Below are positions 1 through 64,000 of a stretch of 64,000 nt of DNA, piece by piece. The stretch's first letter is position 1. Each line of letters begins with the position of its first letter. The position numbers were made by a program, and so were the translations under genes. This stretch comes from SAR202 cluster bacterium Casp-Chloro-G4 (GTDB taxonomy: Bacteria; Chloroflexota; Dehalococcoidia; Lucifugimonadales; JADFKI01). The stretch spans positions 1-64,000 of the forward strand of contig MUCK01000024.1 of NCBI GenBank assembly GCA_002816705.1, given 5' to 3'. The notes below the pieces were generated by a model. That model worked only from the letters and a program-made list of their open reading frames with translations. It searched no databases and was not told the origin of the DNA.

Positions 1-2121
1 TGCGGGCCTGTTGCGCTCCAGAATAGACGCGGGGGCTTCGCCTTCCTCGGCCGTAAGCATGGCCTTGCGAGACAGATTGACGCGTCCCATGTTGTCTATT
101 TCGAGGACCATCACGGTAACCTCGTCGCCCATCTTGACCGCATCCTCTACCGTTTCAATTCTATCCTCGGCAAGCTGGCTGATATGGACGAGGCCGTCCT
201 TTCCGGGAAGTAACGACACGAAAGCGCCGAAGTCCATGATTCGGACTACCTTGCCTGTGAAAACGTCGCCCGCCTTTAGTTCGCGGGTCAGGTCTTGGAT
301 CATCTTGATGGCCCTCTGCGCGGCCTCGCCGTCAGAAGAGCCGATGGTCACAGTGCCGTCGTCCTGTATGTCTATGGTTGCTCCGGTCTGCTCGGTGATA
401 CCACGAATCACCTTGCCGCCTGGGCCGATGACCGCACCGATCTTTTCCACCGGCACCTTGATGCGCACCATACGCGGTGCAAACGGACTCATCTCTTCTC
501 GCACGCCACTTAGAGTGCCTGCGATGTGGTCCAGGATCTGGTAGCGCGCCTCTTTGGCCTGCGCCAACGCATCCTTGACCATGTTCATCGTGATGCTCTT
601 GACCTTGATGTCGAGCTGGATTGCGTTGATGCCATCTCGAGTACCGGCCACCTTGAAGTCCATGTCACCAACGTGGTCTTCCATGCCCTGGATGTCGGTG
701 ATGGTCTGGTATTCGCCGTCGTCACCTACTATGAGGCCGACGGAGATTCCTGCTACAGGAGCCTTGATAGGAACGCCTGCGTCCATGAGGGAAAGCGTTC
801 CGGCGCACACACTGGCCATGGAGGTGCTGCCGTTTGAGGCAAGAGCCTCACAAACTATTCTTAGAGTGTACGGGAAATCGTCCTGGCTTGGCAGGACAGG
901 GGCTAATGCCCGCTCTGCCAGTGCGCCGTGCCCAATCTCCCGGCGGCCCGGCGAACCCATGCGGCGTGCCTCGCCCACAGAGTAGGGCGGGAAGTTGTAG
1001 TGCAACATGAAACGCTTGGTCTCTTCCGGAGTCAGCGTGTCCATCCTCTGAGCGTCGCCAACAGAACCCAGCGTTGTTACTCCGAGTATCTGCGTTTCTC
1101 CTCGTGTGAAGAGGGCGCTGCCGTGAGTCCTGGGAAGAAGACCTACCTCACTGGATAGCGGACGAATCTCCTTTGCTCCACGACCGTCCGGGCGTTTGCC
1201 GTCGCGCAGAACGCTGACCTTAAAGGCCACCTCAAGCTGAGTCTCGAAGGCCTCCATCAGGTGCTTACCATCGTACTGCTCGCCGTGGGCGTCACGTACC
1301 TCTGCCCTTAGCGCGTCAAGCTTTTCTTCCAAATCCACCTTGCCGTTGGAGGACGAAAAGGCTTCTGCAAGCTTGCCACTTAGCATGCTCTTCAGCTTGG
1401 CGTCCAACTCCTCGGGGTATCCGAAGGGGCTGTAGTCGCTCTTGGGCTTGCCAACGTCGCGGATCATCTCATCCTGCAATTCGATGGTCTTGAGATTAAT
1501 CTCCTGGGCCTTTTCAATGGCCTGTATGACGATCTCTTCCGAAATCTCGTTGGAACCGGCCTCCATCATTATCACGCCGTCTCGGGAACCCGCGACAATG
1601 AGATCCAGCCTGCTCTCTTCCAACTGTTGGTATGTCGGATTGACCACCAACGAACCGTCAACATAGCCCATTCGAGTTGCCGCCATGGGGCCCTCAAACG
1701 GGATGTTAGAAATTGAGAGCGCCGCCGATGCCCCGATAAGGGCAAGGGTCTCAAAAGGCGTTTCCTGGTCGATAGAAAGAGTGGTGATTACGATCTGGAC
1801 TTCGTTGCGGAAGTCTTTGGGGAACAGCGGGCGTATAGGCCTGTCGCACAACCGCGCCATTAAGATGCCGTGGGTGCTGGGCCTGCCCTCCCGCCTGAAG
1901 AAGCTTCCAGGAATCTTGCCCCTGGAATAGATTCTCTCTTCAACGTCTACCGTCAGCGGAAAGAAATCGATTCCCTCCCTGGGTTTGCTCATTGTAGCGG
2001 TGACTAGAAGAACACAGTCTTTGTATTTAACTACAACCGCGCCCCCGGCCTGTAGGGCCAACTTACCTGTTTCCAGGGTAAGCGCGGCAGAGTCAAAAGT
2101 TCGTTCATACGTAGATACCAT
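1..2121 (-). CDS. pnp: Polyribonucleotide nucleotidyltransferase (PNPase), C-terminal tail cut by window edge
   Basis: PNPase degrades RNA 3'-to-5' by phosphorolysis and can add tails in reverse; it normally acts as a cytoplasmic trimer. Translating the minus strand gives about 707 residues: two RNase PH-like domains separated by a helical region, then a KH domain with the GPGGK signature (GAVIGPGGKVIRG) and an S1 domain (GKVVRIMDFGAFVSLLPG, then DGLVHISQL). Only the last residues are missing, off the left edge. Two in-frame ATGs exist, at 2130 and 2121. The AGGAGG at 2132-2137 is only 2 nt from the first and 11 nt from the second, so I chose 2121 (starting MVSTYERTF); the other remains possible. 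It lies just downstream of rpsO on the same strand, the classic bacterial order, with an intrinsic terminator between them. Confidence 0.95.
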   Translation of the reverse strand, partial: MVSTYERTFDSAALTLETGKLALQAGGAVVVKYKDCVLLVTATMSKPREGIDFFPLTVDVEERIYSRGKIPGSFFRREGRPSTHGILMARLCDRPIRPLFPKDFRNEVQIVITTLSIDQETPFETLALIGASAALSISNIPFEGPMAATRMGYVDGSLVVNPTYQQLEESRLDLIVAGSRDGVIMMEAGSNEISEEIVIQAIEKAQEINLKTIELQDEMIRDVGKPKSDYSPFGYPEELDAKLKSMLSGKLAEAFSSSNGKVDLEEKLDALRAEVRDAHGEQYDGKHLMEAFETQLEVAFKVSVLRDGKRPDGRGAKEIRPLSSEVGLLPRTHGSALFTRGETQILGVTTLGSVGDAQRMDTLTPEETKRFMLHYNFPPYSVGEARRMGSPGRREIGHGALAERALAPVLPSQDDFPYTLRIVCEALASNGSTSMASVCAGTLSLMDAGVPIKAPVAGISVGLIVGDDGEYQTITDIQGMEDHVGDMDFKVAGTRDGINAIQLDIKVKSITMNMVKDALAQAKEARYQILDHIAGTLSGVREEMSPFAPRMVRIKVPVEKIGAVIGPGGKVIRGITEQTGATIDIQDDGTVTIGSSDGEAAQRAIKMIQDLTRELKAGDVFTGKVVRIMDFGAFVSLLPGKDGLVHISQLAEDRIETVEDAVKMGDEVTVMVLEIDNMGRVNLSRKAMLTAEEGEAPASILERNRPA

Positions 2122-2158
2122 ACGATGCATTACCTCCTAGGGGAATCCAAGAAAAAAG

Positions 2159-2182
2159 AAAAAAGCCCCGAAGGGTCGGGAC
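2159..2182 (-). terminator. Intrinsic terminator between rpsO and pnp
   Basis: On the minus strand the stem GTCCCGA/TTCGGGGC (one G-U pair, 4-nt loop) begins at the last base of the rpsO stop codon and is followed by six T residues, then a second T-rich run. It should reduce, but not necessarily abolish, read-through from rpsO into pnp, as in the well-known rpsO-pnp arrangement of other bacteria. Confidence 0.75.
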
Positions 2183-2445
2183 TATCTTCTCAATCCAAGC
2201 TTGGTTATAAGCGTCCTGTAACGGCCTACATTTTCCCGATTGAGGTATCGCAGCAGTCTGCGCCGGCGACCCACCATTTTCAGCAGGCCTCGACGTGTGG
2301 ACTCATCATGCTTGTGGACTCTAAGATGATCTGTAAGCTCGAGTATTCGAGTTGTTAGAACTGCTACTTGGAGTTCGGTGGACCCTGTGTCACCTTCGTG
2401 GGTCCCGTACTCCTTCATGACTACTTGCTTTTCAGCCTTGTCCAA
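2182..2445 (-). CDS. rpsO: 30S ribosomal protein S15
   Basis: S15 binds the central domain of 16S rRNA early in 30S assembly. The product carries the family signatures [33 protein letters not shown] and the C-terminal ITKLGLRR. I place the start at a TTG (2443-2445) preceded by AGGAG with 6-nt spacing, giving 87 residues, close to the usual 89. A longer ORF from an ATG at 2514 is rejected because the likely promoter -10 box (2496-2501) lies downstream of that ATG. The longer form would add 23 residues with no family support. Confidence 0.93.
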
Positions 2446-2495
2446 TACCTTCTCCTGGGGCTTCCCCGATTTTTTAGATATTCCTATATCGCGAA

Positions 2496-2525
2496 ATTGT
2501 AGCATGGGCAACACGCCATCTGCAA
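2496..2525 (-). promoter_or_regulatory. Sigma70-type promoter for rpsO
   Basis: Reading the minus strand: -35 TTGCAG (2520-2525), 18-bp spacer, -10 TACAAT (2496-2501) preceded by TG (extended -10). The predicted transcription start near 2489 gives a leader of about 45 nt to the TTG start of rpsO and supports the short S15 reading. Confidence 0.6.
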
Positions 2526-2584
2526 TGCATAGCCAATGTTTGTTTCTCAGAGGAACCCGCTTTAAGCTATAGATTATTTACTTT

Positions 2585-3334
2585 TCACGGCCGCAAGGAT
2601 TCCGGCAGTGAAGCTCCCAGATATTTGCCCTCCGCAGCCGAAGCCCAACCTTCAATTATGGCCCTGGTGACTGGATAATAGCTGTCCCAGTCTTCACCAT
2701 CTGCCAATGCTTTAATCGCACGGAAGCTGCCATCCGGAAATTGGGATATGTAATATAGGATGTACCTAATGTTCCCGTTTTCTAGTTGAACCTGCAAAAA
2801 TATGTATGCTGCCTTATCATCTATGACCTCGTATCCAATCGTCGAAAATTCCGGCTGACCATTTGCCAATTCTTGAAGTTCAAATACTCCTTCTTCAGCA
2901 GTCTGATAATCACCAGCCCAAATACCTATAGTAATGACTATCTCGGGCTTGGGCTCAAACATGAATTCATTAATCACGATACCGCCCCTGCTGAACAACA
3001 ATATCGCATCTTCTTTGCCCGTACCCCAAATAAGCCAGCCTTGGGGGACCGGGAAAATCGAGTCGAATACGGCAACCAAAACCCAATCGTCTTTCGTATC
3101 GAGGACCTGACCAAATTCGTAGATATTGTCGTCTCCATCCTCTTCAATGAACAGGTCTTTAGGAATTGCTAGGTCAGGAAGAAGGGTCAGGAGTTCACGG
3201 GAAATTTCAGGAGCCTCATAAATCTCGACCGGGATGGCAAACCAACTTGCGCTGAGCGCCTCTTTGCAGGGATTGGATGCACTGATTTCTATTTGGCCGG
3301 AGGCTTCGTATTTCGAATTGAAATTACCAGCCAC
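2585..3334 (-). pseudogene. 3' part of a lipoprotein gene interrupted by an in-frame TAA
   Basis: This open frame (249 codons from a GTG) is in the same frame as the lipoprotein fragment at 3389-4060, separated from it only by one TAA codon (3389-3391) and 18 sense codons. The codons after the stop (FVFDGAFELELIGFYVI) run smoothly into this part and look like the second half of the beta-rich secreted domain begun upstream (pattern: GTFSS-like strand, SASGxxEIS, NPC, W). Past that domain, about 200 residues form an acidic region I do not recognise. The GTG has no convincing ribosome-binding site, so independent translation is doubtful. It could be a decayed gene, a sequencing error at one base, or stop-codon read-through. 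Confidence 0.6.
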
Positions 3335-3388
3335 CGATATTACATAGAACCCTATTAGTTCAAGTTCGAACGCGCCGTCGAATACGAA

Positions 3389-4060
3389 TTATTCGGGGGT
3401 CCCATAATAGGCCCCCATTGGGCTATCGCCTTCACAACCAGGGATATCGAAGCCCACTGAAATTGAAGTAATGCTACCGTCCAATATTTCGAAGCAGATA
3501 TCTTGACCATGTTCCGTACCACCAATCCAAAATCCATCGTAGGCAATATCCCTGTCTTCAGGCGAAAAAGTAATCGGTACAGGTGTGACCGTTGCGGTAC
3601 GAGACGGGTATTCCCAAACCGACGGTGGAGGCGGGGCTGGCGTAAAACCGGCAGCAGGTGAATCGGCGGCCGGGATGGGCGTGTGCATCACAGTTACAGT
3701 AAACGTCGGAAGAGGCGCGGAAGTGGCCGTCGCCGTAGCAGTACGCGTTGGCACAGGTGAAGGAGTATTCGTCACTGTGGGCCGTGGCGTGGACGTTGGT
3801 ACGGCTGTGGACGTTGGCGCCGCCGTTGGTGAGGGCGTAACGGTAGGCGAAGGTTTAGCTGTAGCGGCAACTGTAGGAGAGGCCTCGACCAAAGGCGCAT
3901 TCACAAGCGGAGGCTGCGGGGTTCCGCTGCATGCAACTGAGAGGATTAGCACAAGAGTCAGCAGGCGGGCCAGACTTCGTGGCTTAAAAGTTGTTACCCC
4001 ACGGTCTCGTTGGACAAACAGAAGCCTGTTGGCAATTAACGAGTCTGGCACTGTGGGCAT
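3389..4060 (-). pseudogene. 5' part of an interrupted secreted lipoprotein with Thr/Pro-rich linker
   Basis: The N-terminus has basic residues, a hydrophobic stretch and a lipobox (LLTLVLILSVAC), so the protein should be lipid-anchored outside the membrane. A linker of about 80 residues rich in Thr, Pro, Ser and Ala follows (for example SPTVTPSPTAAPTSTAVP), typical of Chloroflexota surface proteins. Next comes the start of a beta-rich domain (DGFWIGGTEHGQDICFEI, then SVGFDIPGC), cut at codon 224 by TAA. The ATG at 4060 (MPTVPDSL) is chosen because the putative promoter lies at 4125-4151, which excludes the ATG at 4126. Function unknown. Confidence 0.6.
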
Positions 4061-4080
4061 AATTGGTATTTCCCAAAGAG

Positions 4081-4108
4081 AATCTAATCCATTCGTATAA
4101 ATTAGATT
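4081..4108. repeat. Inverted repeat in the lipoprotein leader
   Basis: AATCTAAT at 4081-4088 and ATTAGATT at 4101-4108 form a perfect 8-bp inverted repeat with a 12-nt loop, between the putative promoter and the lipoprotein start. It may form an RNA hairpin or bind a regulator. Confidence 0.5.
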
Positions 4109-4124
4109 AATGTGTGGGAAATAC

Positions 4125-4151
4125 ACTATATATAGTTGTAAATATTGTCAA
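4125..4151 (-). promoter_or_regulatory. Possible promoter of the lipoprotein gene
   Basis: Minus strand: perfect -35 TTGACA (4146-4151) and -10 TATAGT (4125-4130). The 15-bp spacer is short; TAGTGT with a 17-bp spacer is an alternative -10. Confidence 0.4.
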
Positions 4152-4168
4152 CCGCCCTCTCAGGCAGG

Positions 4169-5083
4169 CTACACCCCTGCCAGGAATTCCGTCACGGCTT
4201 TTTGGAATCCCGCAGGCCTATCGCCCATGACAAGGTGGCCTGCACCTTCTACGGTGGTCATGGTGGCGTTAGGTATGCGTCCGTGCATACTCTCCGTTGT
4301 CTCCATGGCCATAACATCGCTGGCGCCACCACGAACCAAAAGGGTAGGGCACTGAATGCTCTCCAAGTAACCCCAGAGGCGTTCCTCCATTGCCGGGTCA
4401 GACCCGAATCGTCGCTCTGCGGAGCGCAGAATCTTGTCGTACTTCCAGGTCCACTTACCGCTGGGCAGCTCCTTCAGGTTGTGCATGATGCTGCCTCGCA
4501 CCTGCACCGCATCACGGCGAGGGTTGTATTTCAGAACTCTATCCACAAAGGCATCCACCGAGTCCAGTTCGTCTTCCTGTTGGACGAAGTTGCGGATGTT
4601 TCCAGAGCCTGCCCGCATGTTTTGGGGCCCGGCGTCAACGATGACCAGCGCCTTTATCTTATCGGTGTGGTTGCCCGCGTATGTGAAGGAGTTTCGGCCT
4701 CCCATAGATAGCCCCATGAGTACGAAGTCATCCAGCCCAAGTCCATCAACAATGCCTGCGATGTCTTTCTGTTGCGTCTCCGGTGTGTAGTCCCCGTCGG
4801 ACGCCCATTCGCTGTCGCCATGCCCGCGCTGGTCCAGGGCAATAACCCTGTACCTGTCGCTGAAAGACAGCGCCACGAAGTCCCAGGAGTGGCAAGTCTG
4901 CGCGAACCCGTGCAACAGAACCATTGGCGGATTCGAAGGGTCGCCCCACTCAAGGTAGTGGAATTTCAAGCCATTGGCCTCTACAAATCTGTCCTGCGGG
5001 ACCGTTTCGTTGGCGAACGTCACGCCCATGGCACGCGCTGCTTCGTAAAGTGAGAGTCCCTGGCTTCCGGCTTGTGATGTCAA
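4169..5083 (-). CDS. Alpha/beta-hydrolase
   Basis: Alpha/beta-hydrolase fold protein of 304 residues, presumably a soluble esterase, lactonase or C-C hydrolase; the substrate cannot be read from sequence. Visible motifs are the oxyanion-hole HGFAQTCHSWD, the strand VIALDQRGHGDS, the nucleophile elbow GLSMGGR (Ser) and the C-terminal catalytic His in GAGHLVMGDRP. The start is a TTG at 5083 preceded by AGGAGG with 8-nt spacing (starting MTSQAGSQG); the ATG at 5158 would add 25 residues without a ribosome-binding site. It is probably monocistronic. Confidence 0.88.
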   Translation of the reverse strand: MTSQAGSQGLSLYEAARAMGVTFANETVPQDRFVEANGLKFHYLEWGDPSNPPMVLLHGFAQTCHSWDFVALSFSDRYRVIALDQRGHGDSEWASDGDYTPETQQKDIAGIVDGLGLDDFVLMGLSMGGRNSFTYAGNHTDKIKALVIVDAGPQNMRAGSGNIRNFVQQEDELDSVDAFVDRVLKYNPRRDAVQVRGSIMHNLKELPSGKWTWKYDKILRSAERRFGSDPAMEERLWGYLESIQCPTLLVRGGASDVMAMETTESMHGRIPNATMTTVEGAGHLVMGDRPAGFQKAVTEFLAGV

Positions 5084-5170
5084 ATTACTTTCCTCCTGAG
5101 TGACTTGGTTCAGAGTGCAACCCCGAATGGGAATTACACGCAAAACCATTTTGGCCACCTACATTTACAA

Positions 5171-5200
5171 AAAATACCAAAATCCTACCACCTTGGTCAA
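5171..5200 (-). promoter_or_regulatory. Possible promoter of the alpha/beta-hydrolase gene
   Basis: Minus strand: -35 TTGACC (5195-5200), 18-bp spacer, -10 TATTTT (5171-5176), about 90 bp upstream of the chosen TTG start. Reasonable -35, weak -10. Confidence 0.4.
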
Positions 5201-5206
5201 AGGGCC

Positions 5207-6619
5207 CTAAATCGGCGGCCTCCGGGTGTGCCAATCTGTAGCTTCCTCGTATGCCTGCGCTACCCTGAGCACCAGCGCGTCCTCGAATGCCCTACCGGAC
5301 AACTGCATTCCGATGGGCATGCCGTCGGAAGTGAAGCCACAAGGTACCGAAATCGTCGGCGTGCCGGTGATGTTGAACGGTCGCGTGAGCCTTGGCATTA
5401 CCGCAAGCTTGGCATGCTTGCTGCCCGCAACAACCACCAGATCATCGTCTAAATTAGGTGCGCCGATAGGAACGGTGGGCGCCAGAAGAATGTCGTAGGT
5501 TTTCATCACTGCCGCCACTTCGCAATTGAAGACGACCCTGGCCCGCTGCGCCTTGATGTAATCTGTAGCCGATGTCGCCGCCCCAACCTGCAGCCGCGCT
5601 CTCACGTCAGCTCCCAGGTCATCCGGGCAATTTCGCAGGTTGTCCATGTGTACCTCGGCGGCTTCCGTGATTAGCAAAGCCCCGGAAATAGGAATGGACT
5701 GCTCCAGTATGGGAATTGAGACCTCTTCTACTAAAGCTCCCAGGCCCTTCAGCACGGCGGCAGCGGATTTAACTGCATCTGCCACCTCGTCATCGATTAC
5801 GTCGTAGAAGTACTCTTGCGGTACGCCGATTCGCAGACCTCTTACTCCCTGGTCCAGACCAGCCGTGTAATCCTGCTCAGGCCTGTTTGCCGAGGAGGTA
5901 TCGCGGGGGTCGTGTCCCGCAATTGCGTTCAACATGATTGCGGCATCGCGCACCGTACGGGTCATAGGCCCCACGGTGTCCAGGCTGTGCGATAACGGAA
6001 ATACCCCGTGCCTGCTTACAAGGCCGTAGGTGGGCTTCAGGCCAACTATTCCGCAGGCACCAGCGGGTATGCGGATAGACCCGCCTGTATCGCTGCCCAA
6101 TGCGCCCATGCACTCACCCGACGCTACAGCCGCACCCGAGCCGCCGCTGGAACCGCCGGTAATACGGCCTACGTTCCACGGATTGCGGGCTGCGCCGTAG
6201 TGAGGGTTCTCGCTGGTACCGCCCAGGGCGAACTCATGCATCTGGAGCTTGCCTAAGAGAATGGCCCCGGCCCGCTGGAAACTCTCCGTGACGGCCGCGT
6301 CATAGCCGGGAACGTAGTCGCCCATAATCCTGGAGCCCATGGTGGTGCGAATACCCTTGGTGAAGTAGAGGTCCTTAAGCCCAATGGGGATGCCGTGCAA
6401 CGGACCGATATACTTGCCGCCGTGGATTTCGCCCTCAGCCTTCTTTGCAGCGACACGTGCCTCGTCCGCCAAAAGCGTAATGAAGGCATTGAGCCTCTCG
6501 TCCGTATTGGCAATGCGTTCGAGATGGGCATCCACCAGGTCAACCGGCGACAGCTCCCCAGCCGCGATCAACCCTGCGGCTTCGGATATGCTAAGAAAGC
6601 AGAGGTCCGTGGCGCTCAT
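5207..6619 (-). CDS. Amidase-signature enzyme (GatA-like amidase)
   Basis: Amidase signature enzymes cleave amide bonds with a Ser-cisSer-Lys triad. All three residues are visible: Lys in [17 protein letters not shown], the cis-Ser in [15 protein letters not shown] and the nucleophile Ser in [13 protein letters not shown]. At 470 residues it is close to GatA, the glutaminase subunit of the tRNA-dependent amidotransferase. However, no gatB is in the window and the small partner encoded just upstream resembles AtzG as much as GatC. It could therefore be a catabolic amidase or amidohydrolase. The start overlaps the partner's end by 4 bp (ATGA), which suggests translational coupling. Confidence 0.85.
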
Positions 6620-6813
6620 GACTGCCCACCGCTGGTGGATTCTGTGACGCTAAACGTGATTGCAGGTTCCAGGCCTTTTACGTCCAACGAATCGAGCCCG
6701 GCTATGGAATCTACCGAAGCCTGTATATGCGACAGCATAGCAGGCTCCGTGGTGGCCCCGGACGCCTGGGCCAGCGCATCCAACATCCCTTGGTTCAGTT
6801 CTTTATTGCTCAT
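6616..6813 (-). CDS. Small GatC/AtzG-like partner of the amidase
   Basis: A 65-residue protein with one recognisable segment, IAGLDSLDVKGLEPAITF. This resembles the LNELDTEGVEP region of GatC and the EPAPVF ending of AtzG-like proteins, both of which wrap around a GatA-type amidase. It is shorter than a normal GatC (about 95 residues), which favours the AtzG-like reading. Its stop overlaps the amidase start, so the two are almost certainly made together as a complex. The start is ATG with no strong ribosome-binding site. Confidence 0.65.
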   Translation of the reverse strand: MSNKELNQGMLDALAQASGATTEPAMLSHIQASVDSIAGLDSLDVKGLEPAITFSVTESTSGGQS

Positions 6814-6823
6814 GGTTTCTTTC

Positions 6824-6842
6824 TACACACTTTGTCTGTGTA
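6824..6842. repeat. Inverted repeat just upstream of the amidase operon
   Basis: TACACA and TGTGTA separated by 7 bp, ending 11 bp before the start codon of the small amidase partner. It is positioned like an operator or a leader hairpin; no regulator can be assigned. Confidence 0.35.
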
Positions 6843-6912
6843 AATTGGCTGGAACTCCAGACATGCTCCGGTTTCTCAGCCGCCGCGCCGCCTGGTAATG
6901 TACACGAAAAAC

Positions 6913-9276
6913 CTAGAATATGCCCAGGGCCGACAATGCGCGTTGCACCAGGGCCTCGCTATCGCCCATCACCAAAAGGGTAGACTTTGGTTCGCTCTTC
7001 ATTAGTGTTGCGCCCTGGTTGCCGCTCCACATCCGCCGACCATCACTGGTGGGCGCTGCAGGCCCGCCATAATCCACCGACGCAAATTCAGAATGAGCCT
7101 CTTCGAATTCCGTGGCATCGAAAATGGAATCCCAGTTAATCGATAGTACGAGAAGCCGTTCGGCCTCGGGTCCAATTAGCAAGAGGTAGCGATCTCCCCC
7201 CCAGCCAGCGGCTGCAGCAGAAGCCGTGAACGCATCGAGGTTCTTCTCCAAGAAGGTCCGGAGTAGAAATTCTCCCAGCGTATCCTCAGCCACCAACTCC
7301 CAGCCTCGACCCATATCTGCCGTGATGTCTGGTAGGGCGGGGATGTCCGGCTTTTCCCCTGCCAGGTACTTCTCAGGATGAATGATCTGCTCGGTGGAAA
7401 CGGGCGGGCTGGAGTAGACATCGTCCACACCTTGCCAACTCCCCGCCGACTGGTAAACGGTCCCTACGAAATCGCTGCCCTCCCGCTGAGGAAATAAGGT
7501 TACGTCCCTAACCACCTGCGGCGCAGACTCCAGCCTGTTGCCTGGAATAGGCCGTGTAACCTCGGCCAGTTCAGACTCCGTGAAGTACGTCTGCACGTAA
7601 CCCTGCTGAATCTGTGCAACCTCGCCGCTGGCGAAGGCAGTCAGCGCTCGGTACTCGTCGGAGTTGCCTGATTCGCGGGCAGCGCGACGGAGGTCGGACA
7701 CGAAGAAGACCTGCTCTTGCACCCCTGCCAGGAACACGCTGGCGTAGCTCAGCTCCTCCGCCGGGCCGAGGTTAGGAGCATCGCTAAGCACGTATAAACG
7801 TCCGCTGGCGTCATCGAAGAGCGCCGTCACCTGTTGAAGGAACACCTCTCGGGTAATGTCCTCGAGGTCGTCTTCCGGCTGAAGCAGGCCCAGCGTTTTG
7901 TAGAGTTCCTCCGTCTGAAAAACCTGGTCTCGTAGAAACCTGCGCTTGAAGTGGGCATCGGCCAGGTCTTGAAGCTTGTCGGTCGTTTCCAGGTTGCTTT
8001 CGATAGGCGTTACGGGAGCCAGCCCGCGAAGTGATGAGACCCTACTCTGCACAAGGGCCACCGTCTGATTGAATGCGGCCATGGCTTCTGCCAGAGACAT
8101 CTCAGGGGTTAGGTCCGCTTCCGTTCCTTCTATGGATTCAGAAGGCGTCGGATCAGAGGCTGCGGGCGTTGCGGGGGCGTTGCTTATCGGCTCTACCCCC
8201 GGCGCAGACGTAATTCCTGAAGCTAAGGGGCTTTCAGAATCGCCGGCCAGTGCCAGGGCTACCATGATGACGGCTACGACTCCAGCGGCGATTCCAGTTG
8301 CAACCAGCAGCCTCCGACTCAGTCCAGGCAAAAGCCTCCGCAGCGGATGTCCGCCTGTGCTGCTAGGAGCCTCCTGATAATCTGGCGCGGAGTATGCCCA
8401 AGCGTTCGGTAGGACGACGGTCGGACTGTCCAAAACGACGGGAGCCATTTGTGGGCGCGGAAGAGACGCGGCCAACGCCTCCACCAGTCCCATGGCCGAC
8501 TGATATCGGTCGTCGGGATTCTTTGCCATGGCTTTCAGCAGGGTAGCCTTCACTCCTGGGAGAAGGTCCACGTCGTCGCTCTCGGAAAGAGGCAAGGGCT
8601 GATGAACGTGGGCCATCATAGTTGCGGCGGCGGTGTTGGCATGGAACGGCACCTCACCAACCAAAATCTGATAGCAGAGAATACCAAAGGCGTAAAGATC
8701 GGAGCGACTGTCCACGTCGCGACCCATTGCCTGCTCAGGGGACATGTATTCCGGGGTGCCAATGGCCTCTTGCGGAGCTGTGATGTGATACACCTGCTCC
8801 ATGACTACAGAGAGGCCGAAGTCGGCAAGCACAGGCTCGCCTTCGTCCCTCATCAGCACGTTGGATGGCTTAATGTCTCGGTGAACGATGCCGTTGGAGT
8901 GGGCGAAGTCCAGCGCTTCAGCTAAAGGCCGCAGAATGCGAAGCGCCTCTCCCAGGTCGTGGGGACTCCCCAGTCTTTCCAGCAGAGTGCCTCCGGAGAC
9001 GTACTCTGTGACGATGTAGGTAAAGCCTTTGTCTTCTCCAACGTCGTAGACTTGAAGTATGTGAGGGTGATTAAGCCGGGCTATTGCCTGGGCTTCGCGG
9101 CTGAACCTTTCACGAAAGGCAGGCTCGTCTGCCCGTAAGAAAGCCAGCACTTTGATCGCAACAGTCCTGTCGAGACTCGGATCACGTGCCTTGAAAACAG
9201 TGGCCATGCCACCGCTGCCCAACTTCTCCTGAACGTAGTACCGACCTAGCCGGCCGCCTTCAAGAATGGAAGCCAT
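6913..9276 (-). CDS. Transmembrane Ser/Thr protein kinase (PknB type) with unknown extracellular domain
   Basis: This is a complete Hanks-type kinase: Gly-rich loop LGSGGMATVFKA (19-30), ATP-binding Lys42 in VAIKV, catalytic loop HRDIKPSN (132-139), DFG (152-154) and the activation segment ending GTPEYMSPEQA. A proline-rich juxtamembrane region leads to one membrane helix (about 322-344). About 440 residues then lie outside, first a Ser/Pro/Glu-rich spacer and then a domain I do not recognise; there are no PASTA repeats. The outer part likely senses an unknown signal. It ends 33 bp downstream of the FHA-winged-helix regulator gene, an obvious candidate substrate. Confidence 0.93.
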   Translation of the reverse strand: MASILEGGRLGRYYVQEKLGSGGMATVFKARDPSLDRTVAIKVLAFLRADEPAFRERFSREAQAIARLNHPHILQVYDVGEDKGFTYIVTEYVSGGTLLERLGSPHDLGEALRILRPLAEALDFAHSNGIVHRDIKPSNVLMRDEGEPVLADFGLSVVMEQVYHITAPQEAIGTPEYMSPEQAMGRDVDSRSDLYAFGILCYQILVGEVPFHANTAAATMMAHVHQPLPLSESDDVDLLPGVKATLLKAMAKNPDDRYQSAMGLVEALAASLPRPQMAPVVLDSPTVVLPNAWAYSAPDYQEAPSSTGGHPLRRLLPGLSRRLLVATGIAAGVVAVIMVALALAGDSESPLASGITSAPGVEPISNAPATPAASDPTPSESIEGTEADLTPEMSLAEAMAAFNQTVALVQSRVSSLRGLAPVTPIESNLETTDKLQDLADAHFKRRFLRDQVFQTEELYKTLGLLQPEDDLEDITREVFLQQVTALFDDASGRLYVLSDAPNLGPAEELSYASVFLAGVQEQVFFVSDLRRAARESGNSDEYRALTAFASGEVAQIQQGYVQTYFTESELAEVTRPIPGNRLESAPQVVRDVTLFPQREGSDFVGTVYQSAGSWQGVDDVYSSPPVSTEQIIHPEKYLAGEKPDIPALPDITADMGRGWELVAEDTLGEFLLRTFLEKNLDAFTASAAAAGWGGDRYLLLIGPEAERLLVLSINWDSIFDATEFEEAHSEFASVDYGGPAAPTSDGRRMWSGNQGATLMKSEPKSTLLVMGDSEALVQRALSALGIF

Positions 9277-9309
9277 GCGATTTGACCGTCACCGACTTCA
9301 CGGGAGGTA

Positions 9310-9999
9310 TCATGCGTCCAGCTTGTAACCGAAGCCTCGGACAGTGATAAGGTGCTGAGGCTTGGAGGTGCTCTCCTCAACCCGCACCCTCACACGATGA
9401 ACGCACTGCTCTATCTCGTGATTGCCCACGTCGCTATCGGGACGCTCCGCCCACACGTGTCCTGCGATTTCGTCCCTGCTTACGGCCTCACCACGCTTGG
9501 CGTTCAGAAGCTGTAGCAGGTCGAACTCCTTCCGAGGCAGAGGCGGGTCCAGTCGTTTGCCCTTGACGTAAACCTGCCGGGCCTTGGAGTCTACAACCAG
9601 CGCGTCTATAGGAGCCTCAACCTTGGAAATGAGGACAGTCTTTGCGCCGCTGTACTGAAACATAAACGTAACGTCGCTGCCGCCCATGCGTACCAGGTCG
9701 CCGTGCGTAAGGGGAAACTCATCATCGAAGATGCGCCTGCGGTTGATGAAGGTGCCGTTGGTGCTGCCAAGGTCACGGATGTAGTACCCGTTAACCGTGG
9801 CAACGATTGCGGAGTGCTTTCGAGAAACGGGAGGCTCGTCTACCACGACATCGTTGTCCGGCTGACGACCGAGGGTCGTCACCTCCGCGAAGATGGCGAT
9901 GACCTCCCCGTGACGCGAACCGCCTTGCACGAGCAACGAGGCCTCGCTGCTTACGTCGATCTCTCGCTCGGGGGCGCTTCGTGCTTCTGCCTGTCCCAC
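9310..9999 (-). CDS. FHA domain-winged-helix transcriptional regulator
   Basis: This 229-residue protein has an N-terminal FHA domain (phosphothreonine binding): LGRQPDNDVVVDEPPVSRKHS and DLGSTNGTFINRRRI, about residues 40-110. An OmpR/PhoB-type winged-helix DNA-binding domain follows (about 145-229; PRKEFDLLQLL, then HRVRVRVEE and TVRGFGYKLDA). It has no receiver domain. Known FHA-winged-helix regulators such as mycobacterial EmbR are controlled by Ser/Thr kinases, though EmbR has the domains in the opposite order. The kinase gene directly downstream on the same strand suggests a two-gene phosphosignalling unit. A palindrome sits next to its own -10 box and may be an autoregulatory operator. 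Confidence 0.92.
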   Translation of the reverse strand: MGQAEARSAPEREIDVSSEASLLVQGGSRHGEVIAIFAEVTTLGRQPDNDVVVDEPPVSRKHSAIVATVNGYYIRDLGSTNGTFINRRRIFDDEFPLTHGDLVRMGGSDVTFMFQYSGAKTVLISKVEAPIDALVVDSKARQVYVKGKRLDPPLPRKEFDLLQLLNAKRGEAVSRDEIAGHVWAERPDSDVGNHEIEQCVHRVRVRVEESTSKPQHLITVRGFGYKLDA

Positions 10000-10036
10000 C
10001 GCCTCGCTCCTAAAACCGCTAGTTTGGAGTTGGGCA

Positions 10037-10061
10037 ATTATACCAAATTATGATTATTTGG
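10037..10061 (-). promoter_or_regulatory. -10 box and palindromic operator candidate of the FHA-winged-helix gene
   Basis: Minus strand: -10 TATAAT (10037-10042) directly preceded by a 19-bp near-palindrome (10043-10061) with arms CCAAAT/ATTTGG and only one mismatched inner pair. No good -35 is visible, which fits a promoter needing an activator. A bound regulator would cover the -35/-10 spacer. Confidence 0.5.
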
Positions 10062-10132
10062 CTAGGAGGCCGGATGAGCAGTAAGTGGCATGAATGGTCC
10101 GAACGCTGATTTCAAGTGTGTAGACGACTGCG

Positions 10133-11458
10133 CTAGTCGTCCCCGGAAGCAGGTTGGGGCTGAGGTTCGGGTTGGGTAGCGGCACGCTCGAAAGCCTGCA
10201 GGGTTGTCCCGATGTTTCTGGCCTTTCCGTTTAACATGGCCGGTCCTACCGCGAATGCAATGACGGCCAATCCACCGAATGCCACGGCGAAGGGTGCCCC
10301 CAAATGCTCGGCAATGATCCCCGCCTGGAACCCCCCCAGAGGCATTATGCTCCACGTCATCCCGTAGAAGCCCATGACCCTGCCGCGCATACGGTCTGGG
10401 ACCATGATCTGCAGGGAGCTCATTACGGAAACCATGTAAACAGAGTTAAAAACTCCCACAAAAAATATGATTACCAACGCCAATATAAACGAGCCGTGAA
10501 ACTCCGCGCTAAGCGCGAATATCGTCAGAGCTGTTCCAAAGGCTATCGCGCCTCCAATTAACATGAGGCCCTTCTGGCGAATGTTTCCCAGCGATCCCAA
10601 GAAGAGAGTCGTCACCAGAGCTCCAACGCCACTGACGCCCATAAGAATGCCCTGGCCCTCTGCACCTACTCGTAGGATATCCACAGCGAATATCGGCATC
10701 ATGAAGATGTAAGCCAGACCAAAGAAGCTGTTGAAGAAGGTCATACCTATGAGGAACGAGAAGATGGAATTCTTCGCGATGAAGTTGACGCCCTCGAGCA
10801 TGTCCTTGCCAGCGTGGCCGCTGCCGCCCCTCTCAATGTGAGGTATCTGCAGGGCTGAAATCACCAGAGCCATGATTACAAATCCAGCGCCTGCGATGAA
10901 AAACGAGATGGATGTCCCAAGGAAGGCGATAACAGCGCCAGCAGCGGCGGGCGCAACTATGCGCGTTCCCTGCCAAATTGCGGAGTTCATCGCCACCGCG
11001 CTCATCATGACTTTTCTATCTATCAGATGCGGGTAAAGGGCCTGCCTTGCGGGTTGATCAAATGCGTTAACGGCACCAGCAAAGAACGCGATGATGAGCA
11101 GATTGTAGATGTGGACTACGTCCAGCATCGTCATGACGGCAAGCAAGAATATGAGCGAAGCGGTAATTAGTTGCGTAACCCGGATGAGCTTGCGCTTGTC
11201 GAAAAGATCTGCGAAGACACCGCCGAAGAGGTTAAGCGCGATGGCCGGGATGGCGTTGGCAAGCCCAACAAATCCTAAGAATAGGGGAGAGCCGGTGATC
11301 TCGTAGGCCAGCCAGAGCTGACCGAATTGGAACATCTGGAAGCCGCTAACCGACGCCAGGGTGCCTAACCAGTACGCTCGGTACGCGGGGTAACGCAACG
11401 CTGGTGGCACGCTAAAAAGTGACTGCTTCGCAGGCGTATCTGCGGCTGCTTGGCTCAA
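10133..11458 (-). CDS. MFS transporter (12-helix type)
   Basis: A 441-residue integral membrane protein with about twelve hydrophobic segments in two halves. It carries the MFS loop 2-3 signature in degenerate form (GGVFADLFDKRKLIRVTQ). The pattern resembles the MFS_3/enterobactin-exporter-like (EntS) group of drug or siderophore exporters; the substrate is unknown. The C-terminal tail is polar and ends in a proline/glutamine-rich stretch. The short gene at 11482-11703 lies 23 bp upstream on the same strand, so they may be co-transcribed. A short hairpin (GACGACT/AGTCGTC) overlaps its stop codon but has no T-run. Confidence 0.9.
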   Translation of the reverse strand: MSQAAADTPAKQSLFSVPPALRYPAYRAYWLGTLASVSGFQMFQFGQLWLAYEITGSPLFLGFVGLANAIPAIALNLFGGVFADLFDKRKLIRVTQLITASLIFLLAVMTMLDVVHIYNLLIIAFFAGAVNAFDQPARQALYPHLIDRKVMMSAVAMNSAIWQGTRIVAPAAAGAVIAFLGTSISFFIAGAGFVIMALVISALQIPHIERGGSGHAGKDMLEGVNFIAKNSIFSFLIGMTFFNSFFGLAYIFMMPIFAVDILRVGAEGQGILMGVSGVGALVTTLFLGSLGNIRQKGLMLIGGAIAFGTALTIFALSAEFHGSFILALVIIFFVGVFNSVYMVSVMSSLQIMVPDRMRGRVMGFYGMTWSIMPLGGFQAGIIAEHLGAPFAVAFGGLAVIAFAVGPAMLNGKARNIGTTLQAFERAATQPEPQPQPASGDD

Positions 11459-11481
11459 ACTATAGTCCCGAAGCGCACGGC

Positions 11482-11703
11482 TCAGTCTTTAACGGGTATT
11501 CTGCCCCAGGTAACGGAATCAGCAGAAACGGACAGTTTTTTTTCTCGGATAACGTCCCGAATCGCCAGTAAGGTAGCGTTGACTTCATTGGTGACGTAAA
11601 CCCAGTCCGGCTCTTCTGGAAACCAGTAGGGCGAAGTGATTCGGACTACCTTGCCATCCCCGGCGTTCAGGTAAATACCAAATTTAGAAACGTGAGATAA
11701 CAT
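11482..11703 (-). CDS. Unknown small protein, 73 residues
   Basis: I do not recognise this protein. It is soluble, with a beta-rich N-terminal half (KFGIYLNAGDGKVVRITS, then YWFPEEPDWVYVTNEVN) and a helical segment LLAIRDVIREKK before a short C-terminal strand. The ATG has a GAGGTCACCC upstream that can serve as ribosome-binding site. It sits between glmS and the MFS gene with normal coding character, so I take it as a real gene. Confidence 0.6.
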   Translation of the reverse strand: MLSHVSKFGIYLNAGDGKVVRITSPYWFPEEPDWVYVTNEVNATLLAIRDVIREKKLSVSADSVTWGRIPVKD

Positions 11704-11784
11704 GGGTGACCTCTGCTTAATGCCCTTACGTTAGCACAGGCCAAACCCGGCTACAACCGGGCCCCATGTACCTAATGCATTTTC

Positions 11785-13635
11785 TTACTCAACCGTTACG
11801 GACTTGGCAAGGTTACGTGGCTGGTCAACGTCGCACCCACGCCGCACAGCGATGTGGTAGGACAGCAATTGCATGGGAATAGACATAAGGATAGGCGTAA
11901 CGTTGGATGAGGATTTCGGGATGTAAATGGCATGGTCGGCCTTGTCCAAGACACCCTCGTCTCCCTCGGTGGCCACAGCTATCACCGTGCCGCCTCGGGC
12001 CTTTACCTCGTTGATATTACTAAGCATCTTCTCGTAAAGATCGTCCTTGGGGATAAGCGCCACTACCGGCATCTCCTCGTCGATGAGAGATATCGGGCCA
12101 TGCTTCATTTCGCCCGCCGGATAACCCTCCGCGTGGATGTAGCTTATCTCCTTGAGCTTCAATGCGCCTTCCATTGCCAGGGGATAATTGATACCCCGCC
12201 CCAGGAATAGGAAGTCCCGACGGCTGGAATATTCTCGGGCCAGCGACTCGTATACGGCCTCGTTTTCCTTGGTAAGCAAAGTGCCCATCATCTGAGGAAG
12301 ATGGGCCAGTTCCTTTATCATCTCTTCGCGGCGCTCCTTGGAGAGGTGTCCCCTCCTAGAGCCTATGTACATGGCAAGGAGGTAAAGGGCGACAAGAGAG
12401 CAAACAAATGTCTTGCTAGAGGCCACTCCCACTTCCAGGCCAGCCCTGATGAGTATGGTACCGTCGGCGACACGAGTAGTCTGGGTGCCTTCGTAGTTGC
12501 ACAGCGTAATTTGGCGAGCTCCCTTGGACTTGGCTTCATCCATGGCGGACAATGTGTCCGCCGTTTCGCCTGACTGGGAAATGGAAACCACCAGAGTGTC
12601 CTTATCGATCACAGGATCCCTGTACCGAAACTCCGATGAGTTATCCGCCTCGGTGGCTATGCCCGCCAGTGACTCCATCCAAAGCCTGCCGACCATGGCC
12701 GCATGCTGGCTAGTCCCCATGCCCACGATGACAACGCGCCTTATCTGCTTGAGCTCTTCGTCGGAAAACGGGAAGTGCTCCAGGTCCACAGTATAGTCGT
12801 CGAACGAGACTCGACCGCGAAGGGCATCTATTATGGCCTCCGGCTGCTCATGAATCTCTTTCAGCATGAAGTGCTTGTACTCGCCTTTAGCTGCGGTGAG
12901 CGCGTCATAAGGCATGTGCAAAGTCGACTTCTTTAGCTCATTGCCCTCCAGGTCGGTATAACTGACGTGGTTCTTGGTCACTACGACCATCTCGCCGCCG
13001 GCCAGGTATACAACATCTCGAGTGTGTGGCAAAAGAGCAGGAAGATCACTGGCCAAGAGCATTTCGTCTTTGCCGTAGCCAACAACAATTCCACCCGCGT
13101 TGCCCAACTTGAAGGATATTATCTTGTCGGGTTCTCGCTTGGATATAACGACAATTGCATTGGCTCCGCGAATACGGTTGGCGGTTGCCAGCACAGCGTC
13201 CTCAAGAGAATAATCATCTTGCAGGTAGGACTCGATGAGATGAGGCACACACTCCGCGTCAGTCTGGGATGAGAAGACGTGGCCCTTTTCGGTCAGCTCC
13301 TGCTTTAGCTCCTGGTAGTTCTCGACGATGCCGTTGTGGACGACAATCACATCTTTGGAACAGTCGGAGTGAGGGTGTGCATTATCTTCAGTCGGTCCAC
13401 CGTGGGTAGCCCACCGGGTGTGACCGATTCCGGTACTACCATCTGGCAGGCCATTGCTGAGCACCTGCTTGAGATTGGAGAGCTTACCGGCCGCCTTGAA
13501 GAGCTGTGGCTTGCCAGCTTTGTCCATTACAGCGATTCCGGCGCTGTCGTAGCCTCGATATTCCAGACTGGTGAGACCTTCGAGGATTATGGAAGCCGCT
13601 TGCCGGCCCCCGGTGTAGCCTATTATCCCGCACAT
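11785..13635 (-). CDS. glmS: Glutamine-fructose-6-phosphate aminotransferase (isomerizing)
   Basis: GlmS makes glucosamine-6-phosphate from fructose-6-phosphate and glutamine, the entry to peptidoglycan and amino-sugar synthesis. The N-terminal glutaminase begins with the nucleophile Cys (MCGIIGYTGG) and has the GHTRWATHG motif. Two SIS isomerase domains follow (VISQSGETADT near residue 355, and EGYPAGEMKHGP with the active-site Lys-His), ending in NLAKSVTVE. At 616 residues it is full length. It lies downstream of cmk and plsC on the same strand. I see no room for, or sign of, a glmS ribozyme in its 93-bp upstream gap. Confidence 0.98.
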   Translation of the reverse strand: MCGIIGYTGGRQAASIILEGLTSLEYRGYDSAGIAVMDKAGKPQLFKAAGKLSNLKQVLSNGLPDGSTGIGHTRWATHGGPTEDNAHPHSDCSKDVIVVHNGIVENYQELKQELTEKGHVFSSQTDAECVPHLIESYLQDDYSLEDAVLATANRIRGANAIVVISKREPDKIISFKLGNAGGIVVGYGKDEMLLASDLPALLPHTRDVVYLAGGEMVVVTKNHVSYTDLEGNELKKSTLHMPYDALTAAKGEYKHFMLKEIHEQPEAIIDALRGRVSFDDYTVDLEHFPFSDEELKQIRRVVIVGMGTSQHAAMVGRLWMESLAGIATEADNSSEFRYRDPVIDKDTLVVSISQSGETADTLSAMDEAKSKGARQITLCNYEGTQTTRVADGTILIRAGLEVGVASSKTFVCSLVALYLLAMYIGSRRGHLSKERREEMIKELAHLPQMMGTLLTKENEAVYESLAREYSSRRDFLFLGRGINYPLAMEGALKLKEISYIHAEGYPAGEMKHGPISLIDEEMPVVALIPKDDLYEKMLSNINEVKARGGTVIAVATEGDEGVLDKADHAIYIPKSSSNVTPILMSIPMQLLSYHIAVRRGCDVDQPRNLAKSVTVE

Positions 13636-13728
13636 TTGATGCCCCTTGCCCGCCGAGGGCGGGTACGTAATGCCGATGTGACGTTAGAACTTGTCTCTGC
13701 TGCATTATCCGTAACAATGGCCTTATTT

Positions 13729-14403
13729 TCAACGCCTTTTGGGGGCCACCGTAGAAGCATCTTTCCCTTTACCGTAGACCCCACGGTAATCTTCCGGAAG
13801 CAGCTGGGCAACCCGGTCCATAATCATATCCGCAAAGGAGTCGATAATCTCCTTATTGGGCTTTCCCTGCACGTCGGGAAGTGAAAAGACCGTGCCAATG
13901 TTTATCTTCAGTTTGCCGGTCGGAAAGAATACCCGAGTCCATGAGCCCATCGTCTCCGTGCCCGTTATGCCAATGGGTAGGATCGGGGCCTGAGCATGCA
14001 AGGCAATCTGCGCGAAGCCTGACTTGGCCTTGATCATGCCGCCAGGACTGCGAGTCCCTTCTGGAAAGAGGACTACGGGCTTGCCTTCCCTCAACTGGCT
14101 TAAGACCCACCTGTAGGCCGCTATGTCCACGTCCTTTTCGCGGTCCAGAGGAAAAGCGCCGTACATTGATAGGAGCCAACGGGTAATAAAATTCGAAAAG
14201 ACTGTGGACTTGGCCAAGAACTGGATTCGCCGGGTAAGACTTGCCACCAGCATTGGAGGGTCCATGTTGCTCTGGTGGTTGGCTATGATTATCAGTGGGC
14301 CCATGGGGGGGATGTTCTCACGCCCCACGACCTCCCATTTTGCAAATAATTTCAGTGTGGCTCGCTGCAATAATCTGCAGGCGTAGAAAGGCAAGTCATT
14401 CAT
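13729..14403 (-). CDS. plsC: 1-acyl-sn-glycerol-3-phosphate acyltransferase
   Basis: PlsC acylates lysophosphatidic acid to phosphatidic acid at the membrane. The 224-residue product has the acyltransferase block I NHQSNMDP (H-x4-D), block II region GAFPLDRE, block III FPEGTRSPGG and the later PILPIGITGT. The start overlaps the end of cmk by 4 bp, the common cmk-plsC arrangement. The C-terminal tail is short and basic. Confidence 0.95.
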   Translation of the reverse strand: MNDLPFYACRLLQRATLKLFAKWEVVGRENIPPMGPLIIIANHQSNMDPPMLVASLTRRIQFLAKSTVFSNFITRWLLSMYGAFPLDREKDVDIAAYRWVLSQLREGKPVVLFPEGTRSPGGMIKAKSGFAQIALHAQAPILPIGITGTETMGSWTRVFFPTGKLKINIGTVFSLPDVQGKPNKEIIDSFADMIMDRVAQLLPEDYRGVYGKGKDASTVAPKRR

Positions 14404-15071
14404 CGCGAAGACTCAATCAGACTCATGAGCTTTTCGATTACCTCTTCCAGTCCAAGGTTGTCCGTGTCGATGGTCACGGCATCTTCCGCAGCACGAAGTG
14501 GGGAGTTGGCTCGTTCCGTGTCTAGCTTGTCCCGACGGGCAAGGTCCGCTTTCACCTGTTCCAAGTCGGCGCTCAGACCTTTGGCGATTATTTCCTTATG
14601 CCTGCGCTCAGCCCTCACATCAACCGATGCCCGCAAGAACGCCTTGAATCCGGCATCTTTAAGAACCACGGTGCCGATGTCCCGCCCAACCATAACTATG
14701 GGACCCCCATGCGCGATTTCTCTCTGGCGCTCCACCAAAGCCGCTCTGACTCTCGCCAGGGCGGCCACGTGAGACACGTTCCGTTCCACAGCAGCGTCAC
14801 GAAGACGTTCTGTCACGTCTACCCCGTCTACAAACAACCTGTCTTCAGATTCTCGAGGAACGAGCGCCATATGGACCGATTCAGCCAGAGCGGAAAGCTT
14901 CTGCTCATCTCCGATATCCAGACCTCTGTACAGCGCAACCAACGTAATAGCCCTATACATTACGCCGGTATCCAGAAAGCGCATATCAAGCCTTTGGGCT
15001 AACTCTCTGCCAACGGCGGTCTTACCGCATGCCACAGGCCCGTCGATGGCTATAGCGTTAGGAATGGTCAA
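14400..15071 (-). CDS. cmk: Cytidylate kinase
   Basis: Cmk phosphorylates CMP and dCMP using ATP. The P-loop is IDGPVACGKTAVGRELA at the N-terminus, followed by the NMP-binding region (LDTGVMYRAITL), MVGRDIGTVVLKDA and the lid-region Arg residues ASVDVRAERR. At 223 residues it has family length. In the P-loop, Cys-Gly replaces the usual Ser-Gly-Lys context (GPVACGKT versus GPAGSGKS), a mild variant that keeps the essential GKT. It is the first gene of the cmk-plsC-glmS group. Confidence 0.96.
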   Translation of the reverse strand: MTIPNAIAIDGPVACGKTAVGRELAQRLDMRFLDTGVMYRAITLVALYRGLDIGDEQKLSALAESVHMALVPRESEDRLFVDGVDVTERLRDAAVERNVSHVAALARVRAALVERQREIAHGGPIVMVGRDIGTVVLKDAGFKAFLRASVDVRAERRHKEIIAKGLSADLEQVKADLARRDKLDTERANSPLRAAEDAVTIDTDNLGLEEVIEKLMSLIESSR

Positions 15072-15221
15072 ATGACTAGGTTGCGCGTCCTATCCGGCGG
15101 GAACGCGAATAATTATGGTCGCACGCCCACTCAAGCTAGACCTGATTATAGGCTGGAAAGCATCACCTAACAAGGAATCTCCACATCAGTTATGCGAAGT
15201 TAATTTAGGGGCGCCTTCTTC

Positions 15222-16565
15222 TCAATCATTATGCGAACGAAGTTGCTGCTTGTAATCTTCTTCGTGGGAGACGATGAGGCCCCGTCTCAACTGCTCTTCC
15301 AGCGGGACGACTCGTGGGGGGCGGACGGTAGTTGGCCCAGTGCCGATGGAGCCTGACTCTTCCAGCAGTCCTATCGCATCATCGGACATGCCAAGGTGTT
15401 CGGCTAGTACATATCTGTTGTGCTTCCCCATAGTCGGGGCTGCAGTACGAGCGCCTCCCGGCGTGCGGGAGAATTTCCAAGGCCGGCTGCTGTAAGGCAG
15501 GGGAGGCATCCCTGTGGTGTCGTCATGCTCGACGGTCTCGTAGAAGCCTCTCGCCTTGAGTTGAGGGTCGAACAGAAGCTGCTTGCCGTTTAGAACCGCG
15601 CCGGCGGGGACGCCCACTTCCTGTAACTGGCCCATCAACTGATGCGCGTCCCTATGGCTGGTCGCGGAAGACAGCGCTGCATCCAGCAGTGTCCTGTGCT
15701 TCACCCTGGCCGCTGCATCCTTAAAAGCTCCTTCGGAAAGCCATTCGTCTTTACCCATCACATGGCAAAGCGACCGCCACTGCTCATCCGTTTCCACCGA
15801 AATGGCTATCCATGAATCCACGCCTTCGCAGGGGTAGCAGCCGTGCGGCGAAATGGACGGATGCTCGTTTCCTATGCGCTGCTGAGTCCGTCCGTTCACC
15901 GTGAAGTCCAGCATTGCCTCAGGAATCGTCGAGGTCAGCGTCTCCGATTGCGATACGTCTATGAACTGTCCTTCGCCGGTGTTTGCCCTGTGCACCAAGG
16001 CTGCCATTATCGCAAAAGCCGTGTGCTCGGCGGCGGAGTAATCGGCATAGGGAATCTCAGGAAGCTTAGGCGGACCGTCTCTGTAGCCTGTTAGCGACGC
16101 CAGACCGGATGCTGCCTCCGTGGTAAAGCCAATGGCTCCGAAGTCCGACCATGGTCCTACGTGGCCATAACCTGTAGAGGAAACCATAACGATATCGGGC
16201 CTGATCTTGCGCAGGTCTTCGTATTCCAGACCGAAGTTGCGCATAACCCTGGGCGTATAGTTCTCCGCAAACACATCGCTGACGCTGATGAGGTCCTTCA
16301 GTACGCCGAGGCAGGTCTCATCCGTCAGGTCCAACGTCAGGCTCATCTTATTGCGATTCTGCTCATAGAAGTTGGCGGCTCTATCCCAAAAGTTGCCTTC
16401 GACGCTGTTGCCGTAAAAGGACTGCATCCTGTAGTTATCCAGTCGAGCGCAGGTCTCGATGCGGATGATCTGCGCGCCCATGTCGGCCAGCAGCTTGGTG
16501 GCGTGGGGAATAGCTATGAGCTGCCCCATCTCAACAATGCGTATTCCGCTTAGCGGCAGACTCAT
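15222..16565 (-). CDS. CaiB/BaiF class III CoA-transferase (copy 1)
   Basis: Class III CoA-transferases move CoA between carboxylic acids through an enzyme-linked aspartyl anhydride. The product (447 residues from the ATG at 16565) has the family start LSGIRIVEMGQLIAIPHATKLLADMGAQ and keeps the catalytic Asp at about residue 175 (PYADYSAAEH). I chose the ATG at 16565 because it begins 2 bp after the stop of the upstream CoA-transferase, suggesting translational coupling; the longer reading from 16685 would overlap that gene by over 100 bp. The C-terminal tail of about 50 residues is longer than usual. The substrate is unknown. Confidence 0.92.
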   Translation of the reverse strand: MSLPLSGIRIVEMGQLIAIPHATKLLADMGAQIIRIETCARLDNYRMQSFYGNSVEGNFWDRAANFYEQNRNKMSLTLDLTDETCLGVLKDLISVSDVFAENYTPRVMRNFGLEYEDLRKIRPDIVMVSSTGYGHVGPWSDFGAIGFTTEAASGLASLTGYRDGPPKLPEIPYADYSAAEHTAFAIMAALVHRANTGEGQFIDVSQSETLTSTIPEAMLDFTVNGRTQQRIGNEHPSISPHGCYPCEGVDSWIAISVETDEQWRSLCHVMGKDEWLSEGAFKDAAARVKHRTLLDAALSSATSHRDAHQLMGQLQEVGVPAGAVLNGKQLLFDPQLKARGFYETVEHDDTTGMPPLPYSSRPWKFSRTPGGARTAAPTMGKHNRYVLAEHLGMSDDAIGLLEESGSIGTGPTTVRPPRVVPLEEQLRRGLIVSHEEDYKQQLRSHND

Positions 16566-16567
16566 GG

Positions 16568-17794
16568 CTACACTACCCCCGATGCGCGAAGTACCATCAG
16601 TTCGTCCTTTGACAGGCCTAGCTTTTCTCTGTAAATCCGTTGGTTGTCCTGGCCCAACATCGGCGCTGGACACGATGCCTCCCAAGGGGTACCGCTCATC
16701 CTGAACGGCGCACCGGGGTAGGTGGCCGGGCCTATCACAGGATGGTCGATCTCGGTGAAGTAGCCCCGATGCCTGTACTGCTCGCTGTCAACAACCTCTG
16801 CCGGACTCTGCACTACGCCATAAATACTGCCTCGGCGTTTATGGGCCTCCTGGAAAAGATCGTATTTGTTCCATCTGCCAAATCCTCTTTCCAGCGCCTC
16901 GTGTAGCTCCTTGGCATGCTCCAACCTACGTTCGGGGGTGGAGAAGTCTTCTCGCTTTAAATCAGGTTCGCCCAGGAAATCGCTGGTGTCATCCCAGTCG
17001 ACCGCGCCTCCGAAGTGTATCGGCACGATGTATCCGTCTTTGGCGGGCATAGGACTCCTGGGCATATCCCCTGAATAGGTATTCTGGCGCTGGCGGATTG
17101 CCCCGATGTAGCTGAAAAGTGACGCCGTGTCTCGAAGCGCAGACGCTACCGCCTCGTGAATCGAAACGTCGACATGCTGCCCATCGCCCGTGGTCAGGCG
17201 ATGGAAGTAAGCAATCAATGCAGCCGTGGCCGCGTTGGTGCCGGCCTTGAACTGGGTCTGCCTCAGCGCGTGCTTCAATGGCTCCCTGTCATGAGAGCCC
17301 AGGATGTACATCAATCCGCCCAAGGCATATTCCACGATGTCGGTGGCCTTGTAGTCACGATAGGGTCCCGTCTGGCCGAAGTTGGAAATGGAAACGTATA
17401 TGAGTTCTGGGTTGATTCTCTGAAGCGATTCGTAGTCTAGGCCAAAACCAGGCATAACTCTGGGGGAAAAGTTCTCCACTACCATATCGGCGTCGGCCAC
17501 CAGTCGTTCCAGCAAGCCCCTGCCTGTGGGGGATTTCAGGTCTAGTGTAATGCCGCGTTTGCTGGTATTGAGGTAGGCGAAGAGAAGGCTTGTATCGGGG
17601 TGAGGCTCGTCGTTAGGGAAGGGGGCCATGCCTCTAGCCGGGTCGCCCACGCCGGGCCGCTCAACCTTTGTGACCTCGGCTCCAAAGTCCGCCAGTAGCT
17701 TCGTGCAGTAAGGCCCCGCGACGTGGTGCGTCAGGTCCAGCACCTTTACGCCTGCCAGCGCCCTTCTGTCGTTATTCTTTGAATTCGAAGTCAT
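16568..17794 (-). CDS. CaiB/BaiF class III CoA-transferase (copy 2), catalytic Asp apparently replaced
   Basis: The 408-residue protein has the fold signatures LAGVKVLDLTHHVAGPYCTKLLADFGAE, MVVENFSPRVM and YVSISNFGQTGPY. By alignment from memory to E. coli YfdW (catalytic Asp169 in LGDSNTG), the matching segment here is RQTQFKAGTNA, placing Gln181 where the Asp should be. It is coupled to copy 1, which keeps the Asp. Heteromeric class III CoA-transferases are known (benzylsuccinate CoA-transferase BbsEF, for example), so the two may form one enzyme. Confidence 0.9.
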   Translation of the reverse strand: MTSNSKNNDRRALAGVKVLDLTHHVAGPYCTKLLADFGAEVTKVERPGVGDPARGMAPFPNDEPHPDTSLLFAYLNTSKRGITLDLKSPTGRGLLERLVADADMVVENFSPRVMPGFGLDYESLQRINPELIYVSISNFGQTGPYRDYKATDIVEYALGGLMYILGSHDREPLKHALRQTQFKAGTNAATAALIAYFHRLTTGDGQHVDVSIHEAVASALRDTASLFSYIGAIRQRQNTYSGDMPRSPMPAKDGYIVPIHFGGAVDWDDTSDFLGEPDLKREDFSTPERRLEHAKELHEALERGFGRWNKYDLFQEAHKRRGSIYGVVQSPAEVVDSEQYRHRGYFTEIDHPVIGPATYPGAPFRMSGTPWEASCPAPMLGQDNQRIYREKLGLSKDELMVLRASGVV

Positions 17795-17932
17795 AAGCCC
17801 CGTTCGACCTATATACCAATTTATAAGAAATCTTCACGGGCTTAGCCACCCGCCAAAATACATGTGGGATAATATCACACCGTACCAGCCCATTATCGGC
17901 CCGGCTAAAACTACCAGAGGTATTTTTAAGAA

Positions 17933-19252
17933 GTGTCAAAAAAGCCGCTTTTCGGTATTGTTGCCGACGATTTGACCGGCGCTATGGATTCTTCCGGAGC
18001 AATGGCTACGCACGGACTCTCGGCAGAGGTGTTGCCACATGGCGGCGATGTTCTCAGCCAAATTTCCGCCGATGTGATTTGCATCAACACGCAGAGTAGA
18101 CTGCTGCCTGAAACACAGGCCCGCCAGGCGGTTGTCACGGCCACCGCCCGCCTGCTGTTGTTTGGCTGCGACAGACTTTACAAGAAGCTCGACTCGACGC
18201 TGCGAGGCAATGTAGGAGTAGAGCTTGCCGCAATGATGAGCGCATCTGGGGTAGAACACGCCTTCGTTTGCCCTGCATTTCCGGAGATGGGCCGCACCGT
18301 GCGAGATGGCATACTGGAGGTGGATGGCCTCTCTCTAACCGTAACCCGAGAGGGCAACGACCCATTTAGTGGAGTAGGCGAGGCGTCCGTTGTCCGCTTG
18401 CTGCAAATGCAGACCGAACACAGCGTAGGCCACGTGCCTATCGACCTGGTGGACCAGGGGCCGAACGCGGTGCTGGCCGGGGTGGAGAGCCTGCTGGCCG
18501 CCGGTAACACCTTGTTCGCGTTGGACGCCGTCTCGCCTGAGCACATGATTACGCTGGCCTCAGTTCTTAGGGATTTCTACCCGAATGATCTGGTGGCCGG
18601 TTCTGCAGGCCTAGCCTCTACGCTTGCCATGGCAACAAGTCATGTACAGGCGGACACGGTCGGCGAGCCGCTCACAAGGTCTGCCGGCGACTTTCTGGTC
18701 ATCTCAGGTAGCCTGCATCCGGCCTCTTATGAACAGCTGAAGCGACTCTCCGAGGCCGCTAACGTCGCTTTGCTTCCCATAGAAACGGCGGCAATTCTGC
18801 AAAATTCCAAGGCGGGCCAGGAAACCGCCGCGTCTACGGTTCTGGAGGCTTTACGCCATTTCGCGAACAGAAAGCACGTCGTTTTATTCGAGGAAAGCCC
18901 AGAGTCAATCCAAAGCCTCCTGGACCTAATGCAAGACGCATCTTCCACTTTCGACCCGATACAGGCCATAGCCAATTTCTACCATCACGTTCTCACTGGC
19001 CTGCTTGACCAGCCAATCCTATCCGGCCTCGTGGTGATCGGAGGGGAGACAGCCCACATGGTGACCAAGGCCATCGGTGCAAAGTCCATCAGGGTCTTCG
19101 GCGACGTCCGATCCGGAATACCCGTTGGTCGCCTCAAAGGTGGCGCCGCCGACGGGAACTTGTTGGTAACAAAGGCTGGCGGGTTCGGCGCACCCTCCGC
19201 ACTGGCCGAGGTTATCGATTACCTGGAAGACGTTCCACAAACCGAAGCATGA
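17933..19252 (+). CDS. Four-carbon acid sugar kinase family protein (DUF1537, OtnK-like)
   Basis: The family phosphorylates four-carbon acid sugars such as threonate, erythronate or 3-oxo-tetronate. The N-terminal signature GIVADDLTGAMDSSGAMA and the later YKKLDSTLRGNVGVEL are characteristic, as is the C-terminal nucleotide-binding region (GLVVIGGETAHMVTKAIG, then LVTKAGGFG). At 439 residues it is full length. The start is GTG (17933) with a weak purine-rich site before it. It is followed 104 bp later by a hydroxyacid dehydrogenase, a plausible partner in acid-sugar use, although that gene has its own promoter. Confidence 0.9.
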   Translation: MSKKPLFGIVADDLTGAMDSSGAMATHGLSAEVLPHGGDVLSQISADVICINTQSRLLPETQARQAVVTATARLLLFGCDRLYKKLDSTLRGNVGVELAAMMSASGVEHAFVCPAFPEMGRTVRDGILEVDGLSLTVTREGNDPFSGVGEASVVRLLQMQTEHSVGHVPIDLVDQGPNAVLAGVESLLAAGNTLFALDAVSPEHMITLASVLRDFYPNDLVAGSAGLASTLAMATSHVQADTVGEPLTRSAGDFLVISGSLHPASYEQLKRLSEAANVALLPIETAAILQNSKAGQETAASTVLEALRHFANRKHVVLFEESPESIQSLLDLMQDASSTFDPIQAIANFYHHVLTGLLDQPILSGLVVIGGETAHMVTKAIGAKSIRVFGDVRSGIPVGRLKGGAADGNLLVTKAGGFGAPSALAEVIDYLEDVPQTEA

Positions 19253-19281
19253 GCGCTTATCTGCAAGGAGCGAAGCCGCGG

Positions 19282-19310
19282 TTGCCGGTTTGAACCGCTG
19301 CGCTTATAAT
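19282..19310 (+). promoter_or_regulatory. Promoter of the hydroxyacid dehydrogenase gene
   Basis: -35 TTGCCG (19282-19287), 17-bp spacer, perfect -10 TATAAT (19305-19310), 47 bp before the ATG. It gives the dehydrogenase independent expression from the kinase upstream. Confidence 0.6.
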
Positions 19311-19356
19311 CTGGCTACGCATATATATCGGTACTAGACCCGCTCAGGAGGATTAA

Positions 19357-20331
19357 ATGAGCGCAACAATCGCCAACTTGGCACCCAACGCCGACCAACT
19401 GGAGACGCTGCAAAGTCTGTCCCCGGAAGGAACCACTGTGAAGTGGGTGGACTCCACGCAGTCACTAGAGGAGCAGGCAAAGCAACTTGAGGGTATCTCG
19501 GCCGTCGTCGTAACGCCTTCGGAGTACCCCGTAGAGCTTGCAGCGCTCACCAAAGACGTTAGGCTGGTGCAGACGGTAAGCGCCGGCACCAACATGATCG
19601 ATAAGACAGCCCTTGGTGAACTGGGCATTCGTGTCGCCAACAACGGCGGCGGAAACGCCATCGCCGTATCCGAACACACCATCACCTTGATGACCAGCGT
19701 CTATCGCAAGATGCAGCTTCAATTTAAGTCTGTACAGGCGGGGGATTGGGCAGGGAATATCCGCAGCGACTGGATGTCACAGGCCCACGAGATAGCCGGC
19801 AAGACTGTCGGCATTATCGGACTGGGTCGCATCGGCTCGAGAGTTGCCCGACGACTACAGGGGTGGGAGTGCGAACTCCTGTACAGCGACATCGAACCCG
19901 CTTCTCCCGAGCTAGAGGCGGAGCTTCACATAACGCGAGTATCCCAACAGGAGCTGTTGGAGAGGTCCGACATTGTGACCTTGCACGTTCCCTTAAACCG
20001 CAGCACTACAAAGATGATTTCGGATGCGGAGTTCGACATGATGAAGCCCACCGCAGTCCTCATCAACGCGTGCCGTGGTCCGGTTGTAGACGAGGCGGCG
20101 CTTATCCGAGCCATTGAGCAGAAGAAGATCATGTCGGCAGGCCTGGATGTTACAGAGGTAGAGCCCACGCCCAAGGACAACCCGCTACTGGGGTTCGAGA
20201 ACGTGCTGATAACGCCGCACCTGGCAGCCTTCGCTCAGGAGTCCAACGAGCGCGCCCGCACCTTCGCAGTGAACAACTCAACGAGGGTCGCCATGGGACA
20301 GGAACCCGAGTCCATTGTGTTGCCTGACTAA
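19357..20331 (+). CDS. D-2-hydroxyacid dehydrogenase (NAD-binding)
   Basis: The D-isomer-specific 2-hydroxyacid dehydrogenase family reduces 2-keto acids or oxidises D-hydroxy acids. The 324-residue product has the Rossmann motif GKTVGIIGLGRIGSRVARRL (about 149-168), the Arg-containing LINACRGPVVDEAAL, the Glu in GLDVTEVEP and the catalytic His in LITPHLAAF. A strong ribosome-binding site (AGGAGG, 7 nt before ATG) fixes the start. The substrate could be glycerate, phosphoglycerate or an acid-sugar product of the neighbouring kinase pathway; it is too short for full-length SerA. Confidence 0.92.
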   Translation: MSATIANLAPNADQLETLQSLSPEGTTVKWVDSTQSLEEQAKQLEGISAVVVTPSEYPVELAALTKDVRLVQTVSAGTNMIDKTALGELGIRVANNGGGNAIAVSEHTITLMTSVYRKMQLQFKSVQAGDWAGNIRSDWMSQAHEIAGKTVGIIGLGRIGSRVARRLQGWECELLYSDIEPASPELEAELHITRVSQQELLERSDIVTLHVPLNRSTTKMISDAEFDMMKPTAVLINACRGPVVDEAALIRAIEQKKIMSAGLDVTEVEPTPKDNPLLGFENVLITPHLAAFAQESNERARTFAVNNSTRVAMGQEPESIVLPD

Positions 20332-20375
20332 TTAGCCCGTCATAGGCGAATTAGCCATCCTGGAATCGCAAAATA

Positions 20376-20417
20376 TTAAAAGCCCAGTCGTTCAAAGTCG
20401 GACGACTGGGCTTTTAA
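20376..20417. terminator. Bidirectional intrinsic terminator
   Basis: Perfect 16-bp inverted repeat (20376-20391 and 20402-20417) with a 10-nt loop; the arms end in A4 on one side and T4 on the other, so it can stop the dehydrogenase transcript and the convergent PHP gene transcript. Confidence 0.85.
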
Positions 20418-20477
20418 TTTACATACTTAGATTTGGGCCTACTGTGGCGCTGTTCAACTACTAGCGCCAAATTTACC

Positions 20478-21203
20478 CTAGGGGTAGCTGACGCCGATTT
20501 TTTTTAGAACGTCCAACGGACTGGAATCCAGCAGCATGTTGGCCTCGTCTTCGTCCAGTCCGGCTCCCCGCGCGATCTTAAGGGCAAACTCCCTGGTTAG
20601 CAGGTCTTCCGGGGCGTGCGCATCTGAGTCCATTACTATTCTGGCCCCGGCCTCATTCGCAGTCCGAACCACATGACCGTTAGCGAATCCGTGGCCTTTT
20701 CTGGCGGAGACCTCCAGGAATATACCATTCTCGGCGGCTGTCCTGGCATCGTCAGGCGTTATCAATCCAGGGTGGGCAAGTATATCCACATGCTTGGAAG
20801 TGACGGCGGCGTGGTTGGTCCCGGACTCCACTGGCTCGACGACCGTCTCGCCATGCACGTTGACCATCTTTGCGCCAAGGGCTCGAGCGTCTCTAGCCAT
20901 CATGTCGATGTCCTCTACGGGCGCGTAGGTAATCTCCACCCCGGGCAGCGCCAGTATGTCCCAGCGTTTGGAAGCCAACGCGCAGTCCGTTACCAGAGTT
21001 TTGATGACGAACTCCAGGTTGCCTGGCCCAACGTGGTCGGTCACCGCGATGACCTTGTAGCCGATGTGAACAGCCCTGCGGATAAGCTCAGTTGGGGCAA
21101 GCTCACCGTCGCTCAAAAACGTATGTGTATGAAAATCAAACAATTTCTTGTGTCCTCGGAATATTTTCCGCGCCATCGCTGACCGCCGCAACCACTCGTA
21201 CAT
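20478..21203 (-). CDS. PHP-domain phosphoesterase (histidinol-phosphatase-like)
   Basis: PHP proteins use a trinuclear metal centre to hydrolyse phosphate esters. The metal-binding residues are visible in order: FDFHTHTFLSDGEL, AVTDHVG, LPGVEITYAP, VNVHGET, ILAHPGLI and the C-terminal DSDAHAPED. The 241-residue, single-domain layout resembles histidinol-phosphatase or Trpn-type phosphatases; the substrate is unknown. The ATG at 21203 has AGAGG 6 nt upstream. It lies 67 bp downstream of the TPP-enzyme gene on the same strand. Confidence 0.9.
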   Translation of the reverse strand: MYEWLRRSAMARKIFRGHKKLFDFHTHTFLSDGELAPTELIRRAVHIGYKVIAVTDHVGPGNLEFVIKTLVTDCALASKRWDILALPGVEITYAPVEDIDMMARDARALGAKMVNVHGETVVEPVESGTNHAAVTSKHVDILAHPGLITPDDARTAAENGIFLEVSARKGHGFANGHVVRTANEAGARIVMDSDAHAPEDLLTREFALKIARGAGLDEDEANMLLDSSPLDVLKKIGVSYP

Positions 21204-21270
21204 AGACGGCCTCTGCCATCACGGTAGGCGTAACCGATGTTGCGAGCGACCAGCCTTCATGGATACGGCT

Positions 21271-21834
21271 TTACGCCTGCAGGTGTGCCATGAGGTCGCG
21301 CATCGCTTGGCCAGTGTTGCCCATGTAGAACGCTGGCACCTCGTTATCATGGTTGACCTTTAGAGAAACAAAGACCGGACCCTTGGCACTCATAACTTCA
21401 GGCAACTGCGTCACCAGGTCCTCCAGGTTGTCGAACACGAAGGTCTCATTGAAGCCTGCCTCTCGTGCCATACCGGCCAAGTTGAACAGGCCCGCGCCAG
21501 GTATGGGCTGAGCGCCGGTGGTAAAGTAGACGCCGTCCTCAAAGACGAAGTGCACCAGGTTCTCCGGCTGCTGACCGGCGATGGTAACCAGAACTCCAAG
21601 GTTCATAAGCAGACCGCCGTCGCCATCCAGTATCAGGACCTTCTTGTCGGGCTGCGCCAGGGCCAGTCCCAGACCTACCGACGACGCTTTGCCCATGGCC
21701 CCGAATATTGGGAGGTCCCGCTGCTTGTTCGTGGTTACAACATCCCAGTAGCGATTGGGGGTCATAGTGCTGACCACCAGAGCATCGCCTCTAACATGGC
21801 TAATGGCCTTGGCTGCGTCTGCCGATGAAATCAT
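21271..21834 (-). CDS. TPP-binding enzyme, single C-terminal domain (ComE/sulfopyruvate decarboxylase beta-like)
   Basis: A thiamine-diphosphate (PP) domain of 187 residues on its own. The TPP/Mg motif starts at LILDGDGGLLMNLGVLVTIA; the family's Asn in the closing WDNGQY-like segment is Asp here (VFEDGVYFTTG). The length and pattern match the beta subunit of sulfopyruvate or phosphonopyruvate decarboxylases, in which a separate alpha (Pyr-domain) subunit is needed for activity. No such partner is next to it or anywhere in the window, so it must lie elsewhere or the protein works differently. Neighbours are ubiX upstream and a PHP gene downstream. Confidence 0.8.
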   Translation of the reverse strand: MISSADAAKAISHVRGDALVVSTMTPNRYWDVVTTNKQRDLPIFGAMGKASSVGLGLALAQPDKKVLILDGDGGLLMNLGVLVTIAGQQPENLVHFVFEDGVYFTTGAQPIPGAGLFNLAGMAREAGFNETFVFDNLEDLVTQLPEVMSAKGPVFVSLKVNHDNEVPAFYMGNTGQAMRDLMAHLQA

Positions 21835-21963
21835 CTTTTTGGATTCTCCGATATTCGTTTGGGATTATTCGAAAAGTAGCCTTTGGCACTCGGTTACTTT
21901 TGTGCCTAAGGAATTGTAGAGCCTACCAAGATGCCGCACAAGGCGACGTGGCCAAGCCGTCTG

Positions 21964-22572
21964 CTACGCCCGGCCTGAAGGCCCCTCATAACGCATGTCA
22001 TCAGGCAGCGCATCGGAAAGGCCCAGGGCATGGATGACGCGCTGCGCAACAAAGTCTGCGATGTCTTGCATCGACTTGGGCTTTAGGTAGAAGGGCGGCT
22101 CTGGCGGCAAAATGGTAACGCCCAACCTGGCTAGCGAGGCCATGTTCTCCAGATGAATGGCGTGCAGTGGGGTCTCTCGTGGCACTAGCACAAGGGGTCG
22201 GCGTTCCTTCATGCAAACGTCAGCGGCCCGCCGGACCAGGTTATCGGACATGCCATGAGCAACGGCAGCCACCGTGGCCATGCTGCACGGCACAATCGCC
22301 ATACCACGCGTCGGGAATGTCCCGCTGGCGATGGGCGCGGTCAGCTCTCCAGGCTGGTAGTAGGCGAAGTCGCCGGTATCTTGCCAACGCTCCAGCGCGG
22401 TGCCGAAGGACTCGTCCATTTCCTCCTGCCAGACCATTCGGGCGGCAGAAGAGGCCGTGGCCATCACGGGCATATCCATTTCCAGGAGCGTGTCGATAAC
22501 GCTTCCGGCCAGCATAGCCCCACTGGCTCCGGTAATGCCCACAACAACCGGATGTCCTATTTGAGATGTCAC
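21964..22572 (-). CDS. ubiX: Flavin prenyltransferase UbiX
   Basis: UbiX makes prenylated FMN, the cofactor of UbiD decarboxylases. The product (202 residues) has the flavin-binding VVVGITGASGAML, the conserved Ser/Met region PCSMATVAAVAHGMSDNL and VLVPRETPLHAIHLENM. I start at GTG 22572 because GGAGG lies 6 nt upstream; the ATG at 22617 would add 15 residues overlapping the ubiA end. It is third in the ubiD-ubiA-ubiX row, so cofactor maker and cofactor user are made together. Confidence 0.95.
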   Translation of the reverse strand: MTSQIGHPVVVGITGASGAMLAGSVIDTLLEMDMPVMATASSAARMVWQEEMDESFGTALERWQDTGDFAYYQPGELTAPIASGTFPTRGMAIVPCSMATVAAVAHGMSDNLVRRAADVCMKERRPLVLVPRETPLHAIHLENMASLARLGVTILPPEPPFYLKPKSMQDIADFVAQRVIHALGLSDALPDDMRYEGPSGRA

Positions 22573-22585
22573 GAAAATCCTCCGC

Positions 22586-23464
22586 CTATACCAGTAGAGC
22601 CAGAGCCGTGGCCACAAAAACCGACGTGGACACGTACGCGTTCACCCTCATGAAGGCAATGCCCATACGAGAGGTGTCCTCCGGGGAGACTAGCCTGTGC
22701 CTGTATACCAGCAGGCCTGCCGCAACAATCACCCCGACGTAAAAGGGCCATGCCAGCGACATCAGCACGCCTACACCCGTCAGAGCGCAGACCGCCAGTA
22801 CGTCCAGAATCTTGGAGAATCGAAAGGCGGCAACTACGCCGAAGCGGCTGGCAACCGAGTGCAGTCCTTCCTTTTTTTGGAAGTCGAAATCCTGAGTGTG
22901 GTACAGAATATCGAAGCTTCCGGCCCAAAGTGCCACAGCGGCAGAGAGCAGAACCGGAGCCCAGGTCAGGCTCCCAGTGACGCCGATCCACGCGGCAGAG
23001 GGAGCAATGGCCAACGCCCACCCAATTAGAAGGTTCGAGGTCCAGGTGAACCGCTTTGTGTACGGGTAAAGGACCAGGTACGCCGCCGCAACAGGCGCCA
23101 GGGCAAATGCCAACGGGTTAAGCCTGTACGCGGCGAACATGAACACAACGAAGGCCACCAGAGTCAGCGCCACCATCTCCGAGGTCTTGAGCAGGCCGGC
23201 AGGCAGATGACGTGCAGCGTTTCTCGGGTTCTTGGCATCTATGTTGCGGTCGACAATCCGGTTGACGGCCATTCCCACTGTGCGCGCTCCCACCATGGCG
23301 ACGGTAATCCATATGAACTGACCCAGCGTTGGCAGTCCTCGCGCCGCCAGTATCATTCCCGTGTAAGCGAACGGCAGGGCGAAGATGCTCTCCCGGTAGC
23401 GTATGGCGTCCAGAAAGTGGTTGAGCTTTTTGCCTGCCGCCAGTGGCATGCTTGCAGCCGTCAT
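22586..23464 (-). CDS. ubiA: UbiA-family polyprenyltransferase
   Basis: An integral membrane prenyltransferase attaching an isoprenoid chain to an aromatic acid. It has the first Asp-rich motif NRIVDRNIDAKNPRNAARHLPAG and the second DFDFQKKEGLHSVASRFG, with about eight or nine membrane helices in 292 residues. The chosen ATG (23464) overlaps the ubiD stop as ATGA. Together with ubiD and ubiX it could serve ubiquinone-type or, more plausibly in this phylum, the late futalosine menaquinone steps, where MqnP/MqnL/MqnM-type relatives form the same trio. Which one cannot be settled from the window. Confidence 0.93.
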   Translation of the reverse strand: MTAASMPLAAGKKLNHFLDAIRYRESIFALPFAYTGMILAARGLPTLGQFIWITVAMVGARTVGMAVNRIVDRNIDAKNPRNAARHLPAGLLKTSEMVALTLVAFVVFMFAAYRLNPLAFALAPVAAAYLVLYPYTKRFTWTSNLLIGWALAIAPSAAWIGVTGSLTWAPVLLSAAVALWAGSFDILYHTQDFDFQKKEGLHSVASRFGVVAAFRFSKILDVLAVCALTGVGVLMSLAWPFYVGVIVAAGLLVYRHRLVSPEDTSRMGIAFMRVNAYVSTSVFVATALALLV

Positions 23465-24915
23465 ATGCCGTACTCTCCCCATTTGCCGTCTACCAGGCGT
23501 TTAATGTCGTCCGACATTTCTATATCGGGAGGCCACTCCCGCTTAAACCCGTCCATTGGCCCTTTGGCAGTCGCGTCTATGCCCATCTTGCTGCCGTACC
23601 TGGGCATTGCGGATGCGTGTTCCAGATCATCCAGGGGTCCTTCCGTGAATATGATATCTCTGCCGGGGTCTAGGTTGGTGGCGACCCGCCACGCAACTTC
23701 AGAGGTATTCTGGACGTCCACGTAATGGTCCACGACGACGATGGTCTTGGCCAGCATCATGAGGCCTATGCCCCACAAAGCGTGCATGACTTTACTGGCC
23801 TGCCCAGCGTACTCCTTCTTGATGGATACAATGACAAGATTGTGGAATATGCCCTCCGCAGGCATATTTATGTCCACAACCTCAGGCAGCGTCATCTGCA
23901 AAGCCGGAAGCATGATGCGCTCGCTGGCCTTGCCCATAAAGTAGTCCTCTTTGGGGGGCCTGCCTACAAAGGTCGTTGGGTAGATCGGGTCCTTGCGATG
24001 GGTAATGGCCGTGAGGTGGAAGATCGGGTAGTCCTCGGCGAGAGAGTAGTAGCCGGTGTGATCGCCGAAAGGCCCCTCCGGCCTCATTTCGCCAGGGACC
24101 ACGTAGCCTTCTAACACGAATTCGGACTGGGCAGGCACTTCCAGGTCCACCGTCTTGCAGCGCACCATGTCCACGGATTCGCCTCGGATGATTCCCGATA
24201 CGCCTATCTCATCCATGTCCGGCGGAAGAGGCATACTGCCCGACCACATGGTTGTGGGGTCGCCACCGATAGCCACGGCTACCTCCATGCGTTCCACGCC
24301 CTTTTCCTGGTTGGAGCGATAGTGCCGCGCGCCTACCTTGTGGCTCTGCCAGTGCATCCCAATGGTCTTACCGTCGAAAATCTGCATTCGGTAAATACCG
24401 ACGTTGCGCCTACCGGAGTCGGGGTCGCGGGAAATAACCAACGGAAGGGTGATGTAGCGACCTGCGTCCAAAGGCCAGCACTTTAGCGCGGGCAGCATGT
24501 TCACATCGGCTTCATCGCCTATCAGTACAACATCCTGGCATGGCCCACTTCGGACGACTTTGGGCTGAGTTCGGGCCAAACCTGCCAGGTCGCCAAGGGT
24601 ACGCAGTTTGCTCACGATACCGGTGGGTGGCGTTTGCGCCATGCCGATGATCTGACGCACGCGGTCGGAAAGCTCATCGATATGGTCGACTCCCAACGCC
24701 CAGGCCATGCGTTGGTGAGAGCCATAGAGGTTGATGACGACCGGGATGTCGTAACCATCTACGTTTTCGAAAAGAAGAGCGGGTCCGCCTGCTGCAACAA
24801 CACGATCAGCGATTTCCGTGATCTCAAGCTCGCAACTGACGGGCGTCTTGATACGGCGTAGCTCGCCTTTGGATTCCAGGAACAATAGGAACTCCCGTAG
24901 GTCCTTGTATTTCAT
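23461..24915 (-). CDS. ubiD: UbiD-family decarboxylase
   Basis: UbiD enzymes decarboxylate aromatic or unsaturated acids with prenylated FMN from UbiX. At 484 residues it has family length. It begins with the typical MKYKDLREFLLFLESKGEL and carries GIYRMQIFDGKTIGMHWQ and the catalytic Glu region RPEGPFGDHTGYYS. It starts 3 bp after the CinA/nucleotidyltransferase fusion gene and overlaps ubiA by 4 bp, so all four genes look like one operon. The likely substrate is the prenylated quinone precursor. Confidence 0.95.
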   Translation of the reverse strand: MKYKDLREFLLFLESKGELRRIKTPVSCELEITEIADRVVAAGGPALLFENVDGYDIPVVINLYGSHQRMAWALGVDHIDELSDRVRQIIGMAQTPPTGIVSKLRTLGDLAGLARTQPKVVRSGPCQDVVLIGDEADVNMLPALKCWPLDAGRYITLPLVISRDPDSGRRNVGIYRMQIFDGKTIGMHWQSHKVGARHYRSNQEKGVERMEVAVAIGGDPTTMWSGSMPLPPDMDEIGVSGIIRGESVDMVRCKTVDLEVPAQSEFVLEGYVVPGEMRPEGPFGDHTGYYSLAEDYPIFHLTAITHRKDPIYPTTFVGRPPKEDYFMGKASERIMLPALQMTLPEVVDINMPAEGIFHNLVIVSIKKEYAGQASKVMHALWGIGLMMLAKTIVVVDHYVDVQNTSEVAWRVATNLDPGRDIIFTEGPLDDLEHASAMPRYGSKMGIDATAKGPMDGFKREWPPDIEMSDDIKRLVDGKWGEYGI

Positions 24916-24918
24916 GCG

Positions 24919-26067
24919 TTATCCAGGCGGCTTTCCAGAAAGCCTGAGGTCTGTAGACGAAATGTCACTACGGAACGCAGATTCTGGCACTTCGCGGAAC
25001 ATGTCTTTGAAATCGGCGGGCACCTCTACCTCGGAAACAGTATGGAAGCCCTCAGAATCGGCCCGGCCTGCCACCAGGAAACTGCATCCCAACGACCGCA
25101 TCTCCTCCAACGCCAGCAGCAATTTCAACTCTTGGCCATCGTAGTACCGCGGATTCACAATACGCACGGCGGTGTCCCAACCAATTACAAAGGTGCAGCC
25201 TGGAAGAATACGTGCCTTTTTGAAAAACACAGGGACGCCTGTAAGGACGATAGGCCTTTTGCCTTTGAACTGGGCCACTCTGGCGCGGACTTCAGCTTCC
25301 TCAAGGGGAGGCTTGTCTACATTCGCGACGGAAAGCTCATAGCTGACCTGCGCCTTGAGAATGTCAGACGCAACCTCAGCAAGACTCTCATGGCCCTTGT
25401 GGAGAGGATTGAATGAGCCAGGCAAAACGCCGCCCTGCATTGGAGCGTCTGCCGACATTGTGCCGTCAGGAAGGACCGTGGCGCTGTCCACATGGCCTGC
25501 CACAAGCGCCGCAATCGGGTCCGCATACAGCTTGTGCTCAGCCTCTATTCGTTCGGCATCATCCAGTGCAGTGGGCACGTCGACGAACCCACCGCTGGCT
25601 TCGACAAGTGCCTTGAGAACCAGTCGACTGGCAATCTCGTCCTCGCCATCCCTGTCGCGGAGGCCTTTGTTGAACGTAAGACTGTAAGCGCGTACGCCGT
25701 CGGCACTCCACGCAGCGACATGGCACCGATGGTCGCCCCTCTTGGGCCTGTCAGTGGCTATAGTGGCCGTGCAAGCCACCCCGAGGACCGGAGTGTCGTC
25801 TTGGCGCAGAAAAACTGCCCGCAGGTAGGCAGCACGTGCCATGTCCTTGGCCGCTTCTATTGAGACGAACTGCTCTGGTTCATGACCAACTAGGTCAACA
25901 AAAGCGGACGAAGCGTACGGCACCGTGATTTCCAGCACAGTGCGGGACGCTCCAGCGACACCCAGAAGCCATGCAATGGCCTGAGTGCCGGCGCCTGCCA
26001 CCGCGAACACCGCCTGCGCAGGATGGTCGTGTATTTTCTGGACAATGTCCCTGATATCGTCATTCAT
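24919..26067 (-). CDS. Fusion of CinA C-terminal-like domain and NMN adenylyltransferase-like domain
   Basis: Residues 1 to about 160 match the CinA C-terminal (nicotinamide-nucleotide amidase) fold: AVAGAGTQAIAWLLGVAGAS, then LGVACTATIATDRPKRGDHR. From about 212 on is a nucleotidyltransferase with the HxGH signature GSFNPLHKGHE (217-227) and the C-terminal ISSTDLR motif. If both domains are active, one could convert NMN to nicotinate mononucleotide and the other adenylylate a nucleotide toward NAD, but this is inference. CinA-nucleotidyltransferase fusions occur in some eukaryotic proteins. It is the first gene of the run leading into ubiD (3-bp gap). Confidence 0.75.
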   Translation of the reverse strand: MNDDIRDIVQKIHDHPAQAVFAVAGAGTQAIAWLLGVAGASRTVLEITVPYASSAFVDLVGHEPEQFVSIEAAKDMARAAYLRAVFLRQDDTPVLGVACTATIATDRPKRGDHRCHVAAWSADGVRAYSLTFNKGLRDRDGEDEIASRLVLKALVEASGGFVDVPTALDDAERIEAEHKLYADPIAALVAGHVDSATVLPDGTMSADAPMQGGVLPGSFNPLHKGHESLAEVASDILKAQVSYELSVANVDKPPLEEAEVRARVAQFKGKRPIVLTGVPVFFKKARILPGCTFVIGWDTAVRIVNPRYYDGQELKLLLALEEMRSLGCSFLVAGRADSEGFHTVSEVEVPADFKDMFREVPESAFRSDISSTDLRLSGKPPG

Positions 26068-26181
26068 AAAAGAGTAGGAATTATCCCGGTTAAATGAGTT
26101 TCAGAACCTAATATAAAGGCCTGCCAAATTGCCCGCAACAGATGGGCTCCTGGAAACCTGTTAGATGGGGTAGTTGTACAG

Positions 26182-27105
26182 CTAGTGAGTTGCCCGGTAA
26201 TAAGCCACGACGTCACCAATGCCGTCTTCAAGCTCCACCGTCGGAGACCAGCCAAGTTTGGCCCTGGCCCTGGCGTAATCTAGACTTGATCGGTCCACCT
26301 CACCGGGCCTTTTGTGAGCGTACTTAGGCTCCATATCCGAGCGCACGGCCTTGCGGACCGCCTCGAATACCTGGAGGTCTGTTATCTCCTTGCCGCCGGC
26401 TAGGTTATAGGTCTCGTTGTCGCCCGCGTCGCGAATGGCAAGCACGTTGCCCTTAACGATATCGCCTACGTAGACGTAATCGCGGGTCTTGGTGCCATCG
26501 CCAAAGATAGTGGGCTGCACGCCCTCAACGAACTGCTTGGTGAATATTGAGATTACTCCCGCTTCGCCGTCTGGGTTCTGGCGCGGGCCAAAGACGTTGC
26601 CGTAGCGGAGAATCTTGTACTTCAGGCCATAAGCGAGCGCGAACATCCGTATGTAGCCCTCGACCGCATACTTGGACGCGCCGTAAGCAGACTCCGGGAG
26701 GACGGGGTGGCCTTCGTCCATTGGTATGTACTGGGCCCCGGCGTAGACCGCGCATGTAGACGCAAAGACTACACGCTCCACCTTCTGTTCCACGCAGGCC
26801 CGGACCACGTTAATGGAACCCAAAACGTTTACCGTAGCGTCCCGAACGGGGTCCGCCATAGAAAGCCTGACGCTGGTCTGAGCTGCCAAATGGCTGACCA
26901 CCTGTGGCTTAACTTCGGCAAAAACCGACCGGGTGGCCTCGAAGTCAGTTATGTCAGCCTTGTGGAAATCGGCCCGAGGGTTGAGATTAGCTTCTGAGCC
27001 CGCTGACAGGTCGTCGATTACGGCGACTTCATGTCCCTCTTCGATTAGAGCATCGACCAGATGAGACCCGATAAATCCGGCGCCGCCCGTGACCAGAACT
27101 TTCAT
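26182..27105 (-). CDS. NAD-dependent nucleotide-sugar epimerase/dehydratase
   Basis: Extended short-chain dehydrogenase/reductase of 307 residues, most similar to UDP-glucose 4-epimerases. It has the Rossmann motif VTGGAGFIGSHLVDAL, the Asp-binding IDDLSAG, and the catalytic Ser-Ala/Thr-Tyr-Lys set (FASTCAVYAG and YGASKYAVEGY). RYGNVFGPRQNPDGEAG is typical of GalE-like enzymes. It probably feeds envelope polysaccharide synthesis, but no glycosyltransferase genes are near. The gene is bounded by gaps of about 100 bp and may be monocistronic. Confidence 0.92.
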   Translation of the reverse strand: MKVLVTGGAGFIGSHLVDALIEEGHEVAVIDDLSAGSEANLNPRADFHKADITDFEATRSVFAEVKPQVVSHLAAQTSVRLSMADPVRDATVNVLGSINVVRACVEQKVERVVFASTCAVYAGAQYIPMDEGHPVLPESAYGASKYAVEGYIRMFALAYGLKYKILRYGNVFGPRQNPDGEAGVISIFTKQFVEGVQPTIFGDGTKTRDYVYVGDIVKGNVLAIRDAGDNETYNLAGGKEITDLQVFEAVRKAVRSDMEPKYAHKRPGEVDRSSLDYARARAKLGWSPTVELEDGIGDVVAYYRATH

Positions 27106-27202
27106 AGCGTTACGCCGACACAGACTATCGCAATAATTTCACGCGCTACGAGATTCGACGACATAAAGGGCCTCCACAAATATGAGCACGAGGTTACCGC
27201 GA

Positions 27203-27457
27203 TCAAAGAAGGTTGGTAAGCCTTGGCCGCAGCACCATGCGTATCAATGACATTAGCAAAGCACTCAGCAAAACGAAGAGCACCAGATTCCAGTCAAACC
27301 CATGAATAATCAGTCCCAACGCAGTGCCAGCAGCGGGAGGGTGTTCAGTGTTCGTGACTGCCATAAAGAGGATACTCAACCCCAGTGAAAGCGCGGCCAT
27401 AATATCGAAAATTATTCTGTTATGTTCCACCAGAGGATTCAAAAAATCTGAATGCAA
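27203..27457 (-). pseudogene. 3' part of a frameshifted HPP-family membrane protein
   Basis: This fragment carries the family signature TNTEHPPAAGTALGL and two membrane helices. It is out of frame with the 5' part at 27466-27768, and the two reading frames meet exactly at a run of nine G (coding strand; 27472-27480). With ten (or seven) G the frame would read ILIGGGALSLLLHS and continue into this part. The TTG that opens this fragment has no ribosome-binding site. Confidence 0.7.
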
Positions 27458-27465
27458 CAGCAGGC

Positions 27466-27768
27466 TTAACGCCCCCCCCCAATTAATATGGCAACGAGAT
27501 GACCGCCGATGACTCTTCTGGGGGTGGCGGCAATGCTGTTGGGGACAACGAAGATAATGAAGGCGGTTGACGCCACGGCCACAATTACGGCAGCGTTAAG
27601 GACCGCGTCTTCCACAACCAGGATTATTAAGAGAACCAGGGTTGCCATGCCGCACTGAAATAGGTACTGGGGTGCTAGAGTGAGTACTCTTCGATCCCAA
27701 AGCCCTCCATGAATCGCCTGATTTAGGCTTTGCCATCCGAACTTTGCAGGGCCGGAGCCTAGTTTCAT
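27466..27768 (-). pseudogene. 5' part of a frameshifted HPP-family membrane protein
   Basis: HPP proteins are small integral membrane proteins; some act in nitrite transport in plastids and cyanobacteria, but most are of unknown role. This part has a polar N-terminus, two to three helices (MATLVLLIILVVEDAVL, VIVAVASTAFIIFVV) and the family motif PRRVIGGHLVAILIG, then ends prematurely at the G9 tract. Together with the 3' part it would give a protein of normal HPP length (about 185 residues). The ATG at 27768 is preferred over the GTG two codons earlier. Confidence 0.7.
27472..27480 (-). repeat. Homopolymer tract G9 within the HPP gene
   Basis: Nine consecutive C on the plus strand, i.e. nine G in the coding strand, at the exact point where the HPP reading frame breaks. 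Such tracts slip easily in replication, transcription and sequencing. Confidence 0.9.
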
Positions 27769-27813
27769 AAGCACGTCTTCTCAAAGGTTTTCGCGGTGCG
27801 CCCTATGTCGTGA

Positions 27814-27842
27814 ACCTTACAACAAAATCCCGACTGATTCAA
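27814..27842 (-). promoter_or_regulatory. Possible promoter of the HPP gene
   Basis: Minus strand: -35 TTGAAT (27837-27842), 17-bp spacer, -10 TAAGGT (27814-27819), about 45 bp before the ATG. Moderate match. Confidence 0.35.
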
Positions 27843-27873
27843 GGAGATTACAAATATCTGTCCGAAACGGCGA

Positions 27874-27902
27874 TTGACAATGATTTTGGAGCCGCTTAGA
27901 AT
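27874..27902 (+). promoter_or_regulatory. Promoter of the trkH operon
   Basis: Perfect -35 TTGACA (27874-27879), 17-bp spacer, -10 TAGAAT (27897-27902). The leader to the TTG start of trkH is about 107 nt. I looked for a c-di-AMP (ydaO) riboswitch in it and saw none. Confidence 0.7.
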
Positions 27903-28015
27903 CGCTGAGATGACCTCTTTTTCGCCCATGCTTTCGGGTTTGTCCACGGCTGCGCACAGGTGTGCATCGAGGTGGCTGCGCGGCTATATCACCACGAATC
28001 CCGTAAAGGGGTAGA

Positions 28016-29446
28016 TTGAGCGAATCCTGGAGTCCCAAGCCAGCAGATAGGGTAGTCCGTCATCCGCGAGAGGATGACATCAAGCCCATACGGCTGACGG
28101 TGACCGCCCGTAGAGTACCTTCCAAGTTCGCCGCCACCCCATTGCTTATGGTGTATACCTTCCTGGGTTTGGTAGCCATAGGCACCCTCCTCCTCCTCCT
28201 GCCTTTTACACATCACGGTTCCGGGCTCACGCCCATCATGACCGCTGTGTTTACGTCTACGTCAGCTATCACCGGGACTGGCCTGGTGGTGGAGGACACG
28301 GCACTTTACTGGACCCGAATCGGACAGGTAATCATTCTTGGGCTCATCTACGTTGGCGGACTGGGGTTCATGACAATCGCCACCTTCATGATGATTCTGA
28401 TCGGCCAGCGGGTCACGCTGGCCCAACGGCTCCTCGTGCGGGAAAGTCTGATGATAAACCAGTTAGGCGGCATTGTACGCCTCACAGTGGGCATCGTCAT
28501 CGTGGCGACACTTATTCAGGTTATAGGCTTCTTGGCACTGTTTTCCCGGTTCTACTTCCTTTACCCAGTTCCCGAAGCTATCTGGCAGGCTGTATTTCAT
28601 TCTGTTTCATCGTTCAACAGCGCTGGCTTTTCCGTCTTTCTCGAGGCAGACCAACTTATTGCTTTCCGTGGCGACATCCCGGTTATGGGAGTCATGTCGG
28701 TACTCACCTTCATAGGAGCGCTGAGCTATCTAGTGATAATCGATCTCGTAAGACTCAGAAAATTTTCCTTGTTCACTCTGAACACCAAGCTAGTCTTGGT
28801 TATGACATTGGCGGTTAGCGTCATTTCCATTGCCGGATTCATGATATCCGAATACAGCAACGTCGATACGATAGGCACGCTGTCTTTCACCGACAAGCTC
28901 GTAGCCTCCGTGTTTCAGGGCATAAGCCTTCGCAGTTCTGGGTTCACCATCGCAGACCTTGGCTACGCGAACCAGCACACTAATTTCCTGACGTCGGGCC
29001 TAATGTTCATCGGCGGCACGTCGGCTTCGGTTGCAGGGGGATTAAAGGTGAACACGCTCGCCATCATTCTATTAAGTGTTGTGGCGCTCATTCGCGGACG
29101 AAACCACGCTACAGCATTTGGAAGAGAGTTACCTGCTTCTCTAGTGCAGAGAGCCATGGTACTGGGAACAGTGTCAGTAGCCTTTATGTTTTTGGTCGTG
29201 TTCCTTTTGACCATATCAGAAGGTGCAGCAGATTTGAGCGCAATAGTATTCGAAGCTACCTCTGCCTTTGGCACGGTTGGCCTTAGCACCGGTCTAACAC
29301 CTAACCTATCTGTAGTGGGTGAGTGGTTAATAATAGCTACGATGTTTGTCGGAAAGCTAGGTCCTTTAACGATAGGTCTCACGATGGCACAGAGGACTGA
29401 GCATGACCTCTACAGGTACCCCCAGGAAAGAGTTACAATAGGCTAA
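28016..29446 (+). CDS. TrkH/KtrB-type potassium transporter membrane subunit
   Basis: The K+-translocating subunit of Trk/Ktr systems. Four pore loops with filter Gly residues are visible: TSAITGTGL, SSFNSAGFS, ISLRSSGFT and SAFGTVGLSTG, each followed by a membrane helix, in a 476-residue protein. The start is a TTG with AAGGGG 4-5 nt upstream. It opens a tight plus-strand operon with a TrkA/KtrA regulator, a universal stress protein, two lone TrkA-N proteins and pheA. Confidence 0.95.
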   Translation: MSESWSPKPADRVVRHPREDDIKPIRLTVTARRVPSKFAATPLLMVYTFLGLVAIGTLLLLLPFTHHGSGLTPIMTAVFTSTSAITGTGLVVEDTALYWTRIGQVIILGLIYVGGLGFMTIATFMMILIGQRVTLAQRLLVRESLMINQLGGIVRLTVGIVIVATLIQVIGFLALFSRFYFLYPVPEAIWQAVFHSVSSFNSAGFSVFLEADQLIAFRGDIPVMGVMSVLTFIGALSYLVIIDLVRLRKFSLFTLNTKLVLVMTLAVSVISIAGFMISEYSNVDTIGTLSFTDKLVASVFQGISLRSSGFTIADLGYANQHTNFLTSGLMFIGGTSASVAGGLKVNTLAIILLSVVALIRGRNHATAFGRELPASLVQRAMVLGTVSVAFMFLVVFLLTISEGAADLSAIVFEATSAFGTVGLSTGLTPNLSVVGEWLIIATMFVGKLGPLTIGLTMAQRTEHDLYRYPQERVTIG

Positions 29447-29474
29447 TTAATCAGGACCTCCAGGTGATACTGAT

Positions 29475-30131
29475 ATGAAAAAGCAAGTAATTGTAGTGGG
29501 GTTGGGGCGCTTCGGCTCCAGCGTTGCCACGTCACTTTACCATTTGGGCCACGACGTTCTCGCCATGGATAAGGATGAATCCAAGGTCCAAAATATGATG
29601 GGGCAAGCTACCCACGCCCTAACTGGCAACGCCACGGATGAGCACGTTTTCAGGGAGTTGGGCATACCAGATTACGATGTGGCCATAGTTTCGATCGGCT
29701 CGGACCTGGTTTCCAGCGTAATGGCCTCCGTGCTTCTGAAGACCATGGGCGTCCCCTACATCGTGGCCAGGGCGCACGACGAACTGCACGGCAACACACT
29801 AGAGCGCATAGGTGTCAACAGGGTGGTGTATGCCGAGTCGGAAATGGGTCTTCGCCTGGCGCATACGCTCTTCAACCCGAACGTCCAGGAGTACCTGGAA
29901 CTGACCCCAAACTTTGGGATAAGCAAGATTCTCGTCCCCAACAGGTTCGACGAGATGAGCCTCAAGGAGTTGGGGTTCTCCAGTCCTCGGGATAAATACG
30001 GCCTGGCCGTTCTGGCAATACGCCGTGGCAAGGACATAACCCTCAACCCGGACAGCGACGAACGTCTTCACGCTGGCGACTGGCTTGTGCTTGCCGGAAG
30101 AGACGACCTTCTGGACAATCTCGACACCTAA
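29475..30131 (+). CDS. TrkA/KtrA-type potassium uptake regulator
   Basis: A cytoplasmic gating ring subunit with an N-terminal RCK/TrkA-N Rossmann domain (VVGLGRFGSSVATSL; acidic ribose-binding end of strand 2 in AMDKDE) and a C-terminal TrkA-C domain (about 140-218; ISKILVPNRFDEMSLKELG, then GDWLVLAGRDDLLDNL). Its 218 residues match KtrA. It is 28 bp behind trkH, so it should partner that channel. Confidence 0.95.
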   Translation: MKKQVIVVGLGRFGSSVATSLYHLGHDVLAMDKDESKVQNMMGQATHALTGNATDEHVFRELGIPDYDVAIVSIGSDLVSSVMASVLLKTMGVPYIVARAHDELHGNTLERIGVNRVVYAESEMGLRLAHTLFNPNVQEYLELTPNFGISKILVPNRFDEMSLKELGFSSPRDKYGLAVLAIRRGKDITLNPDSDERLHAGDWLVLAGRDDLLDNLDT

Positions 30132-30176
30132 AATCCCCTTAAAGTGATTAGGTAATCGGCGTAGAAGGGCAGTGCC

Positions 30177-30629
30177 ATGGACATCTCAACTGCACTGGTA
30201 GCAGTACGAGGCGACGCCAACGATGACGAAGCCGTTAGGTTGGCTGGAGAGCTGCTTAACAGCTCCAAGAGCACCCTGTACATCCTGTACGTCATCGAAA
30301 TGGAGCGAGGCCTACCTCTCGACGCTGAGGTTGGTGCTTCGACTGCCAAAGGCGAGCAGGTCCTGAAACATATGGAAGATGTGGCCAAGCGCTTCAAATG
30401 CAAGACGGAGGCCCATCTGCTTCAGGCGAGGCAGGCCGGCGGCGCCGTCATTCAAGAGGCCGTCGAAAAGAAGGTCGAGGCCATAGTGATCAGCATGCCA
30501 TACATTGGCCAATATGCGGCATATTCGATTGGGGAAACGGTACCGTACGTCCTTAAGAATGCCCCCTGCCGCGTAATATTATGCCGCGGCGAGAGACCTG
30601 CCCCAGTCACCAATGAACGAAACCGCTAA
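30177..30629 (+). CDS. Universal stress protein (UspA family)
   Basis: A single Usp domain of 150 residues: STALVAVRGDANDDEAVRLA at the start, a central VIEMERGLP region, and a C-terminal VPYVLKNAPCRVILCRG, the typical last strand. The ATP-binding Gly-x2-Gly-x9-Gly is not clearly present (IVISMPYIGQYAAYSIGETV in its place), so it may be a non-ATP-binding type. Being inside the potassium operon, it may tune the transporter; Usp domains are often found with K+ transporters. Confidence 0.85.
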   Translation: MDISTALVAVRGDANDDEAVRLAGELLNSSKSTLYILYVIEMERGLPLDAEVGASTAKGEQVLKHMEDVAKRFKCKTEAHLLQARQAGGAVIQEAVEKKVEAIVISMPYIGQYAAYSIGETVPYVLKNAPCRVILCRGERPAPVTNERNR

Positions 30630-30663
30630 AGCCTTTCCATGATTCTTATATGTCAGCATACCT

Positions 30664-31110
30664 ATGACCACAAGTTCTAACGCCCGCACCAAGGGGCCAC
30701 CCACGACGGTAATCATGGGGTGCGGCAGGCTGGGCGCTTCCATAGCCCACAGCCTCCTGCAGGACGGCCATCGCATCTACATAATGGACATCCAGGCCAG
30801 CAACTTCGACAGGTTGCGCTCAGACCCAGTCCAATTAGGCCTCATCACCCCTATGGTGGGCGACGGCACGGTCTACGCCGACTTGCGGAAGACGCCAGTA
30901 AGAGATGCGGGTGTATTCATAGCCGTTTCCGGCAGGGACACTCAGAACGCCTTGGCCGCGCAAATCGCCAGGCATATTTTCGAGGTTCCAAATGTGATAT
31001 GCCGAATGAATGATCCCGATCGACAGGCCATGTACCAGGAGCTGGGGTTAAAGGCCATCAGCGGCATTAAGCCTTTGACTGATCTGGTTGTTAGGGCGGC
31101 AAAGGACTAA
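30664..31110 (+). CDS. Stand-alone TrkA-N (RCK) domain protein, first of a tandem pair
   Basis: A 148-residue Rossmann protein with the dinucleotide motif VIMGCGRLGASIAHSL, an Asp at the end of strand 2 (YIMDIQASNFD), VGDGTVYADLRKTPV and ICRMNDPDRQAMYQELGLK. It lacks the TrkA-C ligand-binding domain. Its stop shares one base with the next start (TAATG). With the next gene it may form a two-chain equivalent of the tandem RCK TrkA of enterobacteria. Confidence 0.88.
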   Translation: MTTSSNARTKGPPTTVIMGCGRLGASIAHSLLQDGHRIYIMDIQASNFDRLRSDPVQLGLITPMVGDGTVYADLRKTPVRDAGVFIAVSGRDTQNALAAQIARHIFEVPNVICRMNDPDRQAMYQELGLKAISGIKPLTDLVVRAAKD

Positions 31111-31529
31111 TGTACGCTATCATCGTGGGCGCAGGTAGGACTGGACTGGCGATCGCAAGCTGGCTCCTGAATGGGGAGAATGAGGTCACCGTGGTTGACA
31201 GGTCAGTCGCAAAGTGCGAATCTTTGGAAGACCTGTTTGGCGGCGTGGCCGTACTGGGCGACGGAGCCGAATACGGAGTCTTGGCCAAGGCGGGAACCAA
31301 CCGCGCAGACGTGGTGGTCGCCGCTACTGGAATGGATGACGTAAACCTTGTGACGTGCCAGATTGCGATGCACCGATTCGCAGTGAAAAGGACCGTGGCT
31401 GTTATTCAAAATCCCGAATACCAGGAGCTGTTCGAGACATTAGGGATCGGCACTGTCGTAAACGCGACCAGGATGATCACCGATAATATGATGAGCGCGC
31501 TGTCAGGCATTACCTCAGAAAGCCCATGA
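31110..31529 (+). CDS. Stand-alone TrkA-N (RCK) domain protein, second of the pair
   Basis: A 139-residue RCK Rossmann domain: YAIIVGAGRTGLAIASWLL, TVVDRSVAKCESL, LGDGAEYGVLAKAG, VVAATGMDDVNLV and AVIQNPEYQELFETLGI. No TrkA-C domain. Starting on the last base of the preceding stop, it is translationally coupled to its paralogue, which argues for a fixed stoichiometry. Confidence 0.88.
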   Translation: MYAIIVGAGRTGLAIASWLLNGENEVTVVDRSVAKCESLEDLFGGVAVLGDGAEYGVLAKAGTNRADVVVAATGMDDVNLVTCQIAMHRFAVKRTVAVIQNPEYQELFETLGIGTVVNATRMITDNMMSALSGITSESP

Positions 31530-31551
31530 CGGCCCTCTTAGGGACTGCCGA

Positions 31552-32388
31552 ATGAAGAAGCGCCTATCCTACCTAGGCCCCGAGGGAACCTACACAGAAG
31601 AGGCCGCAACCAAGTATGACCCCGACGCCTACCTCGTATCCTGCCCCACGATAACCGCCGCCGCTAACGCCGCCGAATCCGGCGATGCTGATGAGGCTGT
31701 GCTACCCATTGAAAACAGTTTGGGAGGCGCGGTGGCAGAAACCCTGGACCTGTTGATTCACCAGTCCAAACTGCAAATTCGCAGTGAGATAGTCCTGCCT
31801 ATTCACCACTGCATTATGGCCAAGCACGACACTAATCCGGCCGATGTCAGCGTCGTGTTCTCCCATCCACAGTCGCTGGCCCAATGCAGAGGTTACCTGG
31901 AGCGCCATTACCCTAATGCCCGACTAGTCGCATCGTTGAGCAATTCCGCGGCAGTAGGGGAGATGCAAGCCAGCGAAGAGACTGCCGCAGCGATAGCAGG
32001 TCGGCGAGCGGCGGAGCTATATCAGGCAAACGTCCTTGACCGGGAGATTGAAGACAACCCCAGTAACGCCACTCGATTCGTCGTCATGGGCCACACCGAT
32101 CACGAACCCACCGGTAACGATAAGACCTCGTTATGCTTCGACTTCAAATCAGACGCGCCCGGTATACTGGTCGTCGCATTAGGCGAATTCTCCAATCGAG
32201 ACCTAAATCTCAACAAGATAGAGTCTCGTCCTACGCGATTGGGATTGGGACGTTACATCTTCCTTGTGGACATCGACGGGCATAGGCAGGACGCTAAGGT
32301 GGTTGAAGCGTTGGATGCCCTGAGGAAGCATGTTTCCATGCTGAAGGTGCTGGGATCGTACCCCAAGGAAGTCTCCTCCTCAATTTAA
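31552..32388 (+). CDS. pheA: Prephenate dehydratase with ACT domain
   Basis: Converts prephenate to phenylpyruvate in phenylalanine synthesis. It begins with the family SYLGPEGTYTEEAA, has LPIENSLGGAVAETLDLL, the catalytic TRF motif in SNATRFVVMG and a C-terminal ACT regulatory domain with the ESRP-type site (NLNKIESRPTRLGLGRY), which binds phenylalanine for feedback control. At 278 residues it is the stand-alone type with no chorismate mutase domain. It ends the potassium operon 22 bp behind the last TrkA-N gene, an unrelated function probably carried by operon position. Confidence 0.95.
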   Translation: MKKRLSYLGPEGTYTEEAATKYDPDAYLVSCPTITAAANAAESGDADEAVLPIENSLGGAVAETLDLLIHQSKLQIRSEIVLPIHHCIMAKHDTNPADVSVVFSHPQSLAQCRGYLERHYPNARLVASLSNSAAVGEMQASEETAAAIAGRRAAELYQANVLDREIEDNPSNATRFVVMGHTDHEPTGNDKTSLCFDFKSDAPGILVVALGEFSNRDLNLNKIESRPTRLGLGRYIFLVDIDGHRQDAKVVEALDALRKHVSMLKVLGSYPKEVSSSI

Positions 32389-32418
32389 ATTCTCCATTAT
32401 CTGGCTTAGAAAAATAAA

Positions 32419-32451
32419 ACAGGCCCGGCATAATATGCCGGGCCTGTTCTT
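32419..32451. terminator. Bidirectional intrinsic terminator after pheA
   Basis: Perfect 12-bp stem ACAGGCCCGGCA/TGCCGGGCCTGT with a 5-nt loop, followed by TCTTT on the plus strand and preceded by A-rich sequence giving a T-rich run on the minus strand. It serves pheA and the convergent YtxH-like gene. Confidence 0.85.
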
Positions 32452-32485
32452 TGAGTTCAATTTCCATGGGCCGGATTGGGACTAG

Positions 32486-32830
32486 CTAGACCTGCTCTTC
32501 AGAAGTCGCCCCGTCGAGGCCAGCATTCTGACCATTCATTTCAGTGCCGGGCTGCGTGTCTGGAGTCTGAGCGATTACCGGGTTTACTGCAGGGCCAAAC
32601 CGTCCTCGTACCCCAACGACGGCGGATTCGACGGAAGGTCCAACGCGCTCGCGCATGCTAGCGGCCATTTCATCAGCTCGGGAACGCCAAGTCTGGCTGC
32701 GTTCCGCCAGGTCAGATCTGGTTTCGGCACCTGCCTTGGGTGCCATCAGCATGGCTGCGAGAGCCCCAATAATTCCGCCAAGAATGAATCCTAAGGTAAA
32801 TGAACCGCCATGTTCTTTATCGTCTGCCAC
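32486..32830 (-). CDS. YtxH-like small membrane protein
   Basis: A 114-residue protein with an N-terminal glycine-rich membrane helix followed by the YtxH hallmark (TLGFILGGIIGALAAML, then APKAGAETRSDLAERS) and an amphipathic helix, ending in a polar, acidic tail. YtxH proteins are general-stress envelope proteins of unknown mechanism. It lies 20 bp behind the next gene on the minus strand, with AGGAGGT before its start. Confidence 0.8.
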   Translation of the reverse strand: MADDKEHGGSFTLGFILGGIIGALAAMLMAPKAGAETRSDLAERSQTWRSRADEMAASMRERVGPSVESAVVGVRGRFGPAVNPVIAQTPDTQPGTEMNGQNAGLDGATSEEQV

Positions 32831-32850
32831 AATTGTACCTCCTCTAGCGC

Positions 32851-33129
32851 TTATTCCTGCTTCTTACTGCCTCGTAGGAAGGCCACTACTTTCCCAACAC
32901 CAAATGCCACGCCCGAACCCTTGGAGGCGGGGCCTACTATGTTATCTTGCACAGAGGCAACCATCTCCTCTGTTGTCTTGACGATACGACCTACAGAGCC
33001 TATGGCTTGGGACACCTTGCGATATGTGAGGATCACTGTCGCCAGCAAAGCGAGCAACAGTACCAACATAATAATGTCTCGAAGAAGGCCTACATATACT
33101 GCAATTGCTTCGACGGCCTCTGGGACCAT
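32851..33129 (-). CDS. DUF948-like small membrane protein
   Basis: A 92-residue protein with one membrane helix (RDIIMLVLLLALLATVILT) and a coiled segment with the pattern GRIVKTTEEMVASVQDNIVGP. This matches the architecture of DUF948 proteins, often encoded next to YtxH as here. It ends in a short basic tail. CAGGAG precedes the ATG by about 8 nt. The role is probably structural at the membrane; nothing more can be read. Confidence 0.65.
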   Translation of the reverse strand: MVPEAVEAIAVYVGLLRDIIMLVLLLALLATVILTYRKVSQAIGSVGRIVKTTEEMVASVQDNIVGPASKGSGVAFGVGKVVAFLRGSKKQE

Positions 33130-33427
33130 GAATCGGCTCCTGCGTATTTATACTTTAATCGTAGCATTCCCTAGAGACACCATCAATACAGAACCTGAAA
33201 TCCATGCAGCCCGTTGCCAATGGCCTGCATCCCTCAACGTAGTGTGTCATAACATAAATGGCCAAAAGCTCTATTGAACGAGACTCAAAAAGCTCCGCAT
33301 TTCCGAGGATATTTTCGAGTTTTGGAGAATTAGGCCGCTTGTAGAAGCAGAAAGCGCGTCGTCCAGCAATCCGAAATGTTGCGAGCAACGCGCTCTCTGG
33401 TTATTCAGAGGTTTTAAAGAAACGACG
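33130..33427. other. Intergenic region without recognised gene
   Basis: About 300 bp between the DUF948-like gene and the mfnB-like gene. A 77-codon minus-strand frame inside it lacks a ribosome-binding site and family resemblance, and I do not call it. A TATAAA-like -10 for the DUF948-like gene lies near its right-hand start. Confidence 0.4.
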
Positions 33428-34417
33428 TTACGGTTGTATCAGCATCCTTACGAACCCAGCCGGATCTTTTCGCTGAGTGATGATGCTATGGTTTCGGTTC
33501 TCAGCCCAGACGATTACGTCGTAGGTATTCAGCACGTCCGGTATGACAACTTCGACGAAGGACTTGGAGTCCTGACCAATTTGCTCGGTCAACGCTGCAA
33601 TTATGCCCGCGCATGTCTTGCCAGTGCCGTCGATGATTACCCAGCCGTTGTCCGAAGTGCCGTTGGTCCCATTTGTGCCATTGCCAGCAGACGCGTAAAC
33701 GTCTACCTCACCAGTGAGGCGCATGTCCACCTGCCGCTTGAACTCGGCCACCGGCTCCCAATGCACGCTGGACTCTCGATCGCCCTTCGTGCAGGCGGCG
33801 CCGCGTACCCCGACGATGTCCGGGTTGATGCGAGCGAGTTCATCCAGGTCCTTAAGGGCCAGATGACCGGAAAGAGCAGTACTCATGCCAGCTTCCTTAC
33901 CCTCCAGGACCATCTCCTTCAACTCATCCTCGCGGACAAAGTCGAAAAGGTTTCGCCCGTCTTTGGTAAGGGTGTCCAACAGCCAGCCATCGCACTTGGT
34001 CTCCTTGGCCAGCTTATTCATGTAATGAGGTTCCAGGCCGCCGTACAGCATGTTATCGGCGAAAATACAGCCGATGAGCTTGGTTTCGAAGCCATCCAAG
34101 ACCTCACGGCAGGCGTTCAGAGTCTCCGCCGCCACCGCGTATTCGGTGTCCATAAACCCCACCTTCACCGAGGTCGCTCGAAGAACGCCCGCAGTGTAGA
34201 CCGCCATGGCCACGGTGCCAATCTGATTGGGGACTACGCCCAAGGTCACACTGGCGTGTCGATCCATGGGAATTGCGTTTCTCACGTCCCGCACTATGTG
34301 GGGGTGCGCTGACCCGACCCGAGCCTCCTGGAGGTTCTTGACGTCGACAATATCGGCCCCGCCCTTCAGTGCTTGAAGTGCTTCTTCCAGGTTCTGGACG
34401 CTAACCATAAGAATCAT
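33428..34417 (-). CDS. (5-formylfuran-3-yl)methyl phosphate synthase-like (MfnB) with C-terminal TusA-like domain
   Basis: MfnB joins two glyceraldehyde-3-phosphates to the furan precursor of methanofuran. The N-terminal 230 residues are clearly MfnB-like: GGADIVDVKN with Lys27, SVKVGFMD with Lys85, LLDTLTKDG with Asp148 and Lys152, then PDIVGVRGAACTKGDR. These positions match the catalytic Lys27, Lys85, Asp151 and Lys155 of the archaeal enzyme as I recall them. A linker with NGT repeats (246-254) leads to about 70 residues resembling TusA/SirA (IIDGTGKTCAGIIAAL with Cys269; then NTYDVIVWAENRNHSI), though the usual Cys-x-Pro has lost its Pro. It lies 19 bp behind the DapA-family gene. Methanofuran in this lineage would be unusual; a different furan or sulfur-linked product is possible. 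Confidence 0.85.
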   Translation of the reverse strand: MILMVSVQNLEEALQALKGGADIVDVKNLQEARVGSAHPHIVRDVRNAIPMDRHASVTLGVVPNQIGTVAMAVYTAGVLRATSVKVGFMDTEYAVAAETLNACREVLDGFETKLIGCIFADNMLYGGLEPHYMNKLAKETKCDGWLLDTLTKDGRNLFDFVREDELKEMVLEGKEAGMSTALSGHLALKDLDELARINPDIVGVRGAACTKGDRESSVHWEPVAEFKRQVDMRLTGEVDVYASAGNGTNGTNGTSDNGWVIIDGTGKTCAGIIAALTEQIGQDSKSFVEVVIPDVLNTYDVIVWAENRNHSIITQRKDPAGFVRMLIQP

Positions 34418-34436
34418 TGTTTTATCTCACTAAACT

Positions 34437-35408
34437 CTATATTTTCTGCAAGGCCTCTTCTACGTCCTGTTTCACCTGCGCCTTGATCTCGTCGGTGAAA
34501 TTGATGTGTGGCTGGCGTACGTGTCCGCCGGCCATACCCATAAGCTCGCCCCAGTACTTACAAAGAGGAGCGGGCAGGGCACCATTGGCCATCTCGACCG
34601 TCCGCTTCCACCATTTGTCTGAAACATCCTTGATAGGTTTCACGTGGGTGTCGTAGAACGCCCTGTCCAGATCGCCTCGCATGGCCTTGTCGATGAACTG
34701 GTTGTAGTAGTTCTTCTCAGGGGTGTCGAAACGCCAATCGGACGTATTGGCGAACATTACCTGCTGTTCAAAGCCCATCTCTTTGCCTTTGAACATGATC
34801 CACTCGTCCGGTGTGCTAATGATGGCGTCGCGGCCCAACCTGGTGTGGGCCTCTATGGACAGCTCCGGATTGAAGCTGGCTTCCTTTACGCCTACGACAT
34901 TGGGAATCTCGCATATAGAACCCAAGCCGTCTGCGCTCATAACGATGCCAAACTGTGGAGAGTTGTAATACATAATTGCGAGGTCGGTGTTGTCGGCCAG
35001 CATCTTGACCCAGTCGATAACCTGTCCCTCAGTTTTGGTGACCATGTAGGGCGCGGCCACTATGAGGAGATCGAATCCAACACCCTCGGCATGCTTGGCC
35101 AGGGCAATCATATCCTTGTACGAGGTATGGGTGACGTGGGCCGCTATGGGCCACTCCCCGCCAGCCTCGTCGGCCGAAACGCTGTACACACGAAGCCGCT
35201 CTGCCATCGTAAGGCTCCAGAATTCACCCATTGCCCAGGTGCAGCCTCCGCCCTGGGTACCCAGGGAGCGGACATGTCGAATATTATGCCTGAGGCCCTC
35301 CTCGTCTAGCTCGTCCTCCGGAGTAAAGGGCGTCATCAGAGTAGTCCACTGGCCACGCAAATTCTCGCGGGCCCAATCCATTGCTTCAGCTTTAGTATAT
35401 TCAGCCAA
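34437..35408 (-). CDS. DapA/NAL-family class I aldolase
   Basis: A Schiff-base aldolase or hydrolyase of 323 residues in the dihydrodipicolinate synthase/N-acetylneuraminate lyase family. It has LMTPFTPEDELDEEGL at the N-terminus, the catalytic Tyr in LAIMYYNSP (147/148) and the Schiff-base Lys175 in VVGVKEASFN. The family GxTGE motif is altered (TQGGGCTWAMGEF), so I do not call it dapA; the substrate is open. The start is TTG with AAAGGAGG 6 nt upstream. It is the first gene of a two-gene operon with the MfnB-TusA gene, driven by a strong promoter. Confidence 0.88.
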   Translation of the reverse strand: MAEYTKAEAMDWARENLRGQWTTLMTPFTPEDELDEEGLRHNIRHVRSLGTQGGGCTWAMGEFWSLTMAERLRVYSVSADEAGGEWPIAAHVTHTSYKDMIALAKHAEGVGFDLLIVAAPYMVTKTEGQVIDWVKMLADNTDLAIMYYNSPQFGIVMSADGLGSICEIPNVVGVKEASFNPELSIEAHTRLGRDAIISTPDEWIMFKGKEMGFEQQVMFANTSDWRFDTPEKNYYNQFIDKAMRGDLDRAFYDTHVKPIKDVSDKWWKRTVEMANGALPAPLCKYWGELMGMAGGHVRQPHINFTDEIKAQVKQDVEEALQKI

Positions 35409-35515
35409 CCCCCACCTCCTTTTGGCGCTTTCGCTTAAGGCACCTTAGCCAGACTTCAGGGTAGCCAAAAATCGGCACAATTCCCCAACGTAAAAGGCCG
35501 GTTTCATCGGAGTTT

Positions 35516-35544
35516 ATGATAGCTACGGCCCCTGCCTATGTCAA
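35516..35544 (-). promoter_or_regulatory. Promoter of the aldolase-MfnB operon
   Basis: Minus strand: perfect -35 TTGACA (35539-35544), 17-bp spacer, -10 TATCAT (35516-35521). The leader to the TTG start is about 100 nt, with no recognised riboswitch. Confidence 0.65.
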
Positions 35545-35640
35545 CATTAAGGCGTCGAAATACGGCAGAAACCCAGGAGCGGGTCGTCAGTCAATTGGGG
35601 CGTATAAACGCGAGGGAAGTCTATCGGGAAAGGAGGGGTT

Positions 35641-36894
35641 TTATTCGGAGTCCCAGAGCTTGAAAAGATCCCTAGCGGCCAGCAAATGGGACTTGTCTAC
35701 GCCCCGTTTGAGAGCTGAGGTGGGGTCGTGCAAAAGCCTATTCACGATGGATTTCGTTAGAGCATCGACGGCGCTCATCTGATCCTCAGAGAGTCCTTCT
35801 AATTTGGACACCGCTCTGGACATCTCTTTCTGGCGAATATGTTCTGCCTGCTTTCGGAGGGCCCGTATAGTAGGCAGAACATCCAGCGTGTCCCACCAGG
35901 TCATGAACTTGGCCACCTCTTCGGCAACGACCTTCTCTGCTTCGACTGCGGCCCGCTTGCGCTCCTCGAGGTTCTCCTCTGCGATGGCGGAAAGGTCGTC
36001 GATATTGAAAAGGTTTACGTCCCGCATTGATGAAACGGCCGGGTCCACATCCCTGGGTACTGCCAGGTCAAACAGAAACAGAGGGGCTTCCCTGTTTCCG
36101 GAAAATGCCTGACTAACCATGTCCTGAGTAACGATGAAGCTTGGAGAGTCGGTTGCAGAGATGGCTATGTCCGCCTGACTGAGGCTGTCCGTTATCTCAT
36201 CAAAGGGAATAGTCCGGCCATTCAGGTACTCCGCAAGCTCCTCGGCCCGCTCCAGCGTACGATTGGCGACCATCACGTCGGCGACACCGGATGTTCGCAG
36301 AGCGCTAGCCACTAGTCTGCCGGCCTCTCCCGCACCAATAAGCAACACTCTGGAGGATTCCAGTTTGCCTAAAGTGCGCTGCGCCAGCTTTACACCAGCG
36401 TAGCTTATGGACAACGGGTTTCGACCCACGGAGGTCTCTTCCCGTACACGTCGACCAGTCTGGATAGCAGAGTGGAACAGCCCCAGGGTTGAGACTTCCA
36501 CCGACTGGGCCTCTGAGGCGGAGCTTAACGAGTCCCGCACCTGGCCCAATATCTGCGATTCGCCAACGATCATAGAGTCCAACCCACCGGCTACTCTAAA
36601 TAAATGGTGTACGGCGTCCGCCCCAGTGTAGTCATAGAAATGCGGCGAGACAGCATCCCGTGAGAGGCCATGAAATTCCGTAACGTAGGCGTGTACCTTT
36701 GCTGCGGTTTTGGAGGGGTCTGCCGTTATAGCGTAAATCTCCGTCCTGTTGCAGGTGGAGAGAATTACGCATTCCCCGACCCTTTCCTTAAGACCGGAAA
36801 GGGCGACGGGAAGTTGATCGTTTAGAAATGATACGGATTCTCTGACTTCCAGAGGGGCGGTTTTATGGCTAAGACCAACCAGCAATATCTGCAA
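35641..36894 (-). CDS. hemA: Glutamyl-tRNA reductase
   Basis: Reduces glutamyl-tRNA to glutamate-1-semialdehyde, the first committed step of heme and other tetrapyrroles in the C5 pathway. It has LVGLSHKTAPLEVRE, the nucleophile Cys50 in ILSTCNRTEIYA, GESQILGQVRDS, the NADPH-binding LLIGAGEAGRLVASAL and a C-terminal dimerisation helix. At 417 residues it is full length. It lies 6 bp downstream of rpmB; no other hem genes are in the window. Confidence 0.97.
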   Translation of the reverse strand: MQILLVGLSHKTAPLEVRESVSFLNDQLPVALSGLKERVGECVILSTCNRTEIYAITADPSKTAAKVHAYVTEFHGLSRDAVSPHFYDYTGADAVHHLFRVAGGLDSMIVGESQILGQVRDSLSSASEAQSVEVSTLGLFHSAIQTGRRVREETSVGRNPLSISYAGVKLAQRTLGKLESSRVLLIGAGEAGRLVASALRTSGVADVMVANRTLERAEELAEYLNGRTIPFDEITDSLSQADIAISATDSPSFIVTQDMVSQAFSGNREAPLFLFDLAVPRDVDPAVSSMRDVNLFNIDDLSAIAEENLEERKRAAVEAEKVVAEEVAKFMTWWDTLDVLPTIRALRKQAEHIRQKEMSRAVSKLEGLSEDQMSAVDALTKSIVNRLLHDPTSALKRGVDKSHLLAARDLFKLWDSE

Positions 36895-36900
36895 GGGCGA

Positions 36901-37092
36901 TTAGCCTTTCATTAATTGCTTATAGTGGGTTCGCAAGCAGCGAGTGCACAGACTCTGCTTTTTCGCTACCCCATTCTCATGTATGGTCATTTTCTGCACA
37001 TTCGGAACCCAACGAGTGCGAGTATGACGCTTTGAATGGCTGACGTTGTTGCCGGATTGCCCGGCCTTGTTGCACCTTTGGCAAACTGCCAT
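36901..37092 (-). CDS. rpmB: 50S ribosomal protein L28
   Basis: A 63-residue zinc-ribbon form of L28: CQRCNKAGQSGNNVSHSKR at the N-terminus with one Cys pair and LCTRCLRTHYK near the C-terminus with the other, giving the four-Cys (C+) type that binds zinc. VSHSKRHTRTRWVPNVQ is the family core. It is divergent from the fakA-like gene. Confidence 0.95.
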   Translation of the reverse strand: MAVCQRCNKAGQSGNNVSHSKRHTRTRWVPNVQKMTIHENGVAKKQSLCTRCLRTHYKQLMKG

Positions 37093-37249
37093 GATCGCAC
37101 CTTTGACTCATGTATAATGATAAAGAAGAATTGGGCAGAATCACTTCAAAACTCAATCTTCAGGTCACATTTTGCCCGTATTTTGCCTGCACGAACTATC
37201 GTGAATTACATAACAAAGATAGCATACCAATGAATAAACGGCAACGCTT

Positions 37250-38920
37250 ATGAACCAATCTTCGAGCCTACATCCGACCTCCCAATCGCTGAACGGCGCA
37301 GACCTATTTTCAATGTTTTCCGCAGCCACCAGTGCGCTAAGGAAACACGCGGAATTAGTGAACCGTTTAAACGTCTACCCGGTGCCGGACGGCGACACAG
37401 GAACCAACATGCTTCTGACGCTGGAACGAATGCTGGTTTCGGCCTCGAGCGCAAATAGCGAATCCGCTTCCCAAGTTGCCGACGCCATGTGGAACGGAGC
37501 CCTTCGCGGCTCAGGCGGCAACAGTGGAGTAATACTGGCCCAGCTTTTCAAAGGCATGTCCGTGGCGTTCGAAGGCGAAGACAGAATTGGCGCAGTCCAC
37601 ATCGCGAATGCTCTGAAGCAGGGCCGGGACTTTGCCTATTCAGCCGTCGGTAACCCGGTGGAAGGAACGATGCTCACCGTAATGACAGAGTCTGCCTCCG
37701 CTGCGGCAAAAACAGCTGCCAATGCGGAGACCATTCTTCAGGTAATTGACGCGACGTGCGATGCGGCGGCTAAGGCCGTGGAGAACACTCCGAACCTACT
37801 TGCTAGGCTACGTGAGGCGGGAGTGGTAGACGCTGGAGGGCTCGGCTACTGGCTGGTCCTGGAAGGCATACGCCTTCACCTCAGCGGCGAGGATGCGTCC
37901 ACAGGCGCAGTGCTACCTGACTTCGTTGAGATTTCAGACGCTGCTACAGTTCTAGCCCAGGAGTTCCTCCATTCGACGGAGGACGAAGAGTACGGCAACT
38001 GTACCCAATTCACCGTAGAGGGGCCATCGTTAAGCGTTGATGCCATCATTGCCGCCATGAACGAAATGGCCGCATCTACTGTGGTCGTGGGCGACGGCAA
38101 CATCGTTAAAGTGCATGTCCACACGGAAACTCCGGACGAGGTGTTGCAGTACGCCCGCAATCTGGGCGTTGTAGATCAGGTTCGCGTCCAGAATATGAAC
38201 GACCAGCGACGCGATTATGCCGAGGGTTGGCGTCAATTGGCAGCTAACGCTAATGAAACGGCACAGGTGCCGATAGCAGTTGTCGCAGTTGCGTGGGGTG
38301 ACGGCCTGGTGCGTATCTTCCAAGAACATGGCGCCACCGTGCTAATCGCTGGCGACACCATGAATCCCAGCGTTCAGGAGATAGCCGACGCCGTGGAGGC
38401 CGCGCCATCCTCCAACGTGATTTTCCTTCCTAACAACCGCAACATACTTCCGGCGGCAGAACAGGCGATAGCCATCACCGAAAAAAACCTCAGGGTGGTT
38501 CCTACCGGCAACATCCCGGAGGGAATCGGAGCGCTCCTCGAATTCGTCCAGACACGGGCCCTGGACGAAAACACTGAAAGCATGACCGAGACAATCTCCA
38601 ACATACAATGCGCGGAGGTATGCTCAGCGGTACGCTCGGTGAATCTCGATGGGGTGGAAGCGGCGGAAGGCCAGGTTATAGGCCTTCTCGAAAGAAAAAT
38701 GGTAGTCTCCGGGGATGACCCTGGGGCAGTGTTGATGGAGCTTCTCACCAAGGCAATCACCCCTGAATCAGAGCTGGTGACGCTATATTGGGGCGGCCCC
38801 ATCCATCAGAAGGAAGCGGAGCTAGCGGCCGAATCGGCAAGTGAGCAGTTCGCTGATGTAGATTTCGAGTTGCTCCATGGGGGACAGCCCCACTACCATT
38901 TTATAATTTCTGTAGAGTGA
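37250..38920 (+). CDS. DAK2-domain fatty acid kinase (FakA-like)
   Basis: FakA phosphorylates fatty acids held by a DegV/FakB protein, producing acyl-phosphate for phospholipid synthesis. The N-terminal DAK2/DhaL domain has NRLNVYPVPDGDTGTNM (metal-nucleotide binding Asp residues) and GALRGSGGNSGVILAQL. A central region and a C-terminal DegV-like domain follow, for 556 residues in total, as in FakA. A degV gene starts 3 bp later, which supports the assignment. Confidence 0.92.
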   Translation: MNQSSSLHPTSQSLNGADLFSMFSAATSALRKHAELVNRLNVYPVPDGDTGTNMLLTLERMLVSASSANSESASQVADAMWNGALRGSGGNSGVILAQLFKGMSVAFEGEDRIGAVHIANALKQGRDFAYSAVGNPVEGTMLTVMTESASAAAKTAANAETILQVIDATCDAAAKAVENTPNLLARLREAGVVDAGGLGYWLVLEGIRLHLSGEDASTGAVLPDFVEISDAATVLAQEFLHSTEDEEYGNCTQFTVEGPSLSVDAIIAAMNEMAASTVVVGDGNIVKVHVHTETPDEVLQYARNLGVVDQVRVQNMNDQRRDYAEGWRQLAANANETAQVPIAVVAVAWGDGLVRIFQEHGATVLIAGDTMNPSVQEIADAVEAAPSSNVIFLPNNRNILPAAEQAIAITEKNLRVVPTGNIPEGIGALLEFVQTRALDENTESMTETISNIQCAEVCSAVRSVNLDGVEAAEGQVIGLLERKMVVSGDDPGAVLMELLTKAITPESELVTLYWGGPIHQKEAELAAESASEQFADVDFELLHGGQPHYHFIISVE

Positions 38921-38923
38921 TTT

Positions 38924-39784
38924 ATGCCAGTCAAAATCGTTACCGATAGCACGGCAGACATCCCCGGCGATCTAGTCAGCGAGTTTGGAATCGAGGTCGT
39001 TCCGCTCAAGGTGCGCTTTGGCACGGAGGAGTTCTTCGACGGAATTGATCTGCCCAAGGATGAGTTCTATCGACGTCTGATTGATGGCCCAACGCTGCCG
39101 ACTACTTCCCAACCCTCTGTTGGCGAGTTCGCAGAGGTCTACCAACGACTGGCGCAAGGCGCCGACGGCATCTTGTCATTTCACCTCTCTGCCAAACTTA
39201 GCGGCACTTACAACTCCGCGCGGCAGGCTGCAGAGCAGGTTTCAGCAGGGGGAACTTCAATTTGCCCAATTGAGGTCGTCGATAGTACACAGACATCAAT
39301 GACCTTGGGCCTGATGGTTTTGAGATTGGCGCGGGAAGCCGCTGCCGGTTTGGACATAGGTGAACTCTCGGCCCTAGCCAATGATCTGATCAGCAGATCT
39401 GAATTCTTTGTGCTTCTGGATACTCTGGAATACCTGCAAAAAGGCGGGCGGGTCGGGAAGGCAAGAGCCCTAATAGGGGGCATACTGAAGATCAAGCCAA
39501 TGATTATCCTTCGTGAAGGCGAGGTTCATGAACTAGCCAAGGAGCGCACCAGGCGGCGCGGCATCGCCCGCCTCCTTAGCACTGCAGCGGACTTCGGCCC
39601 AGTGGAAGATATGGCCGTCCTGCATAGCACCACGCCCGAGGAGGCCGAATCGCTGGCAAACGAGCTGACCGCCATGATGCCGGAAGGCCGCAAGCCAATC
39701 ATATCCAGGGCAGGCTCGGTGATAGGCACACACGCCGGGCCAGGGGCGCTGGGCATTTCGTTACTTAAAACCACAGCCCACTAA
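38924..39784 (+). CDS. DegV-family fatty-acid-binding protein (FakB-like)
   Basis: FakB proteins hold a fatty acid while FakA phosphorylates it. The 286-residue product begins VKIVTDSTADIPGDLVSEF, has LPTTSQPSVGEF (Thr-Ser near the ligand carboxylate), LSAKLSGTYNSA and the C-terminal GSVIGTHAGPGALG. It directly follows the FakA-like gene with a 3-bp gap, so kinase and carrier are co-expressed. Confidence 0.94.
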   Translation: MPVKIVTDSTADIPGDLVSEFGIEVVPLKVRFGTEEFFDGIDLPKDEFYRRLIDGPTLPTTSQPSVGEFAEVYQRLAQGADGILSFHLSAKLSGTYNSARQAAEQVSAGGTSICPIEVVDSTQTSMTLGLMVLRLAREAAAGLDIGELSALANDLISRSEFFVLLDTLEYLQKGGRVGKARALIGGILKIKPMIILREGEVHELAKERTRRRGIARLLSTAADFGPVEDMAVLHSTTPEEAESLANELTAMMPEGRKPIISRAGSVIGTHAGPGALGISLLKTTAH

Positions 39785-39880
39785 AACCAAAGGGCTAAAA
39801 TCGACAAGTGCCCTAATATTGGAATATTTTCGTTAGTATTTGGTACAACACTCGTACCTCTCTTATGTAGAATCTGAGCG

Positions 39881-42346
39881 ATGGCCACCTCATCCAAATC
39901 CGCACCAACAACAGGCAAGAACCCCAAACTGGAAGCCCTCGCCAAAATGCTGTTGCAGGAACGGGACAACGGCTGGCAGGACACCACCGTCATGGGAGGC
40001 CTGGACGAGTTTCTGAAACGCTGGGCCAGTGATCTGACCCCTGCTTTGGGAGAACATCCCTCTTACACAGACCTATCCCCAGAGGAACGTGTCAAGTGGG
40101 CGGACGTAGCAATGAAGAAGATGGGCCTTGCCTCAATAGGCAAGGGGAAATCCACCACCTCCGGAAAATCCCGACCTGCCGCCAAGCCTGCCAGCGATAA
40201 GAAGCCGCCCTCGCCGCGAAGTGCCACCGCCAAGGTAGACCTGGACGACGATATTATGGCGCTGCATTCCGTGACCAAGCGAAACGTCGCCAGGCTCAAG
40301 CGTTTGGGAATGAACACGGTCAGAGACCTGGTATTCCACTTTCCGCATCGACACAACGACTTCGCCAGGCTACGAAAAGTCGCAGACCTCGTTCCCGGGG
40401 AGGATCAGACCGTTTCCGTCACTGTGTGGGAGGCCACGCAGACCGGCCACCCGAAGCGAAAGTCGACACAGGCAATACTGGGCGACGATACCGGGAATTT
40501 CAAGGCTTTGTGGTTCAACCAGCCGTATTTGGCCAAAACGCTGGCTTCTGGGTCGCAGGTGGTCATAAGCGGGCGTCCTGAGATATACCAAGGACAGATC
40601 GTCTTCAAGTCCCCAGAGTACGAGCTGCTTAGAGGTCAGGAAGAGCTTGTCCACACCGGTAGGCTAGTTCCGGTGTACTTCTCAACCGTAGGACTGCCGC
40701 AACGTACATTGCGAAGGGTCGTAAAAGAAGCTGTCGACTCCTGCTTGGGCCAGGTTCACGAATTCCTGCCACAGGATATGCTAACCAGAGCGGGCTTGAT
40801 GGGGCTGTCTAAGGCCATCTCACAAATGCATTACCCTGACTCGGCATCCGAATTGCAGCCCGCTCGACGTAGGCTGGCCTACGACGAGCTATTCATGCTG
40901 CAATTGGCGGTCATAAGCCGCAGGCAAAGCTGGCAGGAGGCGGGAAGAGCGCTCCCCTTAGATGCTGCCTCCAAGGGCCTGGACGCCTTCTTGAACTCTT
41001 TGCCGTACAATTTGACCGGCGCCCAACAAAGGGTGTTAGGCGAGATTTCGAGCGACATAGCCAAGGACTGGCCCATGAGCAGGCTTATCCAGGGCGACGT
41101 GGGCAGCGGCAAAACGGTCGTCGCGACGGCTGCTCTGCTGGCAGCGGTTTTCAGTGGTCAGCAGGGCGCGTTCATGGCACCGACGGAGATTCTCGCCGAG
41201 CAGCACTTCATTACCCTGGCGGCCTTGCTCTCTGGCTCAGGCGCGGGAGAGGAAGGGCAAAATCCTATCACTATCCCTGCAAACCCACTGCCCAGGCCGG
41301 TAACCATAGGCCTTCTGCTGGGCAGCCTGCGCAAGAAAGACAAAGAGCGTATGCATCAGCTCATCGCTGAGGGGGATGTGGATATTGTCATAGGAACGCA
41401 AGCCCTCATTCAGGACGCTGTGGACATTCCGAATCTAGCGCTGATAGTGGTGGATGAACAGCACAGGTTCGGGGTAATCCAGCGGGCGTCGCTGCGGGAA
41501 AAGGGTGTGCGGCCTCACGTGCTAGCCATGTCGGCCACCCCCATACCCCGTTCGCTGGCGTTGACGCTGTACGGCGACCTGGACGTGTCGGCCATCGACG
41601 AGTTGCCGCCAGGCAGGCAGCCAATCCGCACCAAATGGGTGGAGCCCGAGAAACGCAATGCGGCCTATGGCTTCATTCGCAAGCAGGTTGAGGAGGGGAG
41701 ACAGGCCTTCATCGTCTGCCCGCTTATCGAAGAATCGGAATCGGTACAGGCGAGGGCAGCTACTGTGGAGTTCCAGCGCCTCTCAACGATTGTATTCTCG
41801 GATCTGCGCTTGGGTCTTCTTCATGGGCGGATTAGCCTGGCCGAAAAAGAACAGATTATGAATACGTTTAAAGCCGGAGATTTGGATATCCTGGTATCTA
41901 CGCCTGTCATAGAAGTGGGCATAGATGTGCCTAATGCCTCCGTAATGCTAGTGGACGGCTCGGACAGGTTCGGCCTATCTCAATTGCACCAGTTCCGAGG
42001 GCGGGTAGGCCGGGGCAAGCACCAGAGCTACTGCCTTCTCCTGTCAGACTCCCCCGGCGCTGAGGCCCGTGAGCGCCTGAAGATTGTGGAGCGGATTAGC
42101 GACGGCTTCCAGCTCGCCGAGGAGGACCTCCGCTTACGCGGGCCGGGTGATTACCTGGGAACTCGCCAGAGCGGCCTGCCGGACATGAAAGTTGCCCGCA
42201 TAACTGACCAGGACATCTTGATGTTGGCAAGGCAAGAGGCAATCCAGCTTCTGGAGGCTGATCCCGACTTGGCAGACGGCAAGCACAAAGCACTTGCCGA
42301 AAGATTCCACGAGTATTTCGCAGGCGTTTCCGGTGAGATGAGCTAA
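39881..42346 (+). CDS. recG: ATP-dependent DNA helicase RecG
   Basis: RecG remodels stalled replication forks and Holliday junctions. The 821-residue protein has an N-terminal extension of about 120 residues with a Lys/Pro/Ser-rich stretch, the wedge/OB domain, Walker A GDVGSGKTVVATAAL, motif DEQHRFG, MSATPIPRSLALTLYGDLD, and the C-terminal motifs STPVIEVGIDVPNASVM and QLHQFRGRVGRG. An inserted loop after motif Ib (GAGEEGQNPI region) is not standard. It follows degV by 96 bp and may have its own promoter. Confidence 0.97.
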   Translation: MATSSKSAPTTGKNPKLEALAKMLLQERDNGWQDTTVMGGLDEFLKRWASDLTPALGEHPSYTDLSPEERVKWADVAMKKMGLASIGKGKSTTSGKSRPAAKPASDKKPPSPRSATAKVDLDDDIMALHSVTKRNVARLKRLGMNTVRDLVFHFPHRHNDFARLRKVADLVPGEDQTVSVTVWEATQTGHPKRKSTQAILGDDTGNFKALWFNQPYLAKTLASGSQVVISGRPEIYQGQIVFKSPEYELLRGQEELVHTGRLVPVYFSTVGLPQRTLRRVVKEAVDSCLGQVHEFLPQDMLTRAGLMGLSKAISQMHYPDSASELQPARRRLAYDELFMLQLAVISRRQSWQEAGRALPLDAASKGLDAFLNSLPYNLTGAQQRVLGEISSDIAKDWPMSRLIQGDVGSGKTVVATAALLAAVFSGQQGAFMAPTEILAEQHFITLAALLSGSGAGEEGQNPITIPANPLPRPVTIGLLLGSLRKKDKERMHQLIAEGDVDIVIGTQALIQDAVDIPNLALIVVDEQHRFGVIQRASLREKGVRPHVLAMSATPIPRSLALTLYGDLDVSAIDELPPGRQPIRTKWVEPEKRNAAYGFIRKQVEEGRQAFIVCPLIEESESVQARAATVEFQRLSTIVFSDLRLGLLHGRISLAEKEQIMNTFKAGDLDILVSTPVIEVGIDVPNASVMLVDGSDRFGLSQLHQFRGRVGRGKHQSYCLLLSDSPGAEARERLKIVERISDGFQLAEEDLRLRGPGDYLGTRQSGLPDMKVARITDQDILMLARQEAIQLLEADPDLADGKHKALAERFHEYFAGVSGEMS

Positions 42347-42476
42347 TTTTGGATCTCGCCTCACCTCCACGTTCCACTCTCATTTGATTGCTCTTTGCCG
42401 CGTATTCAACGAAAATAATAAATGTGCACTTGAAGTTATCCAGACCCATATATTGCCCTTGCCCATCGAATCGTAT

Positions 42477-42505
42477 TTGACAGGGCTGGGAAGGAACCTT
42501 ATATT
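42477..42505 (+). promoter_or_regulatory. Promoter of the VOC-family gene
   Basis: Perfect -35 TTGACA (42477-42482), 17-bp spacer, -10 TATATT (42500-42505). The leader is about 90 nt. The rest of the 256-bp gap after recG holds nothing recognised. Confidence 0.7.
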
Positions 42506-42602
42506 GAGTGCGCCAATTTTTGATTCGTCTAGAACTTATCAAATTCTTTCTGCTGGCCCGTGCCTAAACGGGACGCGGACGTTCCGTTAACAGAGGAGGA
42601 TT

Positions 42603-43031
42603 ATGGGAAAAATAAAGCACATCGCTTTGGCGACCCAGGAGCCCGAGAAAACGGCCAATTTTTATAAAGATGTGTTCGGCCTGGAAGAGGTTGGGCGCGT
42701 GAGCAACGACAATGCCGAGGGCTATTACCTTAGCGACGGCAACATAAACATAGCAATTTTACGTTTTAAGAATGAAATATTGGTCGGCGAAAAGTTCGAC
42801 ATCAACTACAGCGGCATACATCACATCGGCTTTCAGGTAGACGACGCCGAAGCAGCGGACTCGAAATTAAGGAAGGCAGATGCCTTTCCAATGGAGGAGA
42901 TAAACAGCACGCTGCATGCTGGTATGAGTAGAGGGCACGGCGGGAAAAACGTTGAACTGAAGTACAACGGCCCCGATGGTGTGATGATCGACATATCGCA
43001 AACGGGATGGGTTGGCACCGAAGAAGAGTAA
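42603..43031 (+). CDS. VOC-superfamily metalloprotein (glyoxalase/dioxygenase fold)
   Basis: A 142-residue protein with the paired beta-alpha-beta-beta-beta fold of the vicinal oxygen chelate group. Candidate metal ligands are His in KIKHIALATQ, His in YSGIHHIGFQV and Glu or Asp in DGVMIDISQTGW. The pattern GIHHIGFQVDD resembles glyoxalase, methylmalonyl-CoA epimerase and extradiol dioxygenase relatives, and the reaction cannot be fixed. AGAGGAGG precedes the ATG. It is monocistronic, between its own promoter and a terminator. Confidence 0.88.
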   Translation: MGKIKHIALATQEPEKTANFYKDVFGLEEVGRVSNDNAEGYYLSDGNINIAILRFKNEILVGEKFDINYSGIHHIGFQVDDAEAADSKLRKADAFPMEEINSTLHAGMSRGHGGKNVELKYNGPDGVMIDISQTGWVGTEEE

Positions 43032-43056
43032 CAGTCTCGAAATCAAGACAAAAACG

Positions 43057-43086
43057 AAAGGACTCGGCATGTAGCCGAGTCCTTTT
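43057..43086. terminator. Bidirectional intrinsic terminator
   Basis: Perfect 12-bp stem AAAGGACTCGGC/GCCGAGTCCTTT with a 5-nt loop and T4 run on the plus strand. It ends the VOC gene and probably the convergent CvpA-like gene. Confidence 0.8.
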
Positions 43087-43153
43087 GCATTCGAAAGCAT
43101 TTTAGCCTAATTGTGGACTTTTTCTTATCCACGGAGCCGATGGCCAACGGCGG

Positions 43154-43822
43154 TTATTGAGCCTTATTGGCGATCTGCACCAGGCTCTCGGGGCTACCGC
43201 CCATTACACTGGATTTAACTATACTGACTAAGGTGTCGATTTCGTAGGCGTCCCCGATCATTGCCTGCATCCCAGCCTTAAGGTCGATGCCAACCATATC
43301 CCCAATGAGACCGGTGTAGCTATGGCAGCCCTCGCTGCTTGCAGATCCCGTTGAGGAGCACCACGGTATTGAAGGCGAAACCAGCGATGCCTTTGTGACC
43401 GCAGGCGCTAGACGAGAGGAATCTAAAATGTCGCGCGTAGCCGCTACATTAATTCCACTCAAGAGGTACATCATCGTACCCAGCATAACAAGGCCGACGA
43501 CAATACCGCCAAAAGCGCCCACTGCATGGTCGGCCGGTCCCATCTTGAACATGGGAAGTGCCCTCGTCAAAGCTATAGAGGCACCCTTAACTAAAGCGAA
43601 CACGAGGACGGCAATGATGGCAAAGCCCACAAGACGCGCCAGTGTATCGCCATTGAGGTGAGGAGAAAGCAGACCGGCCACCTGAGCCTGGTAGTTCAGA
43701 CCAAGAATAACCCCGAGTACTATACCGCCAATACCGGATGCGGGCCTTATTATTCCGCCCCGGAGGCCCACTACGGCTAGCAGCCCTATGGAACCTATAA
43801 TGATCAGGTCTACTACGTTCAT
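43154..43822 (-). CDS. CvpA-family membrane protein
   Basis: A 222-residue integral membrane protein with the CvpA/colicin-V-production-type start MNVVDLIIIGSIGLLAVVGLR, four membrane segments (for example GIGGIVLGVILGLNYQA and VGFAIIAVLVFALVKG) and HAVGAFGGIVVGLVMLG. A polar C-terminal tail of about 80 residues with two Cys is not part of the usual family. I start at the ATG at 43822, which has GGAG 10 nt upstream and matches the family start; the frame extends 39 codons further to an ATG at 43939. Function unknown beyond a role in envelope homeostasis suggested for the family. Confidence 0.78.
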   Translation of the reverse strand: MNVVDLIIIGSIGLLAVVGLRGGIIRPASGIGGIVLGVILGLNYQAQVAGLLSPHLNGDTLARLVGFAIIAVLVFALVKGASIALTRALPMFKMGPADHAVGAFGGIVVGLVMLGTMMYLLSGINVAATRDILDSSRLAPAVTKASLVSPSIPWCSSTGSASSEGCHSYTGLIGDMVGIDLKAGMQAMIGDAYEIDTLVSIVKSSVMGGSPESLVQIANKAQ

Positions 43823-44074
43823 ACCCCGCTCCCAATACTCCAAACCAACCCAGGTATACGTATTTACTTTGTATAAAGGGGCCAACATATCAAGCCCCAA
43901 TGCGTTGTTTTGTAATTCGTGTGGGGACAATTGTGGCAAAGTGTGGGGAAAGCTGGCACAAAGGTCGCAATAGAATGCGGGTGGTTGCTACCCAAGTCTT
44001 CTACAAGCGCCAAGGGGGTATCTGCACCCAGACATCGTTGGTGGCCAGCCGCCAAGGGTAGTCATAAATGGAGG

Positions 44075-44107
44075 CAAAAAAAGGGCGGGCCTAAATGGCC
44101 CGCCCTT
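44075..44107 (-). terminator. Intrinsic terminator of the aconitase gene
   Basis: Perfect 11-bp stem (arms 44081-44091 and 44097-44107; AAGGGCGGGCC) with a 5-nt loop, followed by a T-run on the minus strand. Confidence 0.85.
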
Positions 44108-44129
44108 ATAACATACGGCTTGTTAACCC

Positions 44130-46409
44130 CTAGTTGTTCTGGTGGAACAGGTTGAGGGCTGAGCCCAACCTGAACCAGTCCAACTGAGACTCCCCAAACG
44201 TGTGATTGAGGTAGAGAACCTCGGAGGTTCCGTCGGCGTGGGCTATTCTACACTCGACAGGCTTGCCGGGTGCAATATCGGAAAGGCCTACCAGACTAAT
44301 GCGGTCATCTTCCTGAATTTTGTCGTAATCGGCAGGATCCGGGAAGGTTAACGCCAGAAGGCCTTGCTTCTTTAGGTTGGATTCGTGGATTCGAGCGAAG
44401 CTGCGCACGATAACAGCCGCACCTCCCATAAGCCTGGGGCAAAGCGCTGCATGCTCTCGGCTGCTGCCCTCACCATAGTTGGCGTCGCCGACGATCACCC
44501 ACTTCACGCCCTGGGACTGATAATGTCGCGCTATCGTGGCAATGGGCTGGGCTGCCTCACCTGTCAGCACGTTCTTACCGACGCCAGTCTCACCGGTGAA
44601 GGCATTTATGGCCCCCATGAGGGTGTTCTCGCTGAATTTGCCAAGATGACCACGGTAGCGAAGCCAAGGGCCCGCAGGAGATATGTGGTCGGTTGTGGTC
44701 TTACCCTTGGTCTTCATCACGACGGGCATGCCCTCGAGGTCATTGCCATCCCAGGCCGGCCAAGGCTGCATAAGTTGGATTCGCTCGCTGTCGGGGGCAA
44801 CCGCCAATTCGATGCCTGAGCCGTCCGCTGGAGGCGCTTCGTATGACGAATTTCCCGTTGCAAAGTTACTGGGGGGAACCTCAGGCGCCTTCTTAGGAGG
44901 ATTCAGCTTGAACTCGGTGCCATCGGCAGCCGTTAACGAATCCGTAAGCGGATTGAACGAAAGCCGGCCTGCCATGGCCATGGCTGTCACAACCTCCGGA
45001 CTGCCAATGAAGTTCATCGTGGACGCTGAACCATCGTTTCGAGCTGGGAAATTTCGGTTGTAGGAAGTAAGGATGGTGTTGGCATGGTCCGTCTGCTCTT
45101 TGGCCCTTCGCCACTGACCTATGCAGGGACCGCAAGCGTTGGCCAGCACGCTGCCGTCAATATCCCTTAATGAACCCATTTGCCCGTCCCGCTCGATGGT
45201 CGCGCGGACCTGCTCGGAGCCAGGGGTCACCATAAATGGCACCCGGGACTTCAGACCGTGGGCCTTACCCTGCTCTGCCACGTCGGCGGCTCTGCTCATG
45301 TCCTCGTAGGAGGAGTTTGTGCAGCTACCGATGAGCGCTGAGGATATTTCGTCGACAAACCCGTTACTGGGGTCGGAAACTTCCGCTGCCATCTTGGAAA
45401 TCGGGCGAGCGCGATCCGGCGAGTGCGGACCTACCAAGTGCGGCTCTAAAGTAGAGAGGTCTAGCCTAACTACGTTATCGTAATACTTCTCCGGGTCCGC
45501 CTCCACCTCTTCGTCAGGAGCGAGCAAATGCTTGTACTTTTCTGCCAAAGGAACTAGCTCAGCGCGGTTGGTAGCTCTCAGATACTGGCCCATATGGTCG
45601 TCGTAAGGGAACATCGACGTGGTTGCGCCTAATTCGGCTCCCATATTGGTAATCGTAGCCTTGCCCGTAGCGCTGATTGTTCTGGCGCCCGGCCCTATGT
45701 ACTCGACGATGGCGTTGGTGGCACCGGAAACGGTTAGCGCGCCAGCCACATACAGGATTACATCCTTGGGTGCCGTCCACCCGCTTAACTCGCCAGTCAG
45801 GTACACCGCGATGTGCCTGGGATAAAGAACCTCCCAAGGCAATCCGGCCATAGTCTCCACAGCATCTGCACCGCCAACACCCACGGAGCATGCTCCCAGG
45901 CCACCGGCGTTAGGTGTATGGGAGTCCGTCCCTATCATCAGCTCTCCGGGGAATGCGTAATTCTCCAGAGCCACCTGATGGATAATGCCAGCACCCGGTC
46001 CCCAGAAACCCGCACCGAATTTGGCCGCTGCGGATCGCAAGAAGTCGTAGACTTCGCTGTTCTCTTGTAGAGACTCCTTAAGGTCAACAGAGCCTTCTAC
46101 CCGAGCCTGAATCAGGTGGTCGCAATGGATGGACGTAGCCACAGACAACCTTTCCTTCATTGTCTGCATGAACTGGAGCATTGCAGTTTGGCCGAGTACG
46201 TCCTGCAGAAGAACCCGGTCCGGACGAAGGAAGAGGTAGCTTTCACCTGGAACCATTTCCTGATTTTCAGGATCGTCCAGGTGCCCCAGCATCACCTTGT
46301 CCGCCAATGTGAGGGGCTTCCCCAGACGGCCACGGACGATTTTGAGGTTCGCCTCAATAGTCTCGTAGACTTTTGCCGCCATTTCCGGTGTAGATTCGAT
46401 TGTTACCAT
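44130..46409 (-). CDS. acn: Aconitate hydratase
   Basis: Interconverts citrate and isocitrate in the TCA cycle with a [4Fe-4S] cluster. Cluster Cys residues are in SALIGSCTNSSYEDM and LANACGPCIGQW. Other landmarks are IGTDSHTPNAGGLG, the N-terminal start resembling the mitochondrial type (MAAKVYETI near residue 10, VRGRLGKPLTLADK) and the C-terminal swivel domain with GDANYGEGSSREHAAL and RSFARIHESNLKKQG. At 759 residues it fits the mitochondrial-like family rather than the 890-residue AcnA. AAGGAG lies 9 nt before the ATG. Confidence 0.96.
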   Translation of the reverse strand: MVTIESTPEMAAKVYETIEANLKIVRGRLGKPLTLADKVMLGHLDDPENQEMVPGESYLFLRPDRVLLQDVLGQTAMLQFMQTMKERLSVATSIHCDHLIQARVEGSVDLKESLQENSEVYDFLRSAAAKFGAGFWGPGAGIIHQVALENYAFPGELMIGTDSHTPNAGGLGACSVGVGGADAVETMAGLPWEVLYPRHIAVYLTGELSGWTAPKDVILYVAGALTVSGATNAIVEYIGPGARTISATGKATITNMGAELGATTSMFPYDDHMGQYLRATNRAELVPLAEKYKHLLAPDEEVEADPEKYYDNVVRLDLSTLEPHLVGPHSPDRARPISKMAAEVSDPSNGFVDEISSALIGSCTNSSYEDMSRAADVAEQGKAHGLKSRVPFMVTPGSEQVRATIERDGQMGSLRDIDGSVLANACGPCIGQWRRAKEQTDHANTILTSYNRNFPARNDGSASTMNFIGSPEVVTAMAMAGRLSFNPLTDSLTAADGTEFKLNPPKKAPEVPPSNFATGNSSYEAPPADGSGIELAVAPDSERIQLMQPWPAWDGNDLEGMPVVMKTKGKTTTDHISPAGPWLRYRGHLGKFSENTLMGAINAFTGETGVGKNVLTGEAAQPIATIARHYQSQGVKWVIVGDANYGEGSSREHAALCPRLMGGAAVIVRSFARIHESNLKKQGLLALTFPDPADYDKIQEDDRISLVGLSDIAPGKPVECRIAHADGTSEVLYLNHTFGESQLDWFRLGSALNLFHQNN

Positions 46410-46545
46410 GCTTTTGATCTCCTTACGTCACATGCCTAAATGCCAACCCAATTCTTGACCACATGCCTCATGCGTTAACGTCGAAATACCACCCTAATAT
46501 CAAGGCGAAAAGCCCTTCAATAGAATGGTTACGAATTAGAATTGG

Positions 46546-46585
46546 CCAAAAATAAAGGCCCGGACTTTTTAGGTCGCCCGGGCCT
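46546..46585 (-). terminator. Intrinsic terminator of the ferredoxin gene
   Basis: Minus strand: stem AGGCCCGG/CCGGGCCT (46556-46563 and 46578-46585) with a 14-nt loop, followed by TTTATTTTT. It separates ferredoxin from aconitase. Confidence 0.75.
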
Positions 46586-46672
46586 CAAGTTATCTCTAAA
46601 TGGCATAGGCTTTAAAGGCGAAACATAACGTTTCACCCAAAACCAGTCCCTTAACCACCTTTGGCGACGGGC

Positions 46673-46921
46673 TTACCGGGACAGGCCAAAGTACTCGTAG
46701 TTCATGTCAATGTACTTGCGCCACTCCTCCGGGGTGTCATCCTCGGCGAAAATCGCCACCACGGGGCAAACCGGCTCACATGCCGCGCAGTCAATGCACT
46801 CATCAGGGTTGATGAAGTACATGTTGTCGTCATCGGTGGTATAGATACAATCCACCGGACAGACGTCTACACATGCAGCGTCCTTCAGATCAACGCACGG
46901 CTCGGCGATAATATATGTCAT
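46673..46921 (-). CDS. 7Fe-type ferredoxin ([3Fe-4S][4Fe-4S])
   Basis: An 82-residue soluble electron carrier. The first cluster ligands are in IAEPCVDLKDAACVDVCPVD, and the second motif CIDCAACEPVCP completes the two-cluster set as in FdxA-type ferredoxins of Thermus and mycobacteria. The tail PEEWRKYIDMNYEYFG is also typical. I start at the ATG at 46921 (MTYIIAEPC); the AGGAGG is 12 nt upstream, a long spacing. The frame opens further upstream (ATG 47011) but that part has no family match. Its partner enzyme is not apparent. Confidence 0.93.
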   Translation of the reverse strand: MTYIIAEPCVDLKDAACVDVCPVDCIYTTDDDNMYFINPDECIDCAACEPVCPVVAIFAEDDTPEEWRKYIDMNYEYFGLSR

Positions 46922-47052
46922 CTCTTGTGGAAACCTCCTGCTCGGCAATGCAGCGTTCTGCTGCGCCCATAGATTATAAATGTGTGCCGCATCCGCTTTC
47001 AAGCATTTCACGCATGGGCATCCATTTTCTGGCTTCAGTCTACACCTTTATC

Positions 47053-48330
47053 TTATCGGATTACACCCTTTTGTCTTAGTTCATTTAACTTCTGATCGTC
47101 GTAACCCAAACCTCGGAGGATATCTACGGTGCTCTCTCCAAGCGCAGGGGAGGCGCTCTGCGCTTCCAGAGGCGTTTCGCTCATCTTAACCAGCGGCCCT
47201 ACCATAGTTACCTTGCCCGCTTGGGTGTGCTCCAGCTCCACAACAAGACCATTAGAGACCACCTGCTCGTCAGCCAGTAACTCTTCCACAAAACGAACGG
47301 GACCCGCAGGCACACCAGCTGCGTCCAATAACTCTAGCCAATCCGAGACGGTCTTTTTCAGAAATATTTCTTCCGCCTGGCCCACAAGGCGCAAATTGAA
47401 GGCCTGAGTCTCCTCGCTGTACATGTCATATCCTGGCTGAAATCTGATGTCATCCAGGCCGAGTACGTCTACCATTCGCTTACGCAGTGGGTCGCTAAGG
47501 CAACCTACGGCCAGGACGCCGTCCTTGGCCTGATATGTCCTGTAGTAGGCATTTTCCGCCCGACGACGCCCGGGGTCGAAGGTATCCAGGTAGTGCTGAT
47601 GGACATCCTTATAGGGTGCGCCAGCTTCTCGCAAAAGTGCCAGGGACTCCAAAAAATCGCCCGTACGCTCCCGATCAACCATGTCCACCTGCGTAAAGCG
47701 CATAGCTTGGAGGGCCAACGCGGTACCCAATAAGGTTGTCTCTACCTTCTGGCCTTTGCCCGTCTGCTCTCGGCTGTAAAGGGCAGCGCAGACCGACCAG
47801 GCGATGGTAATGCCCGTCGAAAAGTCCGCCAGAGGCGTAGACTGCACCGGCTGCGGCACGCCATTGGCAATCTTGTCCTCTGCGGCCATCAACCCCGTCA
47901 TGGCCTGGGCAATGATGTCGTAGCCTGGGCGGTCACTATGAGGGCCATGCCTGCCGAAGGCCGTGGTTTCGCAGTAGATAAGAGCAGGGTTAATTTTGGA
48001 TAAGGTCTCGTAGTCGATTCCCAGGTTGTTGGGCACATCCGGGCGAGAATTAATTATCACCACATCCATATCGGGAACCATCTTATAGACGATTTCCCTG
48101 GCCTCAGGCTTAGTTAAGTCCAGCGTTAGACTCTTCTTGCCGCGATTGATCCCAATAAAAGTCTTGCTTTCGTTAGGCATGAAGGGCTGCGCGAACCTCC
48201 AGGGCTCACCCCAGGGCGGCTCCACTTTAATTACGTCCGCCCCCATGTCGCTTAGCAGCATGCCGCTAAATGGGCCGGCAATGATTTCCGTGAACTCCAG
48301 CACCTTTACGCCATCCAGTGGTCCCGGCAT
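47053..48330 (-). CDS. CaiB/BaiF class III CoA-transferase (copy 3)
   Basis: A 425-residue class III CoA-transferase with the N-terminal GVKVLEFTEIIAGPFSGMLLSDMGADVIKVE and GINRGKKSLTLDL. The catalytic Asp is at residue 169 (PLADFSTG), so it should be active. The substrate is unknown; members of this family act on succinate, carnitine, bile acids, oxalate and others. It is not closely paired with another gene: the ferredoxin lies 131 bp downstream with its own leader. The gap upstream (48331-48865) may hold its promoter. Confidence 0.93.
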   Translation of the reverse strand: MPGPLDGVKVLEFTEIIAGPFSGMLLSDMGADVIKVEPPWGEPWRFAQPFMPNESKTFIGINRGKKSLTLDLTKPEAREIVYKMVPDMDVVIINSRPDVPNNLGIDYETLSKINPALIYCETTAFGRHGPHSDRPGYDIIAQAMTGLMAAEDKIANGVPQPVQSTPLADFSTGITIAWSVCAALYSREQTGKGQKVETTLLGTALALQAMRFTQVDMVDRERTGDFLESLALLREAGAPYKDVHQHYLDTFDPGRRRAENAYYRTYQAKDGVLAVGCLSDPLRKRMVDVLGLDDIRFQPGYDMYSEETQAFNLRLVGQAEEIFLKKTVSDWLELLDAAGVPAGPVRFVEELLADEQVVSNGLVVELEHTQAGKVTMVGPLVKMSETPLEAQSASPALGESTVDILRGLGYDDQKLNELRQKGVIR

Positions 48331-48865
48331 GCCATTTCCTCTATTTATGTATCACAAGGCGGTTTTACACAGCCCCATAAAGCCGCGCACAGCCTAGTCT
48401 GAAGTAGTATGCAGCCTCTCACACCTATGTCAAGCGCATAGGAAGGGCTGCCATGGAAGGGCCTTTTACCAGTCTACGAACACTAGAACGTCTGATTTTT
48501 AAGGCCAATCGCCATTAGGTTACGAGGCACAAAGACCCTTATCTACCCATTCCACACCAGTCTCATTCCCCAGGCCAACGTGGGAGTATTCCAGGCGAAG
48601 TATTATACCTTCAGGATGCCTTCCACGCCTTTACCATACGGCGGCATTACATCGGGTACTTAGTTGAGACTACAGCTTGAGGTACATTCCACCCCAATTA
48701 CGTGCTGTTCACAAACCTCTCACAAACCCGTTGCACACGAAATGGCTGGTACTTTACTCGAAACGAGCTTGAAAACACGGCGACTGAGCCAGTAATCAGG
48801 CTTCAAATTCGGTTCCAATTGCCACCCCGAATTAACGAGGTGAGTAAATTAGGAGGAGGAAAGAA
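48331..48865. other. Intergenic region, 535 bp, no gene recognised
   Basis: Divergent gap between CoA-transferase copy 3 and a small secreted protein. I see no tRNA or clear ORF. A TATAAT on the minus strand (48602-48607) lacks a good -35. A weak plus-strand promoter candidate (TTGAAA at 48769-48774, 18 bp, TAATCA) lies before the secreted-protein gene. Confidence 0.5.
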
Positions 48866-49111
48866 ATGACACAGTGGTTGAAGAAGGCGAAAATCACGGT
48901 TGCGACCGGAGCAATGGCTCTGGTTCTAGTGGGCACTGCTGCACAGGGCATCGTTCAGGCGGGCTCTGCTGAAGCTAGCCTTGGTCACGATGCCGAACTG
49001 GTCAGCGGCACGGTGTACCACGATCAGGACGCCAAGCGTGGCGAAAGGTTCAAGAAAAGCGACTCCGACAGCACTTTTGGGGTTGGTGGACGACGCTGGA
49101 GCAGCGACTAG
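48866..49111 (+). CDS. Small secreted protein, unknown function
   Basis: An 81-residue protein with a clear signal peptide (MTQWLKKAKITVATGAMALV, then Ala/Gly-rich region to a likely cleavage after SAEA near residue 37). The mature part of about 44 residues is very polar, rich in Asp, Lys, Arg, Ser and Gly, with no Cys (ELVSGTVYHDQDAKRGERFK is its core). The ribosome-binding site AGGAGGAGG is exceptionally strong, which suggests high expression. It is followed by a perfect 17-bp inverted repeat. I do not recognise a family. Confidence 0.7.
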   Translation: MTQWLKKAKITVATGAMALVLVGTAAQGIVQAGSAEASLGHDAELVSGTVYHDQDAKRGERFKKSDSDSTFGVGGRRWSSD

Positions 49112-49130
49112 TCCTTAGGGATTAAAGCAA

Positions 49131-49178
49131 TAGGTCACTCATCAGCCGCCGCATTGTCGTGGGCTGATGAGTGACCTA
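49131..49178. repeat. Perfect 17-bp inverted repeat after the small secreted protein gene
   Basis: Arms 49131-49147 (TAGGTCACTCATCAGCC) and 49162-49178 are exactly complementary, with a 14-nt loop, 20 nt after the stop codon. No T-run follows, so it is not a standard terminator; it could protect the mRNA 3' end or bind a protein. Confidence 0.75.
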
Positions 49179-49231
49179 AAGAATCAATCGTAAAACGACT
49201 CATCATAAATTCTGTTTATCGGTTATTTAAG

Positions 49232-50737
49232 TTGAACAAGCAATTTAGAACATGGACATATATATCGGCAGTGGTTGCGGTCTCCGCATCCATTGTGGGT
49301 ATCACGGCCACGATCTGGCCCTTGTCGGAAAGCAGCACGCCTATCTGGATGCTGCTTATGCTGACAGGCCTGGTCACCCTGGCCGGCCGATTCCCAATCC
49401 AACTGTCCATACAGGCAGACGCCTCTTTGCGCGTTGTGCCTATGTTCATGGCTGTACTGCTTGTTAGCCCTGCGGAGGCAGCCCTCGTAGGCGCTGCAGG
49501 TGCAATAGTCTCTGAAGTGCTTCTGAGGACGCCCGTTCGGGCCGTCCTATTCAACTCCGGCGTCGACACCATAGCGACTGGCGCCGCAGCTATAGTTTTC
49601 ATCAGTCTACGGCCAGAGGCGGCAGCGCTGTCTCTTACGGCTGGCCAGATGCTGGCCGCCGGTGCCGCAGCCCTAACTATTTTGACTTTGAACCTGGTTC
49701 TGGTGGACATCATGGCAATCGTCCGCCGCGGCTGGGAGTTCCTGAACCACTGGAAGTTCAACTACTACCTGGTTGAGGCCCCTCAAGAGGCCGGTTTCCT
49801 TACCATTGGTCTTATTGGGGCCCTGCTTACGGCACAAGCCCCCTGGGCGCCGATAATAGTGCTTATACCTGCCGTGCTCACATTCTTTGGCTTCAAATTC
49901 GTGGTGTCTGAGGCGGCGGAGAAAACCCGCTTGGCTTCGGACCTACAGGCCAGCCTGAATGAGCTGAAAGAGGTCCAGGCCCACCTTATCAATTCCGCCA
50001 AGATGGCTTCTGTTGGTACGCTTGCAACAGGTATAGCGCACGAGATTAACAATCCTGTGTTTGCCATATCCGGTAGGGCAGACCTGCTGATAAAGGGCGC
50101 AGATAAGCACCTGGCCTCGGAAAAGGCGCTGGAATATATATACAACGTCAAGGAAATGGCAACCCGCATATCCAAGATAACCACGCATCTTATGGAGTAT
50201 GCGCAGCCTGGCGAGGACATGAATGAGATCATCCTCAGTGAGGTTATGGAGTCTGCCGTTACTCTGATGGGCAAGAATGCCAAGTCGGTTCGCATAATCC
50301 GCGAATACGAAGACGCGCCTATCATTAAGGGCGTGCAGGCACAGATGCAGCAAATATTCCTGAATCTACTGTCCAACGGCGCCGAGGCCGTGCCCGACTG
50401 GGGCAGCCTAACCATAGGCTGTAAGGTCGAAAACGACACAGCCGTGGCATACGTCAAGGACGACGGCATAGGCATGAAGTCTGAGCTCCTCGAGCGAATC
50501 TTCGAGCCTTTCGTGGGCAGTAAGGACGTCAACAACAGGGTTGGCCTTGGCTTGGGTCTTTACACCTGCCACAAGATTGTGACCGCTCACGAGGGTGAGA
50601 TCACCATCGACAGCGAGTCAGGCAAGGGAACGACCGTTACCATAAGGTTGCCTCTATATGGCACCGCCATTGTGCCGGACGATGACGTGGACGCAGACGA
50701 TCTGGACATGCCAATGGCAGTTGGCATGCAGGACTAA
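49232..50737 (+). CDS. Membrane sensor histidine kinase
   Basis: A 501-residue protein. Six or so membrane helices fill the first about 215 residues with little periplasmic loop, so the sensor is membrane-embedded. A short coiled segment follows, then the HisKA H-box LATGIAHEINNPVFAISGRA (phospho-His in HEINN), the N-box LNLLSNGAEAVPD, the G1/F region VKDDGIGMKSELLERIFEPF and G2 GLGLGLYTCHKIV. The start is a TTG (49232) without a clear ribosome-binding site, so it is uncertain. Two lone receiver proteins are encoded just downstream. Confidence 0.93.
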   Translation: MNKQFRTWTYISAVVAVSASIVGITATIWPLSESSTPIWMLLMLTGLVTLAGRFPIQLSIQADASLRVVPMFMAVLLVSPAEAALVGAAGAIVSEVLLRTPVRAVLFNSGVDTIATGAAAIVFISLRPEAAALSLTAGQMLAAGAAALTILTLNLVLVDIMAIVRRGWEFLNHWKFNYYLVEAPQEAGFLTIGLIGALLTAQAPWAPIIVLIPAVLTFFGFKFVVSEAAEKTRLASDLQASLNELKEVQAHLINSAKMASVGTLATGIAHEINNPVFAISGRADLLIKGADKHLASEKALEYIYNVKEMATRISKITTHLMEYAQPGEDMNEIILSEVMESAVTLMGKNAKSVRIIREYEDAPIIKGVQAQMQQIFLNLLSNGAEAVPDWGSLTIGCKVENDTAVAYVKDDGIGMKSELLERIFEPFVGSKDVNNRVGLGLGLYTCHKIVTAHEGEITIDSESGKGTTVTIRLPLYGTAIVPDDDVDADDLDMPMAVGMQD

Positions 50738-50838
50738 CGTCGGCCTTCACTCACGTTTCACCCCCGCAGACCGAGTTTAATTGCCTTTTAGGAGCGGTGC
50801 GCCGGCAAAGTGCATCAATATCCTCCTGAAAGGCCATT

Positions 50839-51261
50839 ATGTCCCAAACCGTGCTGATAGTCGAAGACGAGTACATCACCCGAGACATCCTGACCACATG
50901 GCTGGAAGAGGCCGGGTATAACACCTGCTCGGCGGCCAACGGCCTGGAAGCCCTCCTGGAGGCCAGAGAAAAATCTCCCGATCTCGTGGTTGCGGACATA
51001 ATGATGCCCCAAATGGATGGTTATGAGCTCTGCAAAATGATGCGTCAGCTGTCCAGCACCCCATTCATGTTCCTAACAGGATTCGGGTCTGAAAACCATA
51101 AGAGACAGGGGTTCCGCATGGGAGCCAATGAATTCCTGGTCAAACCTGTTGATATGGATGTCTTCCTACAGCGGGTTTCCGAGCTGCTCAGCAAGTCTTA
51201 CCCATCATCCCCTCCCACTATCGAGCCGTTCCGCCGCACAAGCCCTGAAGAAGCTGAATAA
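50839..51261 (+). CDS. Single-domain response regulator (receiver), first
   Basis: A 140-residue receiver domain: acidic pocket VLIVEDEYITRD, phospho-acceptor Asp in VVADIMMPQMDGYEL, Thr in FMFLTGFG and Lys in NEFLVKPVDM. No output domain; about 20 extra residues at the C-terminus are Pro/Ser-rich. It lies 101 bp behind the histidine kinase with a fair ribosome-binding site, so it is the likely direct phosphorylation partner. Confidence 0.93.
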   Translation: MSQTVLIVEDEYITRDILTTWLEEAGYNTCSAANGLEALLEAREKSPDLVVADIMMPQMDGYELCKMMRQLSSTPFMFLTGFGSENHKRQGFRMGANEFLVKPVDMDVFLQRVSELLSKSYPSSPPTIEPFRRTSPEEAE

Positions 51262-51420
51262 GGTTAAATTTACCGGACTACCCTTTGAGGCCCTTTTCAC
51301 CGTTTCTCGACGGGGGGCCAGCACCCACCGGCCACTGATAGTCTTCGCGTGGAATAGAGGGCATGCACTCACAGTACTCAAATACTGCCCTGTTAGTATG
51401 AAATCACACCAAAAGACCAT

Positions 51421-51873
51421 GTGAGCGGTGAACGTGCGCAGATGACAATAGGCTTCGCAGAACCAAAAACTACATCAGCCCTGCAAGAGCAGACTCAAAA
51501 GACCCCTTTGGAGCACCCCTCCATACTGGTTGTGGAAGACGAAGAGGGAGTACGAGACCTGCTGGTCCAGCTTCTCCAAATGGGAGGCTACAGCGCCATA
51601 GCTGTCGACAACGGCCTGGATGCTATAGCTAGTTTCAAAGAGGAGCATTACGACCTTGTGTTCACAGACTATCGAATGCCCGGCATATCCGGCGCAGAGG
51701 TAACCCGCGCGATAAAGGCTTTCGATTCCCGAATCCCAGTAGTTGTCGTCACGGGATGGGACCCGGAAACCTTTAAGGACGAGCTTGAGTGCGCAGGTGC
51801 GGACCATATCCTCCAGAAGCCATTCGACATGGACGATTTGCTCGAGCTGGTTTCCAGCCTGACATCCCGCTAA
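51421..51873 (+). CDS. Single-domain response regulator (receiver), second
   Basis: A receiver of 150 residues with a polar N-terminal extension of about 30. The pocket is ILVVEDEEGVRDL, the acceptor Asp is in DLVFTDYRMPGISGAEV, Thr in VVVVTGWDPE and Lys in DHILQKPFDMDDL. No output domain. The start could be the GTG at 51421 or the ATG at 51442; neither has a strong ribosome-binding site. It is separated from the first receiver by 159 bp and followed by a terminator. Confidence 0.9.
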   Translation: MSGERAQMTIGFAEPKTTSALQEQTQKTPLEHPSILVVEDEEGVRDLLVQLLQMGGYSAIAVDNGLDAIASFKEEHYDLVFTDYRMPGISGAEVTRAIKAFDSRIPVVVVTGWDPETFKDELECAGADHILQKPFDMDDLLELVSSLTSR

Positions 51874-51907
51874 TATCAACCAAACGCAGGAGCTTCCTCG
51901 TTTGACC

Positions 51908-51945
51908 AGGCCAGGACTACTAAATTAGTTCTGGCCTATTTTTTT
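51908..51945 (+). terminator. Intrinsic terminator of the histidine kinase/receiver cluster
   Basis: Stem AGGCCAGGAC/GTTCTGGCCT (one G-U pair), 10-nt loop, followed directly by A and seven T. A clear end to the kinase-receiver group. Confidence 0.85.
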
Positions 51946-52143
51946 GCCTTGGTCTTACAGCCTCATAGCGTACGGATGTCGCTTTCCCAACGCACATTGC
52001 CCCAATTGACAGGCTAGAATGGCCCTGCTAGCTTACCGTCTGAATTTGCACGTCGACGCCCTCTACGTCAACAAGCGGCTATCCATCCAAGACATGAACA
52101 AGAAAATACCCAGGCTGCATGTATTTATTATTGGGAACAAACG

Positions 52144-52152
52144 TGCTATAAA
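52144..52152 (+). promoter_or_regulatory. Extended -10 element before the epimerase gene
   Basis: TGCTATAAA (extended -10) about 30 bp before the ATG at 52183; the -35 region is weak. The 51946-52143 stretch contains nothing else I recognise. Confidence 0.4.
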
Positions 52153-52182
52153 TACCATCAATAACCGAGGCGAGGAGTCTGA

Positions 52183-52938
52183 ATGAAAAAGGTTCTGATT
52201 ACTGGAATGAGCGGCCTGATTGGGGGTCTTCTAGGAAGACACCTGCAGAATGTCGGCGGATACGAGATAACGGCCCTTAACAGAAGCAAGGTCGAGGGCG
52301 TCAATTGTGTTCAGGCCGACATCGCCGATCTTGAAGCCATCAAGCACGCATTCCAGGGACAAGATGTGGTCGTGCATCTAGCGGCATACCTGGGCAACGA
52401 CGATTGGCCGGGGCAGCTCAACGGCAACATAGTCGGTATGTACAACGTATTCGAGGCGGCCCGGCTTGGAGGCGTTAAGCGCGTAGTATTCGCCAGCAGC
52501 GGCAACGCTATTCGAGGTTACGAGAATGTCGAGCCCTACAAGGCACTGGTGGAAGGTCGTTACAATGACTTGCCTGCCGTTATCCCGATGGTTACGCATA
52601 CAATGATTCGGCCTGAGGGCATTTACGGCGCTGCGAAGGTCTTCGGTGAGGCCTTGGCCAGCTACTACTCCGACGCCTACGGCATATCGTTTCTCAACGT
52701 GCGAATCGGCCGTGTCAGGGCCGACAATACTCCAACGGATGTCCGCGAGCGCTCGATTTACCTTAGCCACGACGACGCTGTGCAGATATTGCACAAGTGC
52801 ATCGACGCACCCGACGATCTGATGTACGACACATTCTTGGCGACCTCCGACAACAAGTACACCTACCGGGACCTGACCCATCCTAGAGACGTGCTGGGTT
52901 TCGTCCCCAAGGACTCTGCCGACTCTTATTTCGAATAG
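52183..52938 (+). CDS. NAD-dependent epimerase/uronate-dehydrogenase-like protein
   Basis: An extended short-chain dehydrogenase of 251 residues: VLITGMSGLIGGLLGRHL (NAD-binding), VQADIADLE, VVHLAAYLG, VVFASSGNAIRGYE and the catalytic Tyr-x3-Lys as YGAAKVFGEALASYY. The pattern with a short C-terminal domain resembles uronate dehydrogenases and related sugar oxidoreductases. The C-terminal DVLGFVPKDSADSYF fits that group. It lies 27 bp before an acetamidase/formamidase gene. Confidence 0.85.
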   Translation: MKKVLITGMSGLIGGLLGRHLQNVGGYEITALNRSKVEGVNCVQADIADLEAIKHAFQGQDVVVHLAAYLGNDDWPGQLNGNIVGMYNVFEAARLGGVKRVVFASSGNAIRGYENVEPYKALVEGRYNDLPAVIPMVTHTMIRPEGIYGAAKVFGEALASYYSDAYGISFLNVRIGRVRADNTPTDVRERSIYLSHDDAVQILHKCIDAPDDLMYDTFLATSDNKYTYRDLTHPRDVLGFVPKDSADSYFE

Positions 52939-52965
52939 CCAGACATTGCCGAAAGGGTCCCTTAA

Positions 52966-54072
52966 ATGAAAAGCATAACCATAGATAGGTCCAAACGCCT
53001 GAAGGACGAGCCTGAGAAGGGGCACAATCGCTGGCACCCAGACATCACGCCGATTCTAGAGGTAGATCCTGGAGAAGAAGTGCTGCTGGAAACCCGCGAC
53101 GCCTCGGACGGCCAGATAAAGCCGGGTATGTTGCCTGCCGATCTGGAGGGACTGGCCTCCAAGGTGGCTCATCCGTTGACGGGCCCTGTTTACATAAAGG
53201 GTGCAGCGCCGGGCGACCTGCTAGAGATCGAGTACGTAGACATCACGCCACAACCATATGGCTGGACTCGCATTCGGCCAGGCGCAGGCTTCCTGAGAGA
53301 CCTTTACACCCAGCCGTACGTCGCCCACTGGACGATCTTAGACGGATGGGCAACATCGCCTCAGATACCAGGCGTCCGGATACCAAATGGCTCCTTTATG
53401 GGGACTGCCGGACTAGCGCCGTCTCACCAGCAGATGGAGGAATGGCGACTGCGCGAGGCGAGGGTGGCCGACGAAGGCGGCATAGCTGCTCCACCCGATC
53501 CGGAGGACGCCGTGCCCCAAAGCGAACCCATAGCGAGCCAGGGCCTGCGCACGCTGCCGCCGCGTGAGAACTGCGGCAACGCGGATGTAAAGCAACTCAC
53601 CACCGGCTCTCGATTATTCGTGCCCGTAGGCGTCGAGGGCGCGCTTTACTCTGCCGGAGACGGCCATTTCGCCCAGGGCGACTCCGAGTGCTGTATTACG
53701 GCTATCGAGATGGGGGCGACTTGCACCGTAAGGTTCACATTACATAAGGGCGAGGCTGCTGAAAAGAACATCAAGTTTCCGCGATTTTCCCATCCAGGCT
53801 ACTTTCTACCGCCTGAGTGGGCAGCGCCACGAAACTTTATCGCAACTATGGGCATGCCAATAAGGGAAGACGGCGTTAACGAAGGCGAGAACCTGACTCT
53901 GGCCGCCCGCAGCGCAATCATCAATATGATCCAACTGTTGGGTGAGCGCGGATTCAGTCCAGAACAGGCTTACGTTATATGCAGCGTGGCCGTGGACCTC
54001 AAGATAAGCAACATTGTGGACCTGCCCAACGTAACCGTCTCCGCTTTCCTGCCCGAGGATATTTTTCAGTAA
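52966..54072 (+). CDS. Acetamidase/formamidase family protein
   Basis: Zinc-type amidase family (FmdA/AmdA) that releases ammonia from formamide or acetamide. The 368-residue protein has ILEVDPGEEVLLETRDASDG near the start, LTGPVYIKGAAPGDLLEIEY, the metal-site segment TLPPRENCGNADVKQL and GDGHFAQGDSECC, all characteristic. The start (ATG 52966) has a modest AAAGGG. The C-terminal helix YVICSVAVDLKISNIVD is also typical. Because the family has many unassigned members, formamide as substrate is not certain. Confidence 0.9.
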   Translation: MKSITIDRSKRLKDEPEKGHNRWHPDITPILEVDPGEEVLLETRDASDGQIKPGMLPADLEGLASKVAHPLTGPVYIKGAAPGDLLEIEYVDITPQPYGWTRIRPGAGFLRDLYTQPYVAHWTILDGWATSPQIPGVRIPNGSFMGTAGLAPSHQQMEEWRLREARVADEGGIAAPPDPEDAVPQSEPIASQGLRTLPPRENCGNADVKQLTTGSRLFVPVGVEGALYSAGDGHFAQGDSECCITAIEMGATCTVRFTLHKGEAAEKNIKFPRFSHPGYFLPPEWAAPRNFIATMGMPIREDGVNEGENLTLAARSAIINMIQLLGERGFSPEQAYVICSVAVDLKISNIVDLPNVTVSAFLPEDIFQ

Positions 54073-54122
54073 CAAGCAGTTATTGGGCTAATAAGATGCC
54101 ATGAATTAGATGAGAGGCCGCT

Positions 54123-55241
54123 ATGGAGATAATTTCGCTTGTCCTATTAGTCTGTGGTTTGGTCGTAGGCGCATTGATAGGTGGCCTAGTCAAGTGGTCA
54201 GCCCTTAAGGGCAACGCCTCAAAGCAGGCAGAGGAACACGAAAACATGTCCAATGCTTTCAAAGTCTTGGCCACGGATGCCTTGAGGCAAAATTCCGAGG
54301 ACTTCCTTAAGAGCGCAGGCAAGAACGTGGAAAGTCTCGTTAAGCCGCTCGCCGAGCATCTGAGCAAAATTGAAAAGGACGTTCAGTCAGATTATGGCGG
54401 AATCCGGCAGCTCATGGCCGGCGTGACGGAAGGCCAAAACAGGCTGGCCGGCGAGACCAGAGGATTGACGCAGGCCCTCCGAACACCACAGGTCCGAGGA
54501 CGCTGGGGAGAGCTGACCCTCCGACGCGTGGCTGAGCTGTCCGGGATGGTGGACCGTTGTGACTTCCAGGAACAGGCTTCCTTAGTTTCTGAGGGATCGA
54601 ATCTTAGGCCGGACATGGTGGTCATGCTTCCCAATGAAAGACGTATCGTAGTAGATGCCAAGACACCGCTTGACGCGTATCTGGATTCCTTGAATTCGGA
54701 TACGGAGGAAGCCAAGGCTGTGGCCTTAAAGCGCCATTCAAGGCTCGTCAAAGATCGAGTTACAGAGCTAGCTCGAAAGTCGTACTGGGATGCCCTCGGG
54801 TACACCCCGGAGTTTGTCGTCCTGTTCCTGCCCGGAGAATTCTTTCTCGGGCCAGCACTGCAAGAGGATGCAAATCTACTAGATTACGCATTCGGCCAAA
54901 AGGTAATTATCGCATCCCCCGCCACACTTATGTCGCTACTGCTTACCGTGGCGCACGGCTGGAGGGAAGAGCGTCTCGCAGAAAACGCGAGAAAAATCAG
55001 CGAGATGGGTAAGGAAATACACGATAGGCTGCAGACCTGGGCGGACCACTATTCCAGAGTTGGAAAGTCACTAAGTAGTGCTGTAGACGCGTTCAATAGC
55101 AGCGTCGGCTCATTGGAAAGGTCTGTCATGCCGTCCGCCCGAAGATTCAAGGAAATGGGTGTCAGCAGCAGTAAGGAAATCCCGGAACTCAGCCCCATAG
55201 ACAGGAGCCTGCGACTTCCTTCAATTATAGAGTCCGACTAG
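54123..55241 (+). CDS. rmuC: DNA recombination protein RmuC
   Basis: RmuC is a predicted nuclease-related protein that limits DNA inversion. The N-terminal membrane helix (IISLVLLVCGLVVGALIGGL) is followed by a coiled-coil and the conserved core TPQVRGRWGELTLRRVAELSGM, LPNERRIVVDAKTPLDAYL and FVVLFLPGEFFLGPALQED. 372 residues, near the family norm. It is convergent with the following kinase-like gene. Confidence 0.93.
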   Translation: MEIISLVLLVCGLVVGALIGGLVKWSALKGNASKQAEEHENMSNAFKVLATDALRQNSEDFLKSAGKNVESLVKPLAEHLSKIEKDVQSDYGGIRQLMAGVTEGQNRLAGETRGLTQALRTPQVRGRWGELTLRRVAELSGMVDRCDFQEQASLVSEGSNLRPDMVVMLPNERRIVVDAKTPLDAYLDSLNSDTEEAKAVALKRHSRLVKDRVTELARKSYWDALGYTPEFVVLFLPGEFFLGPALQEDANLLDYAFGQKVIIASPATLMSLLLTVAHGWREERLAENARKISEMGKEIHDRLQTWADHYSRVGKSLSSAVDAFNSSVGSLERSVMPSARRFKEMGVSSSKEIPELSPIDRSLRLPSIIESD

Positions 55242-55279
55242 CGCCGAGACCAAAGGGGGAAAATCTTCGCCTCTGCCAA

Positions 55280-56299
55280 TTATTGGACCAGGAACGGCGC
55301 CATGTCTTCCGGCGAGAACAGGAACTGGCTCCAGTAAGGCGCAGCCATAAGGCCAGCGGCCTCCTGCCATACCTCAGCCAATGGCGTTCCGGCGTGGCCC
55401 TGGTACTCGTCCGACAGGCTACTCATCAGCTTATCCAGGTCGGTTCGGAAATCGCCAACGCCTGAGTAGGACCGAGACCGAATCCGCTCCAACATGGTGC
55501 GAGCTTCGTTTCCCCCGTCACTGGAAACATTCGCAGCGAACCCCCTCGATAGTAAATCCAAGTCGCCATTGAATTGCGTGACTGAGTCCATGCCGTGCGG
55601 TTCGGCGTAAGCAGCCGCGTCTTGCGGAGGAGCTACCGAAGGCACGTACCACTTGAGCAGTTCCAGGTAGAAGTCATGCATGTCCAGCGCAGCGTGCCGT
55701 CCAGTGGCCTCCCGCGCCTCGGTGATGTTGCCCACGTCTATGACATTGATGCACGCGGTGGAGGGATCGAAGAAAATATTCTGGGGCCGCAGGTCCAGTA
55801 ACACCACACCCTGCGAATGGAACGCCTCGGCGACCGCCAAAATCTCCCCCGCGATGGTGAAGGCGCCCTTTTCAGGATGAGCGTTGACTGGATGCAGCGC
55901 GAAAAGGTTCTGAGGCAACCCAATGGGGTGACGCTTGATGCCGTCCAGCGCGCTGCCCACCAGCGGCACCCCCACGGCCCTGGCGTCGACTAGCACCGTG
56001 TATCGCTCGTCTATGCCGTCGCCGAAGTAGCCCGCGTGCGACTCCTGGGCAGTGTACGCAAGCATTTGCGCAACGTGAGGCAGTCCCTCTCCCAGACGGT
56101 CCTTAATGCCAATAGCCTCCGCAGTCCGCCTCTCCACGGCCCGGTGCTGGCCTCGCTCCAGCAAAGTCGGGTGGGGCCGCTTTACAACCACGGACGCACC
56201 AGTCTGCGTATCCGTAGCGGCGAACACTTCTAGATCAGCGCCCTCCCCGAGGATGCCGCCCAGTTCGAAGCGTTCCAGGTCTTTGGAGTCTATTTGCAT
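55280..56299 (-). CDS. Atypical protein-kinase-fold protein (non-RD)
   Basis: A 339-residue protein with a kinase fold: glycine-rich LGGILGEGADLEVFAATD (12-30), Lys40 in SVVVKRP, a Glu in the following helix (Glu61), catalytic-loop Asp169 and Asn174 in VVLLDLRPQNIFFD, and Asp188 in VIDVGN. His-Arg before the catalytic Asp and the Phe of DFG are replaced (LLD, DVG). The core residues for phosphotransfer are kept, so it may still be active. It has no membrane segment. A lipoprotein gene lies 58 bp upstream on the same strand. Confidence 0.75.
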   Translation of the reverse strand: MQIDSKDLERFELGGILGEGADLEVFAATDTQTGASVVVKRPHPTLLERGQHRAVERRTAEAIGIKDRLGEGLPHVAQMLAYTAQESHAGYFGDGIDERYTVLVDARAVGVPLVGSALDGIKRHPIGLPQNLFALHPVNAHPEKGAFTIAGEILAVAEAFHSQGVVLLDLRPQNIFFDPSTACINVIDVGNITEAREATGRHAALDMHDFYLELLKWYVPSVAPPQDAAAYAEPHGMDSVTQFNGDLDLLSRGFAANVSSDGGNEARTMLERIRSRSYSGVGDFRTDLDKLMSSLSDEYQGHAGTPLAEVWQEAAGLMAAPYWSQFLFSPEDMAPFLVQ

Positions 56300-56357
56300 A
56301 AAGCCCCTCAGGCAAACAAATTAGGAGTCATAACCCCTTACTCAGCGAAAGCAAGAC

Positions 56358-57056
56358 TTATTGACAATTATTGTGCATCTTCCATAGCTCTGGGTCGTGG
56401 CCCGCCGGAACCTTTGCACATGGGTCGTCACCCGAAGCATAGCCTCTTAACGAATTGTATTGGACAACCTGAGATGGAGTCAGGACGTCTATCATAGACA
56501 GGTGCGTGCTCAGATGAATTACTCTTAGACGGCCATAAAGGTCACCGCTCTCCAAGGCCATATCTCTTAGTGATTCTTCTGTGACAATGCCACTCGAAAA
56601 AGCATTATCAATGGATTCTTCAAGCTCAACTATAAGCTCTCCAATTCCAATCGCTTCGGTACGCATACCTTCGTAAAGGTGTTCAACCTGTTCAAGTTGC
56701 TCGCCAGTCGTATGAAACTCTCCAGACTCTACTGCGTCCAATACGTGACGTGGGCCCGGATAACCGTTCAATTCCGCAGGCTTGGCCAATCCACCAAAAG
56801 GAGTTCCTGCGCCGTGAAGCAGGCCCTCGATATCCTGGGGTGACAAGAATTTAATCTTTCTGGTCTCTTGCCCTACGTACGGAGACTGTATAGAACTCGT
56901 GGATGTTGGTGGAGGGACATACGTTGGTTGGCTATTAGTTGACGAATCTTCCAGAACTTTAGTGGTCGCTGGTTCCTCTCTGGAACAAGCGACAGCCAGG
57001 AGGGCAATTAGGGCAACGAAAAATATCGTTATCCGACTCGAATGATGAAAATTCAA
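56358..57056 (-). CDS. Lipoprotein of unknown function
   Basis: A 232-residue protein with a lipoprotein signal: MNFHHSSRITIFFVALIALL, then AVAC as lipobox. A Ser/Thr/Pro linker of about 40 residues follows, then a mostly helical domain (for example FHTTGEQLEQVEHLYEGMRT and IELEESIDN-type segments) ending in DPELWKMHNNC. It has Cys residues in the C-terminal part (two) that could pair. I do not recognise the family. The kinase-fold gene downstream may be a functional partner. Confidence 0.75.
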   Translation of the reverse strand: MNFHHSSRITIFFVALIALLAVACSREEPATTKVLEDSSTNSQPTYVPPPTSTSSIQSPYVGQETRKIKFLSPQDIEGLLHGAGTPFGGLAKPAELNGYPGPRHVLDAVESGEFHTTGEQLEQVEHLYEGMRTEAIGIGELIVELEESIDNAFSSGIVTEESLRDMALESGDLYGRLRVIHLSTHLSMIDVLTPSQVVQYNSLRGYASGDDPCAKVPAGHDPELWKMHNNCQ

Positions 57057-57226
57057 TTGCGGTGTCCTTTCGATTTCCCTGTACAGCTTTCGCTAGATGG
57101 AACCGGTGCCATCGCGAAAACTATTGACGACTTTTATTCTAGCGTAGCCAGCGGACTTGGCAGCAAATGCACTCCAGGGTATTATCCAGTTCACTAGCAA
57201 ACGTTTAGTACGTGAGAACAGGAAAA

Positions 57227-57892
57227 ATGCCACTCATCATAGGGATAACGGGCTCCATAGCCGCAGGCAAGAGTATTGCATGCGAGGCCATCACTGCACT
57301 GGGGGCGACCCACTGCGATGCCGACCGCCTGGTGCATCGGCTGTACGACCCTGGCAAGCCTGCATTCGACCGCATCGTGGCCGCCTTTGGCAATGAGGTT
57401 GTGGGCGAGGACGGTTTCGTAGACCGCAAAGTCTTGGGCTCTAAGGTATTCGGCAACCCCGTGGAGATGAGCAGGCTAACCACAGCTATCGGCGATATCG
57501 CGAAGGCCATCAAGGACGTGGTGGACGAGTGGAACGTATCTCTTGGGGCTGAAGACGTGGCGCTACTGGAGGCCGTTAACCTCATTGAAGGCGGATATGG
57601 CCGGTGGTGTAACCAGGTGTGGCTTTTGGCCTGCGAGGATGAGGTGGCCCGCGCACGGCTTATGGAGCGGAACCAGATGAGCGAGGATGACGCCAACCAG
57701 AGGCTGGCCAGCCAGCGAAAATGGCAGGATCGAGAGCCCGCGGCCGACCTTGTGCTTGTCAACGATTCTGGTATCGACGAATTCCGAATAAAGGTGGAGG
57801 GCGAATTCACCAGCGCCAGGGACCTTTGGCTGTCCGGTAAACTTCCGCCCTCCAGGTATTACCAATGGTGGGAATCTAGAAACGCAGGCTAA
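57227..57892 (+). CDS. coaE: Dephospho-CoA kinase
   Basis: CoaE adds the 3'-phosphate to dephospho-CoA, the last step of CoA synthesis. The P-loop is IIGITGSIAAGKSIACEA, followed by HCDADRLVHRLYDPGKPAF and DGFVDRKVLGSKVFG. The lid region has RNQMSEDDANQRLASQ. I start at the ATG (57227) with AGGA 5 nt upstream; the GTG at 57212 would add five residues. The end overlaps the convergent LLM gene by 4 bp. The C-terminal extra of about 20 residues is slightly longer than usual. Confidence 0.93.
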   Translation: MPLIIGITGSIAAGKSIACEAITALGATHCDADRLVHRLYDPGKPAFDRIVAAFGNEVVGEDGFVDRKVLGSKVFGNPVEMSRLTTAIGDIAKAIKDVVDEWNVSLGAEDVALLEAVNLIEGGYGRWCNQVWLLACEDEVARARLMERNQMSEDDANQRLASQRKWQDREPAADLVLVNDSGIDEFRIKVEGEFTSARDLWLSGKLPPSRYYQWWESRNAG

Positions 57893-59076
57893 TCGTCGGC
57901 GGTCACCGGCTCCGTCCTCTTACTCTTGAACGCCGGCATGACCTCCTCGGAGAACTGCTCTAACTGCTCGATTATTACACTCTGCGGCGTACCCACCGGC
58001 AGACCCAAATTAATCTCTTCGAGGCCGGGGTACTGCTTCTGAATTTCCATCAGCTTCTCGGTGATCATCTCGGGCGTGCCGACCAGCCACGCGCCGGAGT
58101 CTATAGCCTGCTCAATTGTCGGCAGCCCGGCAGAGTTGATGCGCTTGGGATCGCCCAACGCGCTGATCTGATCGTCGGTGAGGCCTCTAACGAAACCTAG
58201 AGGACCGAACATCTTCATGTTCTCCTGGAAATACTTCCTGCAATCCTCGATTGCCTTTTCCGGGCTCTCCGCGATGTAAATCGATATCCCCACGATGAGG
58301 TCCTCGCCTAGCTCCTGCTCACGACCGTGCTTGGCCTGCACATCTTGCCATGCTTTCACAACTGAAGACGCGGCTCCACCAGTGGCCGCTCCTCCGCCGA
58401 TGATGCCCTTGATGCCGTGCTTTGCCATGAAATTCAGGCCGCGCTCGCTGGCGCTGACCACGGGCTGCCAGCACTCGACAGGGTTCACAGGCCTTGGAAC
58501 CAGGGTGATTTCCTCCAGTTGATAGCCTCTGTAAGGAACGCTGGGGGGAAGGGTGTAATACTTGCCCTGATGGGAAAAGGACTCCTCTTTGAAGGCCTTA
58601 AAGATTATGTCCACCTGCTCTTCAAACAGCTCCCGGTTGGCGTCACCGTCAATCATTGGCGCACCGAATACCTCAACCTCACGGGTGTGGTAGCCGCGAC
58701 CAACGCCAAAGATGGTCCGACCGCCGGTCAGGATATCGGCGGTGGCGTAATCCTCGGCCAGGCGCAGCGGATGCCACATAGGCGCGACGTTAAAGCCGCA
58801 ACCGATCTTAATGTTCTTGGTGATGTGAGACAGGTGTACGGCTTCCATAAGTAGGTTGGGGATGCACTCGTACCCCTCGCGCTGGAAGTGGTGCTCGGCC
58901 ATCCAGAAGGTGTCGTACCCCTTCTTGTCCATGGTCGTTGCGATGGCGTCTGTCTTCTCAAACACCGTCACCAGCTTTTCGTTGGAATAAAACCTTTCGT
59001 TGGCCGGTGTAGCGTCGAACCCCATGTCCGGCAGGTCTATGTGACCCGCGAACAGGCTTCCGAATCTCTTTATCAT
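57889..59076 (-). CDS. LLM-class flavin-dependent oxidoreductase
   Basis: A bacterial luciferase-like (F420- or FMN-dependent) monooxygenase or reductase of 395 residues. It has YDTFWMAEHHFQREGYEC, IKIGCGFNVAPMWHPLRLAE, TGGRTIFGVGRGYHTREVEVFG and LVGTPEMITEKLMEIQ, the family's typical blocks. Such enzymes oxidise many small molecules; the substrate is unknown. It has its own promoter (59128-59155), divergent from the EthD-like/MFS pair. Confidence 0.93.
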   Translation of the reverse strand: MIKRFGSLFAGHIDLPDMGFDATPANERFYSNEKLVTVFEKTDAIATTMDKKGYDTFWMAEHHFQREGYECIPNLLMEAVHLSHITKNIKIGCGFNVAPMWHPLRLAEDYATADILTGGRTIFGVGRGYHTREVEVFGAPMIDGDANRELFEEQVDIIFKAFKEESFSHQGKYYTLPPSVPYRGYQLEEITLVPRPVNPVECWQPVVSASERGLNFMAKHGIKGIIGGGAATGGAASSVVKAWQDVQAKHGREQELGEDLIVGISIYIAESPEKAIEDCRKYFQENMKMFGPLGFVRGLTDDQISALGDPKRINSAGLPTIEQAIDSGAWLVGTPEMITEKLMEIQKQYPGLEEINLGLPVGTPQSVIIEQLEQFSEEVMPAFKSKRTEPVTADD

Positions 59077-59127
59077 GCGTGCCTCCTATATGGCGCTGAA
59101 AACGTTATTTAAGCGGTTTGCAGCCCA

Positions 59128-59155
59128 ATTGTAGAGGAGTGAGGTAGGCTGTCAA
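59128..59155 (-). promoter_or_regulatory. Promoter of the LLM oxidoreductase gene
   Basis: Minus strand: perfect -35 TTGACA (59150-59155), 16-bp spacer, -10 TACAAT (59128-59133), about 50 bp before the ATG. Confidence 0.65.
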
Positions 59156-59186
59156 GTACGCCCCTATAAAGAAAGGAAGCCTCTGG

Positions 59187-59192
59187 TATAAT
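59187..59192 (+). promoter_or_regulatory. -10 element for the EthD-like/MFS genes
   Basis: Perfect TATAAT preceded by TGG (extended -10 type), 46 bp before the EthD-like ATG. The -35 is weak. The arrangement is divergent with the LLM promoter 30 bp away, so one regulator could control both. Confidence 0.5.
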
Positions 59193-59238
59193 CCCCGCGT
59201 AATTTCAAGCCATTGACTCGATTATTGAGGAGAGAAAG

Positions 59239-59601
59239 ATGCCGTTTCAAGGTAACTACATATTCACAGCCAGAATGGACGTTGCTCCAGAAAAGGAGCA
59301 GCTTTTCCACGAAGTTTATGACACGGAGCACGTTCCGCTTCTGAGCAAGGTCCCGGGCGTTATATCCATTGCCCGCTTCAAGACACAAGAGCTGGTGCTG
59401 GCCATCGGCGGTGAGCGCCGCACGATGGTTGTAGAGGGCGAGCCGACCTTTAGCGCTATGTACGAGGTCGAGAGTCCCGACGTCATGTCTAGCGACGCCT
59501 GGATGGAAGCATCTGAAAAGGGACGATGGGCTGACGAGGTTCGGCCATACACAAGCAACCGCAAGCACACCCTTCGTAGACTCATCGTGCCGGGTCAGTA
59601 G
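59239..59601 (+). CDS. EthD-like dimeric alpha-beta barrel protein
   Basis: A 120-residue protein of the dimeric ferredoxin-like (alpha-beta barrel) type: FTARMDVAPEKEQLFHEVYD, then TEHVPLLSKVPGVISIARFK, which resembles EthD and related small proteins of catabolic operons; the HVP region is the hallmark. The ribosome-binding site GAGGAGAG fixes the ATG. It is followed by an MFS transporter gene (40-bp gap), suggesting a catabolic or export unit, perhaps with the divergent LLM oxidoreductase. Confidence 0.75.
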   Translation: MPFQGNYIFTARMDVAPEKEQLFHEVYDTEHVPLLSKVPGVISIARFKTQELVLAIGGERRTMVVEGEPTFSAMYEVESPDVMSSDAWMEASEKGRWADEVRPYTSNRKHTLRRLIVPGQ

Positions 59602-59641
59602 ACCGCTTGAACCGTCTTTATAGATTTCAAAAGGCCATAAC

Positions 59642-61111
59642 GTGCGCCTGACCCTGGACCCGGTCAGCGCCGTGGCCCGAAGCCCGCACTACAAGTGGTG
59701 GGCGTTCACATCCATTGGGCTTGGCCTTTTTCTGGTCGTGGCAGATCAGTCTGGCATAAACATAGCTCTTCCGCGCATCGCCGAGGAGTTTGGGGCTGAC
59801 CTGCCGACGGCCCAGTGGATCGCCTTGGGCTATATCCTGGTGACCAGCATCACGTACATGCCGTTGGGTCGCCTATCGGACATCGTCGGGCGAAAAGCCG
59901 TTTACATGGGGGGCTTCGCCGTCTTCATCACCGGAGCGCTGGTCGGCGGAACGGCAGAGGCCTTTCCCGTAATCGTTGCCGCCAAACTGGTGCAGGGCAT
60001 CGGAGTCGCTGGGATCGAAGCCAACGGAATGGCTATGGTGGCGGACATATTCCCAGAGCGCGAGCGAGGCAAAGCCCTGGGTTTGTACATGTCCATCATC
60101 GGCGCGGGGGCCATTGGCGGTCCAACCCTAGGCGGCCTTCTTGTGAGCACCCTGGGGTGGAGGTCAGTATTCTTATTCGGATCAGCTGTCGGCGTTGGCG
60201 CCCTGATTTTTGCGGTGCTGGTGCTGCAAGCCAAGGTTGGAGCGAAGGATAGGGGCCCAGTTCGGTTCGATTGGCTGGGCGCCGGCTTATCTGCCGCTGC
60301 TCTTATCAGCTTCCTGGTGGCAATTACCAACGGACACAGGGTGGGATGGGATTCTCCGGTGATCCTGGTAGGATTCGCTGTCACTCTCTTCCTATTTGCA
60401 GCATTCGTGTGGTGGGAGAGCAGAACCAAAGACCCCATGCTGGACCTAAACTTCTTCAGGAGCCGTGTATTCTCCCTGGGCGTATCCGCACGTTTCCTGT
60501 CCTTTATGGGGATGTCGTCAGTCTTCTTTCTTTTGCCCTTTTACCTGGTGCAAGGACTGGGACTGGAGCCCAGCAGGGCAGGCCTCCTAATGGTGCCTGG
60601 CGCAATTAGCATTGCCGTCCTTGGGCCTATAAGCGGGCGCTTCTCGGACAAGGTAGGCACCCGGTGGCTGACGGTGGCAGGGATGGGGCTGTCCGGGGTG
60701 GGCATACTCATGTTCTCAAGGCTCACTGTGGACTCTACCAGCGCCTACATCATCGCCGGTATGCTGGTGCACGGTATCGGCGTAGGGATCTTCTCGTCTC
60801 CAAATACCAGCGCCATTCTGACGGCCGTTCCTAGCGAGAGATTCAGCTCGGCATCGGCTTTTCTTAATCTGACTCGAACCTCCGCCAGCCTGGCCGGCAT
60901 ATCCATGACGACCGCCGTCGTAACGCTAATTATGGGATCGATGGGTTTCGAGCCAAGTCTGGCCGCAGTTACAGAGGACGGGGGAGAAGGAATAAAGCAG
61001 GCTTTCGTTGCGGGGTTGGGTAAGGCCTACCTGGTAGCGGCAGGTCTACTACTGGTGTCCATGATCATATCCGCATTCCGAGGAGAGAATCCGTCGTCGG
61101 ATGAAGTCTGA
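59642..61111 (+). CDS. MFS transporter, DHA2 type (about 14 helices)
   Basis: A 489-residue drug/proton-antiporter-like transporter. It carries the motif PLGRLSDIVGRKAVYMGGF (motif A) and the DHA2 motif C region GAGAIGGPTLGGLLVSTLGW. A polar loop near residue 200 (KVGAKDRGPVRFDWLG) is typical of the 14-helix family. The start is a GTG with AAAGG 7 nt upstream. The substrate is unknown. Confidence 0.93.
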   Translation: MRLTLDPVSAVARSPHYKWWAFTSIGLGLFLVVADQSGINIALPRIAEEFGADLPTAQWIALGYILVTSITYMPLGRLSDIVGRKAVYMGGFAVFITGALVGGTAEAFPVIVAAKLVQGIGVAGIEANGMAMVADIFPERERGKALGLYMSIIGAGAIGGPTLGGLLVSTLGWRSVFLFGSAVGVGALIFAVLVLQAKVGAKDRGPVRFDWLGAGLSAAALISFLVAITNGHRVGWDSPVILVGFAVTLFLFAAFVWWESRTKDPMLDLNFFRSRVFSLGVSARFLSFMGMSSVFFLLPFYLVQGLGLEPSRAGLLMVPGAISIAVLGPISGRFSDKVGTRWLTVAGMGLSGVGILMFSRLTVDSTSAYIIAGMLVHGIGVGIFSSPNTSAILTAVPSERFSSASAFLNLTRTSASLAGISMTTAVVTLIMGSMGFEPSLAAVTEDGGEGIKQAFVAGLGKAYLVAAGLLLVSMIISAFRGENPSSDEV

Positions 61112-61135
61112 TCGCCTAATTCAGTAATCGTATGG

Positions 61136-61642
61136 TCAGGTGATGGTGAAGTCGCGTTTAGTCCGAACGTAGAGTTTTATCAACTCGTCGGCTTCGGCGC
61201 TTTCCGCACCGGAGAAAAACACCGGCACGTCCCGAGATCCAATCACGGAGAATACCACCGAGGTATAAGGCTTAACTCTGAGCAGGCTTCCCAGAATCAG
61301 GTATAGGCTTACGACGATGCCCAGAGCTCCCGCCAAAAACAGCAGCAGTTCCATTAGGTTAGGCATGACGTTCGTTGCCACCAACTGGACCAGCATGAGA
61401 AATACGCCAACTCCCAAGAGTTTGAGGGCCATATTCATCCGGCTCTCCTGGCCACCGCTAGCCTTCTTGAAGTTGCTCACTTTCCCCAGGGAAACATCGT
61501 CGGTAACTACATCCCTATTCCTTTTATCCAAGTTTGCCAGCAGGCGTTGGCTGGTTAAAACGGCTCTTACCGTTTCGAAGACCAACTCTTCATCCTGCTT
61601 CAACTGTACGTTCAGTGCACACATTTCGTCACCACTGGGCAT
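61136..61642 (-). CDS. Small membrane protein of unknown function
   Basis: A 168-residue protein with two central membrane helices (LLGVGVFLMLVQLVATNVM and LLLFLAGALGIVVSLYLILG). They are flanked by a polar N-terminal domain with a pattern like a PH-domain strand set (FETVRAVLTSQRLLANL, then SLGKVSNFKK) and a C-terminal domain (TSVVFSVIGSRDVPVFFSG). The layout, with TSQRLL-type residues, resembles bacterial PH-like membrane proteins, but that is a weak resemblance. The start may be the ATG at 61642 or that at 61624; a TATAAT at 61657-61662 favours the latter. Confidence 0.65.
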   Translation of the reverse strand: MPSGDEMCALNVQLKQDEELVFETVRAVLTSQRLLANLDKRNRDVVTDDVSLGKVSNFKKASGGQESRMNMALKLLGVGVFLMLVQLVATNVMPNLMELLLFLAGALGIVVSLYLILGSLLRVKPYTSVVFSVIGSRDVPVFFSGAESAEADELIKLYVRTKRDFTIT

Positions 61643-61662
61643 AATGTTTTGGGGAGATTATA

Positions 61663-62072
61663 CCCAATTCGTCAACAGCAAAGCACAGCGCCGCCGTCAT
61701 ATCGCTTCCCCGCTGTCCCGACAGGCCTCAGACATCAGGGAGGCCATTCGCCAAAAACCAGTGCCGAAATTGATTCTTCCCTTAATTAATAGGCGACCAG
61801 AAATTGGAGACCAGTTCATAGGTTTGTTGCCAATTGCCGGGGTAAGATACTGGTGGGCTTGGGCTCCTGAGCGCGTTATCCTCTTAAGTTGGAATTTGCT
61901 TACGTTATTCCTGACCTTCAGTCCCAAGAATTTTTTGATACAGGATCCGAAAAAGTATGAGGGTTCAGCCAGGCAATACGCCCCTACGCCCGCCTATTAA
62001 GGCGCGTAGCGCGACAAACTAAAGAGTGAATAATAGAGTTCGGTCGAATCTTGGAAAGCCTAATTAAAACCC
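61663..62072. other. Intergenic region before the 23S promoter, no gene called
   Basis: About 410 bp. Two overlapping open frames exist but neither has a ribosome-binding site or family match. There is an imperfect hairpin near 61982-62007. No 16S 3' end, tRNA or ITS-like sequence is visible before the 23S promoter. Confidence 0.5.
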
Positions 62073-62101
62073 TTGACTCCCCTGGGAGCAGTAGATATAA
62101 T
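62073..62101 (+). promoter_or_regulatory. Promoter of the 23S rRNA transcription unit
   Basis: -35 TTGACT (62073-62078), 17-bp spacer, perfect -10 TATAAT (62096-62101), with an A/T-rich stretch just upstream that may act as an UP element. Predicted start near 62108, about 160 nt before mature 23S. Confidence 0.75.
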
Positions 62102-62164
62102 TTCCCTTAGTGTCAAAATGAATATTACCAAGAACTAGCACACAGCTTTCTAGGTAACCCCCCT

Positions 62165-62193
62165 GACGGTGGGTTTACCCGCCGTCTTTTTTT
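62165..62193 (+). terminator. Terminator-like hairpin in the rRNA leader
   Basis: Stem GACGGTGGG/CCCGCCGTC (one G-U pair) with a 4-nt loop, followed by seven T. It lies between the 23S promoter and the 23S gene, and just before a boxA-like element. It could be an attenuator, or the end of an independent short RNA (about 62108-62190). Confidence 0.7.
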
Positions 62194-62194
62194 A

Positions 62195-62206
62195 GTTCTT
62201 TAACAA
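62195..62206 (+). promoter_or_regulatory. boxA-like antitermination element
   Basis: GTTCTTTAACAA matches the rRNA boxA core (TGCTCTTTAACA in E. coli) except for one base in the core. It binds the NusB-NusE complex in other bacteria. It follows the terminator-like hairpin by 1 nt and precedes the 23S gene by about 60 nt. Confidence 0.55.
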
Positions 62207-62268
62207 CTGAATATGTCCTGCGAATTAAAATTAACAATACCGAGTTAAGTAAATAATCCTTAATGTGG

Positions 62269-64000
<1,732 letters not shown>

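Follow-up and report, generated by a model that had tools for sequence, protein, structure and literature searches.

A conserved aldolase/MfnB-TusA gene pair in SAR202 bacteria as a candidate furan-forming enzyme system

Organization of the locus

The window – the whole 64,000-nucleotide stretch that was analyzed – comes from contig G000:C24 of a draft genome (1.36-Mb, 67%-complete) of a SAR202 bacterium (Chloroflexota). Two ORFs on its minus strand proved to be as an earlier sequence-only reading had described them: an aldolase ORF (34437-35408; 323 aa, TTG start) comes first and is followed, after a gap of 19 nt, by the MfnB-TusA ORF (33428-34417; 329 aa, ATG start). From the sequence, a strong ribosome-binding site (AGGAGG; 35415..35420, minus strand) lies 6 nt ahead of the aldolase TTG. 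A possible sigma-70-type promoter (TTGACA-17-TATCAT; 35516..35544, minus strand, thus read 35544-35516) has an 11/12 match; the "strong promoter" previously credited to the gene pair is nonetheless an overstatement, because the count of such 11/12-type sites is at the level expected by chance in a comparison with shuffled sequence. Upstream of the aldolase, on the same strand, a HemA (glutamyl-tRNA reductase)-like ORF ends at 35641.

The MfnB domain

Residues 1-230 of the MfnB-TusA protein (33728..34417, minus strand) form an MfnB-like (4-HFC-P synthase) domain. The window protein matches PF04476 over residues 3-226 (9.1e-54; 183 bits against a cut-off of 22.4) and, among PDB sequences, MJ1099/MfnB, whose structure is solved, at 2.5e-41. 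The four catalytic positions of the sequence-only reading – K27 (codon 34339-34337), K85 (34165-34163), D148 (33976-33974) and K152 (33964-33962), all on the minus strand – align with K27, K85, D151 and K155 of MJ1099 and are invariant in 51/51 distinct orthologues; the proposed MfnB-like N-terminus thus holds, and a proper alignment retains the catalytic lysines throughout. Lys27, Lys85 and Asp151 of MJ1099 we take to be catalytic positions; Lys155 is catalytic (PMC11365854). At 189 bits the window protein does not reach the NCBIfam equivalog cut-off (NF002573, 341 bits) and therefore represents a divergent MfnB subfamily. While the domain is the same as that of MJ1099 (PDB 4rc1, 4u9p), the SAR202 protein differs from MJ1099-type MfnB in bearing a TusA-fold domain, in being paired or fused with a DHDPS aldolase, and in residing in hosts without a methanofuran/H4MPT pathway.

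The linker and the TusA-fold domain

The MfnB domain is followed by a flexible Gly/Asn/Thr-rich linker (NGTNGTNGT; residues 231-257, 33647..33727, minus strand), noted before as an NGT-repeat linker, whose length and sequence are free to vary among orthologues. Beyond it, residues 258-329 (33431..33646, minus strand) constitute a TusA-fold domain. The window copy alone gives a weak TusA match (E 0.057); PF01206 is matched by 36/36 orthologous tails (best E 1.9e-7), and in a whole-genome search its curated Pfam cut-off is passed in two genomes (G073 and G086). The AF2 model of the domain (pLDDT 94.8) has its best Foldseek matches in the PDB in SirA-like 3hz7 (TM 0.82), IscS-bound E. coli TusA, YhhP and YeeD, with E-values that are weak (0.01-0.03), as is usual at a length of 74 residues. 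A profile of the C-terminal domain found no match among PDB sequences, whereas fold and Pfam searches did match. The TusA/SirA-like C-terminus of the earlier reading is thus borne out, also by structure.

The domain resembles the TusA/SirA/YeeD carriers (PF01206) in its fold and in placing a cysteine where their active site lies: Cys269 (33613-33611, minus strand) is invariant in 51/51 orthologues, and E289, D300, W304, H310 and R324 are likewise invariant. It differs from them in having C-A-[GS]-[IV] in place of CPxP, with loss of both prolines. The cysteine of the CPxP motif is the sulfur receiver in TusA (PMC11073785), and loss of the prolines renders sulfur transfer uncertain. A second difference is that the domain occurs as an MfnB tail only: a tail-only profile found no copy away from MfnB in 98 relatives, the matches coming from the same 59 genomes that carry the full-length protein. 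As a separate observation, TusA (PF01206) matches also lie within ORFs of about 511-514 codons (G029:C1:944404-945280 and G013:C13:7756-8596, L072), near each of which an ORF of 102-104 codons also matches TusA.

The aldolase

The aldolase (34437..35408, minus strand) belongs to the DHDPS superfamily of Schiff-base enzymes (PF00701, 2.5e-28; 99 bits against a cut-off of 22.1). Both the Schiff-base Lys175 (34886-34884) and the active-site Tyr148 are invariant (48/48), and the top Foldseek matches of the AF2 model (pLDDT 92.9) are DHDPS, NAL and YagE. Fold, lysine and tyrosine are common to the DHDPS/NAL superfamily (DapA, NanA, YagE, KdgD, NahE), while identity to these enzymes is 18-23%. The enzyme, previously labeled "DapA-family", is not DapA itself: the TIGR00674 (DapA) cut-off is not reached (72 against 206 bits), and none of the E. 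coli DapA residues Thr44, Thr45, Tyr107 and Arg138 is kept. Gly/Ala-Met stands in place of Thr44-Thr45, Tyr107 gives way to Met, Phe or other residues, and there is no equivalent of Arg138. With the pyruvate-binding Thr-Thr of DHDPS replaced, the donor could be other than pyruvate.

In the subfamily tree the aldolases sit on long branches, with no placement resolved. The nearest relatives on sequenced plasmids (28-32% identity) adjoin, in alphaproteobacteria, genes for 3-hydroxyanthranilate dioxygenase or aspartate dehydrogenase. These nearest outside relatives suggest catabolism of aromatic compounds, which counts against the explanation that we prefer below.

Distribution, linkage and natural fusion

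Full-length MfnB-TusA is present in 59/98 SAR202-order relatives, and the aldolase in 58 genomes of this same set; the shortfall is a genome (G001) in which the last 60 aldolase residues are at a contig end. A further 300 genomes from across the phylum yielded no copy of the MfnB-TusA protein. Among the genomes searched the gene pair is thus found in SAR202 only; the scan of the whole collection outside Chloroflexota was sensitive to close relatives only, so that carriers may exist elsewhere. Across the sampled loci the aldolase and MfnB-TusA genes are direct neighbors in constant order, -4 to 182 nt apart. The one exception (G070) has them on different scaffolds of an assembly with runs of N. 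The architecture and its aldolase neighbor therefore do recur, and the pair is co-inherited across SAR202. The GC content of the sampled loci ranges from 29% to 66%, and conservation of the active sites over this range thus reflects selection on the protein.

In ten genomes aldolase, MfnB and TusA form a single in-frame protein of about 700 residues (open frames of 682-732 codons); in an eleventh (G084) the fusion is cut at a contig end. All fused genes fall into one clade of the gene tree with 100/100 support: the fusion thus probably arose once, and the tree speaks against multiple independent fusions.

No third gene constantly accompanies the pair, and neighbors vary among lineages. A wider operon was considered and rejected, since genes for prephenate dehydratase, TrkA-like and DegV-like proteins and HemA – names that are our own interpretation of the sequences – are syntenic in some lineages only and changed in the fused clade. 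In the window, three ORFs that we read as TrkA-N-like NAD-binding proteins stand in tandem with a presumed universal-stress-like ORF (29475-31529) by the prephenate dehydratase gene (31552-32388), a tandem that is retained in many SAR202 loci.

Several individual genomes stand out. One (G022, 10% contamination) holds two copies of the whole aldolase/MfnB-TusA unit (L059, L060). Copies from two genomes of different families (G055, L062; G095, L058) pair with full support in the gene tree, a grouping that suggests the intact unit has been transferred. Another genome, a single contig of 3,094,136 bp (G090:C1, L095), is without either gene.

Function of the gene pair

Linkage and fusion strongly imply that the aldolase acts in the MfnB pathway, and we infer, with good support, that the outcome of the pair is a furan metabolite. 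One alternative is a C1 carrier, as the wording of the sequence-only reading suggests. MfnB performs the furan-forming step in methanofuran and is assumed to play the same role in methylofuran (PMC8141765), which favors a pathway for bacterial methylofuran or another C1 carrier. Mch (PF02289), MfnF (TIGR03123) and Fae (PF08714), however, each scored 0/31 in a search of 31 SAR202 genomes, 23 of which have a completeness of 90% or more and a contamination of 5% or less; archaeal controls were positive. TIGR03123 is here taken to be the MfnF model. Nor were C1 genes found near the aldolase/MfnB-TusA loci. With Mch, MfnF and Fae absent, a role in methylofuran/H4MPT metabolism is very unlikely; thus, from the former interpretation, fusion, MfnB active site, TusA fold and aldolase link stand, and the C1-carrier idea is not supported. 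Replacement of a housekeeping step, in lysine (DapA) or thiamine thiazole (ThiG) synthesis, is likewise very unlikely. The aldolase does have a DHDPS fold, a TIM barrel joined to a sulfur-carrier fold does resemble the logic of ThiG, and true ThiG is missing from 13 MfnB-positive (and 3 MfnB-negative) genomes. Yet a true DapA, scoring over the cut-off, is encoded elsewhere in 29/31 genomes, and most MfnB-positive genomes retain ThiG, its losses being concentrated in few families.

Our preferred explanation, held with a confidence a little short of even, is that the operon of two genes, merged into one in a sub-clade, specifies enzymes that form a furan independently of C1-carrier metabolism and work in three steps. 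Directly established, and the basis of the scheme, are the joint inheritance of the genes and their fusion, the intact residues of MfnB and of the Schiff-base site, and a TusA fold with a fixed cysteine. The MfnB domain would condense two glyceraldehyde-3-phosphates to 4-HFC-P, a furan aldehyde that is aromatic and reactive; homology and the intact residues support this step well. The DHDPS-type Schiff-base enzyme would act on the intermediates of this reaction, and most likely uses up the furan aldehyde by a class I aldol addition, in which a small keto compound or aldehyde is the donor and an extended furan results. The TusA-fold domain, held by its linker and bearing one invariant cysteine, may swing from barrel to barrel as a carrier, loaded either with persulfide sulfur or with the aldehyde in thiohemiacetal form. 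The end product would be a furan metabolite not yet described, perhaps one with sulfur in it. The scheme draws support from the invariance of the MfnB residues, aldolase Lys175/Tyr148 and Cys269; from co-occurrence, adjacency, the single-origin fusion and a TusA tail of confirmed fold restricted to MfnB; and from the Gly/Asn linker, the absence of Mch, MfnF and Fae, and the lack of a constant third gene. Against it are the lost CPxP prolines, the replaced DHDPS Thr-Thr and the separate scaffolds of the one exceptional genome. In its most specific form the proposal is distinctly more tentative: aldolase, MfnB and TusA would make up a trifunctional machine whose tethered cysteine shuttles the furan aldehyde, or sulfur, from one Schiff-base barrel to the other, and whose product is a cofactor or metabolite of furan type that is undescribed and possibly contains sulfur.

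The part assigned to the cysteine can also be read otherwise. If the TusA-like domain served for docking, oligomerisation or ligand sensing instead, the product would be a plain furan made without sulfur or thiol chemistry; the loss of CPxP fits such a role, and the invariant E289, D300, W304, H310 and R324 may form a binding surface. A cysteine kept in 51/51 orthologues at the TusA active-site position, in loci so divergent in GC, speaks against this, and we consider it rather unlikely. The aldolase, for its part, could stand upstream of MfnB, as a keto-deoxy-sugar-acid aldolase releasing glyceraldehyde-3-phosphate for conversion to 4-HFC-P. Its place ahead of MfnB in both operon and fusion would then make domain order the reaction order, KDG-type aldolases belong to the DHDPS superfamily, and YagE is among the Foldseek matches. 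Enolase-family enzymes include sugar-acid dehydratase activity. Their expansion in SAR202 (PMC6946804) also favors such a supply. Glyceraldehyde-3-phosphate is nevertheless a common glycolytic metabolite for which a dedicated fused supplier is hardly needed, identity to YagE is just 20%, and the pyruvate-site residues differ: the supply role is a live rival, though an improbable one.

Relation to known systems

Each domain is already known; as far as the literature searched (chiefly open-access) shows, the MfnB-TusA architecture and its aldolase association are undescribed. No paper in that literature connects SAR202 to formylfuran, methanofuran or dihydrodipicolinate synthase. We see the pair as a variation on a known kind of enzyme, with a new pathway plausibly behind it. 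Of the prokaryotes in deep-sea plankton, 10-30% are SAR202 (PMC10444878). Their chemistry is mostly inferred, and the gene pair opens a definite enzymatic route toward an unknown metabolite. A conserved, dedicated furan-forming pair in the absence of a C1 pathway suggests that MfnB chemistry has been repurposed; thanks to the natural three-domain fusion, a single expression construct would be enough to test this idea.

On Streptomyces plasmids (L073:12001-16263, L074:11980-16437, L075:9980-14350), MfnB stands in a conserved cassette together with genes for an aldehyde dehydrogenase, an alcohol dehydrogenase and a SAM methyltransferase. For this MfnB (about 37% identity) the tblastn match ends at the MfnB domain, the length of the gene leaves no room for a TusA tail and, unlike the SAR202 pair, the cassette has no DHDPS partner. 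It is apparently a non-C1 furan cassette, which suggests another furan pathway outside C1 metabolism, and this apparent second use of MfnB makes metabolite-forming MfnBs more believable.
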